From Streptomyces sp. MST-110588 (GTDB taxonomy: Bacteria > Actinomycetota > Actinomycetes > Streptomycetales > Streptomycetaceae), in contig NZ_CP074380.1 of assembly GCF_022695595.1 (NCBI RefSeq), forward strand, positions 7,530,501 through 7,594,500: a stretch of 64,000 nt of DNA, written 5' to 3'. Below, piece by piece: positions 1 through 64,000 of the stretch. Positions within the stretch are counted from its first letter, which is position 1; every line of letters begins with the position of its first letter. The notes below the pieces were generated by a model. That model was not told where the DNA came from. It was given only the letters and a program-made list of their open reading frames with translations, and searched no databases. The position numbers and the translations under genes were made by a program.

Positions 1-2377
1 CCCGTCGCGTCTCCTGGTAGGCGATGCGACCCTGGTGCACCGACGGGAAGTACGTCCGCCAGTACCTGCCCCCGCCGATGCTCTGCGTGCGGGACGGGTC
101 GCTGATCCGCAGATAGGTCACATAGCGGATGCCGCCGCGCGGCCTGGACTCGAACGTCACGATGTCACCGTCGACCGCCACCGAGGAACCGGCGCTCCGT
201 CCGGACCACAGCTTCTTGACGGGACCGCCCGCCAGCGGCCTGGCCAGGATCTCCACGCGGCCGGGCCCGTACGCCTGCCACACCACGTACCTGCCGTCGG
301 TGGCCGGATTGACGTGGAAGCGGCCGTCGTTGGGGCTCATCAGCTTGAGCTGTCCCTTGCCGTCGTTGCGCCCGGCCCACACGGAGTACGGCTCGGAGCC
401 GTCCTCGTTGGACTTGGCGGCCACCCACCAGGCGCCGCCCGCGCCCAGGCGCGAATCGGCGGTGTTGACCCGGGCGAGCAGCACGTCGGAGTCCACGCCC
501 AGGGCCAGTTCCCAGCCGGGCACGATGCCGTGGGCGTTGAAGGCCCGCTCCAGGGCCCTGAGGTCGTCCGGGCCGGCCGCGAGGGCTTTCGCGGCGGCGA
601 GCACCGCGTTGCGGGCCTCGGTGAAGCCGTCGAGCGGGGTGAGGTACTCGCTGAGCGCCTTGTAGACGATCCTGTCGGTGAGCGTCGCGCCGAGGTCCTC
701 GCGAGCGTCCCACAGCGCACCGCTGAAGATGGTGGAGTTCAGGTGCACGCCGCCGTTGTCGGTGCCGAAGCCCACACCGAGGAAGTGCTTGGCCGTGTTC
801 CGCCCGTCGTTGAGGTCGCGGATGGCGCACTGGCGCGGCCCCTTGGTCCGGCAGAGCCTCTCGCCCAGCAGCCCCGAGTCCGGGTCCTCCACCGGGATGC
901 CGTACACGTCCGACTCGACGGCGTTGCCGAAGTAGTCGGCGATCGCCTCGTCCAGGGCGCCGGACTGGCCCGCGTAGACCAGGCCCGCGGTGTGCTCGAC
1001 GACGCCGTGCGTCATCTCGTGGCCGACGACGTCCAGGCCCGCGGCCAGCGGCCGGTACTCGGCGTCACCGTTGCCGTACACCATCTTCTGGCCGTCCCAG
1101 AAGGCGTTGACGAAGGGCAGCCCGAAGTCGCTGACACCCACCAGGGAGTGGATGGCCATGCCGTGGCCGTCCAGGCTGTCCCGGCCGTGCTTGCTCTTGT
1201 AGTAGTCGTAGACCTTTCCGGCGGCCCAGTGCGCGTCCACCGCCCCCGACTCGGTCGCATCGGTGCCGAAGGCCGGCGTGGGCGAGCTGAACTCCAGGAG
1301 GTCGGCGGGCCATTTGCCCAGCACGTCATCGACCCACTTGCCACGCGCGTCCCAGGTGTCCAGCACGTTGCCGCTGCTGTTCTGCATCCGGGAGTGATCG
1401 CGCATGACGTAGGCGTTGCGGCCCTCGTCGCGGGCTACCTGCAACTCGACGCTTCTCCCGTCGAGCTTCACCCCCGACCCCGGCACCCCGGGACCGGGCT
1501 GCGCGGCGCCTGGCTGCCGGTGCGTCACGCTCTCCTCGCCGGCCGTACCGGCCCTGGCGCTCGCCGGGATCCCGCCCGGTGTGCCGAACGTCTTGATACC
1601 GCTGTACTGGAGGACCGGATACCCTGCCCGCGCGTCGAGGTACACCTCGCGCAGCACCGGCTCGCCGCTCGCCGGATCCATGCCCCGTACGGTGACGTGC
1701 CGGGTGAGCACCCCCGCCCCGAGCGGCAGGACGACCAGCCCGTGCGAGGCGCCCGTCAGCGACGGCTCGCCTTCCTCGCCGGTACCGCCGTCCTTGCCCT
1801 TCCCACGCCCGGAGAACGCCTTCTTCTCCAGTTCCGCACGGACGGCGTCGACTGCCCGCTCGACGGCCACCGCTTCTGCGACCTCGGGCGTCGTGCCCGT
1901 CCGCAGCCCGGTGAAGTACTTGCCCGAGGTGCCCGTGACGACCCGGTCGCCGTCCTTCCGCTCCATCTGTACGACGTACTGGCCGCCCAGGACCGGCACG
2001 CCCCGGTACTTCTGCTGAAGCCGTACGGTCTCCCGGCCGCCGGCCGCCGTCGTGGTCCGCACCGGCGTCAGATCACGGCCCGGCGCAGGGATGTGGTACC
2101 GGTCCTGCCGGCCCGCCAGGTACGCGCGGGCCGCGCCCGCCGCGTTCCCCGCGTGTGGAGCCTGCTCCCGGATGCCCTCCACCAGCGCGGGCGTCGCCGT
2201 CTTCTGCCCCGGGATCACCTGCCCCGGACTCGGTGGCGCGGCCCCGTCCGCGGCCACCGCCGCACCGGCCGGGACCGCCGAAACGAGAAGTGCGGCGACG
2301 CCGATCAGCGCCGCCGCACCGGATATCCTCCTCCTCGGTGCTCTGGTCCTTGGTGCTCTGGATGCCCCCGCTCTCAT
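1..2377 (-). CDS. Secreted M4 (thermolysin-like) neutral metallopeptidase, 3' end outside window
   Basis: Zinc endopeptidase exported from the cell. About 792 codons are present and the frame runs off the left edge. The N-terminus (MRAGASRAPR, then a hydrophobic stretch ending near AVPAGAAVAAD) is a signal peptide. A fungalysin/thermolysin propeptide (FTP) follows, roughly residues 70-250. The catalytic domain has HEMTH at residues 453-457 (zinc ligands and catalytic Glu) and the downstream third-ligand motif GALDEAIADYFGN. After the peptidase domain, roughly residue 630 on, there is a Trp/Gly-rich beta-repeat region resembling a propeller-type C-terminal extension. The start at 2377 is the only ATG that leaves the signal peptide intact, but its ribosome site is weak. 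The long open frame on the opposite strand is a GC-skew artefact. Confidence 0.93.
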   Translation of the reverse strand, partial: MRAGASRAPRTRAPRRRISGAAALIGVAALLVSAVPAGAAVAADGAAPPSPGQVIPGQKTATPALVEGIREQAPHAGNAAGAARAYLAGRQDRYHIPAPGRDLTPVRTTTAAGGRETVRLQQKYRGVPVLGGQYVVQMERKDGDRVVTGTSGKYFTGLRTGTTPEVAEAVAVERAVDAVRAELEKKAFSGRGKGKDGGTGEEGEPSLTGASHGLVVLPLGAGVLTRHVTVRGMDPASGEPVLREVYLDARAGYPVLQYSGIKTFGTPGGIPASARAGTAGEESVTHRQPGAAQPGPGVPGSGVKLDGRSVELQVARDEGRNAYVMRDHSRMQNSSGNVLDTWDARGKWVDDVLGKWPADLLEFSSPTPAFGTDATESGAVDAHWAAGKVYDYYKSKHGRDSLDGHGMAIHSLVGVSDFGLPFVNAFWDGQKMVYGNGDAEYRPLAAGLDVVGHEMTHGVVEHTAGLVYAGQSGALDEAIADYFGNAVESDVYGIPVEDPDSGLLGERLCRTKGPRQCAIRDLNDGRNTAKHFLGVGFGTDNGGVHLNSTIFSGALWDAREDLGATLTDRIVYKALSEYLTPLDGFTEARNAVLAAAKALAAGPDDLRALERAFNAHGIVPGWELALGVDSDVLLARVNTADSRLGAGGAWWVAAKSNEDGSEPYSVWAGRNDGKGQLKLMSPNDGRFHVNPATDGRYVVWQAYGPGRVEILARPLAGGPVKKLWSGRSAGSSVAVDGDIVTFESRPRGGIRYVTYLRISDPSRTQSIGGGRYWRTYFPSVHQGRIAYQETRR

Positions 2378-2427
2378 CGAGCGCGCTCTGCTATGACGCA
2401 CGTCTCGCTCTCCCCCTTCACGCCGTA

Positions 2428-2447
2428 CCGGCGGCGGTCACCGCCGG
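2428..2447 (-). terminator. Possible hairpin terminator of the Clp-N gene
   Basis: CCGGCGG, a 6-base loop, then CCGCCGG. It sits between the end of the Clp-N/HTH gene (stop at 2570) and the start of the peptidase gene, both on the minus strand. There is no T-tract, as is usual in Streptomyces. The rest of 2378-2569 holds nothing else I can support. Confidence 0.35.
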
Positions 2448-2569
2448 GAGGCAGACCATGGAAGCGATGATGCGCCGCCGTATCAACGGGGCGGAGGTTC
2501 CCACGGGTGACTTCCGGCCTCGAAGTGATCCCTTTGCCGCCTCCCGCGGGCCCAGGGCCGGTCAGTCGG

Positions 2570-3340
2570 TCAGCCGGTCACCGAAGGGCCGAAGTCCGCG
2601 GGACCGGGTGACGGGCTGTCCGTGGGCGGGGCGTCGCAGGCCGCCGGGGTGAAGCCGGCATCGGTCAGTACGGCGGCGGCCACGCCCCGGCCGACCTGGG
2701 CGAGACCGATCAGCAGGTCGTCGCAGTCGATGAGCTGTGCGTCCGCGCGCTGTGCGTCCGCGCGCTGTGCGTCCGCGCGCTCCGACCGCGTCTCGGCCAA
2801 GGCCATCGCCTTGCGCGAGTAGGGGGTCCAGGCGATCCGCTCGGCCGCCTGGGAGGCGCCCGTGTTCAGCCGGTCGCCCACCGCCCGGTGGACCACCTCC
2901 GGTGAGATGCCGGCGGCCCGCAGGAGCCGGGTGGCGCTGTTGTCCTGTGCGGTGATCCCCCACAACAGGTGCTCGGTACCGATGTAGTTGTTGTGGTGCC
3001 GTACCGCAGCATGTTTCACGTGAATCATCGCCCGGCGCAGGTCCTCGGTCATCGTCCGGGGGCCGTAGCGCTTGTGCGGGGCGTGGAAGCGCTGCTGGAC
3101 CGCCTGCCGGGACACCCCCAGTGCGGTTCCGATGTCCGTCCAGGAGCAGCCGTGCATCCGGCAGTGCTCGACATAGTCCTCGACCAAGTCGTCCGCCAGA
3201 CTCTGGAGTTGGCCGGCCACCCGCGCGGCGTCCGTCAGCAGGGCGAGCCAGTCGGGCTGTTCCCCTCCGCCGGAGCGGTGCGCGGTGGCGCATCGCCGGT
3301 CGACTTCCGCGATGAGGTCGTCCAGGTCCGGGAGAGCCAT
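2570..3340 (-). CDS. Clp N-domain protein with N-terminal helix-turn-helix
   Basis: 256 residues. The N-terminal third (about 50-90) has an HTH-like segment, SWTDIGTALGVSRQAVQQRF, typical of a DNA-binding recognition helix. The middle (about 100-190) is a Clp N-terminal double repeat (YIGTEHLLWGI, then TPYSRKAMALAE), the adaptor/substrate-binding module of ClpC/ClpA. There is no AAA+ ATPase, so it cannot be an unfoldase; a regulator or adaptor linked to ClpC stress is an inference. Between the two Clp repeats lies a coding insertion of three 5-residue units (RADAQ), made by three perfect 15-bp repeats. The ATG at 3340 was chosen because the domain begins there; its upstream promoter-like sequence leaves almost no leader. 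Confidence 0.82.
   Translation of the reverse strand: MALPDLDDLIAEVDRRCATAHRSGGGEQPDWLALLTDAARVAGQLQSLADDLVEDYVEHCRMHGCSWTDIGTALGVSRQAVQQRFHAPHKRYGPRTMTEDLRRAMIHVKHAAVRHHNNYIGTEHLLWGITAQDNSATRLLRAAGISPEVVHRAVGDRLNTGASQAAERIAWTPYSRKAMALAETRSERADAQRADAQRADAQLIDCDDLLIGLAQVGRGVAAAVLTDAGFTPAACDAPPTDSPSPGPADFGPSVTG
2736..2780. repeat. Three perfect 15-bp tandem repeats inside the Clp-N gene
   Basis: The unit TGTGCGTCCGCGCGC occurs three times head to tail (2736-2750, 2751-2765, 2766-2780). The length is a multiple of three, so copy-number change would keep the reading frame and only vary an Ala/Asp/Gln/Arg linker. Confidence 0.9.
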
Positions 3341-3377
3341 AAGGCAAGTACGCCTTGACGCTTCCGCACTGTCAAGG
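3341..3377 (-). promoter_or_regulatory. Promoter with overlapping inverted repeats upstream of the Clp-N gene
   Basis: Reading the minus strand, TTGACA at 3375-3370 is a perfect -35 box. TACTTG at 3350-3345 is a possible -10 with a 19-base spacer, which would place the transcript start at or next to the ATG, i.e. leaderless. Two inverted repeats cover it: CCTTGAC, 11 bases, GTCAAGG (3353-3377), and AAGGC, 6 bases, GCCTT (3341-3356). The first resembles the HspR HAIR operator in its CTTGA/TCAAG ends, but the spacing is two bases longer. Autoregulation by the HTH of the encoded protein is an inference. Confidence 0.5.
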
Positions 3378-3561
3378 GATGCCGCCGCGCGCGGGGTTCG
3401 GCGCGGTGCGCGAGGTGCGGTGCGACGGCCGGGGCGGCTTCGTGGTGCGGGGCGGCGCCCCAGGCGGGGGCTGAGCGCCCGCGTGTCACCGTAGCGTCGG
3501 CCGACCCGTGAGCCGGCCCCGGCCCTGCCGGGAAGGTCCGGCGGGGCCGAGGCCGGCGGGA

Positions 3562-3822
3562 TCAGGCGTGTCGTCGGGCCCACCAGGGGGAGACGAGGGC
3601 GATGAGGACGGCTGCGATGCCGATCTGGAAGATGTGGCGGATCCAGTCGATACCGCCGGTGTCGCGCACGCCGAAGGCGGTGGCGAGTGCGTTGCCGGCG
3701 ACGGCGCCGACCATACCCAGCAGGACGGTCAGCCACAGGGGGATGGGCTGACGTCCGGGGATGACGAGTTTGGCCAGCAGGCCGATGACGAGCCCCGCGA
3801 TGATGGCCCACAAGAACGACAC
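3562..3822 (-). CDS. GlsB/YeaQ/YmgE family stress-response membrane protein
   Basis: 86 residues, the normal size for this transglycosylase-associated family. Three hydrophobic helices are separated by Gly-rich turns (LVIPGRQPIPLW; LLGMVGAVAGNALATAFG). It is a small integral membrane protein of unknown biochemistry, commonly linked to envelope and general stress. The start is a GTG at 3822 preceded by GGAAGGAG five bases upstream. It stands alone, with no obvious operon partner. Confidence 0.88.
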   Translation of the reverse strand: MSFLWAIIAGLVIGLLAKLVIPGRQPIPLWLTVLLGMVGAVAGNALATAFGVRDTGGIDWIRHIFQIGIAAVLIALVSPWWARRHA

Positions 3823-4185
3823 GTCGACTCCTTCCGTTCATGTTTCCCCTTCGGTATCACTGCGCGTGCCCGCCGGAGCCCGGCGTAAGCATCGTCCGGC
3901 ACAGAGATCTTCGCGCTGGTCGATCCCGGTCGTCGCCGGTCATCAGCGGTCCACGGGCCGATTCCTCCGCCCGCCCGTCCGCACGTTTCTCCCGCCCCTC
4001 CTGTGCCCGTCCGTCCACCCGCCCGTCGACCGCCCGCGTATCGGCCGTCGGAGTGAAGTAGCGGCATGGTGCGAGTCACCGGCGTGTCGTGTGGGAGATA
4101 TCCGTGCCGGGGGTGCCGAAGCGGCGCCTTCTTCGTCCGCTCGGCCCAGCGCGACGGTGTGCGGTGGGCGTGAAAGGAGCACGTA
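3823..4185. other. Intergenic region, 363 bp, divergent promoters
   Basis: Lies between the divergent GlsB-type gene and the DUF4142 gene. No coding sequence with plausible codon bias is visible. Around 4111-4128 there is a partial dyad (GGTGCCG, AAG, CGGCGCC) about 60-75 bases upstream of the DUF4142 start. It is loosely like the dormancy-type box described elsewhere in this window but too degenerate to call. Confidence 0.5.
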
Positions 4186-4878
4186 ATGAGGTTCATACGG
4201 GCCACGTCGGCAGCCGTCCTCGTGGCGGCCGTCTCGGCGATGCCACTGATACCGGCGGCGCCGTCCGTGGCAGCGTCGGCCGGCGACCAGGACGCCACCT
4301 TCGTCAAGGCCGTGCACCAGGGCAATCTCGCCGAGATCGCCGCCGGGCAGGACGCGCGGCACAACGCCACGACCTCGTGCGTGAAGACGGTCGGCAAGGC
4401 CCTCGTACGCGACCACGGCAAGCTGGACGCGGACCTCAAGGCGTTGGCGCACAAGCTGGGCATCGCGCTGCCCGCCTCTCCGACCGAGGAACAGAAACAG
4501 GAACTGGCCGCGGCGCAGAGCAAGGCCAACACCTCCGCGTACGACGCGGCATGGCTCAAGACCCAGGACGCGGCGCACACCAAGACCCTGGCCCTGATCG
4601 ACGACGAGCTGAAGGCCGGGAAGAACACGGAGGTCCAGGCAGCCGCCCGTGCGGCCCGGCCGGTGGTCTCGGCGCACCTGGACATGGTCCGCGGGGGCAC
4701 CTGTCATGCGGCCAAGGACGCGGGCACGATCAAGGCCGGCGGCGGGGGGCAGTCCGCCGCGGCGCCGGTCGCCGCGCCGGTCGCCGGTGCGGTCGCCCTG
4801 GGCGGTGGCGGACTCCTCGTCGGCTTCGGGTCCGCGTGGCTGATCCGCGGCCGACGGGGTGGCGTACCGGGCCGTTGA
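4186..4878 (+). CDS. Secreted DUF4142 protein with C-terminal membrane anchor
   Basis: 230 residues. A signal peptide (MRFIRATSAAVLVAAVSAMP, cleaved near APSVAAS) is followed by an all-helical, ferritin-like DUF4142 domain (about 35-180: DATFVKAVHQGNLAEIAAGQ; HGKLDADLKALAHKLGIALP). The tail is Gly/Ala rich with one hydrophobic segment and an RGRRGG stop-transfer end. That layout suggests it is held at the outer face of the membrane. The ATG at 4186 has GAAAGGAG upstream. Its stop overlaps the start of the sortase gene, so the two are translationally coupled; the sortase may act on envelope proteins, but no LPXTG-like motif is seen here. Confidence 0.85.
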   Translation: MRFIRATSAAVLVAAVSAMPLIPAAPSVAASAGDQDATFVKAVHQGNLAEIAAGQDARHNATTSCVKTVGKALVRDHGKLDADLKALAHKLGIALPASPTEEQKQELAAAQSKANTSAYDAAWLKTQDAAHTKTLALIDDELKAGKNTEVQAAARAARPVVSAHLDMVRGGTCHAAKDAGTIKAGGGGQSAAAPVAAPVAGAVALGGGGLLVGFGSAWLIRGRRGGVPGR

Positions 4879-5555
4879 GCCGAAGCCGGCCACCCGGCCG
4901 CGCCGTCGCCGCCGCCGTATGCGCTCTGGGCGCGGCGACGACGGCCGCCGGATGGGCGATGTTCGTCCTCCCGCGCCCTTCGGAGGACGCGGGTTTCGCC
5001 CCGTACCTCTCACGGGACGCGGGCTCCGTGCCCCCGGCGGCGGCGCCCGTCCCGGCACCGTCCGACGGTCCGGGCCCGGCCGTGCCGGAGGAGATACACG
5101 GACCGTACGGTTTCCGGGCCCGGCTGGTTCCGGTCGCCGCGGCGGCCGACGGTGTGCTGAACCTGCCTGCGGACGCCCGCGACGGCGCCTGGTGGGCGCT
5201 GGGCGCGCCGGCCGGCGCCGCCCGGGGCACCGTCCTGATCGCCGGTCACCTCGACACGCCCCGTACCGGCCCCACGGCGTTCGCCGCCCTGCACACCTTC
5301 GGCATGGGCACCCCGGTCGAGGTGACCGGAGCCAACGGCCGCACCTACCGCTATGTGATCACCGCCCGCCGCACCTACGCGCGGCAGGCTCTGCCACGTG
5401 ACCTGTTCACCCGTGGCGGCTCCCCCAGACTCGCGCTGGTGACCTGCGCCGGCGCCTACAAGGGGGCGGCGCGCGGATACGACCACAACCTCGTGCTGTA
5501 CGCCACCCGTGCCCCCACCACCGCCCCGCGCCCGCAGGAGAGCCCCGCGGCATGA
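4875..5555 (+). CDS. Class F sortase
   Basis: 226 residues starting at a TTG that overlaps the TGA of the DUF4142 gene (TTGA). A non-cleaved signal anchor (AAAVCALGAATTAAGWAMF) is followed by a Pro/Ala linker and a sortase beta-barrel. Catalytic residues are visible: His in IAGHLDTPRTG, Cys in LALVTCAGAY and a C-terminal GYDHNLVLYA segment typical of class F, with an Arg just before it (KGAARGYD). It is a transpeptidase anchoring proteins outside the membrane; its substrate is unknown. An in-frame GTG near 4836 is an alternative start. The gene ends at 5555, facing the flavodoxin gene; 5556-5700 shows no supported gene. Confidence 0.88.
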   Translation: MSRSRPPGRAVAAAVCALGAATTAAGWAMFVLPRPSEDAGFAPYLSRDAGSVPPAAAPVPAPSDGPGPAVPEEIHGPYGFRARLVPVAAAADGVLNLPADARDGAWWALGAPAGAARGTVLIAGHLDTPRTGPTAFAALHTFGMGTPVEVTGANGRTYRYVITARRTYARQALPRDLFTRGGSPRLALVTCAGAYKGAARGYDHNLVLYATRAPTTAPRPQESPAA

Positions 5556-5700
5556 ACACACGGCAGTCCTGCGGACCGGACAACGGCACCACCACCCGCC
5601 GGTGTCCGGCCACCCGGGCGAAGCCTCGTCGCCGTCGGCGGGCGCCGGGGCGGGGCGCTGCCTCCTCGGGCACCGGTGATCCCGTGAGCAGGAGCGGGAG

Positions 5701-6201
5701 CTACTTTTTGCGCAGATCGGCCGCGACCGTATGGGCCCAGGCCCGGATCTGATCGAAGTCGCGCCAGTCGTGCGCCATACCCCGTTTGGCCATCGAACGG
5801 GCGAGACGGCCCTTGGGGTGCGGGTCGAGCCGGCCGCCGAAGGTGGTGTGGCCGCGCGCGGCGACGCGGGACATGGCACGCCGCACCGCCCGCGTGGGCG
5901 GGATCTCGCGCTCGGCGGCGGTGGCGTCCAGGGGGCCGCTGCTGAAGAACCACACCGGACGGTCGCGGAGCTGGGGTCCCAGCCTGCGGACGAGGCGGCG
6001 GGCGTCGCGCTGCCAGCGGCCGGCGTACAGACCGCCGCCCAGGACGACCGCGTCGTACGCCGACAGGTCCCCGACCTCCCCGGCCGGGCGGGCCTCGGCG
6101 GTCAGGCCCTCCTCTCTCAGCGTCGCAGCGATCTCCACGGCGATGCCCGCGGTTCCCTGGTTCGTCGAGCCGTAGGCGACGAGCACGTGCTGATCGGTCA
6201 T
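5701..6201 (-). CDS. Flavodoxin-domain protein (first of two)
   Basis: 166 residues, a single FMN-binding flavodoxin domain. The N-terminal phosphate loop VAYGSTNQGTAGIA and the isoalloxazine-contact segments LGGGLYAGRW and WFFSSGPLD are evident. The family resembles the flavodoxin/HemG-type proteins that accompany actinobacterial dormancy regulons. It is the last gene of the minus-strand operon that starts at the hydrogenase maturation protease, 33 bp after the CBS-BON gene. A low-potential electron carrier linked to the hydrogenase or a redox-stress quinone reductase is plausible; the substrate cannot be read from sequence. Confidence 0.85.
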   Translation of the reverse strand: MTDQHVLVAYGSTNQGTAGIAVEIAATLREEGLTAEARPAGEVGDLSAYDAVVLGGGLYAGRWQRDARRLVRRLGPQLRDRPVWFFSSGPLDATAAEREIPPTRAVRRAMSRVAARGHTTFGGRLDPHPKGRLARSMAKRGMAHDWRDFDQIRAWAHTVAADLRKK

Positions 6202-6234
6202 GGTGGTGCGCCTCCGTTCATGCCGTGCGTGGGG

Positions 6235-6987
6235 TCAGATCTTGCGGAGCCATTCCTCGGCGATGCCGTGCAGGGCCTGCTCGGTGGGGCGCAGGTGGGA
6301 GTCGTCCTCCTGGTAGCCGAGCCGGTCGATGACGCTCACGACGCCGTCGACGCGCCCGGCCAGCCGTACCGCGATGGGGACCTCGCTGCGCCGTTGCAGC
6401 TTTCCGGTGAGGGTGACGACGCCGTCCTGGACGGTCACCTCGATGGTGTGCGGAGCGAGCCACAGCGTGCGTACGAGGACCTCTTCGACGATCTCGTCAC
6501 GGATCTCCCGGTCCGGGCGGCGGAAGACGGACAGCAGGTCGCTGCGGGTGACGATGCCCATGAGCCGGCCCTCGTCGTCGACGACGGGCAGGCGTTCGAC
6601 GCGGCGCCCCGCCATGGTGCGGGCCGCCTCGGTCACGGTCTGCCGGGGGCCGATCGTCACGGCGGGCGCGGACATCAGCTCCCGGGCCGTACGGCCGCGG
6701 ACCTTGGCCTGCGCTCCGTGCACCCCGTGCATCGCGCGCATCCCGCGCGCCCCGCCGGAGCGCCGGGCGCGGGAGAACCAGTGGCGTGCGGCGCCTTCCT
6801 GGGCGGCCTGGCGGAGCAGCAGGTCGGTCTCGGAGACGACACCCAGGACCTTGTCGTCGTCGTCCACCACGGGTGCTCCGCCGATGCCGTGCTGTGCCAG
6901 CAGGTCGGCCACGTCCTTGAAGGAGGCGGCGGGGCCGGTCCTGACGACGTCGCGGTTCATGACTTGGTCGATCAGCCGGTGCTTCAT
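6235..6987 (-). CDS. CBS-CBS-BON domain protein
   Basis: 250 residues. Two CBS motifs bind adenine nucleotides: about 8-65 (MNRDVVRTGPAASFKDVADL ... VVSETDLL) and about 105-165 (LMSAPAVTIG ... GIVTRSDLL). A BON domain (about 175-240, VTVQDGVVTLTGKLQRRSEV) suggests membrane or phospholipid interaction. The architecture matches the dormancy-regulon CBS proteins of mycobacteria. It probably senses energy charge, as an inference from the family. The ATG at 6987 has AGGAAG/ACAGGA sequences upstream. A second CBS-BON protein is encoded at 20747-21442 in the hydrogenase operon. Confidence 0.9.
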   Translation of the reverse strand: MKHRLIDQVMNRDVVRTGPAASFKDVADLLAQHGIGGAPVVDDDDKVLGVVSETDLLLRQAAQEGAARHWFSRARRSGGARGMRAMHGVHGAQAKVRGRTARELMSAPAVTIGPRQTVTEAARTMAGRRVERLPVVDDEGRLMGIVTRSDLLSVFRRPDREIRDEIVEEVLVRTLWLAPHTIEVTVQDGVVTLTGKLQRRSEVPIAVRLAGRVDGVVSVIDRLGYQEDDSHLRPTEQALHGIAEEWLRKI

Positions 6988-7082
6988 GTCCTGTCTTCTT
7001 CCTGCGGGCCGGGTGACTGCGGTGTGGGGTGTGCGGTGCGCGGTGTGTGGTGTGCCGATGTGCTGTGCCGGCGCGCTCTGCG

Positions 7083-7979
7083 TCAGTCGACGGGTACCAA
7101 AACGACCGGGCAGTGAGCGTGGTGCAGCATCGCGTGGGTGACCGGCCCCAGTTGCAGGCCGACGCGGCGCGGGCGGCGGTGGACGGCCAGTACGGCCACG
7201 TCGGCGTGGTGGCTCGCCTCGACCAGGGCGCGCGCGGCCCCCTGGCAGACGGCCTCGGGGCGGACCTCGACGCCTGGGTACCGCTGCCGTACCGCCGCGG
7301 CCACGTGCTGGGGGACGGCTTCGGCGGCCTTGCGCAGATGCTCCAGCTCGTCCCAGGCCAGGTGGCAGGACGCGGCGTGCGAGCCCAGGGGCGCGGCCGG
7401 GTACTGCCAGGCGTGCAGCACGCGCAGGCCGGACCCCTGCCGCGCGGCCTCTTGGAAGGCGAAGTGCGCGGCGGCGGTGTCCGCGTCCGAGGCGATGCCG
7501 ACCAGCACCCGGTGGTGCTGCCGGGGTCCACTCCGGCCGCGTACGACCATCAGCGGCGTGGTGCAGTGGGCCGCCACCCGCAGGCTCACCGAACCGAGCA
7601 GCAGACCCGTGAAGCCGCCGTGACCGCGGGTGCCGACGACGGTCAGTGCGGCGTCGCGGCCACAGCGCAGCAGTGCGCGCGCCGCGGACTGCGTGGTCAG
7701 GGACTCGCTGACGACCAGGTGCGCGGCGCGGGAGCGGACGCGCTCGGTGGCGCCGTCGATCATGCGGCGGGCGCTGCTGTAGAGCAGTTTGCCGGTGTCG
7801 TCGGTGACGCCGTAGTCGGGGAGCGGGTGCCTGCCCCACGGCCAGCCACAGATGATCTCCAGCGAGGTGCTGCGGCGTACGGCTTCGTCGGCGGCACGGT
7901 CCAGGGCGCGTACGGCGGGAGCGGAGCCGTCGAAGCCGACGACCACCCGGCCGGGGAAGGACATGGGTGCCGTTGCCAT
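7083..7979 (-). CDS. Universal stress protein, two USP domains
   Basis: 298 residues, two tandem UspA folds (about 10-145 and 155-298). The first carries the ATP-binding signature G-x2-G-x9-G-S as GTRGHGGFTGLLLGSVS. The second is degenerate (VHRRPRRVGLQLGPV), a common asymmetry in tandem USPs. AAGGAGG lies eight bases before the ATG at 7979. It is in the same operon as hypC/hypF and the GNAT protein, and USPs of this type are hallmark DosR/Osd regulon members. Confidence 0.93.
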   Translation of the reverse strand: MATAPMSFPGRVVVGFDGSAPAVRALDRAADEAVRRSTSLEIICGWPWGRHPLPDYGVTDDTGKLLYSSARRMIDGATERVRSRAAHLVVSESLTTQSAARALLRCGRDAALTVVGTRGHGGFTGLLLGSVSLRVAAHCTTPLMVVRGRSGPRQHHRVLVGIASDADTAAAHFAFQEAARQGSGLRVLHAWQYPAAPLGSHAASCHLAWDELEHLRKAAEAVPQHVAAAVRQRYPGVEVRPEAVCQGAARALVEASHHADVAVLAVHRRPRRVGLQLGPVTHAMLHHAHCPVVLVPVD

Positions 7980-7993
7980 CGCGGATGCCTCCT

Positions 7994-10729
7994 TCAGCGG
8001 GCGCGCAGGCGGCGCAGATACGGGTCGTGCGCGGTGTGCGGCAGCAGCCGGACGCGGACGTCCAGGGGGAGGACCGCGTCCGGGCGGGCGAGGACGGGGT
8101 TGAGGTCGGCCTCGGCGAGCTGCGGGAGGTCGCACGCCATGCGGGACAGCCGCAGCAGGAGCTGTTCGAGACCGTCCAGGGCGACGGGGCGGCCGGTGCG
8201 GTGGCCGAACAGCAGCGGCGCGCACCGGGGAGCGGTGATCAGCGCGTGCACGTCCCGGTCCGTGAGGGGAGCCAGTCGGGCGCAGTGGTCGGCCAGGACC
8301 TCGGTGGCGGTGCCGCCGAGCCCGAAGAGCACCAGCGGCCCGAACACCTGGTCCTGGACGAGACCCGCGACCAGTTCCACGCCCCGGCCGGCCATCGGCT
8401 GGAGCACGGCCCCGGTCATCACCTCACCGAAGCGCCCGGCCAGCTCCGTATAGGCGGCGCGGACCGGTCCGGCTCCCTCCAGGTCCAGGCGCAGCGCCCC
8501 CACGTCGGTCTTGTGCAGCAGCCCGGGCCAGTACGCCTTGAGCGCCATCCGCCCGCCGCCGAGCCGCTCGGCCGCGGCCACCGCCGCGTCGGCGTCGGTG
8601 ACCCACTCCCAGGGCGGCTGCCGGATGCCGTACGCGTCCAGCAGGGCCCCGCACAGCCGGGGTCCGGCCCAGCCGCCGTCCGGACGGCGGGCCAGGAAGC
8701 CGGCCACGAGCGCCTCGGCCGTCGCGGTGTCCACGCCGTCGAGCACGGGGACGGTGCCCAGTGGTTCGGCGCGCCAGTGGGCGTAGGAGACGGCGTGGGC
8801 CAGCGCGCGGGCGGCGTCCGACGGTTCGGCGTAGGCCGGGACGGCGGTGCCGCCTTGCTGGAGGAGCCGTACCGGCACGTCCTGGTCGAGCAGGGCCGCG
8901 GCGACCGGGCGGCTCCTGACCCCGGCCGACGGGCCCAGGGCCCGCGCCGGGTCGTCCCCGGTCGCCGCGGACAGGGCGGTGGGCACCAGCACCACCAGGA
9001 CGGCGTCCACGGCGCCGTGCCGGGTCAGCAGGTCCAGGCAGGCCGCCAACCGCGTACCGGAGACGGCCGCGGTGGTGTCCACCGGGTTGACGGCCCGGGC
9101 GCCGGCGGGCAGCACGTCCAGCAGTTCGCGCACCAGTGGCGCCGGCAGCTCGGGGACACCGAGCCCGGCCTCGGCGCACGCGTCGGCGGCAAGGACGGCC
9201 GCGCCGCCCGCGTTGCTGACCACCGCGGTGCGCGGGCCGGCCGGCAGCGGCTGGGAACGCAGCAGGGCGGCGGTGGCCACGAGGTCACCGATGCTGTCGG
9301 TGGCGATGATCCCGGCCTGGGTGAACAGCGCCCGGCGGGTCATGGTGGGGGTGGCGACGGCCGCGCTGTGCGAGGCGGCGGCCCGGCGGCCGGCCGGTGA
9401 CCGGCCCGCGTCGACCGTCAGTACGGGCATCGTGCGCGCCACCCGGCGGGCGGTGCGGGAGAAGGCGCGCGGGTTGCCGAAGGACTCCAGATGCAGCAGC
9501 GCCAGATCGGTGACGCCGTCGCTCTCCCACCACTGCAACAGGTCGTTGCCGCTGACGTCGTACTTGTCGCCGAGCGAGACGAAGGAGGACACGCCGATGC
9601 CGAGCCGGGCGAGCGCGGAGAGCAGGGCGATGCCCACGCCGCCCGACTGCACGGCGATCCCGGCGGTGCCCGCGGCGGGCGGGGCCGCGGCGAACGTGGC
9701 GTCCAGCCGTACCGCCTGCTCGGTGTTGGCCAGGCCCAGGCAGTTGGGCCCCACCAGCCGCATCCCGTGCGCCCGGCAGGCGGCCAGCAGCCCCGCCGCC
9801 TGGCCGCCGTCCAGCCCGGAGGACAGGACGAGCAGCGCCTTCACCCCGCGCTTGCCGCACTGTTCGGCGACGTCGGGCACGGCCGGCGCGGGGACGGCCA
9901 GGACCGCCAGGTCGGGCACCACCGGTACCTGCTCGATGGAGGGGTAGGACGGCACGGTGCCGACGGTGTCGCCGGCGTGCGGGTTCACGGCGGTGAGCCC
10001 CCCGGTGAAGCCGTACGCGCGGATGTTGGTGAGCAGCGCGTGGCCCACCGACGAGGGCGAGCGTCCGGCGCCGACCACGGCGATCGAGGCGGGCCGCAGC
10101 AGCGGTTGGAGGCTGGCCACGTCGGCGGTGCGCCCCCGGGCGTCCACGGCGCTCAAATACCGTTCGTCCTCCGCGAGTTCGATGGTGCAGTGCACTTCCG
10201 GCCCGTCGAAGCGCCGCGCGGTGCGCAGCCCCAGGTCGGAGATCACCTTCAGCATCGGGCGGTTCTCGGTCAGGGCGTCGGCGGTGAAGGAACCGATGCC
10301 CGTCGCCCGGGCGGCGTGTGCCAGGTGTTCCAGGAGCAGGGTTCCGATGCCGTGGCTGTGCCAGGCGTCGGCGACCGCCAGGCCGATCTCCGCGCGGGCC
10401 GGATCACGGGACGAGCGGTGGAACTCGGCGGTGCCCGTGACCTCGTCCCCCACCAGTGCCAGCAGTGCCTGGTCACCGGGGCCCGCCGCGGAGCTGATGC
10501 GGTCCGCCGCCACTTCGGCGGAGCGTGTCCCCACGGTGAAGAACCGCAGCCGCAGGTTCTGCGGGGACATGCCGGCGAACAGGCGGTACACCCGGTCGCG
10601 GTCCTCCGGGCCGGCGGGCCGTATGCAGACCGTGGTGCCGTCGGACAGCAGTGCGTGCGCACTGCTCCTGCCGGTGCTGCCGGTGCTGCCGGTGCTGCCG
10701 GTCCTGCCGGGCCGCTCGGTGCTCGTCAT
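7994..10729 (-). CDS. GNAT acetyltransferase fused to NDP-forming acyl-CoA synthetase-like module (PatA-like)
   Basis: 911 residues. An N-terminal GNAT domain (about 25-180: IRPAGPEDRDRVYRLFAGMS; ADAWHSHGIGTLLLEHL) precedes a CoA-binding/ligase module (about 195-660, with RLVGPNCLGLANT) and an ATP-grasp domain (about 680-900). The NDP-forming acyl-CoA synthetase fold without clear catalytic evidence is what Pat-type protein lysine acetyltransferases use as a sensor. The GNAT-first order is that of S. lividans PatA as I recall it. It may control acetyl-CoA synthetase or other enzymes by acetylation. ATG at 10729 follows GAGGAG and overlaps the hypC stop (ATGA). The N-terminus has a GST triplet repeat from 9-bp units. 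Confidence 0.88.
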   Translation of the reverse strand: MTSTERPGRTGSTGSTGSTGRSSAHALLSDGTTVCIRPAGPEDRDRVYRLFAGMSPQNLRLRFFTVGTRSAEVAADRISSAAGPGDQALLALVGDEVTGTAEFHRSSRDPARAEIGLAVADAWHSHGIGTLLLEHLAHAARATGIGSFTADALTENRPMLKVISDLGLRTARRFDGPEVHCTIELAEDERYLSAVDARGRTADVASLQPLLRPASIAVVGAGRSPSSVGHALLTNIRAYGFTGGLTAVNPHAGDTVGTVPSYPSIEQVPVVPDLAVLAVPAPAVPDVAEQCGKRGVKALLVLSSGLDGGQAAGLLAACRAHGMRLVGPNCLGLANTEQAVRLDATFAAAPPAAGTAGIAVQSGGVGIALLSALARLGIGVSSFVSLGDKYDVSGNDLLQWWESDGVTDLALLHLESFGNPRAFSRTARRVARTMPVLTVDAGRSPAGRRAAASHSAAVATPTMTRRALFTQAGIIATDSIGDLVATAALLRSQPLPAGPRTAVVSNAGGAAVLAADACAEAGLGVPELPAPLVRELLDVLPAGARAVNPVDTTAAVSGTRLAACLDLLTRHGAVDAVLVVLVPTALSAATGDDPARALGPSAGVRSRPVAAALLDQDVPVRLLQQGGTAVPAYAEPSDAARALAHAVSYAHWRAEPLGTVPVLDGVDTATAEALVAGFLARRPDGGWAGPRLCGALLDAYGIRQPPWEWVTDADAAVAAAERLGGGRMALKAYWPGLLHKTDVGALRLDLEGAGPVRAAYTELAGRFGEVMTGAVLQPMAGRGVELVAGLVQDQVFGPLVLFGLGGTATEVLADHCARLAPLTDRDVHALITAPRCAPLLFGHRTGRPVALDGLEQLLLRLSRMACDLPQLAEADLNPVLARPDAVLPLDVRVRLLPHTAHDPYLRRLRAR

Positions 10730-11187
10730 GACAGCTCCTCGGAACGCAAGGGGGCGCGCCTGGCTTCCAGCGTCCGCCGCCCGCCCGGGGCGCCCCATGG
10801 GCCGTACGGCCCGGGCGGGGGCCGTAGGGCCCCGGACGCTGCCGCCGGTCCCTGCGGTTCTTCCGCTTCTTCTACTGCTTCCTCTGCTGTCTTTGCTGCC
10901 TCTGGTTCTCCTGCCTCCTCCGGTTCCTCGGCGGGCAGCGGTTCGCCCAGCTCACCCGCCACCGCGTCCGACATCGCCCGCAGGACGTCCAGCGTGCGGG
11001 CCGCCTCCGCCTCGTCCACGGTGGTGATGGCGAAGCCGACGTGGACCACGACGTAGTCGCCGACGGCGGCGTGCGGCGTGTACTCCAGGCACGCCTCCCG
11101 CCGTACGCCCGCGAAGTCCACGCGGGCCATGCGCAGCCCGTCGCTGTCGTACGTCCGCAGAACCCGGCCGGGGATTCCCAGGCACAT
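10726..11187 (-). CDS. hypC: Hydrogenase assembly chaperone HypC, with long acidic tail
   Basis: 153 residues, but only the first ~80 match the family, which is normally 75-95 residues. The essential N-terminal Cys2 is present in MCLGIPGRV, and the beta-barrel continues through VGDYVVVHVGFAITTVDE. HypC carries the Fe(CN)2CO group with HypD and escorts the hydrogenase large-subunit precursor. The extra C-terminal ~70 residues are Glu/Ala/Pro-rich (EEPEEAGEPEAAKTAEEAVE) and then basic; they look disordered. The gene lies five bases after hypF and overlaps the next gene by four bases. Confidence 0.93.
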   Translation of the reverse strand: MCLGIPGRVLRTYDSDGLRMARVDFAGVRREACLEYTPHAAVGDYVVVHVGFAITTVDEAEAARTLDVLRAMSDAVAGELGEPLPAEEPEEAGEPEAAKTAEEAVEEAEEPQGPAAASGALRPPPGPYGPWGAPGGRRTLEARRAPLRSEELS

Positions 11188-11192
11188 CGCTG

Positions 11193-13520
11193 TCAGCCCC
11201 CTTTCAGGCGGGCCGCGGCGACGGCCGCCTGTCCGTAACTGATCCCGCCGTCCCCCACGGGCACGGCGCTGCCCACCAGCACCCGCAGCCCCTGCGCGCG
11301 CAGCAGCCGCCGTACGTCCGTGAGCAGGCGGCGGTTGACGAAGCAGCCGCCCGCCAGGCAGACGGTGCGCGGGGCGCCGCCGGTGACGGCCCGCTCGACC
11401 AGCGCCGCGGTGACCTCGGCGACCGTCGAGTGGAAGGCCGCGGCCAGCAGCGGTACGGGCGTGCGGCCGGCGAGTTCGCCGAGCAGCGCGGTGAGGGTGG
11501 GCCGGGGATCGTAGACCCACAGGCCGTCACCGCGTACCACGCGCCAGGGCAGGGCCGGGCGGCGTGCGGTGCCCGCGGCGTTCTCCAGCGCGGCGGCGGC
11601 CTGCCCCTCGTAGGAGATCTCGCCGGACAGCCCGAGCAGGGCGGCCACGGCGTCGAAGAGCCGGCCGGCGCTGGAGGCGCGCGGGCAGTTCAGGCGACGG
11701 CGGATCATGGTGCGTACGGTCATGGCCTCGCGCGGGTCCAGCCGCGCGGTGAACTCCCGGGCGGACGCCGCCAGTTCAGGGGGAGAAGGTGACTTCCCGA
11801 GGATTTCCGTTCCGTACAGATAACCCAGCGCCATCCGGTCCGGGTGGCGTACCGCGGCCTCGCCGCCGGGCAGCGGCGCGGTGGCGAAGCGGCCCACGCG
11901 GCGGTAGGCGGTGTAGTCGGCTACCAGGATCTCCGCGCCCCACAGCGTGCCGTCGTCCCCCAGGCCCAGGCCGTCGTAGGCGACTCCCAGGAACGGTCCG
12001 CGCAGCCGGTGTTCGGCCGCGCAGGCGGCGATGTGGGCGTGGTGGTGCTGGACCGCGACGCGCCGGCCGGGCGGCAGCAGGGCCGCCGCCCACTGGGTGG
12101 ACAGGTAGCCGGGGTGCAGGTCATGGGCCACGGCCTGTGGTGTGACGCCGGTCAGTGCCACCAGATCGGCGTAGGAACGTTCGAACGCCGCCAGCGTGCG
12201 GGCGTCGGACAGGTCTCCCGTGTGCGGCCCCGTCACGGCCCGCCTGCCGTCCGCCACCGTCACGGTGTGCTTGCTCTGCGCCCCGGCCCCCACGAGCGGC
12301 ACAGGGGCAGGCACCGGGAGCGGCAGCGGCGCGGGGGCGTACCCGCGGGCCCGCCGGATGGTCAGCACCCGTCCCCGTACGGCTTGCGTCACCGAGTCGT
12401 CGTAGCGGGCGGCGATCGGCCGGTTGTGCGCGAGGAAGCCGTCGGCGATCCGCGCGAGCCGTTCGCGGGCCTCGGCGTCGTCGCTCGCCAGGGGTTCCCC
12501 GGCGAGATTGCCGCTGGTGACCACCAGCGGCCGGCCGAGGTCACGCAGCAGGAGGTGGTGGAGTCCGGTCGTGGGCAGGAAGAGACCGATGCGTCCGGTG
12601 CCGGGGTGTACGGCCGCGCTGACCGCCCGGCCGCAGGAGTGGCCGGCGATCAGCACCACGGGCCGGGCGGGCGAGGTGAGCAGCCGCTCCTCGGTAGGGG
12701 TGGGGTGGCCGGCCCGGTGCGCCGCGGCCAGGTCCTCGACCATCACGGCGAGCGGCTTGTGCGGCCGGTGTTTGCGCCGCCGCAGACGCTCGACGGCGTC
12801 CGTCCGCCGTGCGTCACAGACCAGTTGGTAGCCTCCCAGGCCCTTGACCGCCACGATGCCCCCGGCAGCGATCAGCGCTTCGGCGGCCCTGAGTGCGACC
12901 GGGCCGGTGGTGTCCCCTTGGGCCGGGTGCCAGGCCAGCCGGGGGCCGCAGGCCGGGCAGGCCAGCGGCTCCGCGTGGAAGCGCCGGTCACCGGGATCGC
13001 GGTACTCGGCCGAGCACGCCGGGCACAGCGGGAAGAAACGCATCGTCGTCCGTGGCCGGTCGTAGGGCAGGCCCGTGATCACGGTGGCGCGCGGGCCGCA
13101 GTCCGTACAGTTGATGAACGGGTAGCGGTAGCGGCGGTCGCGCGGGTCGAACAGCTCGGCCAGGCAGGCGGCGCAGGTCGCCGCGTCCGGCGGGATCTCG
13201 TGCGGCGCCCGCCGGCGGTGGCCGGTGACGCTGGGGCGTACGGCGAACCCGGACCCACGGGCCGGGAGTTCCGGTACCTCGCAGGAGGCCCGCACGCTCC
13301 GTACGCGGGACAACGCGGGGGCGCGGGATTGGAGCCGGTCGGCGAACCGGCGCAGTGCCGCGGTGCTTCCCGCGGTGTCGATGACGACATGGCCGTCGAC
13401 GTTGCGGACCCAGCCGTCCAGGCCCAGGTCCGAGGCGAGCCGCTGTACGAACGGGCGGAAACCGACGCCCTGGACCGTGCCGTACACCTCGAAGCGCCGG
13501 GCCTGCCTGCCGGTCCCCAC
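11193..13520 (-). CDS. hypF: Carbamoyltransferase HypF (cyanide ligand synthesis for [NiFe] centre)
   Basis: 775 residues, full length. Order: acylphosphatase domain (about 8-95, VYGTVQGVGFRPFV), two zinc-finger pairs (CAACLAELFD/CTDCGPR and CPACSAEY/CPACGPR, about 115-190), a YrdC-like domain (about 205-390), and a Kae1-like carbamoyltransferase (about 410-775) with VQHHHAHIAACAAEH and GGCFVNRRL. It converts carbamoyl phosphate to a thiocarbamate on HypE, the CN- precursor. GTG start at 13520 with GAGGA upstream, six bases after the protease stop. HypE and HypD lie in the other hydrogenase operon. Confidence 0.96.
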   Translation of the reverse strand: MGTGRQARRFEVYGTVQGVGFRPFVQRLASDLGLDGWVRNVDGHVVIDTAGSTAALRRFADRLQSRAPALSRVRSVRASCEVPELPARGSGFAVRPSVTGHRRRAPHEIPPDAATCAACLAELFDPRDRRYRYPFINCTDCGPRATVITGLPYDRPRTTMRFFPLCPACSAEYRDPGDRRFHAEPLACPACGPRLAWHPAQGDTTGPVALRAAEALIAAGGIVAVKGLGGYQLVCDARRTDAVERLRRRKHRPHKPLAVMVEDLAAAHRAGHPTPTEERLLTSPARPVVLIAGHSCGRAVSAAVHPGTGRIGLFLPTTGLHHLLLRDLGRPLVVTSGNLAGEPLASDDAEARERLARIADGFLAHNRPIAARYDDSVTQAVRGRVLTIRRARGYAPAPLPLPVPAPVPLVGAGAQSKHTVTVADGRRAVTGPHTGDLSDARTLAAFERSYADLVALTGVTPQAVAHDLHPGYLSTQWAAALLPPGRRVAVQHHHAHIAACAAEHRLRGPFLGVAYDGLGLGDDGTLWGAEILVADYTAYRRVGRFATAPLPGGEAAVRHPDRMALGYLYGTEILGKSPSPPELAASAREFTARLDPREAMTVRTMIRRRLNCPRASSAGRLFDAVAALLGLSGEISYEGQAAAALENAAGTARRPALPWRVVRGDGLWVYDPRPTLTALLGELAGRTPVPLLAAAFHSTVAEVTAALVERAVTGGAPRTVCLAGGCFVNRRLLTDVRRLLRAQGLRVLVGSAVPVGDGGISYGQAAVAAARLKGG

Positions 13521-13525
13521 GGTCC

Positions 13526-14068
13526 TCAGCCGCCCGCCGGACCGCGCCCGTCACCGCGGGCACGGGCCTGACCGTGACGTGCCCGGGCGTCGCGGTGCCG
13601 GACGATCTCCGCCTCCACGGCGTCGGCGAGCCGGTCGACCGTCCCGGCGACGGCGGGCGTCAGACCGGTGCCCAGGGAACGGTCCGCTCCCTCGACCGCC
13701 AGGACGACGAGCCGGCCCGGCAGGCGGCCGAGGGCGTCGGAGAGCTGGACGGCCTCGCCCAGGCCGAGGCCGTGCGAACTGGCCGCCGCCGGGCGGGCGT
13801 AGCGCCCGGGGTGGTCGAGGCGGTGGACGCGCCCGGGGCGGCCGGGATGGGCGTGGGCCGCGTCCACCACCACCGCGAGTTCCGTGCCCTCCCACAGCGA
13901 CATCAGCCGCCCTGGATCACCGTCGCAGTCGGCGAGGGTGACCGACGGGGGCAGCGGGCGGTGCCGGGTCCGTTCGCGCAGCCGCCGTACGACGGCCGGC
14001 CCGATGCCGTCGTCGTGACGGAAGGTGTTGCCGACGCCGATCACGGCGATCCGGGGGGCCTGCGTCAC
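13526..14068 (-). CDS. [NiFe] hydrogenase maturation protease
   Basis: 180 residues, HyaD/HybD/HycI endopeptidase family. The Ni-sensing acidic motif appears in IGVGNTFRHDDGIGPAVV, and VVVDAAHAHPG and ASSHGLGLGEAV match the family core. It cleaves the large-subunit C-terminus after Ni insertion; the substrate here is presumably the large subunit at 21433-22823, which still carries a 16-residue tail beyond its DPCxxCxxH motif. First gene of the minus-strand operon, directly downstream of the box at 14177. Confidence 0.9.
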   Translation of the reverse strand: MTQAPRIAVIGVGNTFRHDDGIGPAVVRRLRERTRHRPLPPSVTLADCDGDPGRLMSLWEGTELAVVVDAAHAHPGRPGRVHRLDHPGRYARPAAASSHGLGLGEAVQLSDALGRLPGRLVVLAVEGADRSLGTGLTPAVAGTVDRLADAVEAEIVRHRDARARHGQARARGDGRGPAGG

Positions 14069-14176
14069 TGGTCTCTCCTGTCACCAGGCACGGTCGGTGC
14101 GACCGCGTCCGGGGACCACCGGCCCCGGGACGGGCCGTCACCGTCAGGGTGCCGCGGTTCCCGCCGCCCCGGCGTG

Positions 14177-14190
14177 GGGCCGAACGGCCC
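14177..14190. promoter_or_regulatory. Dormancy-type palindromic box in divergent promoter (site 1 of 4)
   Basis: GGGCCGAACGGCCC, a near-perfect dyad, in the 246-bp gap (14069-14314) between the hydrogenase-maturation operon and the plus-strand USP gene. It is about 109 bases from one start and 124 from the other. The same core recurs upstream of the hydrogenase operon, a small membrane-protein/SRPBCC pair and the flavin-binding protein gene. Binding by the DevR-like regulators encoded here is an inference. Nothing else is supported in this gap. Confidence 0.6.
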
Positions 14191-14314
14191 TCGCCACGAC
14201 CCGAACCGCACCTGTCCGCCCGGCTTCCCGCGGCGCACCGTGCGTAGGGAAGGCCGTGCGCGGCGAGGGACCGTGCGCAGGGACGGACCGTGGACCATTC
14301 CCCGGAGGTGGAAC

Positions 14315-15208
14315 ATGCCGCAGTCGCCTGTAGTGGTGGGTGTCGACGGTTCGGAGGCGAGCATGCGGGCCGTGGAGTGGGCCGCGCGGGAAGCCCGGTT
14401 GCGGGAACTGCCGCTGCGCCTGGTCCACGCGTCCTTCTGGGAGCGCTACGAAGGGGCCGCCGCGGAATCCGGCGTACGGTCCTCGGAAAGCCTGGCGCAA
14501 GAGCGGCTGCTGGACGATGCGGCCGAACAGGCCGCCCGGTGGACGCCCGGCCTGGAGGTGACCTCCTGCGTGGCGCCGGACGATCCGGTCGCGGCGCTGG
14601 TCACCGAGGCGCACCGGGCCACGATGCTCGTCGTCGGGCACCGGGGCCGCGGTGATCTGGCCTCCGTGCTGCTGGGGTCGGTGAGCATGGGGGTGGCGGC
14701 ACGCGCGCGGTGCCCGGTGGTCGTGGTACGGGGAGAAGGCGGCGGGGGCGCAGAGGCGGCCGGCACCTGGGCGGTCCCCAGGGGGCGCGTGGTCGTCGGA
14801 ATCGGTGAGAAGTCTCCGTGCGACGCTCCGGTGGGCTTCGCCTACGCCGAGGCGGCGCTGCGTCACGGCGAGGTCGTGGCCGTCCACGCCTGGCGGTGCG
14901 CCGGCAGCGACCTGCCCGAAGAGAGCGGACCGCACAACAGCCGGCGCGCCGAACACGCCCGGCGCGCGGCGGAGATCCTCGATGACGCGCTGTGCTCCGC
15001 GACTTGTGCGCATCCGGACGTTCCCCTGGTCAGCCGGCCTGCCGAAGGCAGCCCCCGGGAGACTCTCCTCGCCCTCTCCGCCACCGCCGATCTCCTGGTG
15101 ATCGGTGCCGGACGGCGCCGGCACGCCCACGGCCTGCCCCTGGGCCCGGTCAGCCACGCCGTGCTCCACCACGCCCGGTGCCCGGTGGCCGTGGTGCCGC
15201 ACGCCTGA
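14315..15208 (+). CDS. Universal stress protein, two USP domains
   Basis: 297 residues. Domain 1 (about 5-145) holds the ATP-binding signature GHRGRGDLASVLLGSVS; domain 2 (about 155-297) ends ADLLVIGAGRRRHAHGLPLG with a partial signature. GGAGGTG lies six bases before the ATG at 14315. Divergent from the hydrogenase-maturation operon and 176 bp upstream of the GAF histidine kinase, so it may share control with both. Similar in size and layout to the USP at 7083-7979. Confidence 0.93.
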   Translation: MPQSPVVVGVDGSEASMRAVEWAAREARLRELPLRLVHASFWERYEGAAAESGVRSSESLAQERLLDDAAEQAARWTPGLEVTSCVAPDDPVAALVTEAHRATMLVVGHRGRGDLASVLLGSVSMGVAARARCPVVVVRGEGGGGAEAAGTWAVPRGRVVVGIGEKSPCDAPVGFAYAEAALRHGEVVAVHAWRCAGSDLPEESGPHNSRRAEHARRAAEILDDALCSATCAHPDVPLVSRPAEGSPRETLLALSATADLLVIGAGRRRHAHGLPLGPVSHAVLHHARCPVAVVPHA

Positions 15209-15384
15209 GCCACCACGGGGAACCGCGTACGCCAGGAGGCCGTGCCGCGTCACGAAGCTTCCCGCGCCGGGGGCGCCTGATATCAGCGACCTCCTCACAT
15301 CACGGACCACCTCGCGTCAGGGGACTCCCCGCCGTCCTCGCCCCCGGACTACCCTGCCCCGCAGGACGTCCGGGGGTGGAAGCC

Positions 15385-17130
15385 ATGACGGACACGGGTG
15401 GGGACAGCGCGCGGCCGGTTACTGCGTCGCTGCCGCAACTGCGCCTGGACGAGCTGCTGGAGGAGCTCCAGTCCCGGCTGGATGCCGCGCGAGTCGTCCA
15501 GAGCCGTATGCACAGCCTCCTGGAGGCGGTCCTGGGCGTCGGCCGTGAACTGGACCTCTCCCAGGTGCTGCGGCACATCGTGCAGGCCGCGATGACCCTC
15601 ACCGACGCCGAGTACGGAGCGCTCGGGACGGTCGGCCAGGGCCCGTACCTGTCCGGCTTCCTGCCGGTGGGCATGACGGACGAACTGATCGCCCGGATCG
15701 GTCCCTTCCCGCAAGGGCACGGAATCCTCGGTGAGCTGATCCGGCACCCCGAGCCCCTCCGGCTCGCCGACCTGACCCGGCATCCGGCCAGCCACGGCTT
15801 TCCCGCGCACCATCCGCCGATGCGCAGCTTCCTGGGCGTACCGGTGCGCGTACGGGGCGAGGTGTTCGGCAACTTGTACCTCACGGAGAAACGCGGCGGC
15901 GCGCTCTTCGACGCCGACGACGAAGCGGTCCTGACCACGCTGTCGGTCGCGGCGGGGGTGGCCATCGACAACGCGCGCCTGTACCACGGGAGCCTGCGCC
16001 GTGAACGACGTCTGGAAGCCCTCGGCGAGGTCACCCGCAGCCTGCTGAGCGGGACCGGCGTGGCCGAGGTCCTGGCACTGATCGCCCGGCGTGCCCTGGA
16101 GGTCGCCGACGCCGACTTCGCCGCCGTGCTGCTGCCGGTACCCGGCTCCGACGGCCTGGTCGTCGAGGTGGCCCACGGCGAAGGGGCCACCGCCATGGCC
16201 GGGGTGGTCATCCCCTCCCAGGGGTCACTGGCCGGACTGGCGGCGAGCACCGGGAAACCCGTCGCCACCACGGACGTCCGCGCCGACCCGCGGGCCCATG
16301 CCCTCCCCGACTCCGGAGGGGGCCACGGGCCGGTGGTCGCCGTGCCGCTGCCGCTCGACGACCGTGCCGCGGGCGCCCTGCGGCTGAGCCGGCTGGCCGG
16401 CCGTCCCCCGTTCGACGACAGTGACGTGGAACTCCTCTCCGGATTCTCCGAGCAGGCGGCGCTCGCTCTCGAACTCGGCCGCCACCGCCGGGAGTCCGAG
16501 CAGGTCGCGCTGTTGCACGACCGCGACCGCATCGCCCGTGACCTGCATGACCTGGCCATCCAGCGGCTGTTCGCCACCGGCATGTCGCTGCAGAGCGTCG
16601 GCCGGCTCATCGACCGTCCCGAAGCGGCCGACCGGGTCGGCCGGGCCGTGGACGACCTGGACGAGACCATCAAGATCATCCGGTCCACCATCTTCGAACT
16701 GCGCACCGACCGCGACCACCAGGAGCGGCAGGGGCGGCCGGGACTGCGCCGCCGGATCGCAGGGGTGGTGACGGCCGCGGCCGAAGCCCTCGGTTTCGCC
16801 CCGTCCCTGAAGATGGACGGCCGTATCGACACCGATGTGCCGGCGGCGGCCGGTGACCACATCCTGGCGGTGCTCGCCGAGGCCCTGAGCAACATCGCCC
16901 GGCACGCGCACGCCCGGCACGCGGACGTCACCCTCGGCGTCGGTGACGAGATCGTCCTGACGGTCACCGACGACGGGGTCGGCGTCACCGGCAGCGCCCC
17001 CGGCGGCGGACTGGTCAACATGCGGCAGCGGGCCGCGCTCCTGGGCGGAACGGCTCGGATCGAGGACCGCCGGCGGAGCGGGACGAGCGGAACCCGGGTG
17101 GTGTGGCGGGTTCCGCTGTCTCCCTCCTGA
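15385..17130 (+). CDS. DevS/DosS-like GAF-GAF sensor histidine kinase
   Basis: 581 residues, against 578 in mycobacterial DevS. Order: GAF-A (about 50-200), GAF-B (about 215-365), HisKA_3 dimerisation/phosphoacceptor (His388 in IARDLHDLAIQRLF), HATPase_c (about 470-578, EALSNIARHA, DDGVG). GAF-A keeps the haem-ligand segment HHPPM, with His143 aligning to DevS His149. It is therefore probably a haem-based O2/NO/CO sensor, phosphorylating the DevR-like regulator encoded convergently at 17171-17902. The ATG at 15385 follows GGGGGTGGA. A GGGGACTCCCC palindrome at 15320-15330, about 60 bases upstream, might be an operator. 17131-17170 is a short convergent gap. Confidence 0.92.
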   Translation: MTDTGGDSARPVTASLPQLRLDELLEELQSRLDAARVVQSRMHSLLEAVLGVGRELDLSQVLRHIVQAAMTLTDAEYGALGTVGQGPYLSGFLPVGMTDELIARIGPFPQGHGILGELIRHPEPLRLADLTRHPASHGFPAHHPPMRSFLGVPVRVRGEVFGNLYLTEKRGGALFDADDEAVLTTLSVAAGVAIDNARLYHGSLRRERRLEALGEVTRSLLSGTGVAEVLALIARRALEVADADFAAVLLPVPGSDGLVVEVAHGEGATAMAGVVIPSQGSLAGLAASTGKPVATTDVRADPRAHALPDSGGGHGPVVAVPLPLDDRAAGALRLSRLAGRPPFDDSDVELLSGFSEQAALALELGRHRRESEQVALLHDRDRIARDLHDLAIQRLFATGMSLQSVGRLIDRPEAADRVGRAVDDLDETIKIIRSTIFELRTDRDHQERQGRPGLRRRIAGVVTAAAEALGFAPSLKMDGRIDTDVPAAAGDHILAVLAEALSNIARHAHARHADVTLGVGDEIVLTVTDDGVGVTGSAPGGGLVNMRQRAALLGGTARIEDRRRSGTSGTRVVWRVPLSPS

Positions 17131-17170
17131 GGCCGCTCAGCTCACCACCGCTCATCACCGCTCACCACGA

Positions 17171-17902
17171 TCACCATGGCCCATCGGTGGACGACGAGCC
17201 CGAGGCGTCCGACGGGTCGCGGTCGCGGAGCCTTTCGGCCAGCACCGCGGCCTGGACCCGGCGTCCGACACCCAGCTTCGAGAGGATCGAGGAAATGCGG
17301 TTCTTGACGGTCTTCTCCGCGAGGTAGAGCCGCTGGGCGATCTGCCGGTTGGTCAGCCCCTCGCCGATGAGCCCGAGGATCTCCCGTTCGCGGGGGGAGA
17401 GCCGGGCCAGTTCGGGAGGTACGGGGTCTTCTTCGCCGCGTACCCGCGCCATGACCCGCGCGGTGGCGCCCGGGTCGAGCAGGGACGCCCCGGCCGCCAC
17501 CGTCCGTACGGCGTTCACCAGGTCCGTGCCCTTGATCTGTTTGAGGACGTAGCCGGCGGCGCCCGCCATGATGGCGTCGAACAGCGCTTCGTCGTCATCG
17601 AAGGAGGTCAGCATCAGACAGGCCAGTTCCGGCATCCGGGCCCGCAGTTCACGGCACACCTCGATGCCTTCGTGGTCGCCGGCCGTCTCGCCCGATCCCA
17701 GCCGTACGTCCAGCACCGCGACACGGGGCCGCAAGGCGGGCGCCCTGGCCAGCGCCTCACGCCGGTCGGCGGCCTCGCCGACCACTTCGATGTCCGGCTC
17801 GTCGTCGAGCAGTTCGCGTACGCCCCGGCGCACCACCTCATGATCGTCCAACAGGAAGACGCGGATCGGGGGCGGGCTGTGCGGTGCGGGGGGTGTGGTC
17901 AT
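17171..17902 (-). CDS. DevR/DosR-like NarL-family response regulator
   Basis: 243 residues. Receiver domain with phosphoacceptor Asp65 (VAVLDVRLG) and signature [16 protein letters not shown]; LuxR-type HTH near 175-230 ([19 protein letters not shown]). The HTH strongly resembles mycobacterial DevR. The receiver carries a short SGETAGDHEG insertion after the phospho-Asp loop. It lies 48 bp downstream of a flavodoxin gene and may be the last gene of the hydrogenase operon, which would make its synthesis part of the response. It is convergent with the matching kinase. Confidence 0.92.
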   Translation of the reverse strand: MTTPPAPHSPPPIRVFLLDDHEVVRRGVRELLDDEPDIEVVGEAADRREALARAPALRPRVAVLDVRLGSGETAGDHEGIEVCRELRARMPELACLMLTSFDDDEALFDAIMAGAAGYVLKQIKGTDLVNAVRTVAAGASLLDPGATARVMARVRGEEDPVPPELARLSPREREILGLIGEGLTNRQIAQRLYLAEKTVKNRISSILSKLGVGRRVQAAVLAERLRDRDPSDASGSSSTDGPW

Positions 17903-17950
17903 GGTGCACTGCTCCGTCCTGCGTGCGGCGGCCCGCCGCCCACGTGCCGC

Positions 17951-18550
17951 TCAGCGGGCGCCGCGCCCTTCGCCCTCGGTCCCGGAACCGGCCGGGGCCT
18001 GCCGGCCCGGGAAGGGAACGCTTCGATGATGCGCTTCCTGCGACGGCGCCGGTAGCAGGTGGCGGGCGATGTCCGTGGCCCAGGCGTCGATTTCCCGCCA
18101 GTCCCGGTGGTCGCCGTAGTGGCCGCCCAGGGACCGGAAGACGAGGTGTCCGAACACGGAGGTGTGGTCACGTTCGAAGGCTCCCGCGAACAGGTGGTGA
18201 TCGACGGGGGCGAGGAGGTCGCGCAGGGCGGGCAAGGGGGCCGGGGACCGGCTGCGCCGCGCGAACCAATCGCCGAGTATGCGGGCGAGCCCGACGCTGA
18301 AGAGCCACAGGGGGCGGCGGGCCAGTTCGGGGGTGTAGCGGCGCAGGTACTCGGCGGCCGGAGGCAGCCAGCGGCCGTTGTGTATGGCGCTGCCGAGCAC
18401 ACAGGCGTCGTGCTCCGGCGCGCCGGTACGCTCGTCGGCCAGGTCCGTCACGTCGGCCCGGTGGCCCTGTTGCGTGAGGGTGGCCGCGAGGCGTTCGGCG
18501 ATGCCGCGGGTGGAGCCGTGCTCCCCGGCGTATCCGACGTACACCCGCAT
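17951..18550 (-). CDS. Flavodoxin-domain protein (second of two)
   Basis: 199 residues. FMN phosphate-binding loop GYAGEHGSTRGIAERL and the LGSAIHNGRWLPPA and WLFSVGLAR loops define a flavodoxin fold to about residue 165. The C-terminal ~30 residues are Pro/Gly/Arg-rich and look disordered. It follows hypE after 59 bp and precedes the response regulator. Related in family to the protein at 5701-6201; the electron partners are not identifiable. Confidence 0.85.
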   Translation of the reverse strand: MRVYVGYAGEHGSTRGIAERLAATLTQQGHRADVTDLADERTGAPEHDACVLGSAIHNGRWLPPAAEYLRRYTPELARRPLWLFSVGLARILGDWFARRSRSPAPLPALRDLLAPVDHHLFAGAFERDHTSVFGHLVFRSLGGHYGDHRDWREIDAWATDIARHLLPAPSQEAHHRSVPFPGRQAPAGSGTEGEGRGAR

Positions 18551-18609
18551 GTTTCCTCCTCGTGTGTGCGTGCTTCCTCAGCAGATGTCCGCCTTGGCCG
18601 ATGTCCGCC

Positions 18610-19641
18610 TCAGCAGATACGGGGAAGCTGTTCACCCACCGGCATGTCCACGACGCGGTGCGAGCCGACACGGGTGCGCAGCAGCACGCGTCCGGGGTGG
18701 GCGGCGGTCGTCTCCCCGATGCGTACCGCCTCCGCCCCCTCGGGCACGCCGCGCAGGGCGCGCAGGGCGTCCTGCGCATAACGCGCGGGCACATAGGCGA
18801 CCAGACAGCCTTCGTTGGCGACGTGCAGGGGGTCCAGGCCGAGCAGGTCACAGACGGCGCTTACGGGGCCGGGAACGGGCAGCGCGCTCTCGTCGATCTC
18901 GGCGCCCGTACCGGAAGCCCCGGCGATCTCGTTGAGGGTGGCGGCCAGGCCGCCCCGGGTCGGGTCGCGCAGCGTGTGGACGTGCCCGCCCAAGGAGGCG
19001 AGATTGCGTACGAGCCGGTGCAGGGGGCGGGAGTCGGAAGCGATGTCGGCCTCGAAACCCAGGCCCTCGCGGGTGCTCAGGACGGCGGTGCCGTGCAGGC
19101 CGATGGGGCCGGACAGCAGGATCGCGTCCTGCGGCCGGGCCCGCGCCGCCGACGGGTGCAGTCCCGGCAGACGCCGGCCGACGCCCGTGGTGGTCAGGAA
19201 GAGCCGGTCGGCGGCGCCGCGCCCGACGACCTTGGTGTCCCCCGTGACCACCGGCACGCCCGCCTCGGCGGCGGCCTTGCCCAGCGAGTCCGCCACGGAG
19301 CGCAGTTCCGCCAGCGGCAGGCCCTCTTCGATGATGAGGGACACGGCCAGCGCCAGCGGTTTGGCGCCGCGCATGGCCAGGTCGTTGACCGTGCCGTGGA
19401 CGGCCAGTGACCCGATGTCGCCACCGGGGAAGAACAGCGGGCTGACGACGAAGCTGTCGGTGCTCAGGACGGTCCGGCCGTCGGCGCCCAGTACGGCGGC
19501 GTCCTCCAGCGGACCGGGCACCGCCCCCACGGCGGGCAGGACGAGCGTCTCCAGGAGTTCGGCGGTCAGCCGTCCGCCTGCGCCGTGACCGAGCAGGACG
19601 CGCTCGTCCTCGTGTCGCGGCGCGGGGCACTGGGGCATCAT
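18610..19641 (-). CDS. hypE: Hydrogenase maturation dehydratase HypE
   Basis: 343 residues, normal length. AIR-synthase fold: [14 protein letters not shown] near the N-terminus, ATP-binding [20 protein letters not shown] and [15 protein letters not shown]. The carbamoyl-accepting C-terminal Cys is the last residue, in LPRIC. HypE dehydrates the thiocarbamate made by HypF to thiocyanate for CN- transfer to HypC-HypD. The ATG at 19641 (ATGATG) overlaps the hypD stop by four bases and has AAGGAG upstream. Confidence 0.96.
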
Positions 19642-20747
19642 GGGTCGCTCCTTGTCGGTACGGTGGCGCGTCCGGCCGCGTAGTAGGCGGCGCAGGTGCC
19701 CTCGGCGGACACCATGGGGGCGCCGAGCGGCGTGCGCGGGGTGCAGCGGGTGCCGTAGGCGGCACAGTCGGTCGGTTCCCGGGCGCCGGTGAGGATGGCG
19801 CCCGCGATGCACTCGGGATGCTCGGCGGACCGCAGGTCCGTGACACCGAAGCGGCGCGCGGCATCGAAAGCGGCGAATTCCGGGGCGAGTTGGAGTCCGC
19901 TGGCGGGCAGGTGGCCGATGCCGCGCCAGGTGCGGTCGGTGACCTGGAACACCCGGCCGATGACCTGTTGGGCCGGGCGGTTCCCGGAGCGGCGGACAGC
20001 GCGCGCGTACTGGTTCTCGACCTCGCCGCGGCCCTCCTCCAACTGCTCGACCGCCATCAGGATGCCTTCGAGCAGGTCGAGCGGTTCAAAGCCGGTGACG
20101 ACGACGGGAACGTGCCGGCGGGCGGCGATCGGCTCGTACTGTGTCCAGCCCATGACGGCGCACACGTGCCCGGCGGCGAGGAAGGCCTGTACCTCGCAGT
20201 CCGGGTCGGCCAGCAGCGCGGTCATGGCCGGGGGGACCAGGACATGGCTGACCAGCACGGAGAAGTTGGCCAGTGCCAGTCGGCGGGCGTGCAGGACGGC
20301 CATGGCGTTGGCGGGCGCGGTGGTCTCGAAGCCGACGGCCAGGAAGACGACCTGGCGCTCCGGTTCGGCGACGGCGATCCGTACGGCGTCCATCGGTGAG
20401 TACACGACCCGTACGTCCGCGCCCCGCGCCCGCAGGGACAGCAGGTCGGTGCGGGTACCGGGGACACGCAGCATGTCCCCGAAGCTGGTGAAGGTCACCT
20501 CCGGGCGGGCGGCGACGGCCATGGCCCGGTCCAGGGTCTCCAGAGGGGTCACACAGACCGGGCAGCCGGGACCGTGGATCATCCGGATGCCGGCCGGCAG
20601 CAGTTCGTCGATGCCCTGGCGCACCAGCGTATGGGTCTGCCCGCCGCACACCTCCATGATGCGCCAGGGCCGGGTGGCGCGGCGCCGGAGCCGGTCCAGC
20701 AGACCACGGGCCAGTCCGGGGTCGCGGTATTCGTCGAGATACCGCAT
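19638..20747 (-). CDS. hypD: Hydrogenase maturation Fe-S protein HypD
   Basis: 369 residues. Family signatures: [37 protein letters not shown] and [16 protein letters not shown]-terminal [4Fe-4S] cysteines lie in the [20 protein letters not shown] and GTCAAYY segments. HypD, with HypC, is the scaffold on which Fe(CN)2CO is built. The start overlaps the upstream CBS-BON stop by one base (TGATG). hypA and hypB homologues for Ni delivery are not in this window. Confidence 0.96.
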
Positions 20748-21442
20748 CACGGTCCCGTCGCCCGGGGAGCCGGACCGCCGTGCCCGGTCAGCTCGCAGGT
20801 GACGTCCACGACGCCCTCCACCGCGCGGCACAGCCGGGCCGCGACGGGGATGAAGGAGGTGTCGTGGACCGGGCCGGTCAGCGTCACCACGCCCTCCTGG
20901 ACGCCGACGGATATCTCCTGGCCGGGGAAGAGGCGCTCCATCACCACCTGGCGCACCTCCTCGGCGATGTCCGCGTCCGGGCGCAGGAAGACCTTGAGCA
21001 GGTCACTGCGGCTGACCACGCCCTGCAGCAGCCCTTCGGCGTCGACGACCGGCAGGCGCTTGACGTGCCGTACGGCCATGATGCGGGCGGCCTGGGAGAG
21101 GGCGGCGTCGGCGTGCACGCAGATGGCGGGCGTGCTCATCAGCTCCCCGGCGGTCAGCGCTCCGGCCTTGGCCAGGTCCTCCAGCCGCCGGCGCTGCTCG
21201 AAGCGCGAGGGGTCGCTGTCGCGGAACTCCTCCTTGGGCAGCAGATCGGCCTCGGAGACCACACCGACCACCCGGCCCTCGCCCTCCAGCACGGGAAGCG
21301 CGCTGACCTTCCACTGGTCCATGGTCTGGACGATCTCCTTGAACGGCGCGTCCCGGCCGACGGCCACGACGGTCTGCGTCATCACATCGCTCACCGTGTG
21401 CAGGCCGTGTGCCTGCGGGTTCTCGGGCTGGGTCAGGGGCAT
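20747..21442 (-). CDS. CBS-CBS-BON domain protein in hydrogenase operon
   Basis: 231 residues. CBS 1 about 12-70 ([20 protein letters not shown] ... [10 protein letters not shown]), CBS 2 about 95-155 ([15 protein letters not shown] ... [11 protein letters not shown]), BON about 165-225 ([16 protein letters not shown]). The ATG at 21442 has AAGGAG six bases upstream and lies inside the end of the large-subunit gene, which stops at 21433. Paralogue of the protein at 6235-6987. A nucleotide-sensing role tied to the hydrogenase is inferred from operon position only. Confidence 0.9.
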
Positions 21443-22823
21443 CGCGGGCTCCTTCGGACGTGGTCGACGGTCAGGTCCAGGAAGTGGGCGGAACAGGAGA
21501 TGCACGGGTCGTGGTTGCGGATGCCGCGTTCGCACAGGGCGGTCAGTTCCGCCTGCGTGTCCCCGGCGCCGGAGTCCAGCCGGGCCTGGACCAGCCGCCG
21601 CAGGTCCTCCTCGATCGCGCCCTGGTTCTGGGAGGTGGGCGGGACGAGCGTGGCGGCGGTGACGATGCCGTCCGCGTCCAGCGTGTAACGGTGGTACAGC
21701 AGTCCGCGCGGCGCCTCCGTGGCGCCGTGCCCGGTCCCGGCGCGCGGGCGGACCTCCACGTACGGGCGGCCGGGTGGCTCGTACGCCTCGATGATCCGCA
21801 GCGCCTCGTCGATCGCGTACAGCGCCTCGACGGCCCGTACGACGATGCTGCGGAAGGGATTGCGGCAGACGGTGCCGGCCAGGGGATCGCCCAGGCCGCC
21901 CGCGCGCGCCGCCTCTTGGGCCAGCGGGGACAGCCAGCGACCGCCGATCGCGTAGCGGGCCAGCGATCCGGTCAGGTGGCGCTCGCCGCCCAGCGTCGCC
22001 TGGAGCGCGGTGGAGTGCGGGACCTGGTGTTCGGTGACCTCGGCCGGGAAGGCGTGGACGGGGAACTGCCGCAGCGGCAGGGGAGCGGTCGAGCCGGCCG
22101 GCAGCCCGTGGGCCCCGGGCGCGGCCATGACGGTGGGGTGCCGGCGTCGATGGCGTAGCGGCCGGGTTCGGCCAGCGCCAGCAGGGCGTGGTCCGCTCCC
22201 GCCTCGGGGAAGTCGAAGCCCGCTACCCAGCGCACGGTCTCCCACGCGTCCTCGCGGGCCCGCCGCAGCCGCTCGGCCAGCGGCTTGAGTTCCCCGACGG
22301 CCGGCACGCGGTGGAAGCCGCCGAGCCGGACGTTGACGGGGTGGATGGCGCGCCCGCCGAGCTGTTCGAGGATGGCGTTGCCCGCCTGCTTGACGCGCAG
22401 CCCGCGTTCCACATGGGCGCGCTGGGTACGGGCGAGTTCGACGGCGCCGTCCACGCCGAGGAAGTCCGGGGCGTGCAGCAGGTGGATGTGCAGGACCTGG
22501 CTCTCGATCCACTCGCCGCAGTACAGCAGCCGCCGCAGCGCCGCCAGTTGCCCCTCCACCCGCACCCCGCAGGCGTCCTCGACGGCCCGGCAGGCGCTCA
22601 TCTGGTACGCGACCGGGCAGATGCCGCACACCCGCGCCGTGATGTCGGGCGGCTCGGTGTAGGACCGGCCGCACAGGAAAGCCTCGAAGAAGCGCGGCGG
22701 CTCATAGATGCGCAGCTCGGCTCCGGTGACGGTACCGTCGTCGACCGTCAGACGCAGTGCCCCCTCGCCCTCGACGCGGGCCAGGGCGCCCACGTGCAGC
22801 ACCCGCGAGCCTCGGTGCGTCAT
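21433..22823 (-). CDS. [NiFe] hydrogenase large (catalytic) subunit, group 3b type, apparent frameshift
   Basis: Catalytic subunit binding the Ni-Fe centre; about 463 residues after correction. The N-terminal part reads [20 protein letters not shown] and contains the L1 motif [12 protein letters not shown]. The C-terminal part contains L2, DPCISCSAH, followed by a 16-residue tail removed during maturation. The two parts are in different frames: the shift is at a GGGG run (22135-22138, plus strand), and one extra C on the coding strand restores a continuous A-G-T-P-T-V-M junction. CGICPVAYQ (Tyr rather than His) and the partner genes indicate a cytosolic, NAD(P)-coupled bidirectional group 3b enzyme. 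Start overlaps the small-subunit stop by four bases. Confidence 0.9.
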
Positions 22824-23640
22824 GACGGGCTCCCCTCCACCTCGGCGAAGGCCGCGGCGTTGTACGTACGCAGGGTGCGCCGCACGTCGTCCTCGCTCAT
22901 GCCGTCCCGCCGCAGCAGCGGGATGACAGCAGGCAGATTGACCGAGCCGGAGGGTCCGAAGCAGCCGTAGCAGCCACGCCCGTACGCGGGGCAGATCGCC
23001 CCGCAGCCCGCGTGGGTGACCGGCCCCAGACACGGGGTGCCGTGCGCGACGGTGACACACACGGTGCCGCGCCGTTTGCAGGCGAAGCAGACGCTGTGGT
23101 TCGGGACATCCGGTTTGCGGCCGGCCAGGTAGGCCGTGATGACCTCCAGGAGCTGCCCGCGGTCGATGGGGCAGCCGCGCAGCTCGAAGTCGACGGGGAC
23201 ATGGGCGGAGACGGGGGTGGAGGTGGCGAGGGTGGCGATGTAATCGGGGCGGGCGTAGACGGTGGCACGGAACTCCTGGACGTCGGCGAAGTTGCGCAGC
23301 GCCTGGATGCCGCCGGCCGTGGCGCAGGCGCCGATGGTGACCAGGTGGCGCGCGGCGGCCCGGATCTCCCGTACGCGTGCGGCGTCCTGGGGTGTGGTGA
23401 CGGAGCCTTCCACCAGGGCGAGGTCGTAGGGGCCGGGCCGTACGTCGCCGGACGCCTCCAGGAAGTGCGCGATCTCCACCCGCCCGGCGATGGCGAGGAG
23501 TTCGTCCTCGCAGTCCAGCAGGGTCAACTGGCAGCCGTCGCACGAGGCGAGTTTGAAGACGGCGAGCGTCGGCCGGCGGACGCCGTCGTCATGAGGGGCG
23601 GGGTCGGGGCAGGGGCCGGGCCGGGGCGTGGCTCGCTCAT
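22820..23640 (-). CDS. [NiFe] hydrogenase small subunit, apparent frameshift near the start
   Basis: Electron-transfer subunit with [4Fe-4S] clusters, about 273 residues after correction. The ATG at 23640 has AAGGAG seven bases upstream, but its frame stops after about 36 codons. The real coding frame begins, without any start codon, as [20 protein letters not shown] and carries the proximal-cluster CDGC. Adding one C to a C4 run (23595-23598) joins the two. Downstream, [36 protein letters not shown] and the Cys-rich [20 protein letters not shown] complete the cluster ligands. Without the correction only a TTG at 23527, after the CDGC motif, would be available. Confidence 0.88.
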
Positions 23641-23641
23641 C

Positions 23642-24475
23642 TCACAGCTCCTTCACGGCCAGGAGGGGCGCGGCGCGGTCCCAGCCGGTGACCGGCCCGT
23701 CCCGGCACAGCAGGACGGGGCCCAGTTGGCAGTGCCCGCACGTGCCCTCACCGCAGCGCATGTTGCGTTCCAGGGACACCTGGATGCGGTGCGGCGCGAC
23801 GCCCGCCCGCATCAGGTGGCCCGCGACCGCGTGGATCATGGGCTCGGGACCGCAGACGAAGGCGCAGGTGCCGGGGGGTGACCACGGCCCGTGGCCCAGC
23901 AGCCGGGTGACCACCCCCACGTTCCCGCGCCAGCCCGCCTCCGGCCGGTCCACCGTGACCGCCACCCGGGCGGCGGCGCCCCACGCCCGTGTCTGCAACC
24001 GGTACAGCAGGTCGCCGGGCGTGCGGGCGCCGATCAGGACGGTGAGCCGGCCGTGGCGTGCGGGCTTGGCCAGTACGTCCAGGATCAGTGGCCGCAGCGG
24101 CGCCAGACCGATGCCCCCGGCGATCACCAGCACGTCGTGCCCCTCGGCCCGCTCCAGGTCCCAGCCGTTGCCGTACGGACCCCGTACGCCCACGGTGTCG
24201 CCCGCCCTCAGCCCGTACAGGGCCCGGGAGACCGCACCGACCGCCCGCACCGTGTGCACCAGCGCCGGCTCACCCGTGGGCAGCCCGGACACCGACACGG
24301 GGATCCCGCCCACCCCGAACGCGTAGAGCATCGCGAACTGCCCCGGCCGGAAGGGCCGCAGCGCCGGGCCGGCCGGCAGCAGCTTGAACGTGGCGGTGTC
24401 CGCGGTCTCCGCGCAGCGCCGTACGACGCGGTAGGGGAGAGGGACCCTCTGGGGGGCGGCGGTCGCGGCGGTCAT
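23642..24475 (-). CDS. FAD/NAD(P)-binding hydrogenase subunit (gamma, HydG-like)
   Basis: 277 residues, ferredoxin-NADP reductase fold. FAD-binding barrel at about 15-110 (RPFRPGQFAMLYAFGVGGIP), NAD(P) domain at about 115-235 (VLVIAGGIGLAPLRPLI; CGPEPMIHAV). A C-terminal [2Fe-2S]-type cluster site, ERNMRCGEGTCGHCQLG, is like dihydroorotate dehydrogenase electron-transfer subunits. It passes electrons between NAD(P)H and the hydrogenase module, the defining partner in group 3b enzymes. Overlaps the preceding gene by four bases (ATGA). Confidence 0.93.
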   Translation of the reverse strand: MTAATAAPQRVPLPYRVVRRCAETADTATFKLLPAGPALRPFRPGQFAMLYAFGVGGIPVSVSGLPTGEPALVHTVRAVGAVSRALYGLRAGDTVGVRGPYGNGWDLERAEGHDVLVIAGGIGLAPLRPLILDVLAKPARHGRLTVLIGARTPGDLLYRLQTRAWGAAARVAVTVDRPEAGWRGNVGVVTRLLGHGPWSPPGTCAFVCGPEPMIHAVAGHLMRAGVAPHRIQVSLERNMRCGEGTCGHCQLGPVLLCRDGPVTGWDRAAPLLAVKEL

Positions 24476-24948
24476 CGTGGCAGTCCGCTCCCGTACGGCC
24501 CGTACAGGTCCAGCAGCCGGGTGCGGGCGCACTCCAGGCGGTGCCCGATGACCTCGGCCACCGCCAGCACCAGCGCGTGCCCCAGCTTCGGGTCCTCCAG
24601 GCACAGGCGGCGTACGGCCTCGGCGTCGAACTCCCGGGCCCGTACGGGGCTCTGCGCCTCGGCCCCCAGGTGCCAGTTGCGCGGCGGGAAGAGCCAGGAC
24701 CAGCCCACCAGGTCCCCCGGGCCGAGGGTTTCGATCACCGCGGCGCGGCGGCCGGGGACGTGGAGGTCCAGAACGACGCTGCCGGTCCTGATGATCCAGA
24801 ACCGGTCCGCCGGCCGGTGCTCCTCGAAGAGCCGCGCGCCCGCGGGGAAGGACACCTCGCGCGCCAGCTCCATGAGCCGGTCGTGCTGCTCGTCGGGCAG
24901 CGCGTCCAGCCGTCCGGTCATGGTCCGCAGACCTGTCCTGCTGCTCAT
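24472..24948 (-). CDS. Cyclic nucleotide-binding domain protein within the hydrogenase operon
   Basis: 158 residues, a single cNMP-binding beta-roll (about 15-130: EVSFPAGARLFEEHRPADRF; GPGDLVGWSWLFPPRNWHLG). There is no C-terminal winged helix, so it is not a Crp-type activator. The usual phosphate-cassette Arg-Ala is replaced by aromatic sequence (WSWLFPPRNW), so ligand binding is uncertain. GGAGG precedes the ATG at 24948. It is translationally coupled on both sides by ATGA overlaps, implying stoichiometric production with the hydrogenase; a regulatory or accessory subunit is inferred. Confidence 0.85.
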   Translation of the reverse strand: MSSRTGLRTMTGRLDALPDEQHDRLMELAREVSFPAGARLFEEHRPADRFWIIRTGSVVLDLHVPGRRAAVIETLGPGDLVGWSWLFPPRNWHLGAEAQSPVRAREFDAEAVRRLCLEDPKLGHALVLAVAEVIGHRLECARTRLLDLYGPYGSGLPR

Positions 24949-26147
24949 GAAGGTGCCTCCTCTTCGGTGGCCGGGGAGCCCGTCGCCTCGGCGTGCAGGG
25001 CCGCGGCCTCCTCGGTGATGTCGATGCCGGCCGGGCACCACACGATGCAGCGCCCGCAGCCGACACAGCCCGACTCCCCGAACTGGTCGTGCCAGGTGCC
25101 GAGCTTGTGGGTCAGCCACTGCCGGTAGCGGCTGCGCGCGGACGCGCGGACCGGGCCGCCGTGCAGATGGCTGAAGTCCAGGTCGAAGCAGGAGTCCCAG
25201 CGCTGCCACCGCTCCGCGTGGTCGCCGGTCAGGTCGGTGGTGTCCTCGGTGGTGGTGCAGAAGCAGGTCGGACAGACCATCGTGCAGTTGCCGCAGGTCA
25301 GGCAGCGCGCGGCGACGTCGTCCCAGCGGGCGGCGTCCAGCGAGCCGGCCATCAGGGCGTGCAGGTCGACCGGGGGCATCGCCTTGTCCATGTGCTGTGC
25401 GGCGGCGGTGACCGCCGCGCGGGCGGCGGCGCGCGTCGAGGCGTCCTCGGTGCGGTGGGGGAGCCGGGCCAGGACGCGTTCGCCGGCCGGGCCCCCGCAC
25501 CGCACCAGGAAACGGTGCCCGTCCTCGTCCCGTACCTCGGTCAGGGCCAGGTCGTACCCGGGGGCGCCGTCGGCCCGCTCACCGACGCCCGGCCCGGTGC
25601 CCATCGACGTACAGAAGCAGGTGGCGCCCGGATCGGTGCACTCCACGGCGACGACGAAGGTACGGTCCCGGCGGCGCCGGTAGGCCGTGCCGGCGTGCGG
25701 GCCGCCGCCCAGTACCCGGTCCTGGATGGCGATGGCCCGCAGATCGCAGGGCCGTACCCCGAGGAAGGCGTAGGCGGGCGGCTCCCCGTCCTCCCCGTCC
25801 TCCTCGCGGAAGGCGAGGTTCCCCTGCGGGTCGCGGTCCACCGTCCACAGCCGCTCGCGCTGCGGATGGAGGTAGGCCTTCCAGGACTGCGGCCCGGCGC
25901 TGTGCGCGAAGACCATGCCGTCCGTGCGCCGCACCAGCCGGTAGCGGCCGGCCGCGAGCTCCACGCCGCAGTGGTGCGGGAGTTGGTCCGCGCAGGAGAT
26001 CCGCGCGAGGACGATCGCGCCGTCGCGGACGGTGGGGCCGATCACGGCGTGGTCCTCGGCGAGGACGGCGACCAGTGCGGCGAGTCCGTCCGACGCGGAG
26101 ATCACCGCGCCCTGAGTACTGTGCGCCACTTGTCGACTTCGGGACAT
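24945..26147 (-). CDS. 4Fe-4S dicluster subunit (beta, HydB/AsrA-like) of [NiFe] hydrogenase
   Basis: 400 residues, first gene of the hydrogenase operon. Two 4Fe-4S motifs: CLTCGNCTMVCPTCFC (about 282-297) and CVGCGRCIVWCPAGID near residue 360. The N-terminal part contains FLGVRPCDLRAIAIQDRV and VVAVECTDPGATCFCTSMG, typical of sulfhydrogenase beta/anaerobic sulfite reductase A subunits. It relays electrons between the small subunit and the FAD subunit. The box at 26231-26244 lies 84 bases upstream of the start. Confidence 0.93.
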   Translation of the reverse strand: MSRSRQVAHSTQGAVISASDGLAALVAVLAEDHAVIGPTVRDGAIVLARISCADQLPHHCGVELAAGRYRLVRRTDGMVFAHSAGPQSWKAYLHPQRERLWTVDRDPQGNLAFREEDGEDGEPPAYAFLGVRPCDLRAIAIQDRVLGGGPHAGTAYRRRRDRTFVVAVECTDPGATCFCTSMGTGPGVGERADGAPGYDLALTEVRDEDGHRFLVRCGGPAGERVLARLPHRTEDASTRAAARAAVTAAAQHMDKAMPPVDLHALMAGSLDAARWDDVAARCLTCGNCTMVCPTCFCTTTEDTTDLTGDHAERWQRWDSCFDLDFSHLHGGPVRASARSRYRQWLTHKLGTWHDQFGESGCVGCGRCIVWCPAGIDITEEAAALHAEATGSPATEEEAPS

Positions 26148-26230
26148 CAGCGCCTCCCCGGCAGCCGCCCGGTGCGGTCCGTGTACGGGTCCTCGTCCTC
26201 ATCGTCGGCCGGGGAGCGCGGGCGGGGAGG

Positions 26231-26244
26231 GGGCCGAACGGCCC
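26231..26244. promoter_or_regulatory. Dormancy-type palindromic box upstream of hydrogenase operon (site 2 of 4)
   Basis: GGGCCGAACGGCCC, identical over 14 bases to the site at 14177-14190. Located in the 274-bp gap (26148-26421) upstream of the hydrogenase operon. No other convincing element is seen in this gap. Confidence 0.62.
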
Positions 26245-26421
26245 TGGTGCGCGCCGCCCGGCCTGCGGCACCGTCAGGCCCGGTCGTGGCATGTCGGGGA
26301 CATGCCAAGCGCATCGCGAGAGTGACGGCGGCTTCGTACGGCCCGGTGGTCCCCCTCCACGGGTCCTATCCGCGTGCTGGTGAGCGCGGACGGTCGTGGA
26401 AACGCGGCCGGCCGAGCGACC

Positions 26422-26820
26422 TCACCCACTGCCGATGCCGTTCAGGCCCCGGGCCGCCAGGGGAACCACTTGAGCACCGGAGAGCTTGGTCGGGATTTCC
26501 AGGCCCTTCACCGAGTCCTGGAGGAAGCCGAGCGAGTCCTCGGCCCCGTCCTGCACCACGGCGGGTGCGTCGGCGCCACCGCACTGGTTGAGGGCGGAGC
26601 CGATCGGGACGCCGGCCAGATTTCCGTCTGCCGTGCCGGTGCCCTGCCGGGTGAACCCGTCGGCGTGCGCCCCTGTGTGGCGGTTGGCGCAGAGGGTGCC
26701 GAAGGCCGGGGAGAGCAAGTCGGCGACGCCGCCGGCCGAGGCGGGGGCTGCCAGGCCGACGCCGGCGCCGACGGCAGCAGTGAGGGCTGAAAGAACCGTG
26801 GGAGTCCTGCGCGTCGTCAC
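26422..26820 (-). CDS. Small secreted protein, two-cysteine, unknown function
   Basis: 132 residues. Signal peptide (VLSALTAAVGAGVGLAAPASA). The mature part has two Cys bracketing a Gly/Asn-rich core (LCANRHTGAHADGFTRQGTG ... IGSALNQCGGAD), reminiscent of small Streptomyces surface proteins such as chaplins, but the chaplin consensus is not met. I do not recognise the family. The GTG start at 26820 has only a weak ribosome site. It lies 30 bp downstream of ppk2 on the same strand and could be co-transcribed with it. Confidence 0.65.
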   Translation of the reverse strand: MTTRRTPTVLSALTAAVGAGVGLAAPASAGGVADLLSPAFGTLCANRHTGAHADGFTRQGTGTADGNLAGVPIGSALNQCGGADAPAVVQDGAEDSLGFLQDSVKGLEIPTKLSGAQVVPLAARGLNGIGSG

Positions 26821-26850
26821 GATCCGGTGAACGAGGGGAACGCCTTCAGG

Positions 26851-27705
26851 TCACGTGGCGGGCAGGGGATGGTCGGGCACGTAGGTCTGCGACGCCTTGG
26901 GAGGGCGACGGTAGCCGGTGGACGGCGGCCGGGGCGGCAGCGTGAGGGCCGGCCCCGGCACCTCGTAATAGGGAAGGGTCGACAGCAGGTGCGCGATCAT
27001 GTTGATCCGGGCCCGTCGTTTGTCGTCGCTCTCGACGACGTACCAGGGCGACTCGGGGATGTCCGTATGCGCGAACATGGTGTCCTTGGCGCGGGAGTAC
27101 GCCTCCCACCGCGTGAGGGACTCCAGGTCCATGGGGGAGAGCTTCCAGCGCCGGGTCGGGTCCTCCAGCCTGCTGCGGAACCGTTCCTCCTGTACGGCGT
27201 CGCTCACCGAGAACCAGTATTTGCGCAGCAGCATCCCGTCCTCCACCAGCATCCGCTCAAAGAGCGGACACTGCCGCAGAAAGCGCCGGTACTCCTTGTC
27301 GCCGCAGAAACCCATGACGTGCTCGACGCCCGCCCGGTTGTACCAGCTCCGGTCGAACAGCACGATCTCACCGGCGGTCGGCAACTGTTCGACGTACCGC
27401 TGGAAGTACCACTGCCCCCGCTCCCGTTCGGACGGCGCGGGCAGTGCGACGATCCGCGCGACCCGCGGGTTGAGGTGCTCGGCGACACGCTTGATCGCAC
27501 CTCCCTTGCCGGCCGCGTCCCGCCCCTCGAAGACGACCACGAGCCGGACTCCCTCGGCGCGCACCCACTCCTGGACCGCCACCAACTCCGTCTGCAGCCG
27601 CAGCAGTTCACGCTCGTACAGCTTCTTGCCCAAGGTGGCGCGGGCAGCCGCTCCCGAGGTGGGGCGTGCGGCCCTTTCCCGTGCCCTTCGCCCGCCACCG
27701 CTCAC
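26851..27705 (-). CDS. ppk2: Polyphosphate kinase 2 family protein
   Basis: 284 residues, single-domain PPK2. Walker [18 protein letters not shown], Walker B/second motif [18 protein letters not shown] and lid-module residues [19 protein letters not shown] are all present. The enzyme moves phosphate between polyphosphate and nucleoside mono- or diphosphates, regenerating NTPs when respiration fails. A C-terminal Pro-rich tail ([18 protein letters not shown]) extends beyond the core. Divergent from the phosphoketolase gene across 218 bp. Confidence 0.93.
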
Positions 27706-27807
27706 CGCGCCTCACCCCCTCTTCGGCGCGCAGGTGCCGCGCGCGGCACGAAGATAGTGCCGACGCGTGCCGGGTCAACCCCCGCGTGCGACATCACCCG
27801 GCCGGGA

Positions 27808-27844
27808 CGTACGGACCGTGGCGCGTAGCGAATCGGCCCGTACG
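27808..27844. promoter_or_regulatory. Imperfect inverted repeat between ppk2 and phosphoketolase
   Basis: CGTACGGACCG (27808-27818) and CGGCCCGTACG (27834-27844) match as a dyad in 10 of 11 positions, with 15 bases between. The position, in the divergent promoter region 27706-27923, suits an operator for both genes. No family can be assigned. Confidence 0.35.
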
Positions 27845-27923
27845 ACCCTGGCGGCCCGGGCCCTGTGGGACCAGGCTGGTGCCCGCGCACGGGAAGATCC
27901 TCACCACGTTCTCGGAGGCATCG

Positions 27924-30307
27924 ATGCGGGAAGCCCCGGCAGCCACTTCGCCCGGCCCCACCGACGACGAGATCACGGCACTCGACGCCCACTGGCGCGC
28001 CGCCAACTACCTCACCGTCGGCCAGATCTACCTGATGGACAACCCCCTCCTGGCCGTTCCCCTACGGCCCGAGCACGTCAAACCCCGGCTGCTCGGCCAC
28101 TGGGGCACCTCACCCGGCCTGAACCTGGTGCACACCCACCTCAACCGGGTCATCAAGGCCCGGGACCTGGAGGCGCTGTGCGTCTGGGGCCCCGGGCACG
28201 GCGGGCCCGCGGTGCTGGCCAACTCCTGGCTGGAGGGCAGCTACTCCCGGACGTACCCGGACATCGGCCGGGACGCCGCCGGCATGGCCCGGCTGTTCCG
28301 GCAGTTCTCCTTCCCCGGCGGCGTGCCCAGCCATGTCGCGCCCCAGACGCCCGGCTCGATCCACGAGGGCGGCGAGCTGGGCTACTCCCTCGCGCACGCC
28401 TACGGCGCCGCGTTCGACAACCCCGGCCTCCTGGTCGCCTGTGTCGTCGGTGACGGCGAGGCCGAGACCGGCCCGCTGGCGGCGTCCTGGCACTCCACGA
28501 AGTTCCTCGACCCGGTGCACGACGGTGCCGTACTGCCGATCCTGCACCTGAACGGCTACAAGATCGCCAACCCGGCCGTGCTGGCGCGGCTGCCCGAGCC
28601 GGAACTCGACGCCCTGCTGCGGGGGTACGGTCACGAGCCGGTATTCGTCACCGGCGACGAGCCCCTGGCCGTCCACCGGGCGATGGCCGCCGCCATGGAC
28701 ACCGCGCTGGACCGTATCGCGGCGATCCAGCGCGCGGCCCGCGAGGAGAACGCCACCGAGCGCGCCGCCTGGCCGGTGATCGTGCTGCGCACCCCCAAGG
28801 GCTGGACCTGCCCCGCCGAGGTCGACGGCCTGCCCGTCGAGGGCACCTGGCGCGCCCACCAAGTACCGCTCGCCGCCGTCCGCGACCAGCCCGAACACCT
28901 GCGGCAACTGGAGGGCTGGCTGCGTTCGTACCGGCCCGGGGAACTCTTCGACACCGACGGCCGCCCCGGCCGCAGGTGCTGGCCTGCGTACCCGAGGGCC
29001 GGCGCAGGCTCGGCGCCACCCCGCACGCCAACGGCGGTCTGCTGCTGCGCGCCCTGCCGGTGCCCGACCTGGAACGCTTCGCGGTACCGGTCGACAAGCC
29101 CGGCGCGACCCTCCACGAACCCACCCGGATCCTGGGCGCCCTGCTGGAGAAGATCATGGTGGACACCGCCGACCGCCGTGACTTCCGGATCGTCGGCCCC
29201 GACGAGACCGCCTCCAACCGTCTCCAGGCGGTCTACGAGGCCAGCGGCAAGGCATGGCAGGCGGCGACGGCCGACACCGACGAGTACCTGGACCGGCACG
29301 GCCGGGTTCTGGAGATCCTCTCCGAACACACCTGCCAGGGCTGGCTGGAGGGCTATCTGCTCACTGGCCGCCACGGACTGTTCTCCTGCTACGAGGCATT
29401 CGTCCACATCGTGGACTCCATGGTCAACCAGCACATCAAGTGGCTGCGGGTGACCCGGCGGCTGCCCTGGCGCCGCCCCATCGCCTCGCTCAACTACCTG
29501 CTCACCTCCCACGTATGGCGCCAGGACCACAACGGCTTCTCCCATCAGGACCCCGGCTTCATCGACCACGTCCTGAACAAGAGCCCCGAAGTCGTGCGCG
29601 TCTATCTGCCGCCGGATGCCAACACCCTGCTGTCCGTGGCCGAACACGTCCTCGGCAGCCGCGACTACGTCAACGTCGTGGTCGCCGGCAAACAGCCGTG
29701 CTTCGACTGGCTGGGGCTGGAGGAGGCCCGTACGCACTGCGCCCGCGGGGCCGGCATGTGGCCGTGGGCGGGCACCGACGACGGCACCCGCGAGCCGGAC
29801 GTGGTGCTGGCCTGCGCGGGCGACGTCCCCACCCAGGAGGTGATGGCCGCCGCCGGACTGCTGCGGCAGCACCTGCCGGAGCTGTCCGTACGGGTCGTCA
29901 ACGTCGTCGACCTGGCGCGGCTGCTGCCCAAGGACGAACACCCGCACGGCATGTCCGACGCGGAGTACGACGCCCTGTTCACGCCCGACAGGCCGGTCGT
30001 CTTCGCCTACCACGGCTACCCCTGGCTCATCCACCGCCTCGCCTACCGCCGCACCGGGCACGCCCACCTCCACGTTCGCGGCTACAAGGAGATCGGCACC
30101 ACCACGACGCCCTTCGACATGGTCCTCGCCAACGACCTGGACCGCTACCGGCTGGTCATGGACGTCATCGACCGGGTTCCCGGCCTGGCCGCCCGCGCCA
30201 CCGCCGTACGGCAGGAGATGGAGGACGCCCGCACCCGCCATCGCGCCTGGATCCGCGCGTACGGGCAGGACCTCCCGGAAGTCGCCGACTGGTCCTGGAA
30301 CGCCTGA
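27924..30307 (+). CDS. Phosphoketolase (Xfp-type), apparent frameshift
   Basis: About 795 residues after correction, normal for xylulose-5-P/fructose-6-P phosphoketolase. It is a thiamine-diphosphate enzyme making acetyl phosphate and so ATP without oxygen. Family landmarks: [62 protein letters not shown] (TPP site) and, in the second frame, [19 protein letters not shown] and [11 protein letters not shown]. The first frame fails after FDTDGRP, and the second resumes [13 protein letters not shown]. One extra C in the C4 run 28964-28967 restores continuity. GGAGG lies five bases before the ATG. Confidence 0.93.
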
Positions 30308-30329
30308 CGTCCGGCCCGGTGGTATGGCC

Positions 30330-30365
30330 GGTAGCGGCGTACCCCTCGTACGGGTCGCCGGTTAC
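30330..30365 (+). terminator. Terminator hairpin after phosphoketolase gene
   Basis: CGGCGTACCC (30335-30344) pairs with GGGTCGCCG (30352-30360) with one bulge, and outer GGTA/TACC bases extend the stem. It starts 22 bases after the phosphoketolase stop and before the lanthipeptide precursor. Confidence 0.5.
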
Positions 30366-30486
30366 CCTCCTTGCCACCGGAACCGGCGGTTGCCGCGTGC
30401 CGGTGCGGGCGGTACGGGCGCACTGTGCCGCGCGCCCCGTGCAGATGTCCCACCACGGAAGCCCACCACGGAAGAAGGAGGCTGCC

Positions 30487-30609
30487 ATGGCCCTCCTGGA
30501 CCTCCAGACGCTCCCGGTCCCGGGCCGCGCGGACGAAGGCGTGGGCCCCGAAGCGAGCCAGTACAGCATCCGGTACTGTAGCTGCCTCAGCGTCCTTGCC
30601 TGCTCCTGA
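30487..30609 (+). CDS. AmfS/SapB-type class III lanthipeptide precursor peptide
   Basis: 40 residues, too short for usual gene calling. AAGGAGG lies five bases before the ATG. The leader begins MALLDLQ, the conserved hydrophobic-x-DLQ recognition box of class III lanthipeptides (AmfS and RamS start almost identically). The core SQYSIRYCSCLSVLACS contains two consecutive S-x2-S-x3-C motifs (S24/S27/C31 and S32/S35/C39), the pattern that forms labionin or lanthionine rings in AmfS/SapB. An extra Cys33 is unusual. No LanKC synthetase, transporter or regulator gene is nearby, so it is an orphan precursor. Its last 23 bases overlap the 3' end of the convergent DUF4389 gene. Confidence 0.85.
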   Translation: MALLDLQTLPVPGRADEGVGPEASQYSIRYCSCLSVLACS

Positions 30610-31279
30610 GCGCATCGCCGGCCGGGCTGTCCGCGGGGTTCCCGCTCCCCGGTTCCCGGCCGCCCTGGTCGAGCCGGAACGGCGGGTAGACGTCCGTCAG
30701 CAGGGCCGCGTAGGCCAGGACCCGCATGACCCAGCGGTTCAGGCCCAGCGTGAGCGCGTAGAGGCCCGGTGGGTAGCGGCCGGTGAAGAGCAGGGAGACG
30801 GCGGCGAACAGCACCAGCACACCGATCAGTCCGCCCCAGCGCCAGAGCCCGGAGGTGAACAGCGCGATCAGCACGTACTGCGGCAGGGCGAGCAGCCACC
30901 ACTTCACCAGCACCAGCCCCCGCGAGAGCTGCTTGGGGTAGGTGACGTCGAAGTGGGCCGGGTAGCCGGACACATCGGCCAGGCGGAACGGCGGATAGCG
31001 GTCGGTTCCCAGGGCGCTGTACGAGTAGTACACCACGCGCCAGGTCCAGCGCAGCACGCCGGTGGTGAAGTCGAACAGCCCTCGCGGGTAGCGGCCGGTG
31101 AAGAGGATGGCGAAGAACGCCACGACGCTCACCACGCCGAGCGCGAACCACAGGAAGGTCAGCACGATCCAGTGCGGGATGACGAGCAGCCATTTCACCA
31201 GCCACAGCCAGCGCGACAGCCGTGGATCGGGCGTCGCTTCCAGACGGGCCGGGTAGGGCGCAGTGGCAGGGGAGGACAT
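30587..31279 (-). CDS. DUF4389 membrane protein
   Basis: 230 residues with two repeats of the DUF4389 unit. Each pairs a hydrophobic helix (WLLVIPHWIVLTFLWFALGV; VSLLFTGRYPPGLYALTLG) with the motif LFTGRYPxGLxxFTxGxxRW and a YPPFRL segment. About four membrane helices; function unknown. Members occur in hypoxia/dormancy islands of actinobacteria. Probably transcribed with the 29-residue membrane protein 113 bp upstream. Confidence 0.87.
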   Translation of the reverse strand: MSSPATAPYPARLEATPDPRLSRWLWLVKWLLVIPHWIVLTFLWFALGVVSVVAFFAILFTGRYPRGLFDFTTGVLRWTWRVVYYSYSALGTDRYPPFRLADVSGYPAHFDVTYPKQLSRGLVLVKWWLLALPQYVLIALFTSGLWRWGGLIGVLVLFAAVSLLFTGRYPPGLYALTLGLNRWVMRVLAYAALLTDVYPPFRLDQGGREPGSGNPADSPAGDALRSRQGR

Positions 31280-31392
31280 CGGGTCCCCCTTTCACCTCGG
31301 ACGGTGAGTGCGGACGCTGTCCTGCTCAAGTGCTCGGAGCGCCTCAAGTGCGTGCCGGCGCACAGCCGGGGGACGCCGCCCGCCTCACCGCG

Positions 31393-31482
31393 TCACTTCT
31401 TCGGCCGTGCGAAGTAACTGCTGATGATGGCGGCGAGGGCGAACAGCGCGGCGATGACGACCACCGCGGTGGGCCAGTTCAT
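31393..31482 (-). CDS. Tiny single-span membrane protein, 29 residues
   Basis: Sequence MNWPTAVVVIAALFALAAI followed by ISSYFARPKK: one membrane helix and a basic C-terminus. GGGGAGG lies six bases upstream of the ATG at 31482. Codon third positions are GC-biased as in neighbouring genes. Position upstream of the DUF4389 gene and downstream of a dormancy-type box suggests a small accessory membrane protein; no function can be given. Confidence 0.6.
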   Translation of the reverse strand: MNWPTAVVVIAALFALAAIISSYFARPKK

Positions 31483-31615
31483 CCGATCCTCCCCGTGCTC
31501 GTCGGTGTTCGGTGCGACGGGTGACACCCCCGGTGCCCGGCGGGCAGCCGGCCCGCGGGCCGGGCGGGTATGTCCGTACACCCATCCTCGGCCCGGTACG
31601 CCGGGGCGCTGCCAG

Positions 31616-31629
31616 GTGCCGAACGGCCC
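31616..31629. promoter_or_regulatory. Dormancy-type palindromic box (site 3 of 4)
   Basis: GGTGCCGAACGGCCC-like sequence matching sites 1 and 2 in all but one base of the core. Positioned 134 bases upstream of the 29-residue membrane protein (minus) and 57 bases upstream of the SRPBCC gene (plus). A second half-like stretch, GCCGGTCCC, follows at about 31641. Confidence 0.5.
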
Positions 31630-31685
31630 TGCCCGGAGCCGGCCGGTCCCTGTGCCGGGAAGGGCGGCGGTGGGACGCTGACGCC

Positions 31686-32369
31686 ATGAGCGGAAACCGA
31701 CCGGCACCCCGGTCCCTCCCTGGGGCAGGTGTCCTCATGGCGGCGGCCGTTTACGGTGTCTTCGTCCGCCCGCGCCTGCTGACCTGGGGCGCGACCCGTG
31801 CCGAGGCCGCCGGCCACTGGCCCGGCGACGATCTGGTCCCCGGGTACGACGGCTCCTCGACCATGGCCACGACCCTGCCGGCGCCACCCGAGGAGGTCTG
31901 GCCCTGGCTGGCGCAGATGGGCGGCGACCGCGGGGGCTGGTACAGCTTCGACCGGCTGGACCACGCACGGCGCCCCAGCGCCGACCACATCGTCGAGCAG
32001 TGGCAGGACATCAAGGAAGGGCAGCGGCTGGCCGCGCTGCCCGGCGGCGCGGTGTGGTTCACGGCCGCGATCGTCGAACCGGAACGGACCCTGGTACTGC
32101 GGATGACCGTGGAACTGCCGTCGGGGCACTCCTTCGACGCGCGGTTCGGGCCGCTGTCCGCCGCGTACACGGACGCGGTCTGGGGCTTCCACCTCCGGCG
32201 CGTCACACGCAACGGCACCCGCCTGGTCGTCCGTACGCGGGGCCGCAGCCGGCCGCGGGTGCTCACCCGGCCCCTGGACCTGGTGCTGTGGGAACCGGTC
32301 CACCTGATCATGCAGCTCCGGCAGTTCCACAACCTGCGGGTACGCGTGCGCGCCGCCCCGCAGGCGTGA
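31686..32369 (+). CDS. SRPBCC (START-like) family protein
   Basis: 227 residues. An N-terminal hydrophobic segment (AGVLMAAAVYGVFV) is followed by a helix-grip domain (about 55-215: MATTLPAPPEEVWPWLAQMG; GWYSFDRLDHARRPSADHIV). Family members bind hydrophobic ligands; no specific activity can be assigned. Divergent from the DUF4389 unit across a dormancy-type box. 32370-32413 holds nothing more. Confidence 0.82.
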   Translation: MSGNRPAPRSLPGAGVLMAAAVYGVFVRPRLLTWGATRAEAAGHWPGDDLVPGYDGSSTMATTLPAPPEEVWPWLAQMGGDRGGWYSFDRLDHARRPSADHIVEQWQDIKEGQRLAALPGGAVWFTAAIVEPERTLVLRMTVELPSGHSFDARFGPLSAAYTDAVWGFHLRRVTRNGTRLVVRTRGRSRPRVLTRPLDLVLWEPVHLIMQLRQFHNLRVRVRAAPQA

Positions 32370-32413
32370 ACCCGTACCGTGGGCGGCGCGCGGCGTGGTC
32401 GCACAGCCGGTGA

Positions 32414-32470
32414 CTAGGGCGTTTCTGATGGATCTCCGTCTTCCACGGAGATCCATCAGAAACGCCCTAG
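32414..32470. mobile_element. 57-bp perfect palindrome, likely paired transposon ends (MITE-like)
   Basis: Arms of 26 bases (32414-32439 and 32445-32470) are perfect reverse complements around a 5-base loop CTTCC. Each arm begins CTAGGGCGTTTCTGATGG reading inward, so the element has CTAG at both tips, as expected for an IS5-type target duplication. A solo arm with one mismatch lies at 59200-59224. No transposase gene is in the window. A strong bidirectional hairpin terminator is the alternative explanation. Confidence 0.7.
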
Positions 32471-32790
32471 ACCGCATGCAGCCGCAGCCACCGGTCCAGG
32501 ACGGCGAAGTCCGCCTCCGTGAGGCCGAACCGGGGATCAACGCGGTGCAAGAGGGCTTCGCCCGGGTGGTGCGCGTCCGTCCAGGCCCGGTCGGCGTCGG
32601 TGATCTCGTCGTCGACCCAGACGAAGGGGCGCCCGTCCGCCCGGTCCAGGAGAGAGCGGGTCTTCCAGTGCAGCCCGTACCTCTCCTCCTCTTCCCCCTC
32701 GCACGGCTCCGGCCAGCTCACCACCGGCAGTTCCGGCAGCCCGAGCCACGGTGCGACGCAGGCGTTGGACGTGCTGATGGCCCGGCCGGT
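32467..32790 (-). pseudogene. C-terminal remnant of a HAD-like hydrolase gene
   Basis: The open minus frame reads NACVAPWLGLPELPVVSWP, then LHWKTRSLLDRADGRPFVWV, then DDEITDADRAWTDAHHPGEA and ends LHAV. This matches the C-terminal half of Streptomyces HAD-domain proteins, including the acidic WVDDE motif. The N-terminal half with the nucleophile Asp is missing, and an in-frame stop lies at 32833-32835. The TAG stop is supplied by the CTAG tip of the palindrome. A protein of about 85 residues from GTG 32724 is possible but would lack catalysis. Confidence 0.7.
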
Positions 32791-32945
32791 GGGAGGCTCC
32801 TGGGGCGCGACGGGAGCGGTGGCCGTTTCGACTCAATCGCTACGTTGCGCGGCGGCGGTGACGGCGGCAAGGTGGAGAGCCGTTTGCCGGTGAGCACCCC
32901 AAGCCGTCCTGTGCCGCAGCCGTTGCGTAGAAGGGACTGACGGGC

Positions 32946-34280
32946 ATGTCCGCCACGCTGACGTTCGGTGCCGCTCCAGGAGCCTTGCCGCTGCTGGGCC
33001 ACGTCCTGTCCATCGGCACATCGCCACTGGCGTTCATGGCGGCCCTGCCCGAGCACGGCGATCTGGTCCGCATCCGGCTGGGGCCGTGGCCGGCGTACGT
33101 GGTGTGCCACCCCACGCTGGTCCACCAGGTGCTGGTGAACGACCGCGTCTTCGACAAGGGCGGCCCGACCTACGACAAGCTGCGCGAGGTGGGCGGCAAC
33201 GGCCTGGTGACCTGTGAGCACCGGTACCACCGCAGGCAGCGGCGGTTGGTGCAGCCCGCCTTCCACCGGGACCGGCTGCCCGGTTACGCGGAGATGATGT
33301 CCGCACAGGTGGATACGGTCACCCGGTCCTGGCGTGACGGCCAGGTGCTCGACGTGGTCGCCGTCATGAACGCCTTCAGTACCGGTGTGGCGACCCGGAC
33401 CCTGTTCGCCGCCGATGTCGACGCCGCGGTCCTGGCCGAGATCCAGCGGGCCACGACGGTCATCTTCGACGGCGTGGCCCGGCGTCTGATCGTGCCGTTC
33501 GCGTGGCTGGAGAAGATACCGACCCCGGGCAACCGCCGCTTCCTGCGCGCCCGGCGCAGCCTGGAACACCACACGCAGCAGTTGATCACCGACTACCGAA
33601 GGGCGGGTGTCGACCACGGGGACCTGATGTCCATGCTGCTGGCCGCGCGCGACGACGACGCCAACGGCCTGACCGATGAGGAGATCCACGAGCAGGTCCT
33701 CACGTTCTTCTCCGCCGGCAGCGAGACCGTCTCGGCCGCACTGCCCTGGGTGTGGCACCTGCTGGCACACCACCCCGAGGCCGAGGCGCAACTGCACGAC
33801 GAGGTCGACTCCGTACTCGGCGGGCGCACCGCCCATTACGAGGACCTGCCCAAACTGAGGACGACCGCCCGCGTCCTCACCGAGACGCTGCGCCTGTATC
33901 CGCCGGTCTGGCTGCTGACCCGGCGCACCTCCGCGGAGACCGAGCTGGCGGGGCAGCGCCTGCCGAGCGGAACCGTCCTGGTCTTCAGCCCGTACATCCT
34001 GCACCACCATCCGGGGTACTACCCCGACCCCGAGCGGTTCGACCCCGGCCGGTGGCAGGACGAGGCCGCCTGCCCACGGGCCGAGCGTGCCTTCACGCCG
34101 TTCGGCGGCGGCGCCCGTAAGTGCATCGGCGAGGAGTTCGCCAAGACCGAGGCCACGCTCGCGCTGGCCTCCATGGCCGCCCGGTGGCGGCTGGAACCCC
34201 TCCCGCACGCACAGGTACGCCCCGCACCCCGCCTCGCGCTCGCCCCGCGCTCCCTGCGGATGCGCCTGCGCCGCAGGTGA
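32946..34280 (+). CDS. Cytochrome P450 (first of two)
   Basis: 444 residues. Haem-binding loop FGGGARKCIG with Cys393; ExxR as ETLRLYPPVWLLTRR; I-helix FFSAGSETVSAALPWVW with SET in place of the usual acid-Thr pair. The C-helix HRRQRRLVQPAFHRD is typical of the CYP102/CYP170-like branch rather than CYP105. First gene of the NRPS-like block and about 55 bp upstream of the free adenylation domain, so it may act on an amino acid held on the carrier protein or on the fatty chain. AAGGGA precedes the ATG. Confidence 0.93.
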   Translation: MSATLTFGAAPGALPLLGHVLSIGTSPLAFMAALPEHGDLVRIRLGPWPAYVVCHPTLVHQVLVNDRVFDKGGPTYDKLREVGGNGLVTCEHRYHRRQRRLVQPAFHRDRLPGYAEMMSAQVDTVTRSWRDGQVLDVVAVMNAFSTGVATRTLFAADVDAAVLAEIQRATTVIFDGVARRLIVPFAWLEKIPTPGNRRFLRARRSLEHHTQQLITDYRRAGVDHGDLMSMLLAARDDDANGLTDEEIHEQVLTFFSAGSETVSAALPWVWHLLAHHPEAEAQLHDEVDSVLGGRTAHYEDLPKLRTTARVLTETLRLYPPVWLLTRRTSAETELAGQRLPSGTVLVFSPYILHHHPGYYPDPERFDPGRWQDEAACPRAERAFTPFGGGARKCIGEEFAKTEATLALASMAARWRLEPLPHAQVRPAPRLALAPRSLRMRLRRR

Positions 34281-34335
34281 GAGCACCAGTGGCCCGCCGC
34301 ACCCCCTCCAGCCTCCTGAAAGCGTGACATCCGCG

Positions 34336-35931
34336 ATGCAGAAGCTGAACTGCTCCCAGGCGGCGCTGGCCGTCCACCGCGAGATCAACCGGACGTCGAG
34401 CCCCTACCCGCGCGAGTGCAGCCTGCCCGAGCGCTTCGAGCACTGGGCCGCGCGCCGCCCGGACGCGCCCGCGGTCCTCCAGGGGGACCGCGAGCTGAGC
34501 TACCGCCGGCTCAACCGGCTCGCCAACGGCCTGGCGCACACCCTGCGGGACAAAGGCGCCGGGCCGGGCACCACGATCGGTGTGTGCGTGGCGCGTTCGC
34601 CGGCGATGCTGGTCGCGCTGCTGGGAATCCTCAAGGCCGGCGCGACGTACGTGCCGCTGGACCCCGCATGGCCGGACGAGCGGCTCCGGTACGTCCTGGA
34701 GGACGCCGGCAGCACCTGGGTGCTCGGCGACCGGCCGGCCGCACTCGCGCCACGTCTTGACGGTGCCCCCTGCCGTGTTCTGCCGCTCGACGCGCTCACG
34801 GGCGAGGGCGAGGACACCAACCCCCCGTGCCAGGCGGGCCCCGACAGCATCGCCTGCATCAACTTCACCTCCGGATCGATGGGCCGCCCCAAAGGCGTAC
34901 CGATCTTCCACCGCGGCATCATCCGGCTGGTGCACGGCGCCACGTACGGACCGATGAACGCGGACAGCCGTGTCCTGCAGATCACGCCCGTCACCTTCGA
35001 CATCGCCACCTGGGAGATCTGGGGCGCACTCCTCAACGGCGGGGTGTCGGTGCTCTATCCCGCCGAGCCGATCCGCCTGTCGGTGCTCGACAAGGTCATG
35101 AAGGACGGGCGCGTGACCATCACGCTCCTGACCACGGCCCTGTTCAACCTGGTCGTCGACGAAGCCCCCGAGGCGCTGGAAACCGTGGGGACCATCACCT
35201 CGGGCGGCGAGGCCCATTCGATCCGGCACATGGCCAAGGCGGTACGGACCTACGGACCCGGCCGCGTGGTCAATCTGTACGGCCCCACCGAGTGCACCTG
35301 CATCGGCACCTTCTACCCCGTGGACGAGCCACCGCGCGAGGACGCCCCGCTGCCGATCGGCAAGCCCATCCAGAACACCCGGCTCTACATCCTCGACGAC
35401 ACCGCGGAACGGCTGTGCGAACCGGGGGAGAGCGGGGAGATCTGCCTGGCGGGAGACGGGCTGGCGGCCGGCTACCTGGGACTGCCGGAACTCACCCGCC
35501 AACACTTCATCCACCGCTGCGTCGACGGTGTGCCGGAACGGCTCTACCGGACCGGCGACCGGGGGCATCTGCTGCCCGGCGGCGACGTGGTCTTCGACGG
35601 ACGCCTGGATGACCAGGTCAAGGTGAACAGCTACCGCATCGAGCTGGGGGAGATCACTCATCACCTCAACCACAGCAGGACCGTCAAACGCAGTTATGTC
35701 ACGGTTCGCGACCACCACGGCGAAAGGTCACTGGTGGCGTTCGTCGTACCCGCCGGCCCGGGCGTCACGCCGGAGAGCCTGCGCGCCCACCTGGCCGCGA
35801 AACTGCCCCGCTACATGGTCCCGTCACAGATCCACCTCTGCGACGCCTTTCCCCTGACCCCGAACGGCAAAGTCGACGGCCGTGCCCTGCTTGGGCACTT
35901 CACCGACACACAAGGAGCGTGTGCACCGTGA
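34336..35931 (+). CDS. Stand-alone NRPS adenylation domain
   Basis: 531 residues, only an A domain. Core motifs: A3 INFTSGSMGRPKGVP (Met in place of the usual Thr), A4 VTFDIATWEIWG with the amino-acid-anchoring Asp, A5 NLYGPTECTC, A7 YRTGDRGHL, A8 DDQVKVNSYRIELGEI and A10 LTPNGKVDGRAL. My rough reading of the pocket is D-I-W-T-I-S-L-C-I-K; I cannot assign a substrate. It overlaps the next gene, a free carrier protein, by four bases (GTGA), so the two form an A/PCP pair. A GTG at 34324 is an alternative start. Confidence 0.92.
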   Translation: MQKLNCSQAALAVHREINRTSSPYPRECSLPERFEHWAARRPDAPAVLQGDRELSYRRLNRLANGLAHTLRDKGAGPGTTIGVCVARSPAMLVALLGILKAGATYVPLDPAWPDERLRYVLEDAGSTWVLGDRPAALAPRLDGAPCRVLPLDALTGEGEDTNPPCQAGPDSIACINFTSGSMGRPKGVPIFHRGIIRLVHGATYGPMNADSRVLQITPVTFDIATWEIWGALLNGGVSVLYPAEPIRLSVLDKVMKDGRVTITLLTTALFNLVVDEAPEALETVGTITSGGEAHSIRHMAKAVRTYGPGRVVNLYGPTECTCIGTFYPVDEPPREDAPLPIGKPIQNTRLYILDDTAERLCEPGESGEICLAGDGLAAGYLGLPELTRQHFIHRCVDGVPERLYRTGDRGHLLPGGDVVFDGRLDDQVKVNSYRIELGEITHHLNHSRTVKRSYVTVRDHHGERSLVAFVVPAGPGVTPESLRAHLAAKLPRYMVPSQIHLCDAFPLTPNGKVDGRALLGHFTDTQGACAP

Positions 35932-36215
35932 GCGATGTGACCGGACCGGCCCCCGCCGTCCCTGACGGGCCCGCCCGGATGACCACCACGGAGACGGCCC
36001 TCGCGGGGATGTGGTGCGACCTCCTCGGCCGTTCCGCGACCGGCACCGAGGAGGACTTCTTCGAGGCGGGCGGCACGTCGGTCATGGCCATCAGATTTCT
36101 GCAACGCGTGGAGAAGAAGTTCGGACCGGACGTCCTGACACCCGAACAGCTCTATGACGATCCCCGGCTCGGTGTACTGGCGAAAGCCATCGACACCTCG
36201 CTCGCCGGCGGCTGA
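35928..36215 (+). CDS. Stand-alone peptidyl carrier protein
   Basis: 95 residues. Phosphopantetheine site Ser51 in FFEAGGTSVMAIRFLQ. GTG at 35928 overlaps the TGA of the adenylation gene; AAGGAG is ten bases upstream. It carries the amino acid activated by the preceding enzyme. The stop codon lies inside a strong terminator hairpin, so the P450-A-PCP unit ends here. Confidence 0.92.
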   Translation: MSDVTGPAPAVPDGPARMTTTETALAGMWCDLLGRSATGTEEDFFEAGGTSVMAIRFLQRVEKKFGPDVLTPEQLYDDPRLGVLAKAIDTSLAGG

Positions 36216-36228
36216 TTCCGCCGGCGAG
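36201..36228 (+). terminator. Intrinsic terminator overlapping the carrier-protein stop codon
   Basis: CTCGCCGGCGG (36201-36211), a 6-base loop, and CCGCCGGCGAG (36218-36228): a perfect 11-bp stem. It is followed by GGGAAATTTTCC, unusually A/T-rich for this genome. Confidence 0.8.
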
Positions 36229-36550
36229 GGAAATTTTCCGTCATGTGTGCCGGCCCTCGGGCCTATCGCAAGGTGGGGAACAAAGGCATGCCCCGGGAAA
36301 GGAATCCGGCGCGACGAACATCTTGCACCCCTGTTTCCGCGGAACCCACCGGTTACCACACCGCACGCCGGCAGTGCCGAAAACGCCTACCGGGCACACG
36401 ATTTCAGCTCCTTGCGGCCTGGCTTGAACGGTTGCTTGCGAGCGCCACGGCACTCCCAGTAGCTTTCGGTGCGGCGCCGGGGAAACCCATGCTGAACCGC
36501 TCGTTCCACATTCGACCGTCGGGCTCAACCGATGCGCGTGGAGGCGAAAC
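36229..36550 (+). promoter_or_regulatory. Intergenic region with promoter for the EF-hand gene
   Basis: The region is less GC-rich than its surroundings and has no gene. The best sigma-70-like promoter is TTGCGA (36436-36441), an 18-base spacer and TAGCTT (36460-36465), giving a transcript start near 36472 and a leader of about 80 bases before the ATG at 36551. The A/T-rich segment 36229-36245 might be an upstream element. Confidence 0.45.
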
Positions 36551-37081
36551 ATGGCGACGGACAACGCGGCTCAAGTTTTCGACCTGCGTTTCGAGCACTT
36601 CGACGCGAACAAGGACGGCCGCATCGACCGCTCCGACTTCGAGCAAGAGGCGAACAGCCTGATCCGCGCCTTCGGCGCCGACCAGGACTCGCCGCGCGCT
36701 CTCGCCCTGAAGAACAGCTACCTGGCCGTCTACGAGTACATCGTGCGCAAGGCCGACGCGACGAGCGGCGTACTGCGCCGCGAGGAGTTCGTCGCGGCGT
36801 CGAAGGCCGCCATCACCGACCGCGGCGGCGCGGGATTCGGCGAGGTCCTGGCACCGTACGCACACGCCTGCGCCAACCTGTGCGACGCCGACGGCGACGG
36901 CGAGATCAGCCAGGACGAGTACAGCAAGTGGCTCACGGTCATCGGCGTCCCCAAGGAAGCCACGGCCGAGTCCTACCAGGCCATCGACACGGACAAGGAC
37001 GGCAAGGTCTCCGTCGAGGAGTTCATGGCGGCGATCAGGAGCTACGTCCTGGGGCAGTCGAACATCGGGATGCTCGGCTAG
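36551..37081 (+). CDS. EF-hand calcium-binding protein, calerythrin-like
   Basis: 176 residues, the calerythrin size. Three good EF loops: DANKDGRIDRSD (18-29), DADGDGEISQDE (112-123) and DTDKDGKVSVEE (146-157). A degenerate one lies near residue 69 (DATSGVLRREE). It is a cytosolic Ca2+ sensor or buffer. Its place between the carrier protein and the di-iron enzyme, inside a biosynthetic block, is uncommon. It has its own promoter and terminator, so it may be separately regulated. Confidence 0.92.
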   Translation: MATDNAAQVFDLRFEHFDANKDGRIDRSDFEQEANSLIRAFGADQDSPRALALKNSYLAVYEYIVRKADATSGVLRREEFVAASKAAITDRGGAGFGEVLAPYAHACANLCDADGDGEISQDEYSKWLTVIGVPKEATAESYQAIDTDKDGKVSVEEFMAAIRSYVLGQSNIGMLG

Positions 37082-37138
37082 GAACGCCTGCCGGCCCGCC
37101 ACGGACACGGCGGCCGGACGTGTCGTGCCCGGCCACGC

Positions 37139-37180
37139 GGCCTGCGGGAACCTCCCACGACATGGGTGTTCCCGCAGGCC
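37139..37180 (+). terminator. Long-stem terminator after the EF-hand gene
   Basis: GGCCTGCGGGAAC (37139-37151) is perfectly complementary to GTTCCCGCAGGCC (37168-37180). The intervening 16 bases contain a further CCCA/TGGG pairing. Confidence 0.75.
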
Positions 37181-37271
37181 GTCACCGGCTTGCCGCCACC
37201 GGGCCCACCGTGCCGCACGTCGCGTGATCACGGCCGGCGGCCCTGATCCGTCACCACCGGAGGACGACGCC

Positions 37272-38087
37272 ATGACCGCGACCACCATCGACGACCTGGT
37301 GAGCCGTATCCGCGACCACCGCTGCTACCACCACCCGATTTTCAAGCACTGGCAGGAAGCCGCGCCCGGCAGCACCGCTGTGGCGGCCCTGTTCCACCAG
37401 ATCAGGAGTTTTTGCGACGCCACCCGCCCGGGCGGGAAATTCCCCCAGGCCCTGACCATGCACCGGCTTACCGCCGAGAGCGCGCTGCTCCAGGAAATCG
37501 TCGAGAGCGAGGAGAACCACGGCGCCGACCTCGCGACGATGGCGGGACACATCGTCAACCGCGCCGCGGGCCGGAGGGTTTTCACCGATGTCCACGACCA
37601 GAACCTGGTCGAGACCGGACTCAAGGAATGCTCCGACCGCATTCTCGAAAACCTGCCCGGATACGACCCGGAGACCGGACTGCTGGCGCAGACACGCCGG
37701 GCGCGTGCGGCCTTCGACGGCAGGCGACGGACCGACCGGGACGCCACCTTGCGAAACCTCGGAACGGCGCTGGCACTTGAGATGATCTCCAACCGGCACC
37801 TGATTCCCGGCTGGAAGGCCGCGCTGGTCGACTCCGGCCACTACGGCGTCACCCTCGAAAGCCGTGAAATGCACTACCTGCTTGAGCACTGGGGCGAGAT
37901 CGGCGCGGAGGAACAACACGAGAAGAACGCGATCGCCGCCGTCGCATCCGTCCTGAATCCCACCACCGAGGCACTGATCACCGAGGGCGTGGACACATTC
38001 CTCGATTCTTTGGCTGCGCTGTGGGACGTGCTCGACGCCGCGCTGCTGGCATCCGGCTGCCCCGCGGACGATCTCATTTCCGCGTGA
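37272..38087 (+). CDS. Haem-oxygenase-like iron-containing redox enzyme (HDO superfamily)
   Basis: 271 residues, all-helical TenA/PqqC-like fold. Probable iron ligands lie in SEENHGADLATMAGHIV, LALEMISNRHLIPG and LLEHWGEIGAEEQHEKN; the last resembles the C-terminal His/Glu-rich helix of di-iron HDOs such as BesC, UndA and the SznF core. Known members do O2-dependent C-C cleavage, N-oxygenation or desaturation on amino acids or fatty acids. Here the substrate may be a free or carrier-bound amino acid. The gene is translationally coupled to the methyltransferase (GTGA overlap). The exact ligand set needs alignment. Confidence 0.8.
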   Translation: MTATTIDDLVSRIRDHRCYHHPIFKHWQEAAPGSTAVAALFHQIRSFCDATRPGGKFPQALTMHRLTAESALLQEIVESEENHGADLATMAGHIVNRAAGRRVFTDVHDQNLVETGLKECSDRILENLPGYDPETGLLAQTRRARAAFDGRRRTDRDATLRNLGTALALEMISNRHLIPGWKAALVDSGHYGVTLESREMHYLLEHWGEIGAEEQHEKNAIAAVASVLNPTTEALITEGVDTFLDSLAALWDVLDAALLASGCPADDLISA

Positions 38088-38941
38088 GCCGGCCGCCGGT
38101 GCAGAAGAAGCACGCGGGCACCCGGTTCGATGCGCTCGCACAGGACTACGCACGCATGGCCGCGGAGAATCCCGTACGGCTGCACAGCGAGCGCCACACC
38201 GTGCTGGAAGTACTCGGCGACCTGCGGGGAAAGACCGCCTTGGACATGGGCTGCGGTGAGGGGCGGTACACCCGGCTCCTGCGGGAACGAGGTGCGGCGC
38301 AGGTCACCGGGATCGACGCCTCGGAAGGGATGCTGGAACACGCCCGGCAGCGCGAACGCGAGGAACCGCGCGGAGTGCGGTACCTGCGCCGGGACGCCGG
38401 CCGGTCACCGGCGGCGCCGGACCCGGAGACCGACGGCACCTGCGATGTGGTGGTCTGCGTGTACATGCTTCCCTACGCGAGCACCCGGCAGGAGCTGACC
38501 GCCATGTGCGCGACGGCCCGGCGCTCGCTCAGGCCGGAAGGCGGGCGCTTGGTGACGGCCACCTTGAACCCGGATGTCTCCACCGAGCCGGGCTGGTACG
38601 ACCACTACGGATACCAGGTCCTCAGCGCGGCCGGAACCCAGGACGGCACGAAGGCCGACGGCTGTCCGTACCGGGCGAGAATCCAGGTGGGCGAGGGCTG
38701 CGTCGTGCTCGACGCGTACCGCTGGTCGGTGGCGGCCCACGAGCGCGCCCTCGGCGAAGCCGGATTCGACCACGTCACCTGGGTACGGCCGGCAGTCTCC
38801 GACGAAGGCCGCCGCCTGTTCGGGGACGCCTACTGGCGCAACTACCTCTCCTGCCCGCAGATCCTGATCGCGGACTGCGTGGCCGGGCCGGACACACGCG
38901 TGCCGCCGGCCGTCACCGACCCGCCGGAGGGCAGCGCATGA
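38084..38941 (+). CDS. Class I SAM-dependent methyltransferase
   Basis: 285 residues. SAM-binding motif LDMGCGEGRYT near residues 53-63, acidic residue GIDASEGML, motif with DVVVCVYMLPY. GTG start at 38084 overlaps the di-iron enzyme's stop; the gene overlaps the second P450 by four bases (ATGA). These three genes form one unit that probably tailors a shared intermediate. O-, N- or C-methylation cannot be told apart from sequence. Confidence 0.9.
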   Translation: MSRPPVQKKHAGTRFDALAQDYARMAAENPVRLHSERHTVLEVLGDLRGKTALDMGCGEGRYTRLLRERGAAQVTGIDASEGMLEHARQREREEPRGVRYLRRDAGRSPAAPDPETDGTCDVVVCVYMLPYASTRQELTAMCATARRSLRPEGGRLVTATLNPDVSTEPGWYDHYGYQVLSAAGTQDGTKADGCPYRARIQVGEGCVVLDAYRWSVAAHERALGEAGFDHVTWVRPAVSDEGRRLFGDAYWRNYLSCPQILIADCVAGPDTRVPPAVTDPPEGSA

Positions 38942-40101
38942 ACGTGCCCCGGGCAGAGCACGACCGGACACTGAGCCTCTACACGCTCTCCTCCCGCACA
39001 GGGCGGCAGGACGCCCGCAGCCTGTTCTCCCGCCTGAGCCGGGAAGCCCCCGTCCACTGGGACCCGTACGCCGGAACATGGCTGGTCGCAGGCCGCGACG
39101 AGGCGGCCCAGGTGTGCACCGGAGAGGAGTACAGCGCCGTACGGCTGTCGGAACTGGGCCGCTCCACCGTGCCGGGCCCCTCCTCGGACACACGGGACCG
39201 CGTCGGCGACGTACTGGCACGGCAGGCCCTCTTCCTGGACGGCCCGGCCCACACCACATGGGCGCGCATCATCCGCCACGCGCTCGCACCCGGCAGGATC
39301 GACGCACTCGCCCCGTGGATACGGCACAAGGCCGCGGAACTGGTGAACGCCGGCGGGAAGGACCACCTTGACGTCACCACCGACCTCGCCCAGCCGCTTC
39401 CGCTGGACGTGATCGCCCGGCTGTTCGGCCTGCCGGCCGCCGACCTGGCGGCGCTGCGGGTGTGGTCCAACGCCTACACCCGCATCGTCACGGGCGTGGC
39501 GCCCGAGGCCGACCCCGAGGTGTACGCACGGGTCGCCGAATTCACGGACTACGCACGGGACCTGGTCAAACACCGCCGGGCGTCGCCCGGACCGGACAGC
39601 CTGAGCACGCTGATCGCCGGGGCGGACGCCGCCGCGACGGCCGGCGGCACCGGCACCGACGACACCGACATCGCCGCCAACCTCCTCATGCTCATCGCCG
39701 CCGGACACCAGACGACCACCGGCTTCCTCGCCGGCGCGGTCCTGGAACGCATCCGCCCGGCATGGGGCCCGCTCGGCACCGGCCTGTCCCGTGAGGCCGA
39801 GGTGGAGGAACTGCTCGCCCGGGTCTCCCCGTCCCGGTTCGTGGGGCGGCTGGTCACCGCGGACACCGACCTCGGCGGCCGGCGGCTGCGGGCGGGCCAG
39901 TCCGTCGTGGTGCTGCTCGCCGCCGCCAACTGGAGCGCGCTCACCGGCCGTACGGACGGTGGCCCGCTCCCCAGGCACAGCGCGTTCGGCCACGGCAGAC
40001 ACCGCTGTCCGGGCGCCCGGCTGGCCCGACTCGAAGGCAGACTCGTACTGGAGCACCTCTTCGGGGCCGGACGGCACCCGACCTTGTCGCACCCCGCGTG
40101 A
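38938..40101 (+). CDS. Cytochrome P450 (second), atypical ExxR region
   Basis: 387 residues, CYP105-like bacterial P450. Haem loop FGHGRHRCPG with Cys357; I-helix LMLIAAGHQTTTGFLAGAV. The K-helix reads EVEELLARVSPSRFVGRLV: where E-x-x-R is expected the fourth residue is Ala, with Arg one position later. P450s with altered ExxR exist, so it may still be active. Such enzymes commonly hydroxylate amino acids bound to carrier proteins; the adjoining A-PCP gene fits that role. 40102-40183 is a short gap. Confidence 0.9.
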   Translation: MNVPRAEHDRTLSLYTLSSRTGRQDARSLFSRLSREAPVHWDPYAGTWLVAGRDEAAQVCTGEEYSAVRLSELGRSTVPGPSSDTRDRVGDVLARQALFLDGPAHTTWARIIRHALAPGRIDALAPWIRHKAAELVNAGGKDHLDVTTDLAQPLPLDVIARLFGLPAADLAALRVWSNAYTRIVTGVAPEADPEVYARVAEFTDYARDLVKHRRASPGPDSLSTLIAGADAAATAGGTGTDDTDIAANLLMLIAAGHQTTTGFLAGAVLERIRPAWGPLGTGLSREAEVEELLARVSPSRFVGRLVTADTDLGGRRLRAGQSVVVLLAAANWSALTGRTDGGPLPRHSAFGHGRHRCPGARLARLEGRLVLEHLFGAGRHPTLSHPA

Positions 40102-40183
40102 CGTGGTCGGACAACGTCAACCTGCCGTGCCCGCTGCACGTTCCGCTCTCGCTGAGCAGCCCTGCGCAGAAGGGGAGAACCGC

Positions 40184-41916
40184 ATGACTGTGGCCCAGGA
40201 CGGCTTGGCGGCGCCCGCCGTCGCCCACGACGGGGCTCTTGTGCCGGCCATGGTGGAGGAACACGCCCGCCACCGCCCCACGGCCACGGCCGTCGCCGCC
40301 GCCGACGGCTCTTTGGACTACGCGGCCCTCTCGGCCCGCGCCGACCGGTGCGCCAAGGCACTGCACCGGCGGGGAGTCCGGCCCGGCGAGCCGGTCGCCG
40401 TGCGGATGCCGCCGTCCGCCGCGGGCATCGGCGCGCTGCTGGGCGTGCTGCGCGCCGGCGCGGTCCTCCTGCCGCTGGATCCCGCGCAACCACCGTTGCG
40501 GCAGCAGGAGATCGTCACCCTCGCCGGGGCCCGGCTGGTGGTGGGCGAGGGCGCGGACACCGAGCCGTACGCGGTCACCGACAGCGGGAAGGCGCCCCGC
40601 ACCCTGGATACGACACCCGGTGCCGCGTACGTCATCCACACCTCGGGCAGTACCGGCGTTCCCAAAGGGGTGGTGTGCACCCACACGGCACTGGCCAACG
40701 TGGCACACGCTCAGCGCACGGTCTTCGGCATCACTCCCGGCGACCGGGTGGCGCAACTGGCCCCCTGGTGCGTCGACGCCTTCCTTTTCGAGGTCACCCT
40801 CGCGCTGACCGCGGGCGCCGCTCTCCATGTCGCCACGCCGGACGACCGCTACCCGGGGCCGCCCCTGGAGCGTTTCCTCGCCCGGACCCGGACCACCGCC
40901 GCGGTGATCACCCCCTCGGGGCTGCGTGCCCTCCAGCCGGAGCGGGTACCCGGCATCCAACTGGTCGTGAGCGCCGGCGAGGCCCTGCTGCCCGACCTGG
41001 CCCGTACCTGGGCGGCCGGGCGGCGCCTGGTCAACGCCTACGGCGTCACCGAAGGCACCATCTGGACCAGCTACGCCGAACTCGACGAGGAAACCCTCGG
41101 GCGCGGCGGCCCGGTACCACTGGGCCGCCCCATCCCCGGCTGCTCCCTGACCGTCCTGGACCGGCAGCTCGACCCCGTCCCTGCGGGAACGCCCGGCGAG
41201 GCGTACATCGGCGGCGCCGGCCTGGCCGCCGGATACCTCGACCAGGAGGACCTGACCGCCGAACGCTTTCCCACCACCGCCACGGGGCGCCTCTTCCGTA
41301 CGGGAGACCTCGTCGTCCACGACGGCGCGGGCGGCCTGACGTTCGTCGGACGCGCCGACGAGCAGGTCAAACTCGGCGGTATGAGGGTGGAACTCGGCGA
41401 GGTACGCCACGTCCTGAGCCGGCACCCCACCGTCCACGACTGCGCGGTGCGCCAGGACGGCCCCCGGCTGGTGGCGTACGTCGTCCCCCGCCAGGACGCC
41501 GCGGTCGACCGGCGCGCCCTGACCGAGTGGCTCGAACAGCGACTGCCGCTGCCCATGGTGCCCAGCCTGTACGTGCCCATGACGGTGCTGCCGCTGACGC
41601 TGTGGGGGAAACTCGACGTCACCGCCCTGCCCGCCCCAAGGAGGAAGTCGCCGCCCAACAGGACCGGACCTCCGCCCCGCGGTCCGCCACCGAGTCCTGG
41701 CTCACGCAGGTGACGGCGGAGCTGCTGGGTGTGCCCGCCGTCTCACCGCGCGATGACCTGTTCCTGATCGGCATGACGTCCGTGACCATGGCACGGCTGC
41801 TGCGCCGCGTGATCGAGGACCTGGACGTCGACATCGACCCCGTCGACGTCTTCGAGAACCCGACACCGGCGGAACTGGCCACCGTCCTGGACGAACGCGG
41901 CACGGAGGAGGCATGA
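40184..41916 (+). CDS. NRPS adenylation-carrier didomain protein, apparent frameshift
   Basis: About 577 residues after correction. A domain (1-490): A3 YVIHTSGSTGVPKGVV, A4 CVDAFLFEVTL, A5 NAYGVTEGTIW, A7 FRTGDLVVH, A8 ADEQVKLGGMRVELGEV, A10 TLWGKLDV. Pocket residues I can place read D-A-F-?-V-A-A-I-W-K, loosely like aromatic codes. The frame is lost at TALPAP; adding one C to the C4 run 41634-41637 continues as KEEVAAQQDRTSAPR into a PCP (SPRDDLFLIGMTSVTMARLL, Ser in place). AAGGGGAG precedes the ATG. The stop overlaps the first thioesterase. No condensation domain is attached. Confidence 0.9.
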
Positions 41917-42716
41917 GCACACAGCCCCGGCGGGGCGGCCCCGACGGTCACGGGCCCTGGTTCAACTACGTCACCCGACGGCCCGGACCCCGCCGGCGCC
42001 TGCTGTGCCTGGCGGGCGCCGGCAGCGGACCGTCGGAGTTCGTCACCTGGCACGAGGTACTGCCCCCGGACACCGAACTGTGGCCCATCCAACTGCCCGG
42101 CCGTGAAAAACGCCTGCGCGAGGAGCCGTACACCGACCTGCCCGCCCTCATGGCGGGACTGTCGGCGGCACTGGAGGCGACCGAAGGCGCCACACCGCTG
42201 CCCCTGGTCCTGTTCGGCCACAGCTTCGGCGCCCTGGTCATGTACGACCTGGCCCGCAGGATCAGCGCCCGGCAGCCGCACCGCGTCCAAGGACTCCTGG
42301 TCTCGGGCCTGGCCGCCCCCGGCCGTCCCACGCGGAACCAGGAGATCAGCCGCCTGGGCGACGCCGACCTGCTGGACTGGCTCCGCCACCTGGGCGGCAC
42401 CCCCACGGAACTGCTCGACGAAACCTGGTTCGCCACCTGGCTGCTGCGCGACGTACGAGCCTCCTACCGTATCCGCGAAGCCTACGCAGCCGCCCCCGCA
42501 CCGCCCCTGACCTGCCCCGTCATAGCCTTCGGCGGTCAGGAGGACTTCGAGGCCGACGCCGCGGACCTCGACGCGTGGGCACGGCTGACCACCGGCCGCT
42601 TCCGCAGCCACACCCTGCCCGGCGGACACTTCTTCCTCCGCGAACAGCGCGCCACCTTCCTCCGCCTCCTGCAACAGGAGCTGGACGGGCTGAACCACGC
42701 GGAGCCGCGGACATGA
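41913..42716 (+). CDS. Type II thioesterase (first)
   Basis: 267 residues, alpha/beta hydrolase. Nucleophile Ser104 in LFGHSFGALVMYDL, catalytic Asp in FGGQEDFEAD region and His in LPGGHFFLREQ. These discrete enzymes clear mis-primed carrier proteins or release product. Overlaps both neighbours by four bases. Shares LCLAGAGSGPSEF and GALVMY segments with the next gene, suggesting duplication. Confidence 0.92.
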   Translation: MSTQPRRGGPDGHGPWFNYVTRRPGPRRRLLCLAGAGSGPSEFVTWHEVLPPDTELWPIQLPGREKRLREEPYTDLPALMAGLSAALEATEGATPLPLVLFGHSFGALVMYDLARRISARQPHRVQGLLVSGLAAPGRPTRNQEISRLGDADLLDWLRHLGGTPTELLDETWFATWLLRDVRASYRIREAYAAAPAPPLTCPVIAFGGQEDFEADAADLDAWARLTTGRFRSHTLPGGHFFLREQRATFLRLLQQELDGLNHAEPRT

Positions 42717-43552
42717 ACCCGCCGACCGCTGCCGCCTTCCCGCTCTGGTTCCCCGGCGTCCCACCGGACGCGAAACCGCCCGCGCTGCTGTGCCTGGCCG
42801 GCTCGGGAGCCGGCCCCGGCGAGTTCCGTGCCTGGAAGGACGCCCTGGCCGACCGGGCGCAGGTGGCCGCGGTCGCCCTGCCCGGCCGGGAATACCGCGC
42901 CCGCGAACCCTGCATCGAGCACCTGCCGGAACTGGTCACACAACTGGCCGACGCGGCCCGGCCCCTCCTCGCGGCGCCGTTCGCGCTGTTCGGCTACAGC
43001 ACCGGCGCCCTGGTCATGTACGAGCTGGCGCGGTCGCTGCCCCGCGAACACCGGGGCAACCTGCTGCACCTGTTCGTCGGCGGACAGCCGGCCCCGCGCT
43101 GGCCGCAGACGGACAGCGGCCACAGCGACCAGAGCGACGAGCAACTGATCGGCTATCTGCGCCGCATGGGAGGCACCCCGGAAGACGTCCTCAACAGCCC
43201 CCCGTTCATGCGTCTGTTCCTGCGCTGCCTCCGCGCGGACCTGCACTTCGCCGAGCAGTACGACTACCCGGGACCCGCGGATCTGCCGTGCCCCCTGACG
43301 GTGTTCGCGGCCCGCCACGACGCCGTGGTTCCCCCGGGGACGCTTGCGGCCTGGCAGCAGGAGACCCGGCGAACCTGCCGGCGCGTGCCGCTTCCCGGCG
43401 CGCACTTCGCCTTGCGCACCGACCGCGACCTGATCATCAAGGAGATCGCCCACGACTTGTCGCACGACTTGTCGGTGGTCCGCACCGGGCCGACCGGCAC
43501 CGGGCCGACCGACACCGGCTCCCACCCTCGGCCCGACCCGCCCGGTCCGTAG
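42713..43552 (+). CDS. Type II thioesterase (second), with acquired C-terminal tail
   Basis: 279 residues. Nucleophile Ser96 in LFGYSTGALVMYEL, His in PLPGAHFALRTD. The family domain ends near residue 250 (IIKEIAHDLSHDL). The remaining ~26 residues (SVVRTGPTGTGPTDTGSHPR and on) are low-complexity and appear to be the former promoter of the USP gene whose remnant follows in the same frame after the TAG. This tail encodes two GGGCCGACCG-type stretches resembling the dormancy box. Confidence 0.88.
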   Translation: MNPPTAAAFPLWFPGVPPDAKPPALLCLAGSGAGPGEFRAWKDALADRAQVAAVALPGREYRAREPCIEHLPELVTQLADAARPLLAAPFALFGYSTGALVMYELARSLPREHRGNLLHLFVGGQPAPRWPQTDSGHSDQSDEQLIGYLRRMGGTPEDVLNSPPFMRLFLRCLRADLHFAEQYDYPGPADLPCPLTVFAARHDAVVPPGTLAAWQQETRRTCRRVPLPGAHFALRTDRDLIIKEIAHDLSHDLSVVRTGPTGTGPTDTGSHPRPDPPGP

Positions 43553-43825
43553 TCCGTAGTCAACCTGCTGTACGGGAGCTGGCGGGCGCGGGCGCTGACC
43601 GACGCGCTGCGGCCGTGGCGCTCCGCGTGCCCCGGCGTCGAGGTCACCGAGCAGTCCGTCATCGGCAACCCCGCCGATCACCTGGTGGACGTCTCGCGCG
43701 CCGCCGGGCTGCTGGTGATCGGCCGCCGGGCGCGGCGCACACCCTTGGGCGCCCGCATCGGCTCCGTCGCCCGCGCCGTCCTGCACCGCGCGACCGCACC
43801 CGTCGCCGTCGTACCCCATGACTGA
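43553..43825 (+). pseudogene. C-terminal remnant of a universal stress protein gene
   Basis: Directly after the thioesterase stop and in the same frame, about 88 codons read VNLLYGSWRARALTDALRPW and later LLVIGRRARRTPLGARIGSV with VARAVLHRATAPVAVVPHD, then TGA. This is the C-terminal part of a second USP domain. No ATG/GTG with a ribosome site precedes it. It marks the right edge of the inserted NRPS-like block, as the HAD remnant marks the left. Confidence 0.75.
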
Positions 43826-43890
43826 CCGGGTGTGCGAATCGTCGTACTCTGCTCACCCGGGAATCTTGGGAACCTGAAGGCAGGACGGAC

Positions 43891-44349
43891 GTGTTGAAGA
43901 TCGTGGTGGATGACCTCTCCGGCCCGGAGATCGCCGGATTCCTCGCCGAACACGTCCGGCAGATGCGGTCGCTCACGCCGTTGGAGAGCAAGCACGCCCT
44001 GGACCTCGACACTCTCCGCAGGCCCGGCATCACGTTCTGGTCAGCCATGGACGGTGACAGCCTGGTGGGCTGTGGTGCGATCAAGAAGCTGGATACGCAG
44101 CACGCGGAGCTCAAGTCGATGCGTACCAGGCCCACGCGGCAAAGAAGCGGAATCGCCTCCCGGTTGCTGACGCACATCCTGAGCGAGGCCAAAGGCATGG
44201 GGTTCACGCGGATGAGCCTGGAGACCGGCTCGGCCGAGTTCTTCCGGCCGGCCAGAAAACTCTACGAGAAGTTCGGCTTCAGCCCCTGTGAACCGTTCGC
44301 GGACTACCGGCCCGACCCGAACAGCACCTTCATGACCAGGCTCCTGTGA
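43891..44349 (+). CDS. GNAT family N-acetyltransferase
   Basis: 152 residues. Acetyl-CoA motif region KSMRTRPTRQRSGIASRLLT and ARKLYEKFGFSPCEPFADY are typical of YafP/YncA-like small-molecule acetyltransferases. GTG start at 43891 with AGGCAGGAC upstream. Stand-alone, no operon partner. Substrate unknown. Confidence 0.88.
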   Translation: MLKIVVDDLSGPEIAGFLAEHVRQMRSLTPLESKHALDLDTLRRPGITFWSAMDGDSLVGCGAIKKLDTQHAELKSMRTRPTRQRSGIASRLLTHILSEAKGMGFTRMSLETGSAEFFRPARKLYEKFGFSPCEPFADYRPDPNSTFMTRLL

Positions 44350-44428
44350 ACGCCGCGCGCGCGGTGCTGAGTTGCCGCGCGGTCCCGTTCACGACGCTGT
44401 TTTGACGACAGGGCCTAGACTCACCGAG

Positions 44429-44995
44429 GTGATCATCTGGTTGAACGGAACCTTCGGCGTCGGCAAGACCACCACCTCCAAGGAACTGGCCGCCGCACTG
44501 CCCAGTGCGCGGATCTTCGACTCCGAGACGGTCGGGTACATGCTCCGGCCCGTCCTGAAGTCCGTGCCGGTCGCCGACTTCCAGGAGTGGAGGCCATGGC
44601 GCCACCTGGTGGTGGAGACAGCCGTCCAGATCCTCGACTACGTCGGCGGGACTCTCGTCATTCCCCAGTCCGTGCTCGTGGAGCAGTACTGGGACGAGAT
44701 CGAGACCGGCCTGCGCGGGGCCGGCATACCGGTGCACCATTTCGTCCTCCACGCCGACCAGGACGTACTGACCACACGCATCGAGACCGACACGGTGGAG
44801 ACCGGAGCCCGCCGGTGGCGCCTGGACCATCTGCCGGACTACCGGCAGGCCCTTCCCTGGCTGAGCCGCAGAGCGCATCTCATCGACACGAACCGGAGCA
44901 CGCCCGCCGAAGTGGTCACGTCGGTCCTGGCCACCCTGATGCGATCGGGTACGCCGGTCGCGGGCACCACCGCCGACGCTGCCCCCACGTCGTGA
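44429..44995 (+). CDS. TmrB-like P-loop ATP-binding protein
   Basis: 188 residues. Starts VIIWLNGTFGVGKTTTSKEL (Walker A at the very N-terminus). ARIFDSETVGYMLRPVLK, GTLVIPQSVLVEQYW and VHHFVLHADQDVL match the layout of Bacillus TmrB, the ATP-binding tunicamycin-resistance protein. GTG at 44429 was chosen because the P-loop begins there; GACTCACCGAG upstream is a weak ribosome site. A drug-resistance role is possible but family members also occur without such function. Confidence 0.82.
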   Translation: MIIWLNGTFGVGKTTTSKELAAALPSARIFDSETVGYMLRPVLKSVPVADFQEWRPWRHLVVETAVQILDYVGGTLVIPQSVLVEQYWDEIETGLRGAGIPVHHFVLHADQDVLTTRIETDTVETGARRWRLDHLPDYRQALPWLSRRAHLIDTNRSTPAEVVTSVLATLMRSGTPVAGTTADAAPTS

Positions 44996-45289
44996 TCTCA
45001 CCAAGAGTGCCACCATCATGCGTGCTCCGGCAGCGGGCGGTTACGGGACTTCTCTCCAGGAGAGGTCCGCGACCCCGGTCTGCCCGGTCTGCCCGATCCG
45101 CCCCTTCGGCTCGCGGACCCGTCCGGGCACAGACGATGCGGTGCGGTGGGTCCACGGCCGTCCGGTTACCGTTGCGGTGCCGACCGGGAACCCCGCCCGG
45201 TGGTTCGCCGGTCGGTGGGAATTCTCTGCGCGCAGGCGTGCGCGACGCGGCCCCGCTACGGCGGCGGGGGACGGATGAAGGAGCATCTG

Positions 45290-45997
45290 ATGGGGGACAC
45301 CACAGGGACCGGTCCGGCCAAGGTCTTCCTGCTCGACGATCACGAGGTGGTGCGGCGTGGCGTGCATGACCTGCTGGACTCCGAGGGCGATATCACCGTG
45401 GTCGGCGAGGCCGGTACCGTCGCGCAGGCTCTGACGCGGATACCGGCGCTGCGGCCGGACGTGGCGATCCTGGATGTGCGGCTGCCGGACGGGGACGGCG
45501 TCAGCGTCTGCCGGGAACTGCGGTCGCGCATGCCGGAGCTGGCATGTCTGATGCTGACCTCGTTCGACGACGAGGAAGCCCTGCTGGACGCCGTCATGGC
45601 CGGGGCCTCCGGATATGTGCTGAAGCAGATCACCGGGTCGGACCTGGTCGCGGCGGTGAGGACCGTCGCCGCGGGGCAGTCCATGCTCGATCCCAGTGCC
45701 ACCACGCGCTTGATGGCCCGGCTGCGGGACGGTGACGTACAGGAAGCCGAGCAGCCGGACGGACTGCCGGAGCTGACCGGCCGTGAGCGGGAGATCCTGG
45801 ACCTGATCGGCCAGGGACTGACCAACCGGCAGATCGGCCAGCGGCTCTACCTGGCCGAGAAGACCGTCAAGAACCATGTCTCCCGGCTGCTGGCCAAGCT
45901 CGGGGTCGAGCGCCGGGTGCAGGCCGCGGTGATCGCCACCCAGGCCCATGAGCGCGCCGAGCAGACGGGTCCCGGCGCCGGCCGGCGCCGGGGGTAG
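45290..45997 (+). CDS. DevR/DosR-like NarL-family response regulator (second)
   Basis: 235 residues. Receiver with Asp62 ([13 protein letters not shown]); HTH at about 170-225 ([19 protein letters not shown], then [14 protein letters not shown]), nearly the mycobacterial DevR sequence. AAGGAG lies six bases before the ATG at 45290, preferred over the ATG at 45275. It pairs with the kinase at 46782-48503 (opposite strand, flavin-binding protein gene between). The 294-bp region 44996-45289 upstream contains short hairpin CTCTC/GAGAG near 45052-45064 and no gene. Confidence 0.93.
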
Positions 45998-46080
45998 CGG
46001 CCCACGACGGCGCCGCCCCCGCTGCTTCGGCCCGCTCGCCGGGGCCCGTACGCACACGCCGTCCTGGGCGGCACCGCTCG

Positions 46081-46115
46081 TCGTGAACCGGTCAGGCCAC
46101 CTGGCCGGTTCACGA
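46081..46115 (+). terminator. Long hairpin after the second DevR-like gene
   Basis: TCGTGAACCGGTCAGG (46081-46096) and CCTGGCCGGTTCACGA (46100-46115) pair over 16 positions with one G-T wobble and a 3-base loop. It separates the regulator transcript from the flavin-binding protein gene. Confidence 0.7.
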
Positions 46116-46135
46116 CGGCCACGGCGTACGTATCA

Positions 46136-46149
46136 GGGCCGACCGGCCC
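46136..46149. promoter_or_regulatory. Dormancy-type palindromic box (site 4 of 4)
   Basis: AGGGCCGACCGGCCCT spans 46135-46150, a dyad with only the central two bases unpaired. It ends 35 bases upstream of the pyridoxamine-oxidase-family gene, a usual position for a DevR-type activator site. Confidence 0.62.
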
Positions 46150-46184
46150 TTCCACCGCCCGGGGGCCGCGCTGACCATGGACCC

Positions 46185-46637
46185 ATGCACGAACACGACA
46201 GCCTCCGTACACTCGGCCGGACCGCGTGCCTGCGCCTGCTCGGCCGGGTCCCCCTCGGCCGGGTCGTCTACACCGAGAACGCACTGCCCGCCGTCCTCCC
46301 GGTGAACTTCTGCCTGGACCAGGACGGAGCGGTCCTGCTGCGTACGTCGGCCACCTCACAGATGGCCGGCGCCGTGGACGACAGCGTGGTCGCCTTCGAG
46401 GCGGACCACTTCGACGAGACGACCCGCACCGGCTGGAGCGTCGTCGTCACCGGACGGGCCACCGTCGTGACCTCCCCCGGGGAGATCGCACGGCTGGATG
46501 TGACGGTTCCGCACTCCTGGGTCCCCATGGACGAACCGGTGTTCGTCCGGATCGCGCCGGAGCTGATCACCGGCCGGGATCTGGGCCCCACGACACGGTC
46601 GTGCACTCCGGAAACGGTGATGTCGCAGCGGAACTGA
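46185..46637 (+). CDS. Pyridoxamine 5'-phosphate oxidase-family flavin-binding protein
   Basis: 150 residues, split-barrel fold. CLRLLGRVPLGRVVYTENAL and LPVNFCLDQDGAVLLRTSAT are typical of the Rv3129/DosR-regulon-type members that bind FMN or F420. VVAFEADHFDETTRTGWSVV is the second strand pair. The physiological reaction is unknown; probably a redox or nitroreductase-like role in hypoxia. Downstream it converges on the second DevS-like kinase. Confidence 0.87.
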   Translation: MHEHDSLRTLGRTACLRLLGRVPLGRVVYTENALPAVLPVNFCLDQDGAVLLRTSATSQMAGAVDDSVVAFEADHFDETTRTGWSVVVTGRATVVTSPGEIARLDVTVPHSWVPMDEPVFVRIAPELITGRDLGPTTRSCTPETVMSQRN

Positions 46638-46675
46638 CCGGCCCGGCCGCCCCCGCCGGCCGGCCCGATCCCGTC

Positions 46676-46711
46676 CATGAGCTGCCCGGCTCCGCCACCG
46701 GGCAGCTCATG
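46676..46711. terminator. Bidirectional terminator between convergent genes
   Basis: CATGAGCTGCCCGG (46676-46689) and CCGGGCAGCTCATG (46698-46711) form a perfect 14-bp stem with an 8-base loop between the flavin-binding protein gene and the kinase gene. Confidence 0.8.
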
Positions 46712-46781
46712 GGGGCATGTCACTTCTCCTGCGAAGCGTGCTGCGAACCGCGTTGCGGACCGTTCGGCGGCCCGTGTCCGG

Positions 46782-48503
46782 TCAGCAGGTGCCCAGGGGC
46801 ACGCGCCAGGTCAAGGCCGTCCCGCCACCGGGCGGGGCGGCCAGGTGCAGGGAGCCGCCCAGCCGTTCGGCGCGTTCGGCCAGGTTGCGCAGGCCGCTGC
46901 GGCGGCCGTCGGGCGGCAGGCCCACGCCGTCGTCGGTCACCGTCACCACCACCTCGTCCTCCGTCGCCCCGAGGACGACATCGACGCGGGAAGCCTGGGC
47001 GTGCCGGGCGGCGTTGCTCAGCGCCTCGCCGAGCACCGCCACCACCTGGTCGGCCACCTCCCGGGGGACCTGGGTGTCCAACAGGCCCTCCATCCGCAGG
47101 CTGGGGGCGAAGCCCAGCGGCCCGGTGGCCGCCCCGACCGCCTGCACCGCACGCGCGCGCAGCCCCTGCCCGGCCCCGGTCTCCGGGGTACGCAGCCCGA
47201 AGATCGTCGAGCGGATGATCTTGATGGTGTCGTCCAGGTCGTTCACGGCCCGCGCCACCCGCTCGGCGGCGGCCTCGTTCTCGATCAGACGTCCGGCGCT
47301 CTGCAGCGTCATCCCCGTGGCGAACAGCCGCTGGATGGCCAGGTCGTGCAGATCCCGGGCGATCCGGTCGCGGTCCTCCAGCAGCGCGAACTGCTCCGCG
47401 TCGCGCTGCCGGTCGGCCATCTCCATGGCCACCGCCGCCTGCCCGGCGAACCCCCGCAACGGCTCGATCTCCTGCTCGGTGAACTCCGGCTGCGCCGCAG
47501 CCCGGCCCAGGAACAGCACCCCCCGCACCCCGGCGGCGGTGCCGATGGGCACCGCCACCGCCGGCCCCAGCCCCGCGAACCGGGGCGGACCCGGCGACAT
47601 CCGCGGATCGCTGCACACATCGGCGGCGGTGACCGGTTCCCCGGTGCCGAACGCCTCCCCGGACAAGCTGCCCTGAATGGGCATCACCAGGCCGCGGTGC
47701 TGGTGGGCCTGGTGGCCGATCGCCAGCTCCACCGCCAGATTGTCCGTGCCCTCCACCGGCAGCGCGATCACGGCCAGTTCGGCCGCGGTGATCTCCCGCG
47801 CCCGCTCGGCGATCATGCCGAGCACCCCGGCCCGCGGGCTGCCCGACAGCAGGCCGTGCGTGACCTCCGCACTGGTCCGCAGCCAGCGCTCGCGGCGCAT
47901 GGACTCCTCGTACAGGCGGGCGTTGTCGATCGCCACCCCGGCCGCGACGGCCAACGTGGAGAGCACCGCCTCGTCCTCCTCGTCGAAGAGCGCGCCGCCC
48001 CGCTTCTCCGTGAGGTAGAGATTGCCGAACACCTGCCCGCGCACCCGGATCGGCGCGCCCAGGAAGGTGTTCATCGGCGGGTGGTTGGGCGGAAAGCCGT
48101 ACGAGGAGGCGTGCGCGCAGATCTTCTCCAGGCGCAGCGGCTCCGGGTGCCGGATCAGCTCGCCGAGGATGCCGAGCCCCGACGGGTAGGGGCCGATGGC
48201 GGCGATCTCCTCCTCGGTCAGACCCACGGTGAGGAACTGTACGAGCCGTTTCCCGTCCCGGCCGATCACGCCCAGCGCCGCGTACTCGGCGTCCACCAGC
48301 AACGCCGCCGCCTCGACGATGCGCTGCAGCACCTGGTTCAGATCCAGCTCGCGCCCGACCGAGAGCACCGCCTCCAGCAGGCTGTGCACCCGGTCCCGGG
48401 TGCCGCGTGCCGCGTCGATACGGACCTGCAGCTCGTCCAGGAGCTCATCCAGCCTGAGCTGCGGCAGCCGCAGCCGGCTGCTTTCCTCGACGCCGCCCAC
48501 CAT
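46782..48503 (-). CDS. DevS/DosS-like GAF-GAF sensor histidine kinase (second)
   Basis: 573 residues. GAF-A about 50-200 with NHPPM (His141 at the DevS haem-ligand position), GAF-B about 215-365, HisKA_3 with His386 (IARDLHDLAIQRLF), HATPase_c (EALSNAARHA, DDGVGLPPDG). It shares the uninterrupted segment VFGNLYLTEKRGGALFD with the kinase at 15385-17130, so the two are close paralogues. The ATG at 48503 has AAGGAG five to eight bases upstream, better than the longer start at 48557. Confidence 0.93.
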   Translation of the reverse strand: MVGGVEESSRLRLPQLRLDELLDELQVRIDAARGTRDRVHSLLEAVLSVGRELDLNQVLQRIVEAAALLVDAEYAALGVIGRDGKRLVQFLTVGLTEEEIAAIGPYPSGLGILGELIRHPEPLRLEKICAHASSYGFPPNHPPMNTFLGAPIRVRGQVFGNLYLTEKRGGALFDEEDEAVLSTLAVAAGVAIDNARLYEESMRRERWLRTSAEVTHGLLSGSPRAGVLGMIAERAREITAAELAVIALPVEGTDNLAVELAIGHQAHQHRGLVMPIQGSLSGEAFGTGEPVTAADVCSDPRMSPGPPRFAGLGPAVAVPIGTAAGVRGVLFLGRAAAQPEFTEQEIEPLRGFAGQAAVAMEMADRQRDAEQFALLEDRDRIARDLHDLAIQRLFATGMTLQSAGRLIENEAAAERVARAVNDLDDTIKIIRSTIFGLRTPETGAGQGLRARAVQAVGAATGPLGFAPSLRMEGLLDTQVPREVADQVVAVLGEALSNAARHAQASRVDVVLGATEDEVVVTVTDDGVGLPPDGRRSGLRNLAERAERLGGSLHLAAPPGGGTALTWRVPLGTC

Positions 48504-48587
48504 CCACACTCCTTCGAACCCCACCGATGGAAACGGCCATTGCCCCCGCAGTGCCACAAGGGGCCATGTCCCGGCGACCGACAGGGC

Positions 48588-50287
48588 CTAGGTTGCCACA
48601 GCCCCTTCACCACCGTGCCAGGGGGCCCGGTCGGCGACGGGGCACGGCGGGCTGCCCGAGGGGTGCCGCGCTGTGACGGGGGCCCGGCCGCCGAGGACTT
48701 CGTCGACGACGTCCTCGGCGCAGGCGTCGGGGCTTGGTCCGTCCCCGTCGGCGGTGGGCACCGTGTGCACCAGGGCGGCAGCCGGACGCCCGCGAAGCGC
48801 AACTGGGCCAGCCGGCTGTGGTAGGCCGCGCCGCGCAGCAGCACTGACGCCACGTCAGCCACGTGCCGGTTCTCCGGGGCGCTCCACGGGGTGTCCCGTA
48901 CCCACTCGTTGAAGGCTCCCATCGCGGGGCCGCACCAGATCTGGAAGTCGCCCTGCCGGTCCCCGTCGCCGTGCGTCGCCCAGCGGGAGGACAGGCCCAG
49001 GTACCAGCGGAAGACCGACGCCATACGGAGCCGGGGGTCGTGTTCGGCCCGCTCGGCCCGTTCCGGCTGGTGCTGCTTGAGGTACGCGGCGACCAGGGGC
49101 CACATCGTCTCCAGCGGCCGGCGGAAGATCTCCCGTTCCAGGCGGGCGCGGTCCGGGGCGGGGACCGCTTCGAGGGAGGGGTGGTCGCGGTAGAGCCGGT
49201 GGAGCCATGCCGCCCGGCCCGGGAAGAGCGTTCCGCGCTTGAGGACCTGGACGTCCACCCCCATTTCGAACATGTCGGCGGACGGCGCCATGGCGCAGTC
49301 GGCGACACCGGCGGCGGCCAGCAGCGCCCTGGCCGCCGGGGACGTACCGGACTCCACGCACCCCTGGTTGACCGAACCGGTCACGACGTACTCGGCGCCC
49401 AGGGCGAATGCGGCGAAGGCGGCCTGCGGGGTGCCGATGCCGCCTGCCGCGCCCACACCGACCGCTTCGCCCGGGTGCCCGGCGCGGGCCTCCCGGTCGC
49501 GCAGCGCGAGGACGAGGGGGAGTTGTGTCACCAGGGGGCGGCGGTCGGTGTGGCCCGCCGAGTCCGCTTCGACGGTGATGTCGTCCGCCAGCGGCACCCG
49601 GGCGGCCAGCCGCGCCTGCTCCGCCGTCAGCGCGCCCCGCTCCGCCAGCGCGGCGATCAGTTCGGCCGGTGCGGGGCGCAGGAAGAACGCGGCCGTGGCG
49701 GCCCGGGAGACCTTGGCGATCACCCGGTGCTCCGCCCGTACGGTCCCGTCGCGGCCGGCCCGCAGCCCCGTGGCGCGGAAACGTACCAGGTCAAGGGTGG
49801 GGGCGAGAAACGCGGAGGCTTCGATACGGGTCACGCCGTGCCGGAGGTAGATATCGACGGTCTCCGCCTCGGCCCGGGGCGCGGCCGGATTGTGGATGAG
49901 GTTGCAGGCCCACGGCAGGTCCGGAAGGCGCCGGCGCAGTGCGCGGACGGCTCGCTCGATGCGTACGGGTTCCAGCCCGGCGGCGCCGAAGGAGGCGAGG
50001 TACCCGCAGCGGGCCAGGGCCACGACCAGCTCCTCCGAGGAGATGCCGCCCGCCATGGACCCCGCCATGTACGGCGCTCGCACCGCGTGCCGCCGCAGGA
50101 AGGCGGCGGAGCCCAGCAGACGGGGGTCGGCCGGTGCCGCCGCGGCGAGTACGCCGGTGCCCGGGGCGGGGCGCGGACGCTCGTTGGCGGCCCCGATGCG
50201 TCCCTGGGTGCGGACGATGTAACAGGGCAGGTCCAGCGCGGCCAGCGCCGCGCGGATGCCGGCCCGGTCGACGTGCACGACCGTCAT
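48588..50287 (-). CDS. PfaD-type enoyl reductase (nitropropane dioxygenase-like), possible frameshift near the end
   Basis: About 567 residues. FMN-dependent TIM barrel of the PfaD family used by PUFA synthases for enoyl reduction: APYMAGSMAGGISSEELVVA, ACNLIHNPAAPRAEAETVDI, PLADDITVEADSAGHTDRRP, VGAAGGIGTPQAAFAAFALG, YVVTGSVNQGCVESGTS, IWCGPAMGAFNEWVRDT. After RFAGVRLPP the frame runs on as low-quality sequence into the kinase gene (to 48338). Adding one C at the run 48773-48775 instead gives LVHTVPTADGDGPSPDACAE and a stop at 48588. I prefer that end. The start overlaps the dehydratase stop by four bases. Confidence 0.87.
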
Positions 50288-52571
50288 GCGCGCACCGCCT
50301 CCTCCCGCCGGCCACCGGTGTGCAGGGCGATGCCGTCCACCGCGTAGATGCGCAGCCCGTCGCGCCAGACGCTGCCGTCGGCGACGGCAGCCAGGCGGTC
50401 GCCGTCGCGGCGCAGCTCCCGCAGGTGCAGTTCCGCCTCGACCTCCCGGTGGTGGGGCAGGATCTGGCCCCGGTAGGTCCAGCGCAGTTCCGCCCCGGGC
50501 GCCGGGACCAGGCCGCGCGCCTGATCCTGGGACACCGACCCGGTGTGCACCAGATGGAAGGCCAGGGCCTGGAAGAGCATCTCCACCCCGCAGGATCCGG
50601 GCATGACGGGGTCGTCGCGGAAGTGCTGTCCGAAGTACCAGTCGTCCGCGTCCACGGCCTTGGTCAGCAGGAGGTACCCCAGCCCGTGCCGCCCGCCGCC
50701 GTCCGCGAGGACGGTGCACACGGCGCCGGACAGCAGGGCGAGGCGGCCGTGCGTCAGGTGCCCTGCCGCGTCCGCGTCCAGTTGGCGGGCCGACGGCACG
50801 GGCGTCTGCCGGGCGTGCAGCCAGGGCAGGACGTTCCGGCCGCCGTCCAGCCCCTGCTGCCGGTCCAGGAAGGGCCGGGTGAGGAAGCCGTGCACGGTCT
50901 CCCCGCGCTGGAAGACCTCGCCGGCCACCTCGCGTTCGAAGGCGTAGCGCTGGAGCACCGCTCCGGGCACGGGCGTGTGCGACAGCAAAGTGGTGCGCTG
51001 GCGGACCGTACGCCCGCACAGGTGGACCGGACGCAGCAGTCGGCTGCGGCCGTCGAGATTGCGGACGGTGAAGTCCTCACCGGGGTGTTCCCGGCTCGCG
51101 CCCAGCGCCGCCCCGACGAACGCCGCTGCCTGCAGGGCGCTTTCCAGGTGCGCGAACCAAGGGAAGACGCCGGCGTTCTCCCGTACGTACCAAGGCGCCC
51201 GGGGAACGTCGTACTCGGTGACGTGGGCCGTGCCGACCGGGTAGGTGCCCAGGGCGGGCGGCGCGGTGACCATGCGGTCGAGCATCAGCATGTCACCGCG
51301 CGGCAGGCGCGGACGGACCCGCGCGGCACACGTCCGCGCGGCGGGCCCGAAGGCGACGGCCAGGTCGCCGTCGGCGGCATGAGCCATGTGCAGTTCATGG
51401 GCGGCCACCGGCTCACCGAGAGCGGACCGGCGGTCGGCACCGGCGCCTTGGAGCGGCGCGACGGGGGAGCCCGGAGCTTCGCGGAGCGCCACCCCCGCAC
51501 CGTCCACCCGGGCCACGGCGCCGTGCGGGCCGGTCACCCGCACATCCGCCACGAGGTGCGGACGGGGGAGGAGCCCGATCCCGGTGACCTCGGCGTCCAG
51601 GGTGAGCGGCCCGGCGGGCCGGGCGGACCCGGTGATGCGTACGTCGACCGGCGCGCCGACCAGTGGATGGGCGTACGGGCCGGGCAGGCACAGGTGCATA
51701 CCTTCGTGCAGGGCGTGTACGTACAGGAGTTGCCAGACCGCGCAGACCAGCTCCGCCCATGTCCGGCCGGCAGCGCCGCCGGAGGGGAGGGTGGCCGTGA
51801 GGTGGCCCAGGCCGTGCCGGCCGGTGCCGGTGCCCGACAGGACGGTTTCGACGCTTTCGCCGAGCAGGTGCAGCCCGGTCAGATCGCACCCGCCCGTGGG
51901 GACGGCTGCCGCTCCATGGGCGGGGCCGAAGACGTCGGCGGTCCGGCCGGTCGCGAGAGATGCCAGGTCGGCGCGGGTGAGACGGTGGCGCGCGGCGTCG
52001 GCCAGGGGCCGCCACTGCGGGGAGGCCGGGGCCGGTGGCGGGCTTTCCCGCTCCCGTACGGTCCTTTGGCGGGCCTCGGCGACGAGGGCTCCGCCGTGCC
52101 GCACCGCCCAGTTGGGCGGGCCCGGTCCGGGCCGGGAGGTGACCCGCAGGGCGTCGGTGGTCCGTGGTGGCTCCTGATGCCAGACCAGAGTGATGTGCAG
52201 GGGGCCGGGCGCTGCCGGGCCGCTCAGCGGGACGGCTCGCTCGCCGGCGTCGATGACCGCGGTGGCGGTGCCGGTGGGCAGTGGGCCAGGGGCGGGTTCG
52301 TGGGTGTCCCCGTCCGGCGCGGGCCGCCGTGTGCTCGCCAGCAGCCAGGTCTGCAGGGTCTGGTGGGCGCGCAGGGTGGTCCGGTGGGCCGTACGCAGGA
52401 GTTCGGCCGGGTCGGCGGGAGGCGGGGCGTCGGTGGTGCGGGGGCGTCGGTGGTGTGGGAGACGCCGGTGGTGTGGGAGACGCCGGCCACCGGCGCTTGC
52501 GCGGTGCCGGGCTCCTCCTCGGGCCACCACGGCAGGACTCCGGTCGGGCCGTCGAATCCGAGATCGTCCAT
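50284..52571 (-). CDS. Tandem FabA-type (hotdog) dehydratase protein, PfaC-like without KS-CLF, apparent frameshift
   Basis: About 762 residues after correction. The C-terminal hotdog domain (FGQHFRDDPVMPGSCGVEML) has the FabA/PfaC dehydratase signature. A second, N-terminal hotdog-like half is visible around VRITGSARPAGPLTLDAEVT and the central RGDMLMLDRMVTAPPAL. PfaC normally begins with KS and chain-length-factor domains; none are here or elsewhere in the window. The N-terminus MDDLGFDGPTGVLPWWPEEE is in another frame. One extra C at the G4 run 52424-52427 joins it to PADPAELLRTAHRTT. The start may be ATG 52571 or GTG 52586. Confidence 0.85.
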
Positions 52572-52653
52572 GGTCACTGTGGTCACTGTCCGTTCGTTGT
52601 GGTCTCGAAGGCTTCCGGCCGGGGCGCGGGCGGGACGGCGGTGCCCCGGCCCG

Positions 52654-55600
52654 TCAACGGGCGTCGGCCGGGGACCCGGCCGGCCAGGCGGCCCGGCTGC
52701 CGAGTTCGGGGGCGGCCACGATGCCCTTGATGCCGGACCACCGTTGCAGGACGGTGCCGTCGGGGCGGCAGGCCGTCACCGCGCAGGTCAGCTCCAGGGG
52801 GTTGTGGTCACGGAGTTCCGCGGTGATGACGAAAGGCTCGTCGTCGGGGAGCGGCGCCGGCAGCGCGATGTGTTCCACCGCGACCGGCAGACAGCGGTAC
52901 CCGCATACCCGCCGGCCCAACAGGAAGGCAGTCTGCAGGAGTTGGTCGGCCAGAGCCGCGCTGTGGCGCGCCCCCGCGTAGGCGCCGTGGGCGAACGCCG
53001 GGTCGGGCAGTCGGGCCGCCACCGTCAGCCGGCGGTCGTCTTCGTACAGCACCGGGCCGAGTCCCTGGAGCAGGGGGCCGTGGAAGAGGAAGCCGTCGTC
53101 GTACGCGGCATGGCGCCGGTACGGAGACGGCGGGAGGGCCGGCAGGGAGAGCGGCCCGGGGGGCTCGCCGGGTTCCGTACCGGTGGCGAACAGGCCCTCG
53201 TAGCGCAGGAGTTGACCCGACGCATCGTCATCGAGCACGGTTGCCGCGACCCGGCCGTCGGAGTGCGGACGCAGCACCACCCGGGCGCGGGCCGGCTCGG
53301 TGCCGTCCAGCACGATCCCCTTGCGGACGCTGAAATCGTGGATCTCCGTCACCGGCCGGCCGGCGCCGGTCCGTTCGACGGCGTGCAGACACCAGCCGAG
53401 GGCCGCGGTCATCGGCAGCACGGGCTTTCCGTCGATACGGTGGTCGCGCAGGACCGGTTCGGCGGCGAGCCCGCTCAGGTCCCGCAGCAGCACGGCTCCC
53501 TCGGCGGGCAGCGGGGCGGGCGGAAAGACCGAGGAGAGGGGGCCGAGTACGGTGACCAGGTCCGCACTGCGTTCCGGGGCGAACTGCCCGGTGAAGTGGG
53601 CGCACCCCTCCTCGCGGGTCAGCAGCGGCACCCCGAGCCGCTGGAAGAGTTCCTGGGCGTGCCCGGAGGCCATGCCGCCGCGCCACGGACCCCAGGCGAG
53701 GGCTGCGACCCTGGTGGTGGGGTGGGCCGCCTTCCAGGCGCAGGCGAACCGGTTCAGGGCTTCGTTGGCCGCCGCGTAGTCCGTCTGGCGTCCGTTGCCG
53801 TAGATGCCGGACACCGAGGTGAACAGCACCAGGTGGCGCAGCCGGTCCGCCGGGAGGGAACTGAGGACCAGGTGCAGACCGGTGAGTTTGGTACCGATCA
53901 CCCGCTCGACGTCCTGCGGGGTCTTGTCCGCGAGCGGCTGGTCGGCCAGGACTCCGGCACCGTGGATGACACCGGTCACCCGGTCCCGGTACGGGGCCAG
54001 CGCCGCACGGACCGCATCGGCGTCGCCGACGTCGGCGGCGACGTACTCGGCCCCGGCCCCCAGCCGGCGCAGTTCGGTCAGCGTTCCGTGCATCTCCCGC
54101 TGCCGCTCCAGATGCCGGGCGCGTGCCTCGACGGCATCGCGGACGTCCGGATCCCCGGGGTCCTGGCCGACGGCGCGGGCCTGCCCGGCGCACGCCTCGC
54201 GCAGCGCCGCAACGCCGTCCAGGCCGGCGGCCCAGGCGGGGAGTTCCTCCATCGGTGTGCGCCCCAGCAGCAGGAAGCGGCACGGGTACCGGGCGGCGAG
54301 CGCGGTCAGGCACCAGGCGGTGATGCCGCGCGCCCCGCCGGTGACGAGCAGCAGGTCCTGCGGTCCCGGCGGGTCGGTGGCACCTCCGGCCGGCAGCAGG
54401 CCGGCGGGCTCCGGTGACAGGGCGGGCGCGCGGCGCGAGGTGCCGTCCCAGGCGGTCTCGGTCTCGGGTGCCGCGTCCGCCGCTTCCTTGAGCACCTGCT
54501 CGGCCGCCGCCGCGCAGTCGGTGCCGGGGGCGATGTCCACGGCCCGGCAGAACAGGCCGCCTTCCTCCACGCGGACCGCCTTGACCAGGCCGCCGAGCCC
54601 TCCGTACAGCGCCGCTCCGAGGTGGCCGCCGGACCCGGCCAGACCCGCGGCGCCGTCGAGGTGGGTGACGGCGAGCAGGCCCGCGCGATGTCCGGCGGCA
54701 GCGGCGGTCCTCAGCGCGGGGACGGTGTGTTTGGCGACGAGTACGGCGTGAGCCAGACGGGCGACGGCGGTCCCCGGGTCCGTATCGGGTCCGTGCCCGG
54801 CGACCAGCAGGCACAGATCGAGCCGGTGGCCCGGCGACAGAGCCCGGCCGATCTGCTCCTTCAGGGTCTCCTCGCGCCAGTCGGCCAACTCTGCGGCGGG
54901 GGCGCGGACGGCCACACCCGGCAGGGCGATGCGCCGGGCGTCCCAGCCCTGCTCCCGCAGCGCGCCGGCGAGCGCGTCCGCCGAGGCACTGCCGTCGTCC
55001 ACCAGGAGCGCGACGGGCTGCGGCGCGTAGGCGTCGGCGAGGACGTCGACCGCGGGCAGCGGACGCAGCCCCAGACAGGCGCGGCCGGTGGCCACCATGG
55101 GGAGCCCGGCGTGCTGCTCGGCCGACGTGCCGGTCGCCGCGGTGGTCGTGGTCGCAGCGGTGGTCGCGGCGCTCACGGTGGTCGTGGTCGCGGCGGTGGT
55201 CGCGGCGCTCACGGTGGTCGCGGCGGGGCCCGTGGTCAGCATCCGGGCGAGTTCCCGGACGCTGCGCGCCTGGGCGAAGCGGTAGATCTCCTCGCGGGGC
55301 AGGAACGGGTAACGGCGCCACGCCTCGGAGGCGATCTCGACCTGCTTGAGCGAGTCGATGCCCAGGTCGGTCTGGATGTCCAGGGCCGGGTCGACCATGT
55401 CGACGGTGTAGCCGGTCTTCTCCGCGACGAGTTCCCGCAGGATGCGTTCGACTTCCGTGGCGTCCTCGGGCGGGCCGTCGGAGGGCAGGGGGGCCGGGCC
55501 GGGCGGGTCCGGCTGCACCACGGGGGAGGCGGGCGCGGGCACCGGCCCCGGCGGGTGGCCGGTGCCTGCCGGTGCGACGTCCTGGGCGGGTGTCGTGTCT

Positions 55601-58600
55601 CCGGCGGGTGTCGTTTCTTCGGTGGGCGTCGTCTCTTCGGTGGGGGCCGGGCCCTCGGCGATGACAGTGGCGCCGTCGATCGCCGGCGTTCGGGTTTCTC
55701 CGTACGCCGCAGTAGCGGACGCGCGCGCACCGGTGCCCGCCGGCCCGGCGCGGAAGTCCCGTACGGGCGCTCCGTCACGGCCCGCCTCCAGACCCGTGCG
55801 CGCCAGCTCCAGCAGGATCTCCTGGCCGCGGATGTGCGCCCGGCCCAGCGCGGCGCTGTGCTCCCGTACGGCCTCGACGCAGGCGAGCAGGGTCGTGTCC
55901 GGCGGCTCGCCGTCGCGGTGGCCCACTGCCTCCGCCAGGGCCCGGGCGGTCTCCAACTGCCCGGACAGGAACTGACTGTGCAGGTCGAGCTGGGCTGTCG
56001 CGGCGCGTACGAGTACCGCCTGGCCGTCGGCCGCGGGGCGGCGGGGGCGGGGGCGGCCGTGCCGGTGCGCGGGGCGGGCCGGGCGGTGTGGCGCTGTCCG
56101 TACGGGCCGGGGGCGCCTTTGGCACCTCAGCCGCTTCGGGCGCCCTGGGGACCGGGGCCTTGAGCTGTGCCTCGTACCGGGCCCGCCGCGCCCGGACCGC
56201 GAACGAGGGGCCCTCCAACAGCCGTGCCACCGGGGACGGTTCGGGGCGCTCGGCCGGCGGCGGGGCGTCGTGGCGGTTGATGTCCCGGAGGCCGAAGCCG
56301 AGGACGGCCAGCCGCAGCGCCGCGTTCTTCAGGGCCGCCGCGCTGTCGGTGCCCGGCCCGGCATCGGTCGGTACGGCCTCCACGGCCTCTGCGACGTCCA
56401 CGGCCTCTGCGACGTCCACGCCCTCTGCGGTGTCCACGGCCTCCGCGGTGTCCACGGCCTCCGCGCCTTCCACGGCCTGCCCGCCGAGGGTACGCAGCAC
56501 CAGACGGCTCAGGATCTGGCGGGGTCCGCACTCCACGAAGACCCGGCAGCCGTCGGCGTACAGTTCCCGGACCCGGCCGGCGAAGTCCACCGGGCGCACG
56601 ATCTGCTGGGCCAGGACGCGCCGGTTGGCCTCCGGGTCCGTGCCGTACCGCGCTCCCGGGGTGTTGGCCAGGACCGGGACGGCCGGTGGCCGCAGACCGG
56701 CCTGGGCCAGGGCCTGGGCAAAGGGCTCCACGGCGTGCGCGACCAGCGGCGTGTGGAAGGCGGCGGCCACCGGCAGCCGGTGCACGACGGGCCCGCCGCG
56801 CCGCGCGGACTCCTCGGCCAGGGCCGCGACGGCCCGTACCGGACCGCCGACCACCAACTCGTCCGGGGCGTTGATGGTGCACAGCGTCAGCTCCGGGTGG
56901 TCCGCGGCCCGCTCGCGCCACTCCCGGACGGACAGGCGTACCGCCGCCATGGCCCCGGCCTCGCCGTCCCCGTCCGACGGCGGCGCCATGGCCAGGCCGC
57001 GTCGCCGGGTGAGCAGCAGACAGTCCGCGTCGGACAGGCTCCCAGCCGCCCACAGGGCGGTGACCTCGCCGGAACTGTGGCCCAGCGCCGCGTCCGGCAC
57101 GAACCCGAGGGCGCCGAGATAGGCGTACTGGCCCATGGCCAGCGCGCCGACCGCTGCCTGTGCGTACGTGGTACGCCGCAGCCGCTCCGCCTGCGCCGCC
57201 GGGTCACGCCGCCCCGGTTCCGGGTGGACGACCTGGGCGAGGGTCTCCTCCTCACCCGCCCACAGGGCGTTGGCGTCATCGAAGGCGCGGCGGACCGGGG
57301 GCATGCCGAGGAGGGCGGTCAGTCCCATGTCCACGTACTGGCTGCCCTGTCCGGCGAACAGGACGGCGGCCTTCGTCCCGGCGGGCACTCCCCTACGCCG
57401 GTAGTGCGCCCGCCCCTCCAGGCTCCAGCGGTCCGCCTCCGGGCGGGCGGCCAGCCGTGCCGCCGCCGCGCTCATCAGCGTGTCGCGGTCCGCCGGGTCC
57501 GTGGCGAGGACTCCCAGGCGGGCGTGGTCCGGCGGGACCGGGCCGTCGACGGGCGGCGCGCCCTCCCGCAGCAGGGCCAGCAGCGCGGCCGGATCGGGGG
57601 CGTGCCACAGCAGTGCCTGTGCGGTGTGGTGCGGCACGCGGGCGTGCCGGTCGGACGGCGGGTGTTCCTCCAGGACGGCGTGGAAGTTCACTCCGCCGAA
57701 GCCGAAGGCCGACACACCGCACCGGCGCACCGGCTGCCGCGGGTCGCGGACCCAGGGCCGTGCGCGGGTGTTGACGTACAGGCCGCTGTCGCGGGCCGCG
57801 TCCGTCACGGTGTCGACGTTGATGGTGGGCGGCAGGACTTTGTGGTGCAGCGCCAGTACGGCCTTGATCAGACCGGCCGCCCCGGCGGCTGCCTTGGTGT
57901 GCCCGATCTGGGACTTCACACTGCCGACGGCGGTCGGCGGCCGGCCGTCGGCCGGGCCGAGCACACCGCGCAGCGCTTCCAGTTCGACCGTGTCACCGGT
58001 GGGCGTGCCCGTCCCGTGGGCCTCGATCAGCCCCACCGACCCGGGCGGTACCCCGGCGTCCGCGTACGCGCGGCGCAGCGCGGTCATCTGCCCGGCGGCG
58101 CTCGGCGCGTAGATGCTGCCGGTCCGCCCGTCGCTGGAACTCCCCAGGCCACGCAGGACGGCGTAGATGCGGTCGCCGTCCCGCTCGGCGTCGGCCAGCC
58201 GCTTGAGGGCCAGCATGCCGATGCCTTCGCCGAGCAGGGTGCCGTCGGCATCGCGGTCGAAGGGTCTGACGTTTTCGCCGGGGGACAGGGCGGGGGTCTT
58301 GCTGAAGCACAGGAACGTGGAGATCGAGTTGTCCGCGTCACAGCCGCCGGTGATCATGAGGTCCGCGCGGTGCGCGGCCAGTTCGTCCACCGCCATCCGC
58401 ACGGCCGCCAGCGAACTGGCGCACGCCGCGTCGACCACGCAGTTCGTGGCGCCCAGACCGAACCGGTTGGCGATGCGTCCCGCCACGACGTTCGCCAGGA
58501 CCCCGGGGAAGCTGTCCTGCGTCCAGCCGGGACTCCACGCGGCGAACCTGCGGGCGATCTCCTCCGCGTCGGGCTCCGGAATTCCGCAGCCGAGCGCCGC

Positions 58601-59083
58601 TTCCTTGACGCGGGGAGAGCAGAGGCGGGCGGCGAGCGGGAAGAGGGTGGTGTTCTGGCCGCAGACACCGAGGATCACGCCCGTACGGTCCGGGTCGTAC
58701 CAGGCCGACTCCGCGCACCGGGCGTCCTTGAGCACCTCTCCGGCGACCTGCAGACTCAGCAACTGCACCAGGCCGATGGAGTCGAGCGTCGACGGCGGCA
58801 TGGCGAATTCCGCCGGGTCGAAAACGACGGGGGACAGGAATCCGCCCCGCCGGGCATAGGTCTTGTCCTCGGCCGCCGGATCGGGGTCGTAATGGTCGGC
58901 GACACTCCAGGAGGATTCGGGAACGCCGGTGACGCAGTCACGGCCCGCCACGACATTGCGCCAGAACTCCCGGGCATCGGGGGCCTGCGGGAACATTCCG
59001 GCCACGCCGATGACGGCGACCGGGCTTCCGGACAGTCGGAAACGGGTTGAATCCACCACGTGGGACCTCGAATTCCATGACAT
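52654..59083 (-). CDS. PfaA-like iterative polyketide/PUFA synthase, KS-AT-ACP-KR-DH, apparent frameshifts in linker
   Basis: About 2,144 residues after correction. KS about 20-450 (VDAACASS with Cys221, EAHGTGTPTGD, SVKSQIGHTKAAAG), AT about 570-870 (GHSSGE with Ser670), one ACP (DLGIDSLKQVEI), KR (LLLVTGGARGITAWCL ... TDYAAANEALN) and a C-terminal PS-DH hotdog (LRDHRIDGKPVLPMTAALGW). This is the PfaA order, but with a single ACP where PUFA synthases carry four to nine. The frame changes between 56035 and 56074; adding one C at each of two G4 runs there gives a natural Ala/Pro linker and joins AADGQAVLVRAATAQLDLHS. The start may instead be GTG near 59056. The hairpin CGGGCGGG/CCCGCCCG at 59097-59114 lies just upstream. 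Confidence 0.9.
55136..55230. repeat. Direct repeats encoding a Thr/Ala/Val linker after the ACP
   Basis: A segment reading TTVSAATTAATTTT in the protein is repeated nearly exactly, from 40-odd-base DNA repeats rich in GGTGGTCGCGGCG. It forms the flexible linker between the ACP and the region before the ketoreductase. Confidence 0.7.
56383..56472. repeat. Five 18-bp tandem repeats in the AT-ACP linker
   Basis: Units such as CGGCCTCTGCGACGTCCA follow one another at 18-base spacing (56383, 56401, 56419, 56437, 56455) with a few substitutions. They encode EAVDTA/EAVDVA-type six-residue steps. The unit length keeps frame. Confidence 0.85.
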
Positions 59084-59199
59084 GGCGTGGCTGCTTCGGG
59101 CGGGCTTCCCGCCCGGTGAAGAGAGCGGGCCGAAAGGTGCGGTTCCCGTCCGTGCGGCGCATCGCCCGGCGAGGGTGCGTGCCGGGCGTCGCGAGGCCG

Positions 59200-59224
59200 C
59201 GGAGATCCATCAGAAGCGCCCTAG
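59200..59224. mobile_element. Solo transposon-end copy matching the arm of the 32414-32470 palindrome
   Basis: Twenty-five bases identical to the right arm of the palindrome except for one A-to-G change (ATCAGAAGCGCCCTAG instead of ATCAGAAACGCCCTAG), in the same orientation, 26.8 kb away. It ends in CTAG, which supplies the TAG stop of the adjoining minus-strand gene. The rest of the gap 59084-59199 contains only the PKS leader hairpin and a half-box-like GGGCCGAAAGG at 59122-59132. Confidence 0.75.
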
Positions 59225-59508
59225 GACGCCGGCGACTTCGGGGGCCGCTGGGCGACTTCTTCCAGGGCCTTGCGCAATCGGTCCAGTTCGGCGCGGAGCT
59301 TGTCGAGTTCGTCGGTGTCGCGGGTGTCGCGGTCGCCTCTCGCGGGCCGCGCGGTACCGGGGGCGGGGCCCGGCCGGTCGGTGCCGCTGGCCGTGGCCGT
59401 CCGGCCGAAGCCCTCGTACTTCTCGAATGCGGTGATGATGTCGTCCAGGAACTCCTTGGTCTCCGCGACCAGTGTGTGCAGTGAGTGACCCAATCGGTGC
59501 ATCGGCAT
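59221..59508 (-). CDS. Small coiled-coil protein, unknown function
   Basis: 95 residues from the ATG at 59508. The N-terminal helix HSLHTLVAETKEFLDDIITA is followed by a Pro/Gly/Arg-rich spacer and a C-terminal heptad region DELDKLRAELDRLRKALEEV with leucines at a/d positions. I do not recognise the family. The stop codon TAG lies inside the solo transposon end, so the true C-terminus may have been altered by insertion. Confidence 0.6.
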   Translation of the reverse strand: MPMHRLGHSLHTLVAETKEFLDDIITAFEKYEGFGRTATASGTDRPGPAPGTARPARGDRDTRDTDELDKLRAELDRLRKALEEVAQRPPKSPAS

Positions 59509-60164
59509 GGCGCGACACGGTCCTTTCCCGGTCTGCGAGTGGATGAGGCGGTCTCGACTGTCGGAGCTGTCGGAATGGTGGGGAGGCGATGTCCCCGGCG
59601 GTCCGCGGGAACGCCGCCGCCCGGACGGGCAGACGTACGTCCTCGCGCCTGCTGCACGCGGCCGGGCCATGGCCCGAATGCGCAAAGTCGCCCGTCATTG
59701 CTCTACCCAGGAATCGGCCCGTGCTATCCGACCGCATTCACGTCGAACCGCTCACCGCCGTATCCGCGCGAAAAATCCGTGAGAAATGGCCGGCGCGCGG
59801 CACGGTCTTCACGCCCGGTACGTGCTTCCGGTACGTGATTCGGTTCCGCCGCGCGCGGGAAGTGCGCCGCGTGCGCCTTTTCGCTTTCCGGTACCGACCG
59901 CCGTGCACATTCGCGTCCGCGGGACTCGAACGAGTGGTTTCACGCACCGTGCGCAGACCGGGGAACGAGATCCCGGCCGCCCGGACCCCTCCACCGGCCA
60001 CGCACGTTTCAACACCCGTCGTCCGAGCCAGCTAACAAGGGGCGCATCGCTACGTATCCTTCCGGCCTTCCCATACGGACACAGTCATCCGCGGCGTACG
60101 GACATGCCGCTCGTCCATGCCCGCGCGTGACCGGTCGGCCGGTCGCTGCTCACTGGAGGTGCCG
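59509..60164. other. Intergenic region, 656 bp
   Basis: No convincing gene. Some A/T-richer pockets (around 59768-59785) could be promoter. A short match to a tRNA T-loop on the minus strand near 59921-59935 is not supported by stem pairing. Open frames here lack codon bias. Confidence 0.5.
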
Positions 60165-61688
60165 GTGCTCGCCGAGCGTGGCCGACTGCTGCTGACCGTC
60201 GCCGCGGGGCTCCTGGCCGAGGAGGTACGCGGCACCGGCCGGCGGAACGGGCCCGGCCTTGCGGAGGACGGCCGGCGGGCACGGCAGCGCGCGGTACGGA
60301 TCCGCGGTGCCCTGGAGCGGCTCGGCCCGTTGTACATCAAGGTCGGCCAGATCCTCTCCACCCGTCAGGACATGGTCCCGCACGCTCTCGCACGGGAGTT
60401 GGAGCACCTGCACGACCGGGCGGAGGTCTGCCCCTTCGACCGGATGGCGGCCGTACTGGAAGCGGACCTGGGACGCGGCTGGCACGGCCGCTTCCGGGAC
60501 TTCGACGCCGCCCGGCCGCTGGGCTGCGCCTCCCTGGCCCAGGCGTACGCGGCCACCCTCGCCGACGGCCGGCCCGTCGTGGTCAAGGTCCAGCGCCCCG
60601 GCATCACCACGCTGATGGCCGCCGACATGCGGCTGCTGCGCGGCGCGACCCGGCTGCTCGCCCGGCGTACGCCGGTCCTCAGCGAGACCATCGGCTTCGA
60701 CGCGATGCTGGGCGTGATCTTCGACGCCATGCACGACGAGCTGGACTTCACCCTGGAGGCCGCGAACATGGACCAGGCACGTACCGCCGTCGCCGCCACC
60801 CCCGGGATCGAGGTGCCGGCCGTGGTGCACGCCACGCCGCGCGTCCTGATCCAGCGCCGCGCCCCGGGCACCAGCATCCGCCAGGCCGACCCGGCGGCCT
60901 TCAAGGACGAGGAACGCGAGCGCATCGGTACCGACCTCCTGACGGTCATGTACCAGGGCTACTTCATCGACCGCCGCTTCCACGCCGACCCGCACCCGGG
61001 CAACATCTTCGTGTGCCCGGGCGGCCCGGCCACGCTGATCGACTGGGGCATGGTCGGCCGTATCGACCGGCACCTGAGCATGACGCTGATGATGACGCTG
61101 CTCGCCCTGGCCAACAACGACGCGCACGCGGTCGCCCACACCTGGCCCGAAATGGGCAGACCCACCGCCTGGGCGGACATCGGCGGGTTCGAACAGGACA
61201 TGGCCGCCGTGGTGCCGAAACTCGCCTCCGTCCCGCTGGAACGGCTGGAGTTCGGCGCCTCGCTGGCCGCCCTGCTGCGGCACTCCAGCCGGCGCGGCAT
61301 CCAGACCAACCCCATGATCGGCATCCTGGGCAAGTCCTTCGCCAACATGGAGGGCGCCGTACGCTATCTCGCCCCGCACCTGTCCGTGACCGACATCCTG
61401 GTGCGCCAGAGCCGGCGGGTGCTGGCGGAGTACGCCCGGCAGTCGCTCGCCGAACCGCAACTCGCCTACACCGCTCTCCAGATGCTCTGCGGTCTGGAAA
61501 CCCTGCTGCCGCAGGCCCGCGCCGTGGGCCGGGGCCTGGCCGGCGGCGAGCTGACCGTCCAGCAGGCGCCCGTCACCCGCCCCTTCTCCCTGGTCGACCA
61601 CCGCGCGAACGCCCGGCTCCGGCGCACCGAACGCCATCTGCTGGGCGCGGCGGCCCTCCTGTGGCTGCTGCGCCGCCGCCGACGCTGA
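60165..61688 (+). CDS. ABC1/AarF/UbiB family atypical kinase
   Basis: 507 residues from GTG 60165 (GGAGG six bases upstream). KxGQ motif LYIKVGQILSTRQDMVP; PLGCASLAQAYAATLADGRP with the Ala-rich loop; VVKVQRPG; ExD as DELDFTLEAANM; HADPHPGNIFV; and DWGMVGRI (DFG-like). A C-terminal basic hydrophobic tail (LLGAAALLWLLRRRRR) may anchor it to the membrane. The family supports quinone or isoprenoid lipid metabolism as ATPases. A longer start at 60117 lacks a ribosome site. Confidence 0.92.
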   Translation: MLAERGRLLLTVAAGLLAEEVRGTGRRNGPGLAEDGRRARQRAVRIRGALERLGPLYIKVGQILSTRQDMVPHALARELEHLHDRAEVCPFDRMAAVLEADLGRGWHGRFRDFDAARPLGCASLAQAYAATLADGRPVVVKVQRPGITTLMAADMRLLRGATRLLARRTPVLSETIGFDAMLGVIFDAMHDELDFTLEAANMDQARTAVAATPGIEVPAVVHATPRVLIQRRAPGTSIRQADPAAFKDEERERIGTDLLTVMYQGYFIDRRFHADPHPGNIFVCPGGPATLIDWGMVGRIDRHLSMTLMMTLLALANNDAHAVAHTWPEMGRPTAWADIGGFEQDMAAVVPKLASVPLERLEFGASLAALLRHSSRRGIQTNPMIGILGKSFANMEGAVRYLAPHLSVTDILVRQSRRVLAEYARQSLAEPQLAYTALQMLCGLETLLPQARAVGRGLAGGELTVQQAPVTRPFSLVDHRANARLRRTERHLLGAAALLWLLRRRRR

Positions 61689-61792
61689 CCGGGCCGAAGC
61701 GATGGCCCGACCACTGACTACCGACTACCGGCCACCGACCACCGACCAACGACCACCGACCCGGGCCGTCGCGCACCGGCCTCTCCGTACGT

Positions 61793-62794
61793 CTACTCCG
61801 CCCCCAACTGCACGATCATCTTGCCGCTGTTGGCGCCGCCCAGCATGCCGAGGAAGGCGTCCACCACGCTGTCGAAGCCGTGGACCACCGTCTGCACGTC
61901 CACCACCCGCCCCGCCTGGAGGTGGGGGACGAGGAAGTCCTCCAGTTCGCCCTGGACATCGCGGTGATTGCGGACGAGCACGCCCTCCAGACGCAGGCTC
62001 TTTTCGACGATGTCGAAAAGGTTGCGGGGCGCGGCGGGCGGCCGGGCGCTGTGGTACTGGGCGATCGCGCCGATCCAGGCGATGCGGCCGAAATCGCGGA
62101 GGTGGGCGATGGCGCCTTCCAGATGGTCGCCGCCGACGTTGTCGAGGTAGACGTCGATGCCGTCCGGGGCGGCTTCGCCCAGCAGGTCGCCGACCGGCCC
62201 GTCGTGGTAGTCGAACGCCGCGTCGAAGCCCCATTCCCCGGTCAGCCGCCGGACCTTGGCGGGCGAGCCGGCGCTGCCGATGACCCGGCCCGCGCCCAGC
62301 AGCCGGGCGATCTGTCCCGCCGCGCTGCCCACGCCGCCCGCCGCCGCGGAGACGAAGACGCTCTCGCCGGGCTTCAGGGACGCCGTACGGGTGAGCGCGA
62401 CGTAGGCGGTCAGGCCCGTACCGCCCAGGACGCCCAGATAGGAACGGGCCGGCACCCCCCGGTGAGCGGGCAGGACCCGTACCTCTTCCGGCGTCACCAA
62501 CGCATGGGTACGCCACCCCTTGCGGTGGAAGACCAGGGCGCCCTCCTCCAGCCCCGGCGCGCGCGAGGCGATGATGCGTCCGACGGAGCGGCCCTCCAGC
62601 GGCGCGTTCAGGTCCCAGCCGCCGTCCATCAGCTCCCTCATGTACGGGTCGACAGAGAGGTAGAGGTTCTCCACCAGGGCCTGGCCCGGGGCGGGCGCGG
62701 GAACGGTCGCCTCGGTGAAGGCGAAGTGCGCGGCGGTCGGGAAGCCGTCGGGACGGGAGATCTGGTGGACGAAGCGGGCGGCCGTGCCGGTCAC
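61793..62794 (-). CDS. NADP-dependent zinc-less MDR oxidoreductase (CurA/YncB-like)
   Basis: 333 residues. Medium-chain reductase with nucleotide-binding VSAAAGGVGSAAGQIARLLG and substrate-side motifs VDPYMRELMDG and YLDNVGGDHLEGAIAHL; no zinc ligands. Such enzymes reduce alpha,beta-unsaturated carbonyls such as curcumin-type enones or prostaglandins. Divergent from the LysR gene across 149 bp with a clear dyad, so it is the likely target of that regulator. 61689-61792 has a short GACTACCGACCACCGACC-like repetitive stretch. Confidence 0.92.
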   Translation of the reverse strand: MTGTAARFVHQISRPDGFPTAAHFAFTEATVPAPAPGQALVENLYLSVDPYMRELMDGGWDLNAPLEGRSVGRIIASRAPGLEEGALVFHRKGWRTHALVTPEEVRVLPAHRGVPARSYLGVLGGTGLTAYVALTRTASLKPGESVFVSAAAGGVGSAAGQIARLLGAGRVIGSAGSPAKVRRLTGEWGFDAAFDYHDGPVGDLLGEAAPDGIDVYLDNVGGDHLEGAIAHLRDFGRIAWIGAIAQYHSARPPAAPRNLFDIVEKSLRLEGVLVRNHRDVQGELEDFLVPHLQAGRVVDVQTVVHGFDSVVDAFLGMLGGANSGKMIVQLGAE

Positions 62795-62926
62795 GTGGAC
62801 TCCTGGACGAGAAGAAGGCGTATGGGTGCGGGTGCGGCGGTCCGCAGGTGATCGTCGGCCGCGCCCTGCTCACCGTAGGGAACCGTCGCCGCCCCGGGCA
62901 GAGGCCCGCATCGATGGAACCGGGCT

Positions 62927-62949
62927 TTCCATGAAATCCGCTCATGGAA
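62927..62949. promoter_or_regulatory. Inverted-repeat operator between LysR and reductase genes
   Basis: TTCCATGA, seven bases, TCATGGAA: a perfect 8-bp dyad, of the T-N11-A type used by LysR regulators. It overlaps the ATG at 62944, which weakens that codon as a start and favours 62962. Confidence 0.6.
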
Positions 62950-63870
62950 TACTTCCGCCACATGAGCGACCTCTCGCCGCACGAGCTGCGCATCCTGATC
63001 GCGGTCGAAGAAGAGCGCGGGTTCACCGCGGCGGCCACCGGCCTGGGCCTGACCCAGTCCGCCGTCTCCCACGCCGTACGCACCTGCGAGCGCAAGCTCG
63101 GGGCCGTCCTCTTCGACCGCGGCCGGCACGGGGCCCGGCCGACCGCCGCCGGCACCCGGGCGGTCGCCCGCGCCCGCCGGATCCTGCGACTGATGGAGAC
63201 GATGGGGCAGGAGGTGCGCGGGGCGCAGGACGGGACGATCACCGGCCCGCTGCACATCGCATCGTTCCGCAGCGCCGCGGCCCACCTGCTGCCCGCCGTG
63301 CTGGAGCGGCTGACCCGCCGTCACCCGGGCCTGGTGCCCGAGGTGCGGATCGTACGGGAAATCGGCCGCGGCACCGGGGGCGAGGTCGCCGACGGACGGG
63401 CCGACCTGGGCATCGCCACACTGGACGCCTCGGGCCCGCCGCCGGGCCTGACCGGCGCCCGCCTCTTTGAGGAGCCGTACGCGCTGGCGCACCCGGCGGG
63501 CCGCGGGCACGCCGACCCGCGGACGCTGCCACTGATCGACTGGGACGAGAACTGCGGCTCGTACACCCGCGAGTGGTGGGCCGGCCAGGACTGGATCCCG
63601 CCGGCCACGATCCGGGTGGAGGACGACACCGTGGTGCTGTCGATGATCGCCCGCGGCATGGGCATGTCGATCATGCCCATGCTGACCCTGACCGGCGCGC
63701 CCGCCGACGTCACCATCACCCCCCTGACGCCACGGCCGCCCCGCCGCGGCGTCGGCTACGTGACGACCCCGGAAGCCGCCGAATCGGCAGCGGTACGCGC
63801 ACTGATCCGCGAACTGCGCTCGCCCGCCTCCGCCCCCGCATGGGCCGACGCCGGACCGGCCGCGAGCTGA
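62944..63870 (+). CDS. LysR-family transcriptional regulator
   Basis: 308 residues from 62944, or 302 from ATG 62962 (MSDLSPHELRILIAVEEERG). N-terminal winged HTH (FTAAATGLGLTQSAVSHAVR), then a LysR substrate-binding domain from about residue 95 (GPLHIASFRSAAAHLLPAVL). It probably regulates the divergent MDR reductase in response to a reactive carbonyl or related ligand; inferred from gene pairing and the shared dyad. Confidence 0.92.
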   Translation: MEYFRHMSDLSPHELRILIAVEEERGFTAAATGLGLTQSAVSHAVRTCERKLGAVLFDRGRHGARPTAAGTRAVARARRILRLMETMGQEVRGAQDGTITGPLHIASFRSAAAHLLPAVLERLTRRHPGLVPEVRIVREIGRGTGGEVADGRADLGIATLDASGPPPGLTGARLFEEPYALAHPAGRGHADPRTLPLIDWDENCGSYTREWWAGQDWIPPATIRVEDDTVVLSMIARGMGMSIMPMLTLTGAPADVTITPLTPRPPRRGVGYVTTPEAAESAAVRALIRELRSPASAPAWADAGPAAS

Positions 63871-63887
63871 ACGACGGAGCTGGACGA

Positions 63888-64000
63888 ATGACAGCGAGGC
63901 CAAGGCCGGTGGAGATGCGGCACGGCGTGGCGGCCCGGACCGCGGCGTGTACGGAACTGGTGGCGTGGTCGCGCGGCGGCGACCGGGACCACGTACGGGT
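63888..64000 (+). CDS. 5' end of an unidentified gene, cut by the window edge
   Basis: ATG at 63888 with GGAG eight bases upstream opens a frame (MTARPRPVEMRHGVAARTAA ...) that stays open to the edge, 37 codons. Seventeen bases after the LysR stop. Too short to identify. Confidence 0.5.
   Translation, partial: MTARPRPVEMRHGVAARTAACTELVAWSRGGDRDHVR

Follow-up and report, generated by a model that had tools for sequence, protein, structure and literature searches.

The window analysed here, a 64-kb stretch of genomic DNA, carries a short gene on the forward strand (30487..30609, +) that codes for a peptide of 40 residues, MALLDLQTLPVPGRADEGVGPEASQYSIRYCSCLSVLACS, with an ATG start and a stop codon. 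A ribosome binding site, AAGGAGG (30475..30481, +), lies 5 bases 5′ of the ATG, in agreement with an earlier note on this DNA that had described a 40-codon gene with a ribosome site. The exact arrangement AAGGAGG-N5-ATG has its sole copy within the 64 kb here, 0.03 copies being expected and at least one being present in 3 of 100 shuffles. The leader part, MALLDLQ ... GPEA, covers codons 1–23 (30487..30555, +), with the leader/core border predicted from alignment. It is followed by the core part SQYSIRYCSCLSVLACS (30556..30606, +), in which two S-x2-S-x3-C motifs adjoin with zero residues between them; this leader and motif pair had also been described correctly. The additional Cys33, which had been placed between the rings, follows S32 and lies inside the second S-x2-S-x3-C motif.

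Upstream, a gap of 179 bases separates the peptide gene from the stop of a phosphoketolase C-terminal part (XFP and XFP_C domains; 28976..30307, +). The whole phosphoketolase (27666-30307, +) is split over two frames, with XFP_N in the ORF 27666-29453 and XFP and XFP_C in the ORF 28976-30307, the split being either a real frameshift or a sequencing error. On the opposite strand, a convergent gene for a DUF4389 protein (30587..31279, −) has its stop inside the peptide gene and overlaps it by 23 bases. The adjoining phosphoketolase and this overlap had both been recognised previously. The window also contains hydrogenase and HypF genes, two GAF sensor kinases and two LuxR-type response regulators, so that the claim of "no regulator" in the 64 kb is not borne out.

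The peptide had further been suggested to be dormancy-linked. Published OsdR sites resemble AGGGCCGATCGGCCCT (PMC5069765), and an OsdR-like (DevR-like) search pattern, GGGMC-N4-GKCCC, was derived from the consensus given in that paper and applied without a shuffle control. No such palindrome with 0 or 1 mismatch was found in the 179-bp upstream gap (30308-30486), and matches with 2 mismatches lie at 30416 and 30425. One-mismatch sites were found at 27661 and 27804, both 5′ of the XFP_N match (from ~27960), and at 28195 inside the phosphoketolase match; read-through from the sites 5′ of this match into the peptide gene may occur. Exact cores were located at 10799, 10819, 14112, 14177, 17995, 26231 and 46136, six of the seven in gaps between called genes and the one at 17995 inside a gene. 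Loose matches to GGGAC-N4-GTCCC (at most 2 mismatches) mean little, since they are rarer than in shuffles (81 observed, 122.5 expected). In S. coelicolor, ramS is among the genes upregulated in an osdR mutant (PMC5069765), which ties ramS to hypoxia control in that species; no such tie is shown for the window peptide. Dormancy control of the peptide was set aside on the lack of a 0–1 mismatch palindrome upstream, though the island has such sites elsewhere, and the suggestion is unsupported for the peptide itself.

The peptide and its family

Two curated models recognised the peptide over residues 1–39, namely Pfam PF19402 RamS with 32.7 bits (cut-off 24.3) and NCBIfam NF033212 SapB_AmfS_lanti with 34.1 bits (cut-off 25). 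The peptide has the features of this family, with an M-x-LLDLQ leader, a similar length and two S-x2-S-x3-C motifs with Ser or Cys at each of the six ring positions (S24/S27/C31 and S32/S35/C39). The gene lies within a 475-aa open frame, long frames being normal at 73% G+C, and could on that ground be a chance open frame resembling a precursor. Against this stand the scores over both curated cut-offs, the singular ribosome binding site and the outcome of a resampling control. The control profile was built from 33 other two-ring precursors, whose linkers were 2–6 residues by construction, with the peptide left out. It gave the peptide frame 22.2 bits and the next six-frame piece of the window 5.2, and the top score in 60 Markov-resampled 64-kb windows was 10.1 bits. 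We regard the chance reading as close to refuted.

The G+C content per codon position (0.675/0.525/0.90) is coding-like, over only 40 codons. The peptide is already present in a predicted-protein database with a RamS domain and had thus been called as a gene, which corrects its earlier description as overlooked; a protein database search with the peptide returned the query itself as the sole match. The retention of 12/12 invariant positions (9e-6) was discarded as circular, the invariant columns having been taken from an alignment that included the peptide. On the combined evidence of models, motifs and resampling, we assign the gene as a genuine, stand-alone member of the known SapB/AmfS (class III lanthipeptide) precursor family, ring-forming peptides of which assist the rise of aerial filaments in related bacteria.

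Within this family the core stands apart. A linker survey used the best RamS match per genome, in the 89 of 150 genomes matching NF033212. A single residue formed the linker in 35 genomes, two residues in 40 and three in 9; of the remainder, 2 had other spacing and 3 were unrecovered by the pattern. The zero linker of the peptide was thus seen in 0 of the 84 measured. Its x3 stretches are IRY in ring one and VLA in ring two; in ring one the surveyed precursors, compared by eye, mostly have LLL, LLV, LLI or LLS there. None of them matches its Arg and Tyr at this place, although Arg is found in the x2 stretch (SRAS) of many. The extra Cys33 and the lack of an adjacent LanKC are further departures from the family. 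For durhapeptin, a SapB/AmfS relative, LLDLQ is predicted as the recognition motif, and replacement of hydrophobic core residues in one relative is described as abolishing activity (PMC13380574).

Neither a sigma-70-like promoter nor an intrinsic terminator was found in 30250-30800, and the RNA around the peptide gene showed no excess stability (z 1.32). Comparison of the peptide upstream region with ram upstream regions yielded short common motifs only (E 0.75 or worse), and no AdpA-type sites were found near the gene.

LanKC and the distant ram-type locus

A translated search with the LanKC of this genome (E <= 1e-3) gave no match in the 64 kb or in flanks of 19 kb and 18 kb, confirming the previous statement that no lanKC lies in the window. 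LanKC adjacency is usual at family loci, albeit outside the peptide models, and is absent for the window peptide. Together with the two model scores, this bears out the designation of the peptide as a SapB/AmfS-type orphan precursor. Genome-wide, a single LanKC gene exceeded the model cut-off (5972464-5975379), with other matches below it. Its product has RamC_N, kinase and LanC-like domains (Pfam), and a gene further downstream carries an ABC transporter domain (Pfam). This locus lies 1.59 Mb from the peptide gene on the same single 7.9-Mb contig.

Directly downstream of the LanKC gene is the genome's own RamS, MALLDLQMMESSEYGGGGGSVISLLLCNSHASVTLCL (5975550-5975660). Like the window peptide, it starts with MALLDLQ and has two rings and a short linker, here of one residue. 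It differs in its position beside LanKC, in its x3 stretches (LLL and VTL) and in its Gly-rich leader end. The first seven residues of the two peptides are identical, while 4 of the 7 codons differ; the window gene is therefore not a recent copy of the RamS gene.

Two further LanC-like matches in the genome adjoin class I dehydratase genes. In one of these regions (5728000-5745000), a single ORF at 8975-11056 of the extracted stretch encodes, in this order, Lant_dehydr_C and PCMT-type methyltransferase domains, and adjoins class I LanB-type and LanC-like matches.

Conservation and orphan precursors in other genomes

A protein search with one genome per species revealed no ortholog of the peptide in any of 391 other same-genus genomes. 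Lack of conservation in neighbouring species had been named beforehand as a ground for refutation, and this result counts against the interpretation then given and against a conserved function. Across the full 392 genomes, four weak matches remained besides the query (E 0.006 to 0.02), none with the leader. In a DNA search of the same 392 genomes with 30250-31290, the DUF4389 part was matched in many genomes (best 79% among the matches listed) and the phosphoketolase end in some. None of the matches listed reached into the peptide gene, which occupies query 238-360; the listed ones to the DUF4389 part begin at query 368 or later. Comparable precursor ORFs were likewise absent from 29 DUF4389 loci taken from the DNA search (1.5 kb flanks) and from 80 DUF4389 loci of named genomes (flanks up to 6 kb, some shortened at contig ends). 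One ORF among the 29 loci met a loose pattern, with VHDLQ and without the LLDLQ box; it was judged unrelated and taken as chance.

A permissive search of 199 genomes (E <= 1) gave matches in 106. A leader-and-ring pattern scan of 29 loci from this search (L004-L032) matched four, L007, L009, L018 and L026, each of which carries two-ring, AmfS-like precursors that differ from the window peptide. At L007 (genome G151), three tandem SapB/AmfS-like precursor ORFs with nearly identical cores lie at about 1021-1640.

Genomes of the 150-genome set other than our own held 18 extra precursor matches beyond the best one. We fetched these loci together with two best matches (G203 and G095), 20 in all, with flanks of 9 kb or less. 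A LanKC-like match lay close by in 13 of the 18, the one at L165 being partial (36% identity). The other five had no LanKC in the fetched stretch (G060, G051, two in G035, and G018, the last ~200 bases from a contig end). The best match of G203 had a LanKC-like match nearby, and that of G095, at a contig end, had none.

These five LanKC-less precursors are single-ring peptides, from which a profile, A1, was built. Its strong matches (E <= 2e-16) fell at six loci, distributed over 5 of the 392 genomes; five of these loci had supplied the profile and one, in G319, was new, with no LanKC within 9 kb. The figure of 5 genomes is a lower bound, since the search scored at most 19 candidates per genome. 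No A1 match was found in our own genome (E <= 0.01). At L160, L161, L162, L163 and L240 (G060, G051, G035 twice and G319), the single-ring LLDLQ-type precursor has no LanKC within ~9 kb and the genome holds one elsewhere. The single-ring orphans, that of G018 included, resemble the window peptide in their LLDLQ-type leader, their S-x2-S-x3-C motif and a LanKC found only elsewhere in the genome. They differ from it in having one ring motif only and are not its orthologs. A LanKC over the cut-off is present in all 5 genomes with single-ring orphans; since 254 of the 392 genomes have one anyway, this co-occurrence is uninformative and by itself no argument for action in trans.

RamS with a one-residue linker seemed to go with orphans, being present in all 5 orphan-carrying genomes against 35 of 89 (0.008); the comparison was post hoc and is not relied on. 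Omitting our own genome, which had prompted the question, gave 4 of 4 against 34 of 88 (~0.02 by hand). These figures are uncorrected for kinship, and one of the four genomes, G018, has its orphan at a contig end.

Proposed maturation in trans and alternative readings

We propose that the peptide is a genuine class III precursor, most likely matured in trans by the genome's single LanKC 1.59 Mb away. We hold this explanation tentatively, with a confidence that stops just short of even. Specifically, the gene would be transcribed, and the distant LanKC would bind the LLDLQ leader helix of the peptide in trans, act on core serines by phosphorylation and elimination, and form one ring from S24/S27/C31 and another from S32/S35/C39. 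The ABC transporter of the ram-type locus would export the product, which would act as a surface peptide. Such modification is both possible and economical, given that the only LanKC over the cut-off is accompanied by a RamS of its own and by an ABC transporter gene. The ram/amf enzyme that the earlier note had postulated elsewhere in the genome is thus present, and modification by it stays at the level of the possible and economical.

The proposal draws on the strong ribosome binding site, the curated cut-offs passed, the gap in the resampling control, the coding-like G+C pattern and the MALLDLQ start common to the genome's own RamS. The occurrence of single-ring precursors without a nearby LanKC in other LanKC-holding genomes is in line with it. 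As our RamS belongs to the one-residue linker group, the zero linker is one step past it, and closely packed rings would be near the enzyme's normal substrate. In another class III system, a LELQL leader motif is described as critical for binding, and a Bacillus class III enzyme as binding a separately supplied leader peptide at the kinase N-lobe (PMC10604976). Function of the peptide in trans is plausible. Against maturation in trans stand the lack of an ortholog, the unusual core (IRY, extra Cys, no linker) with no known enzyme acceptance of these features, and an upstream region in which neither a sigma-70-like promoter nor a convincing motif in common with ram upstream regions was seen.

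Our confidence is held down because decay would explain the non-conservation and the unusual core at least as well. The gene may be a drifting relic, left by the loss of a second class III cluster or by a transfer, maybe with low expression and no product, which we consider a real possibility though not the outcome we would expect. No ortholog was found in the 391 other same-genus genomes, no such gene was seen beside DUF4389 relatives elsewhere, and the core is divergent. The gene lies ~0.35 Mb from one end of the 7.9-Mb contig, and such bacteria have variable chromosome arms. The adjoining phosphoketolase is split over two frames, and the 13 of 18 further precursors with a LanKC-like match close by indicate that second clusters are frequent and may disappear again. 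A relic is harder to reconcile with the intact state of the ribosome binding site, the start codon, the leader box and the two ring motifs, and the 4 of 7 differing first codons exclude a recent copy of the genome's own RamS gene. The peptide might also be made without becoming a lanthipeptide, acting unmodified or competing for the leader site of LanKC, as a kept leader box and a core departing from its relatives would allow. The presence of all six Ser/Cys ring positions makes this improbable, and no such case was met in the accessible parts of the literature searched.

Maturation in trans would have a counterpart in another lanthipeptide class. Prochlorosin precursors lie scattered, and ProcM, as in our proposal, is one enzyme for precursors encoded elsewhere; it differs in being a class II LanM, whereas our enzyme belongs to class III and its trans action is proposed only. 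Broad substrate tolerance has been reported for ProcM (PMC12328550).

A wider reading is that the ram-locus LanKCs of the genus serve scattered orphan precursors, one enzyme for several peptides, in place of the one enzyme and one local peptide so far assumed for this morphogen system. The window would then hold a second, fused-ring peptide coupled to the hypoxia island by phosphoketolase read-through. We consider this unlikely as a whole. A search of the open-licence literature by title and start of abstract found no description of an orphan SapB-type precursor, which is a weak negative. One large survey defined clusters by LanC-like proteins and sought precursors within those clusters (PMC7268733), so that a lone precursor would be missed. 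If orphan precursors are not matured in trans, they mark lost clusters; if they are, the developmental LanKC makes more products than have been counted.
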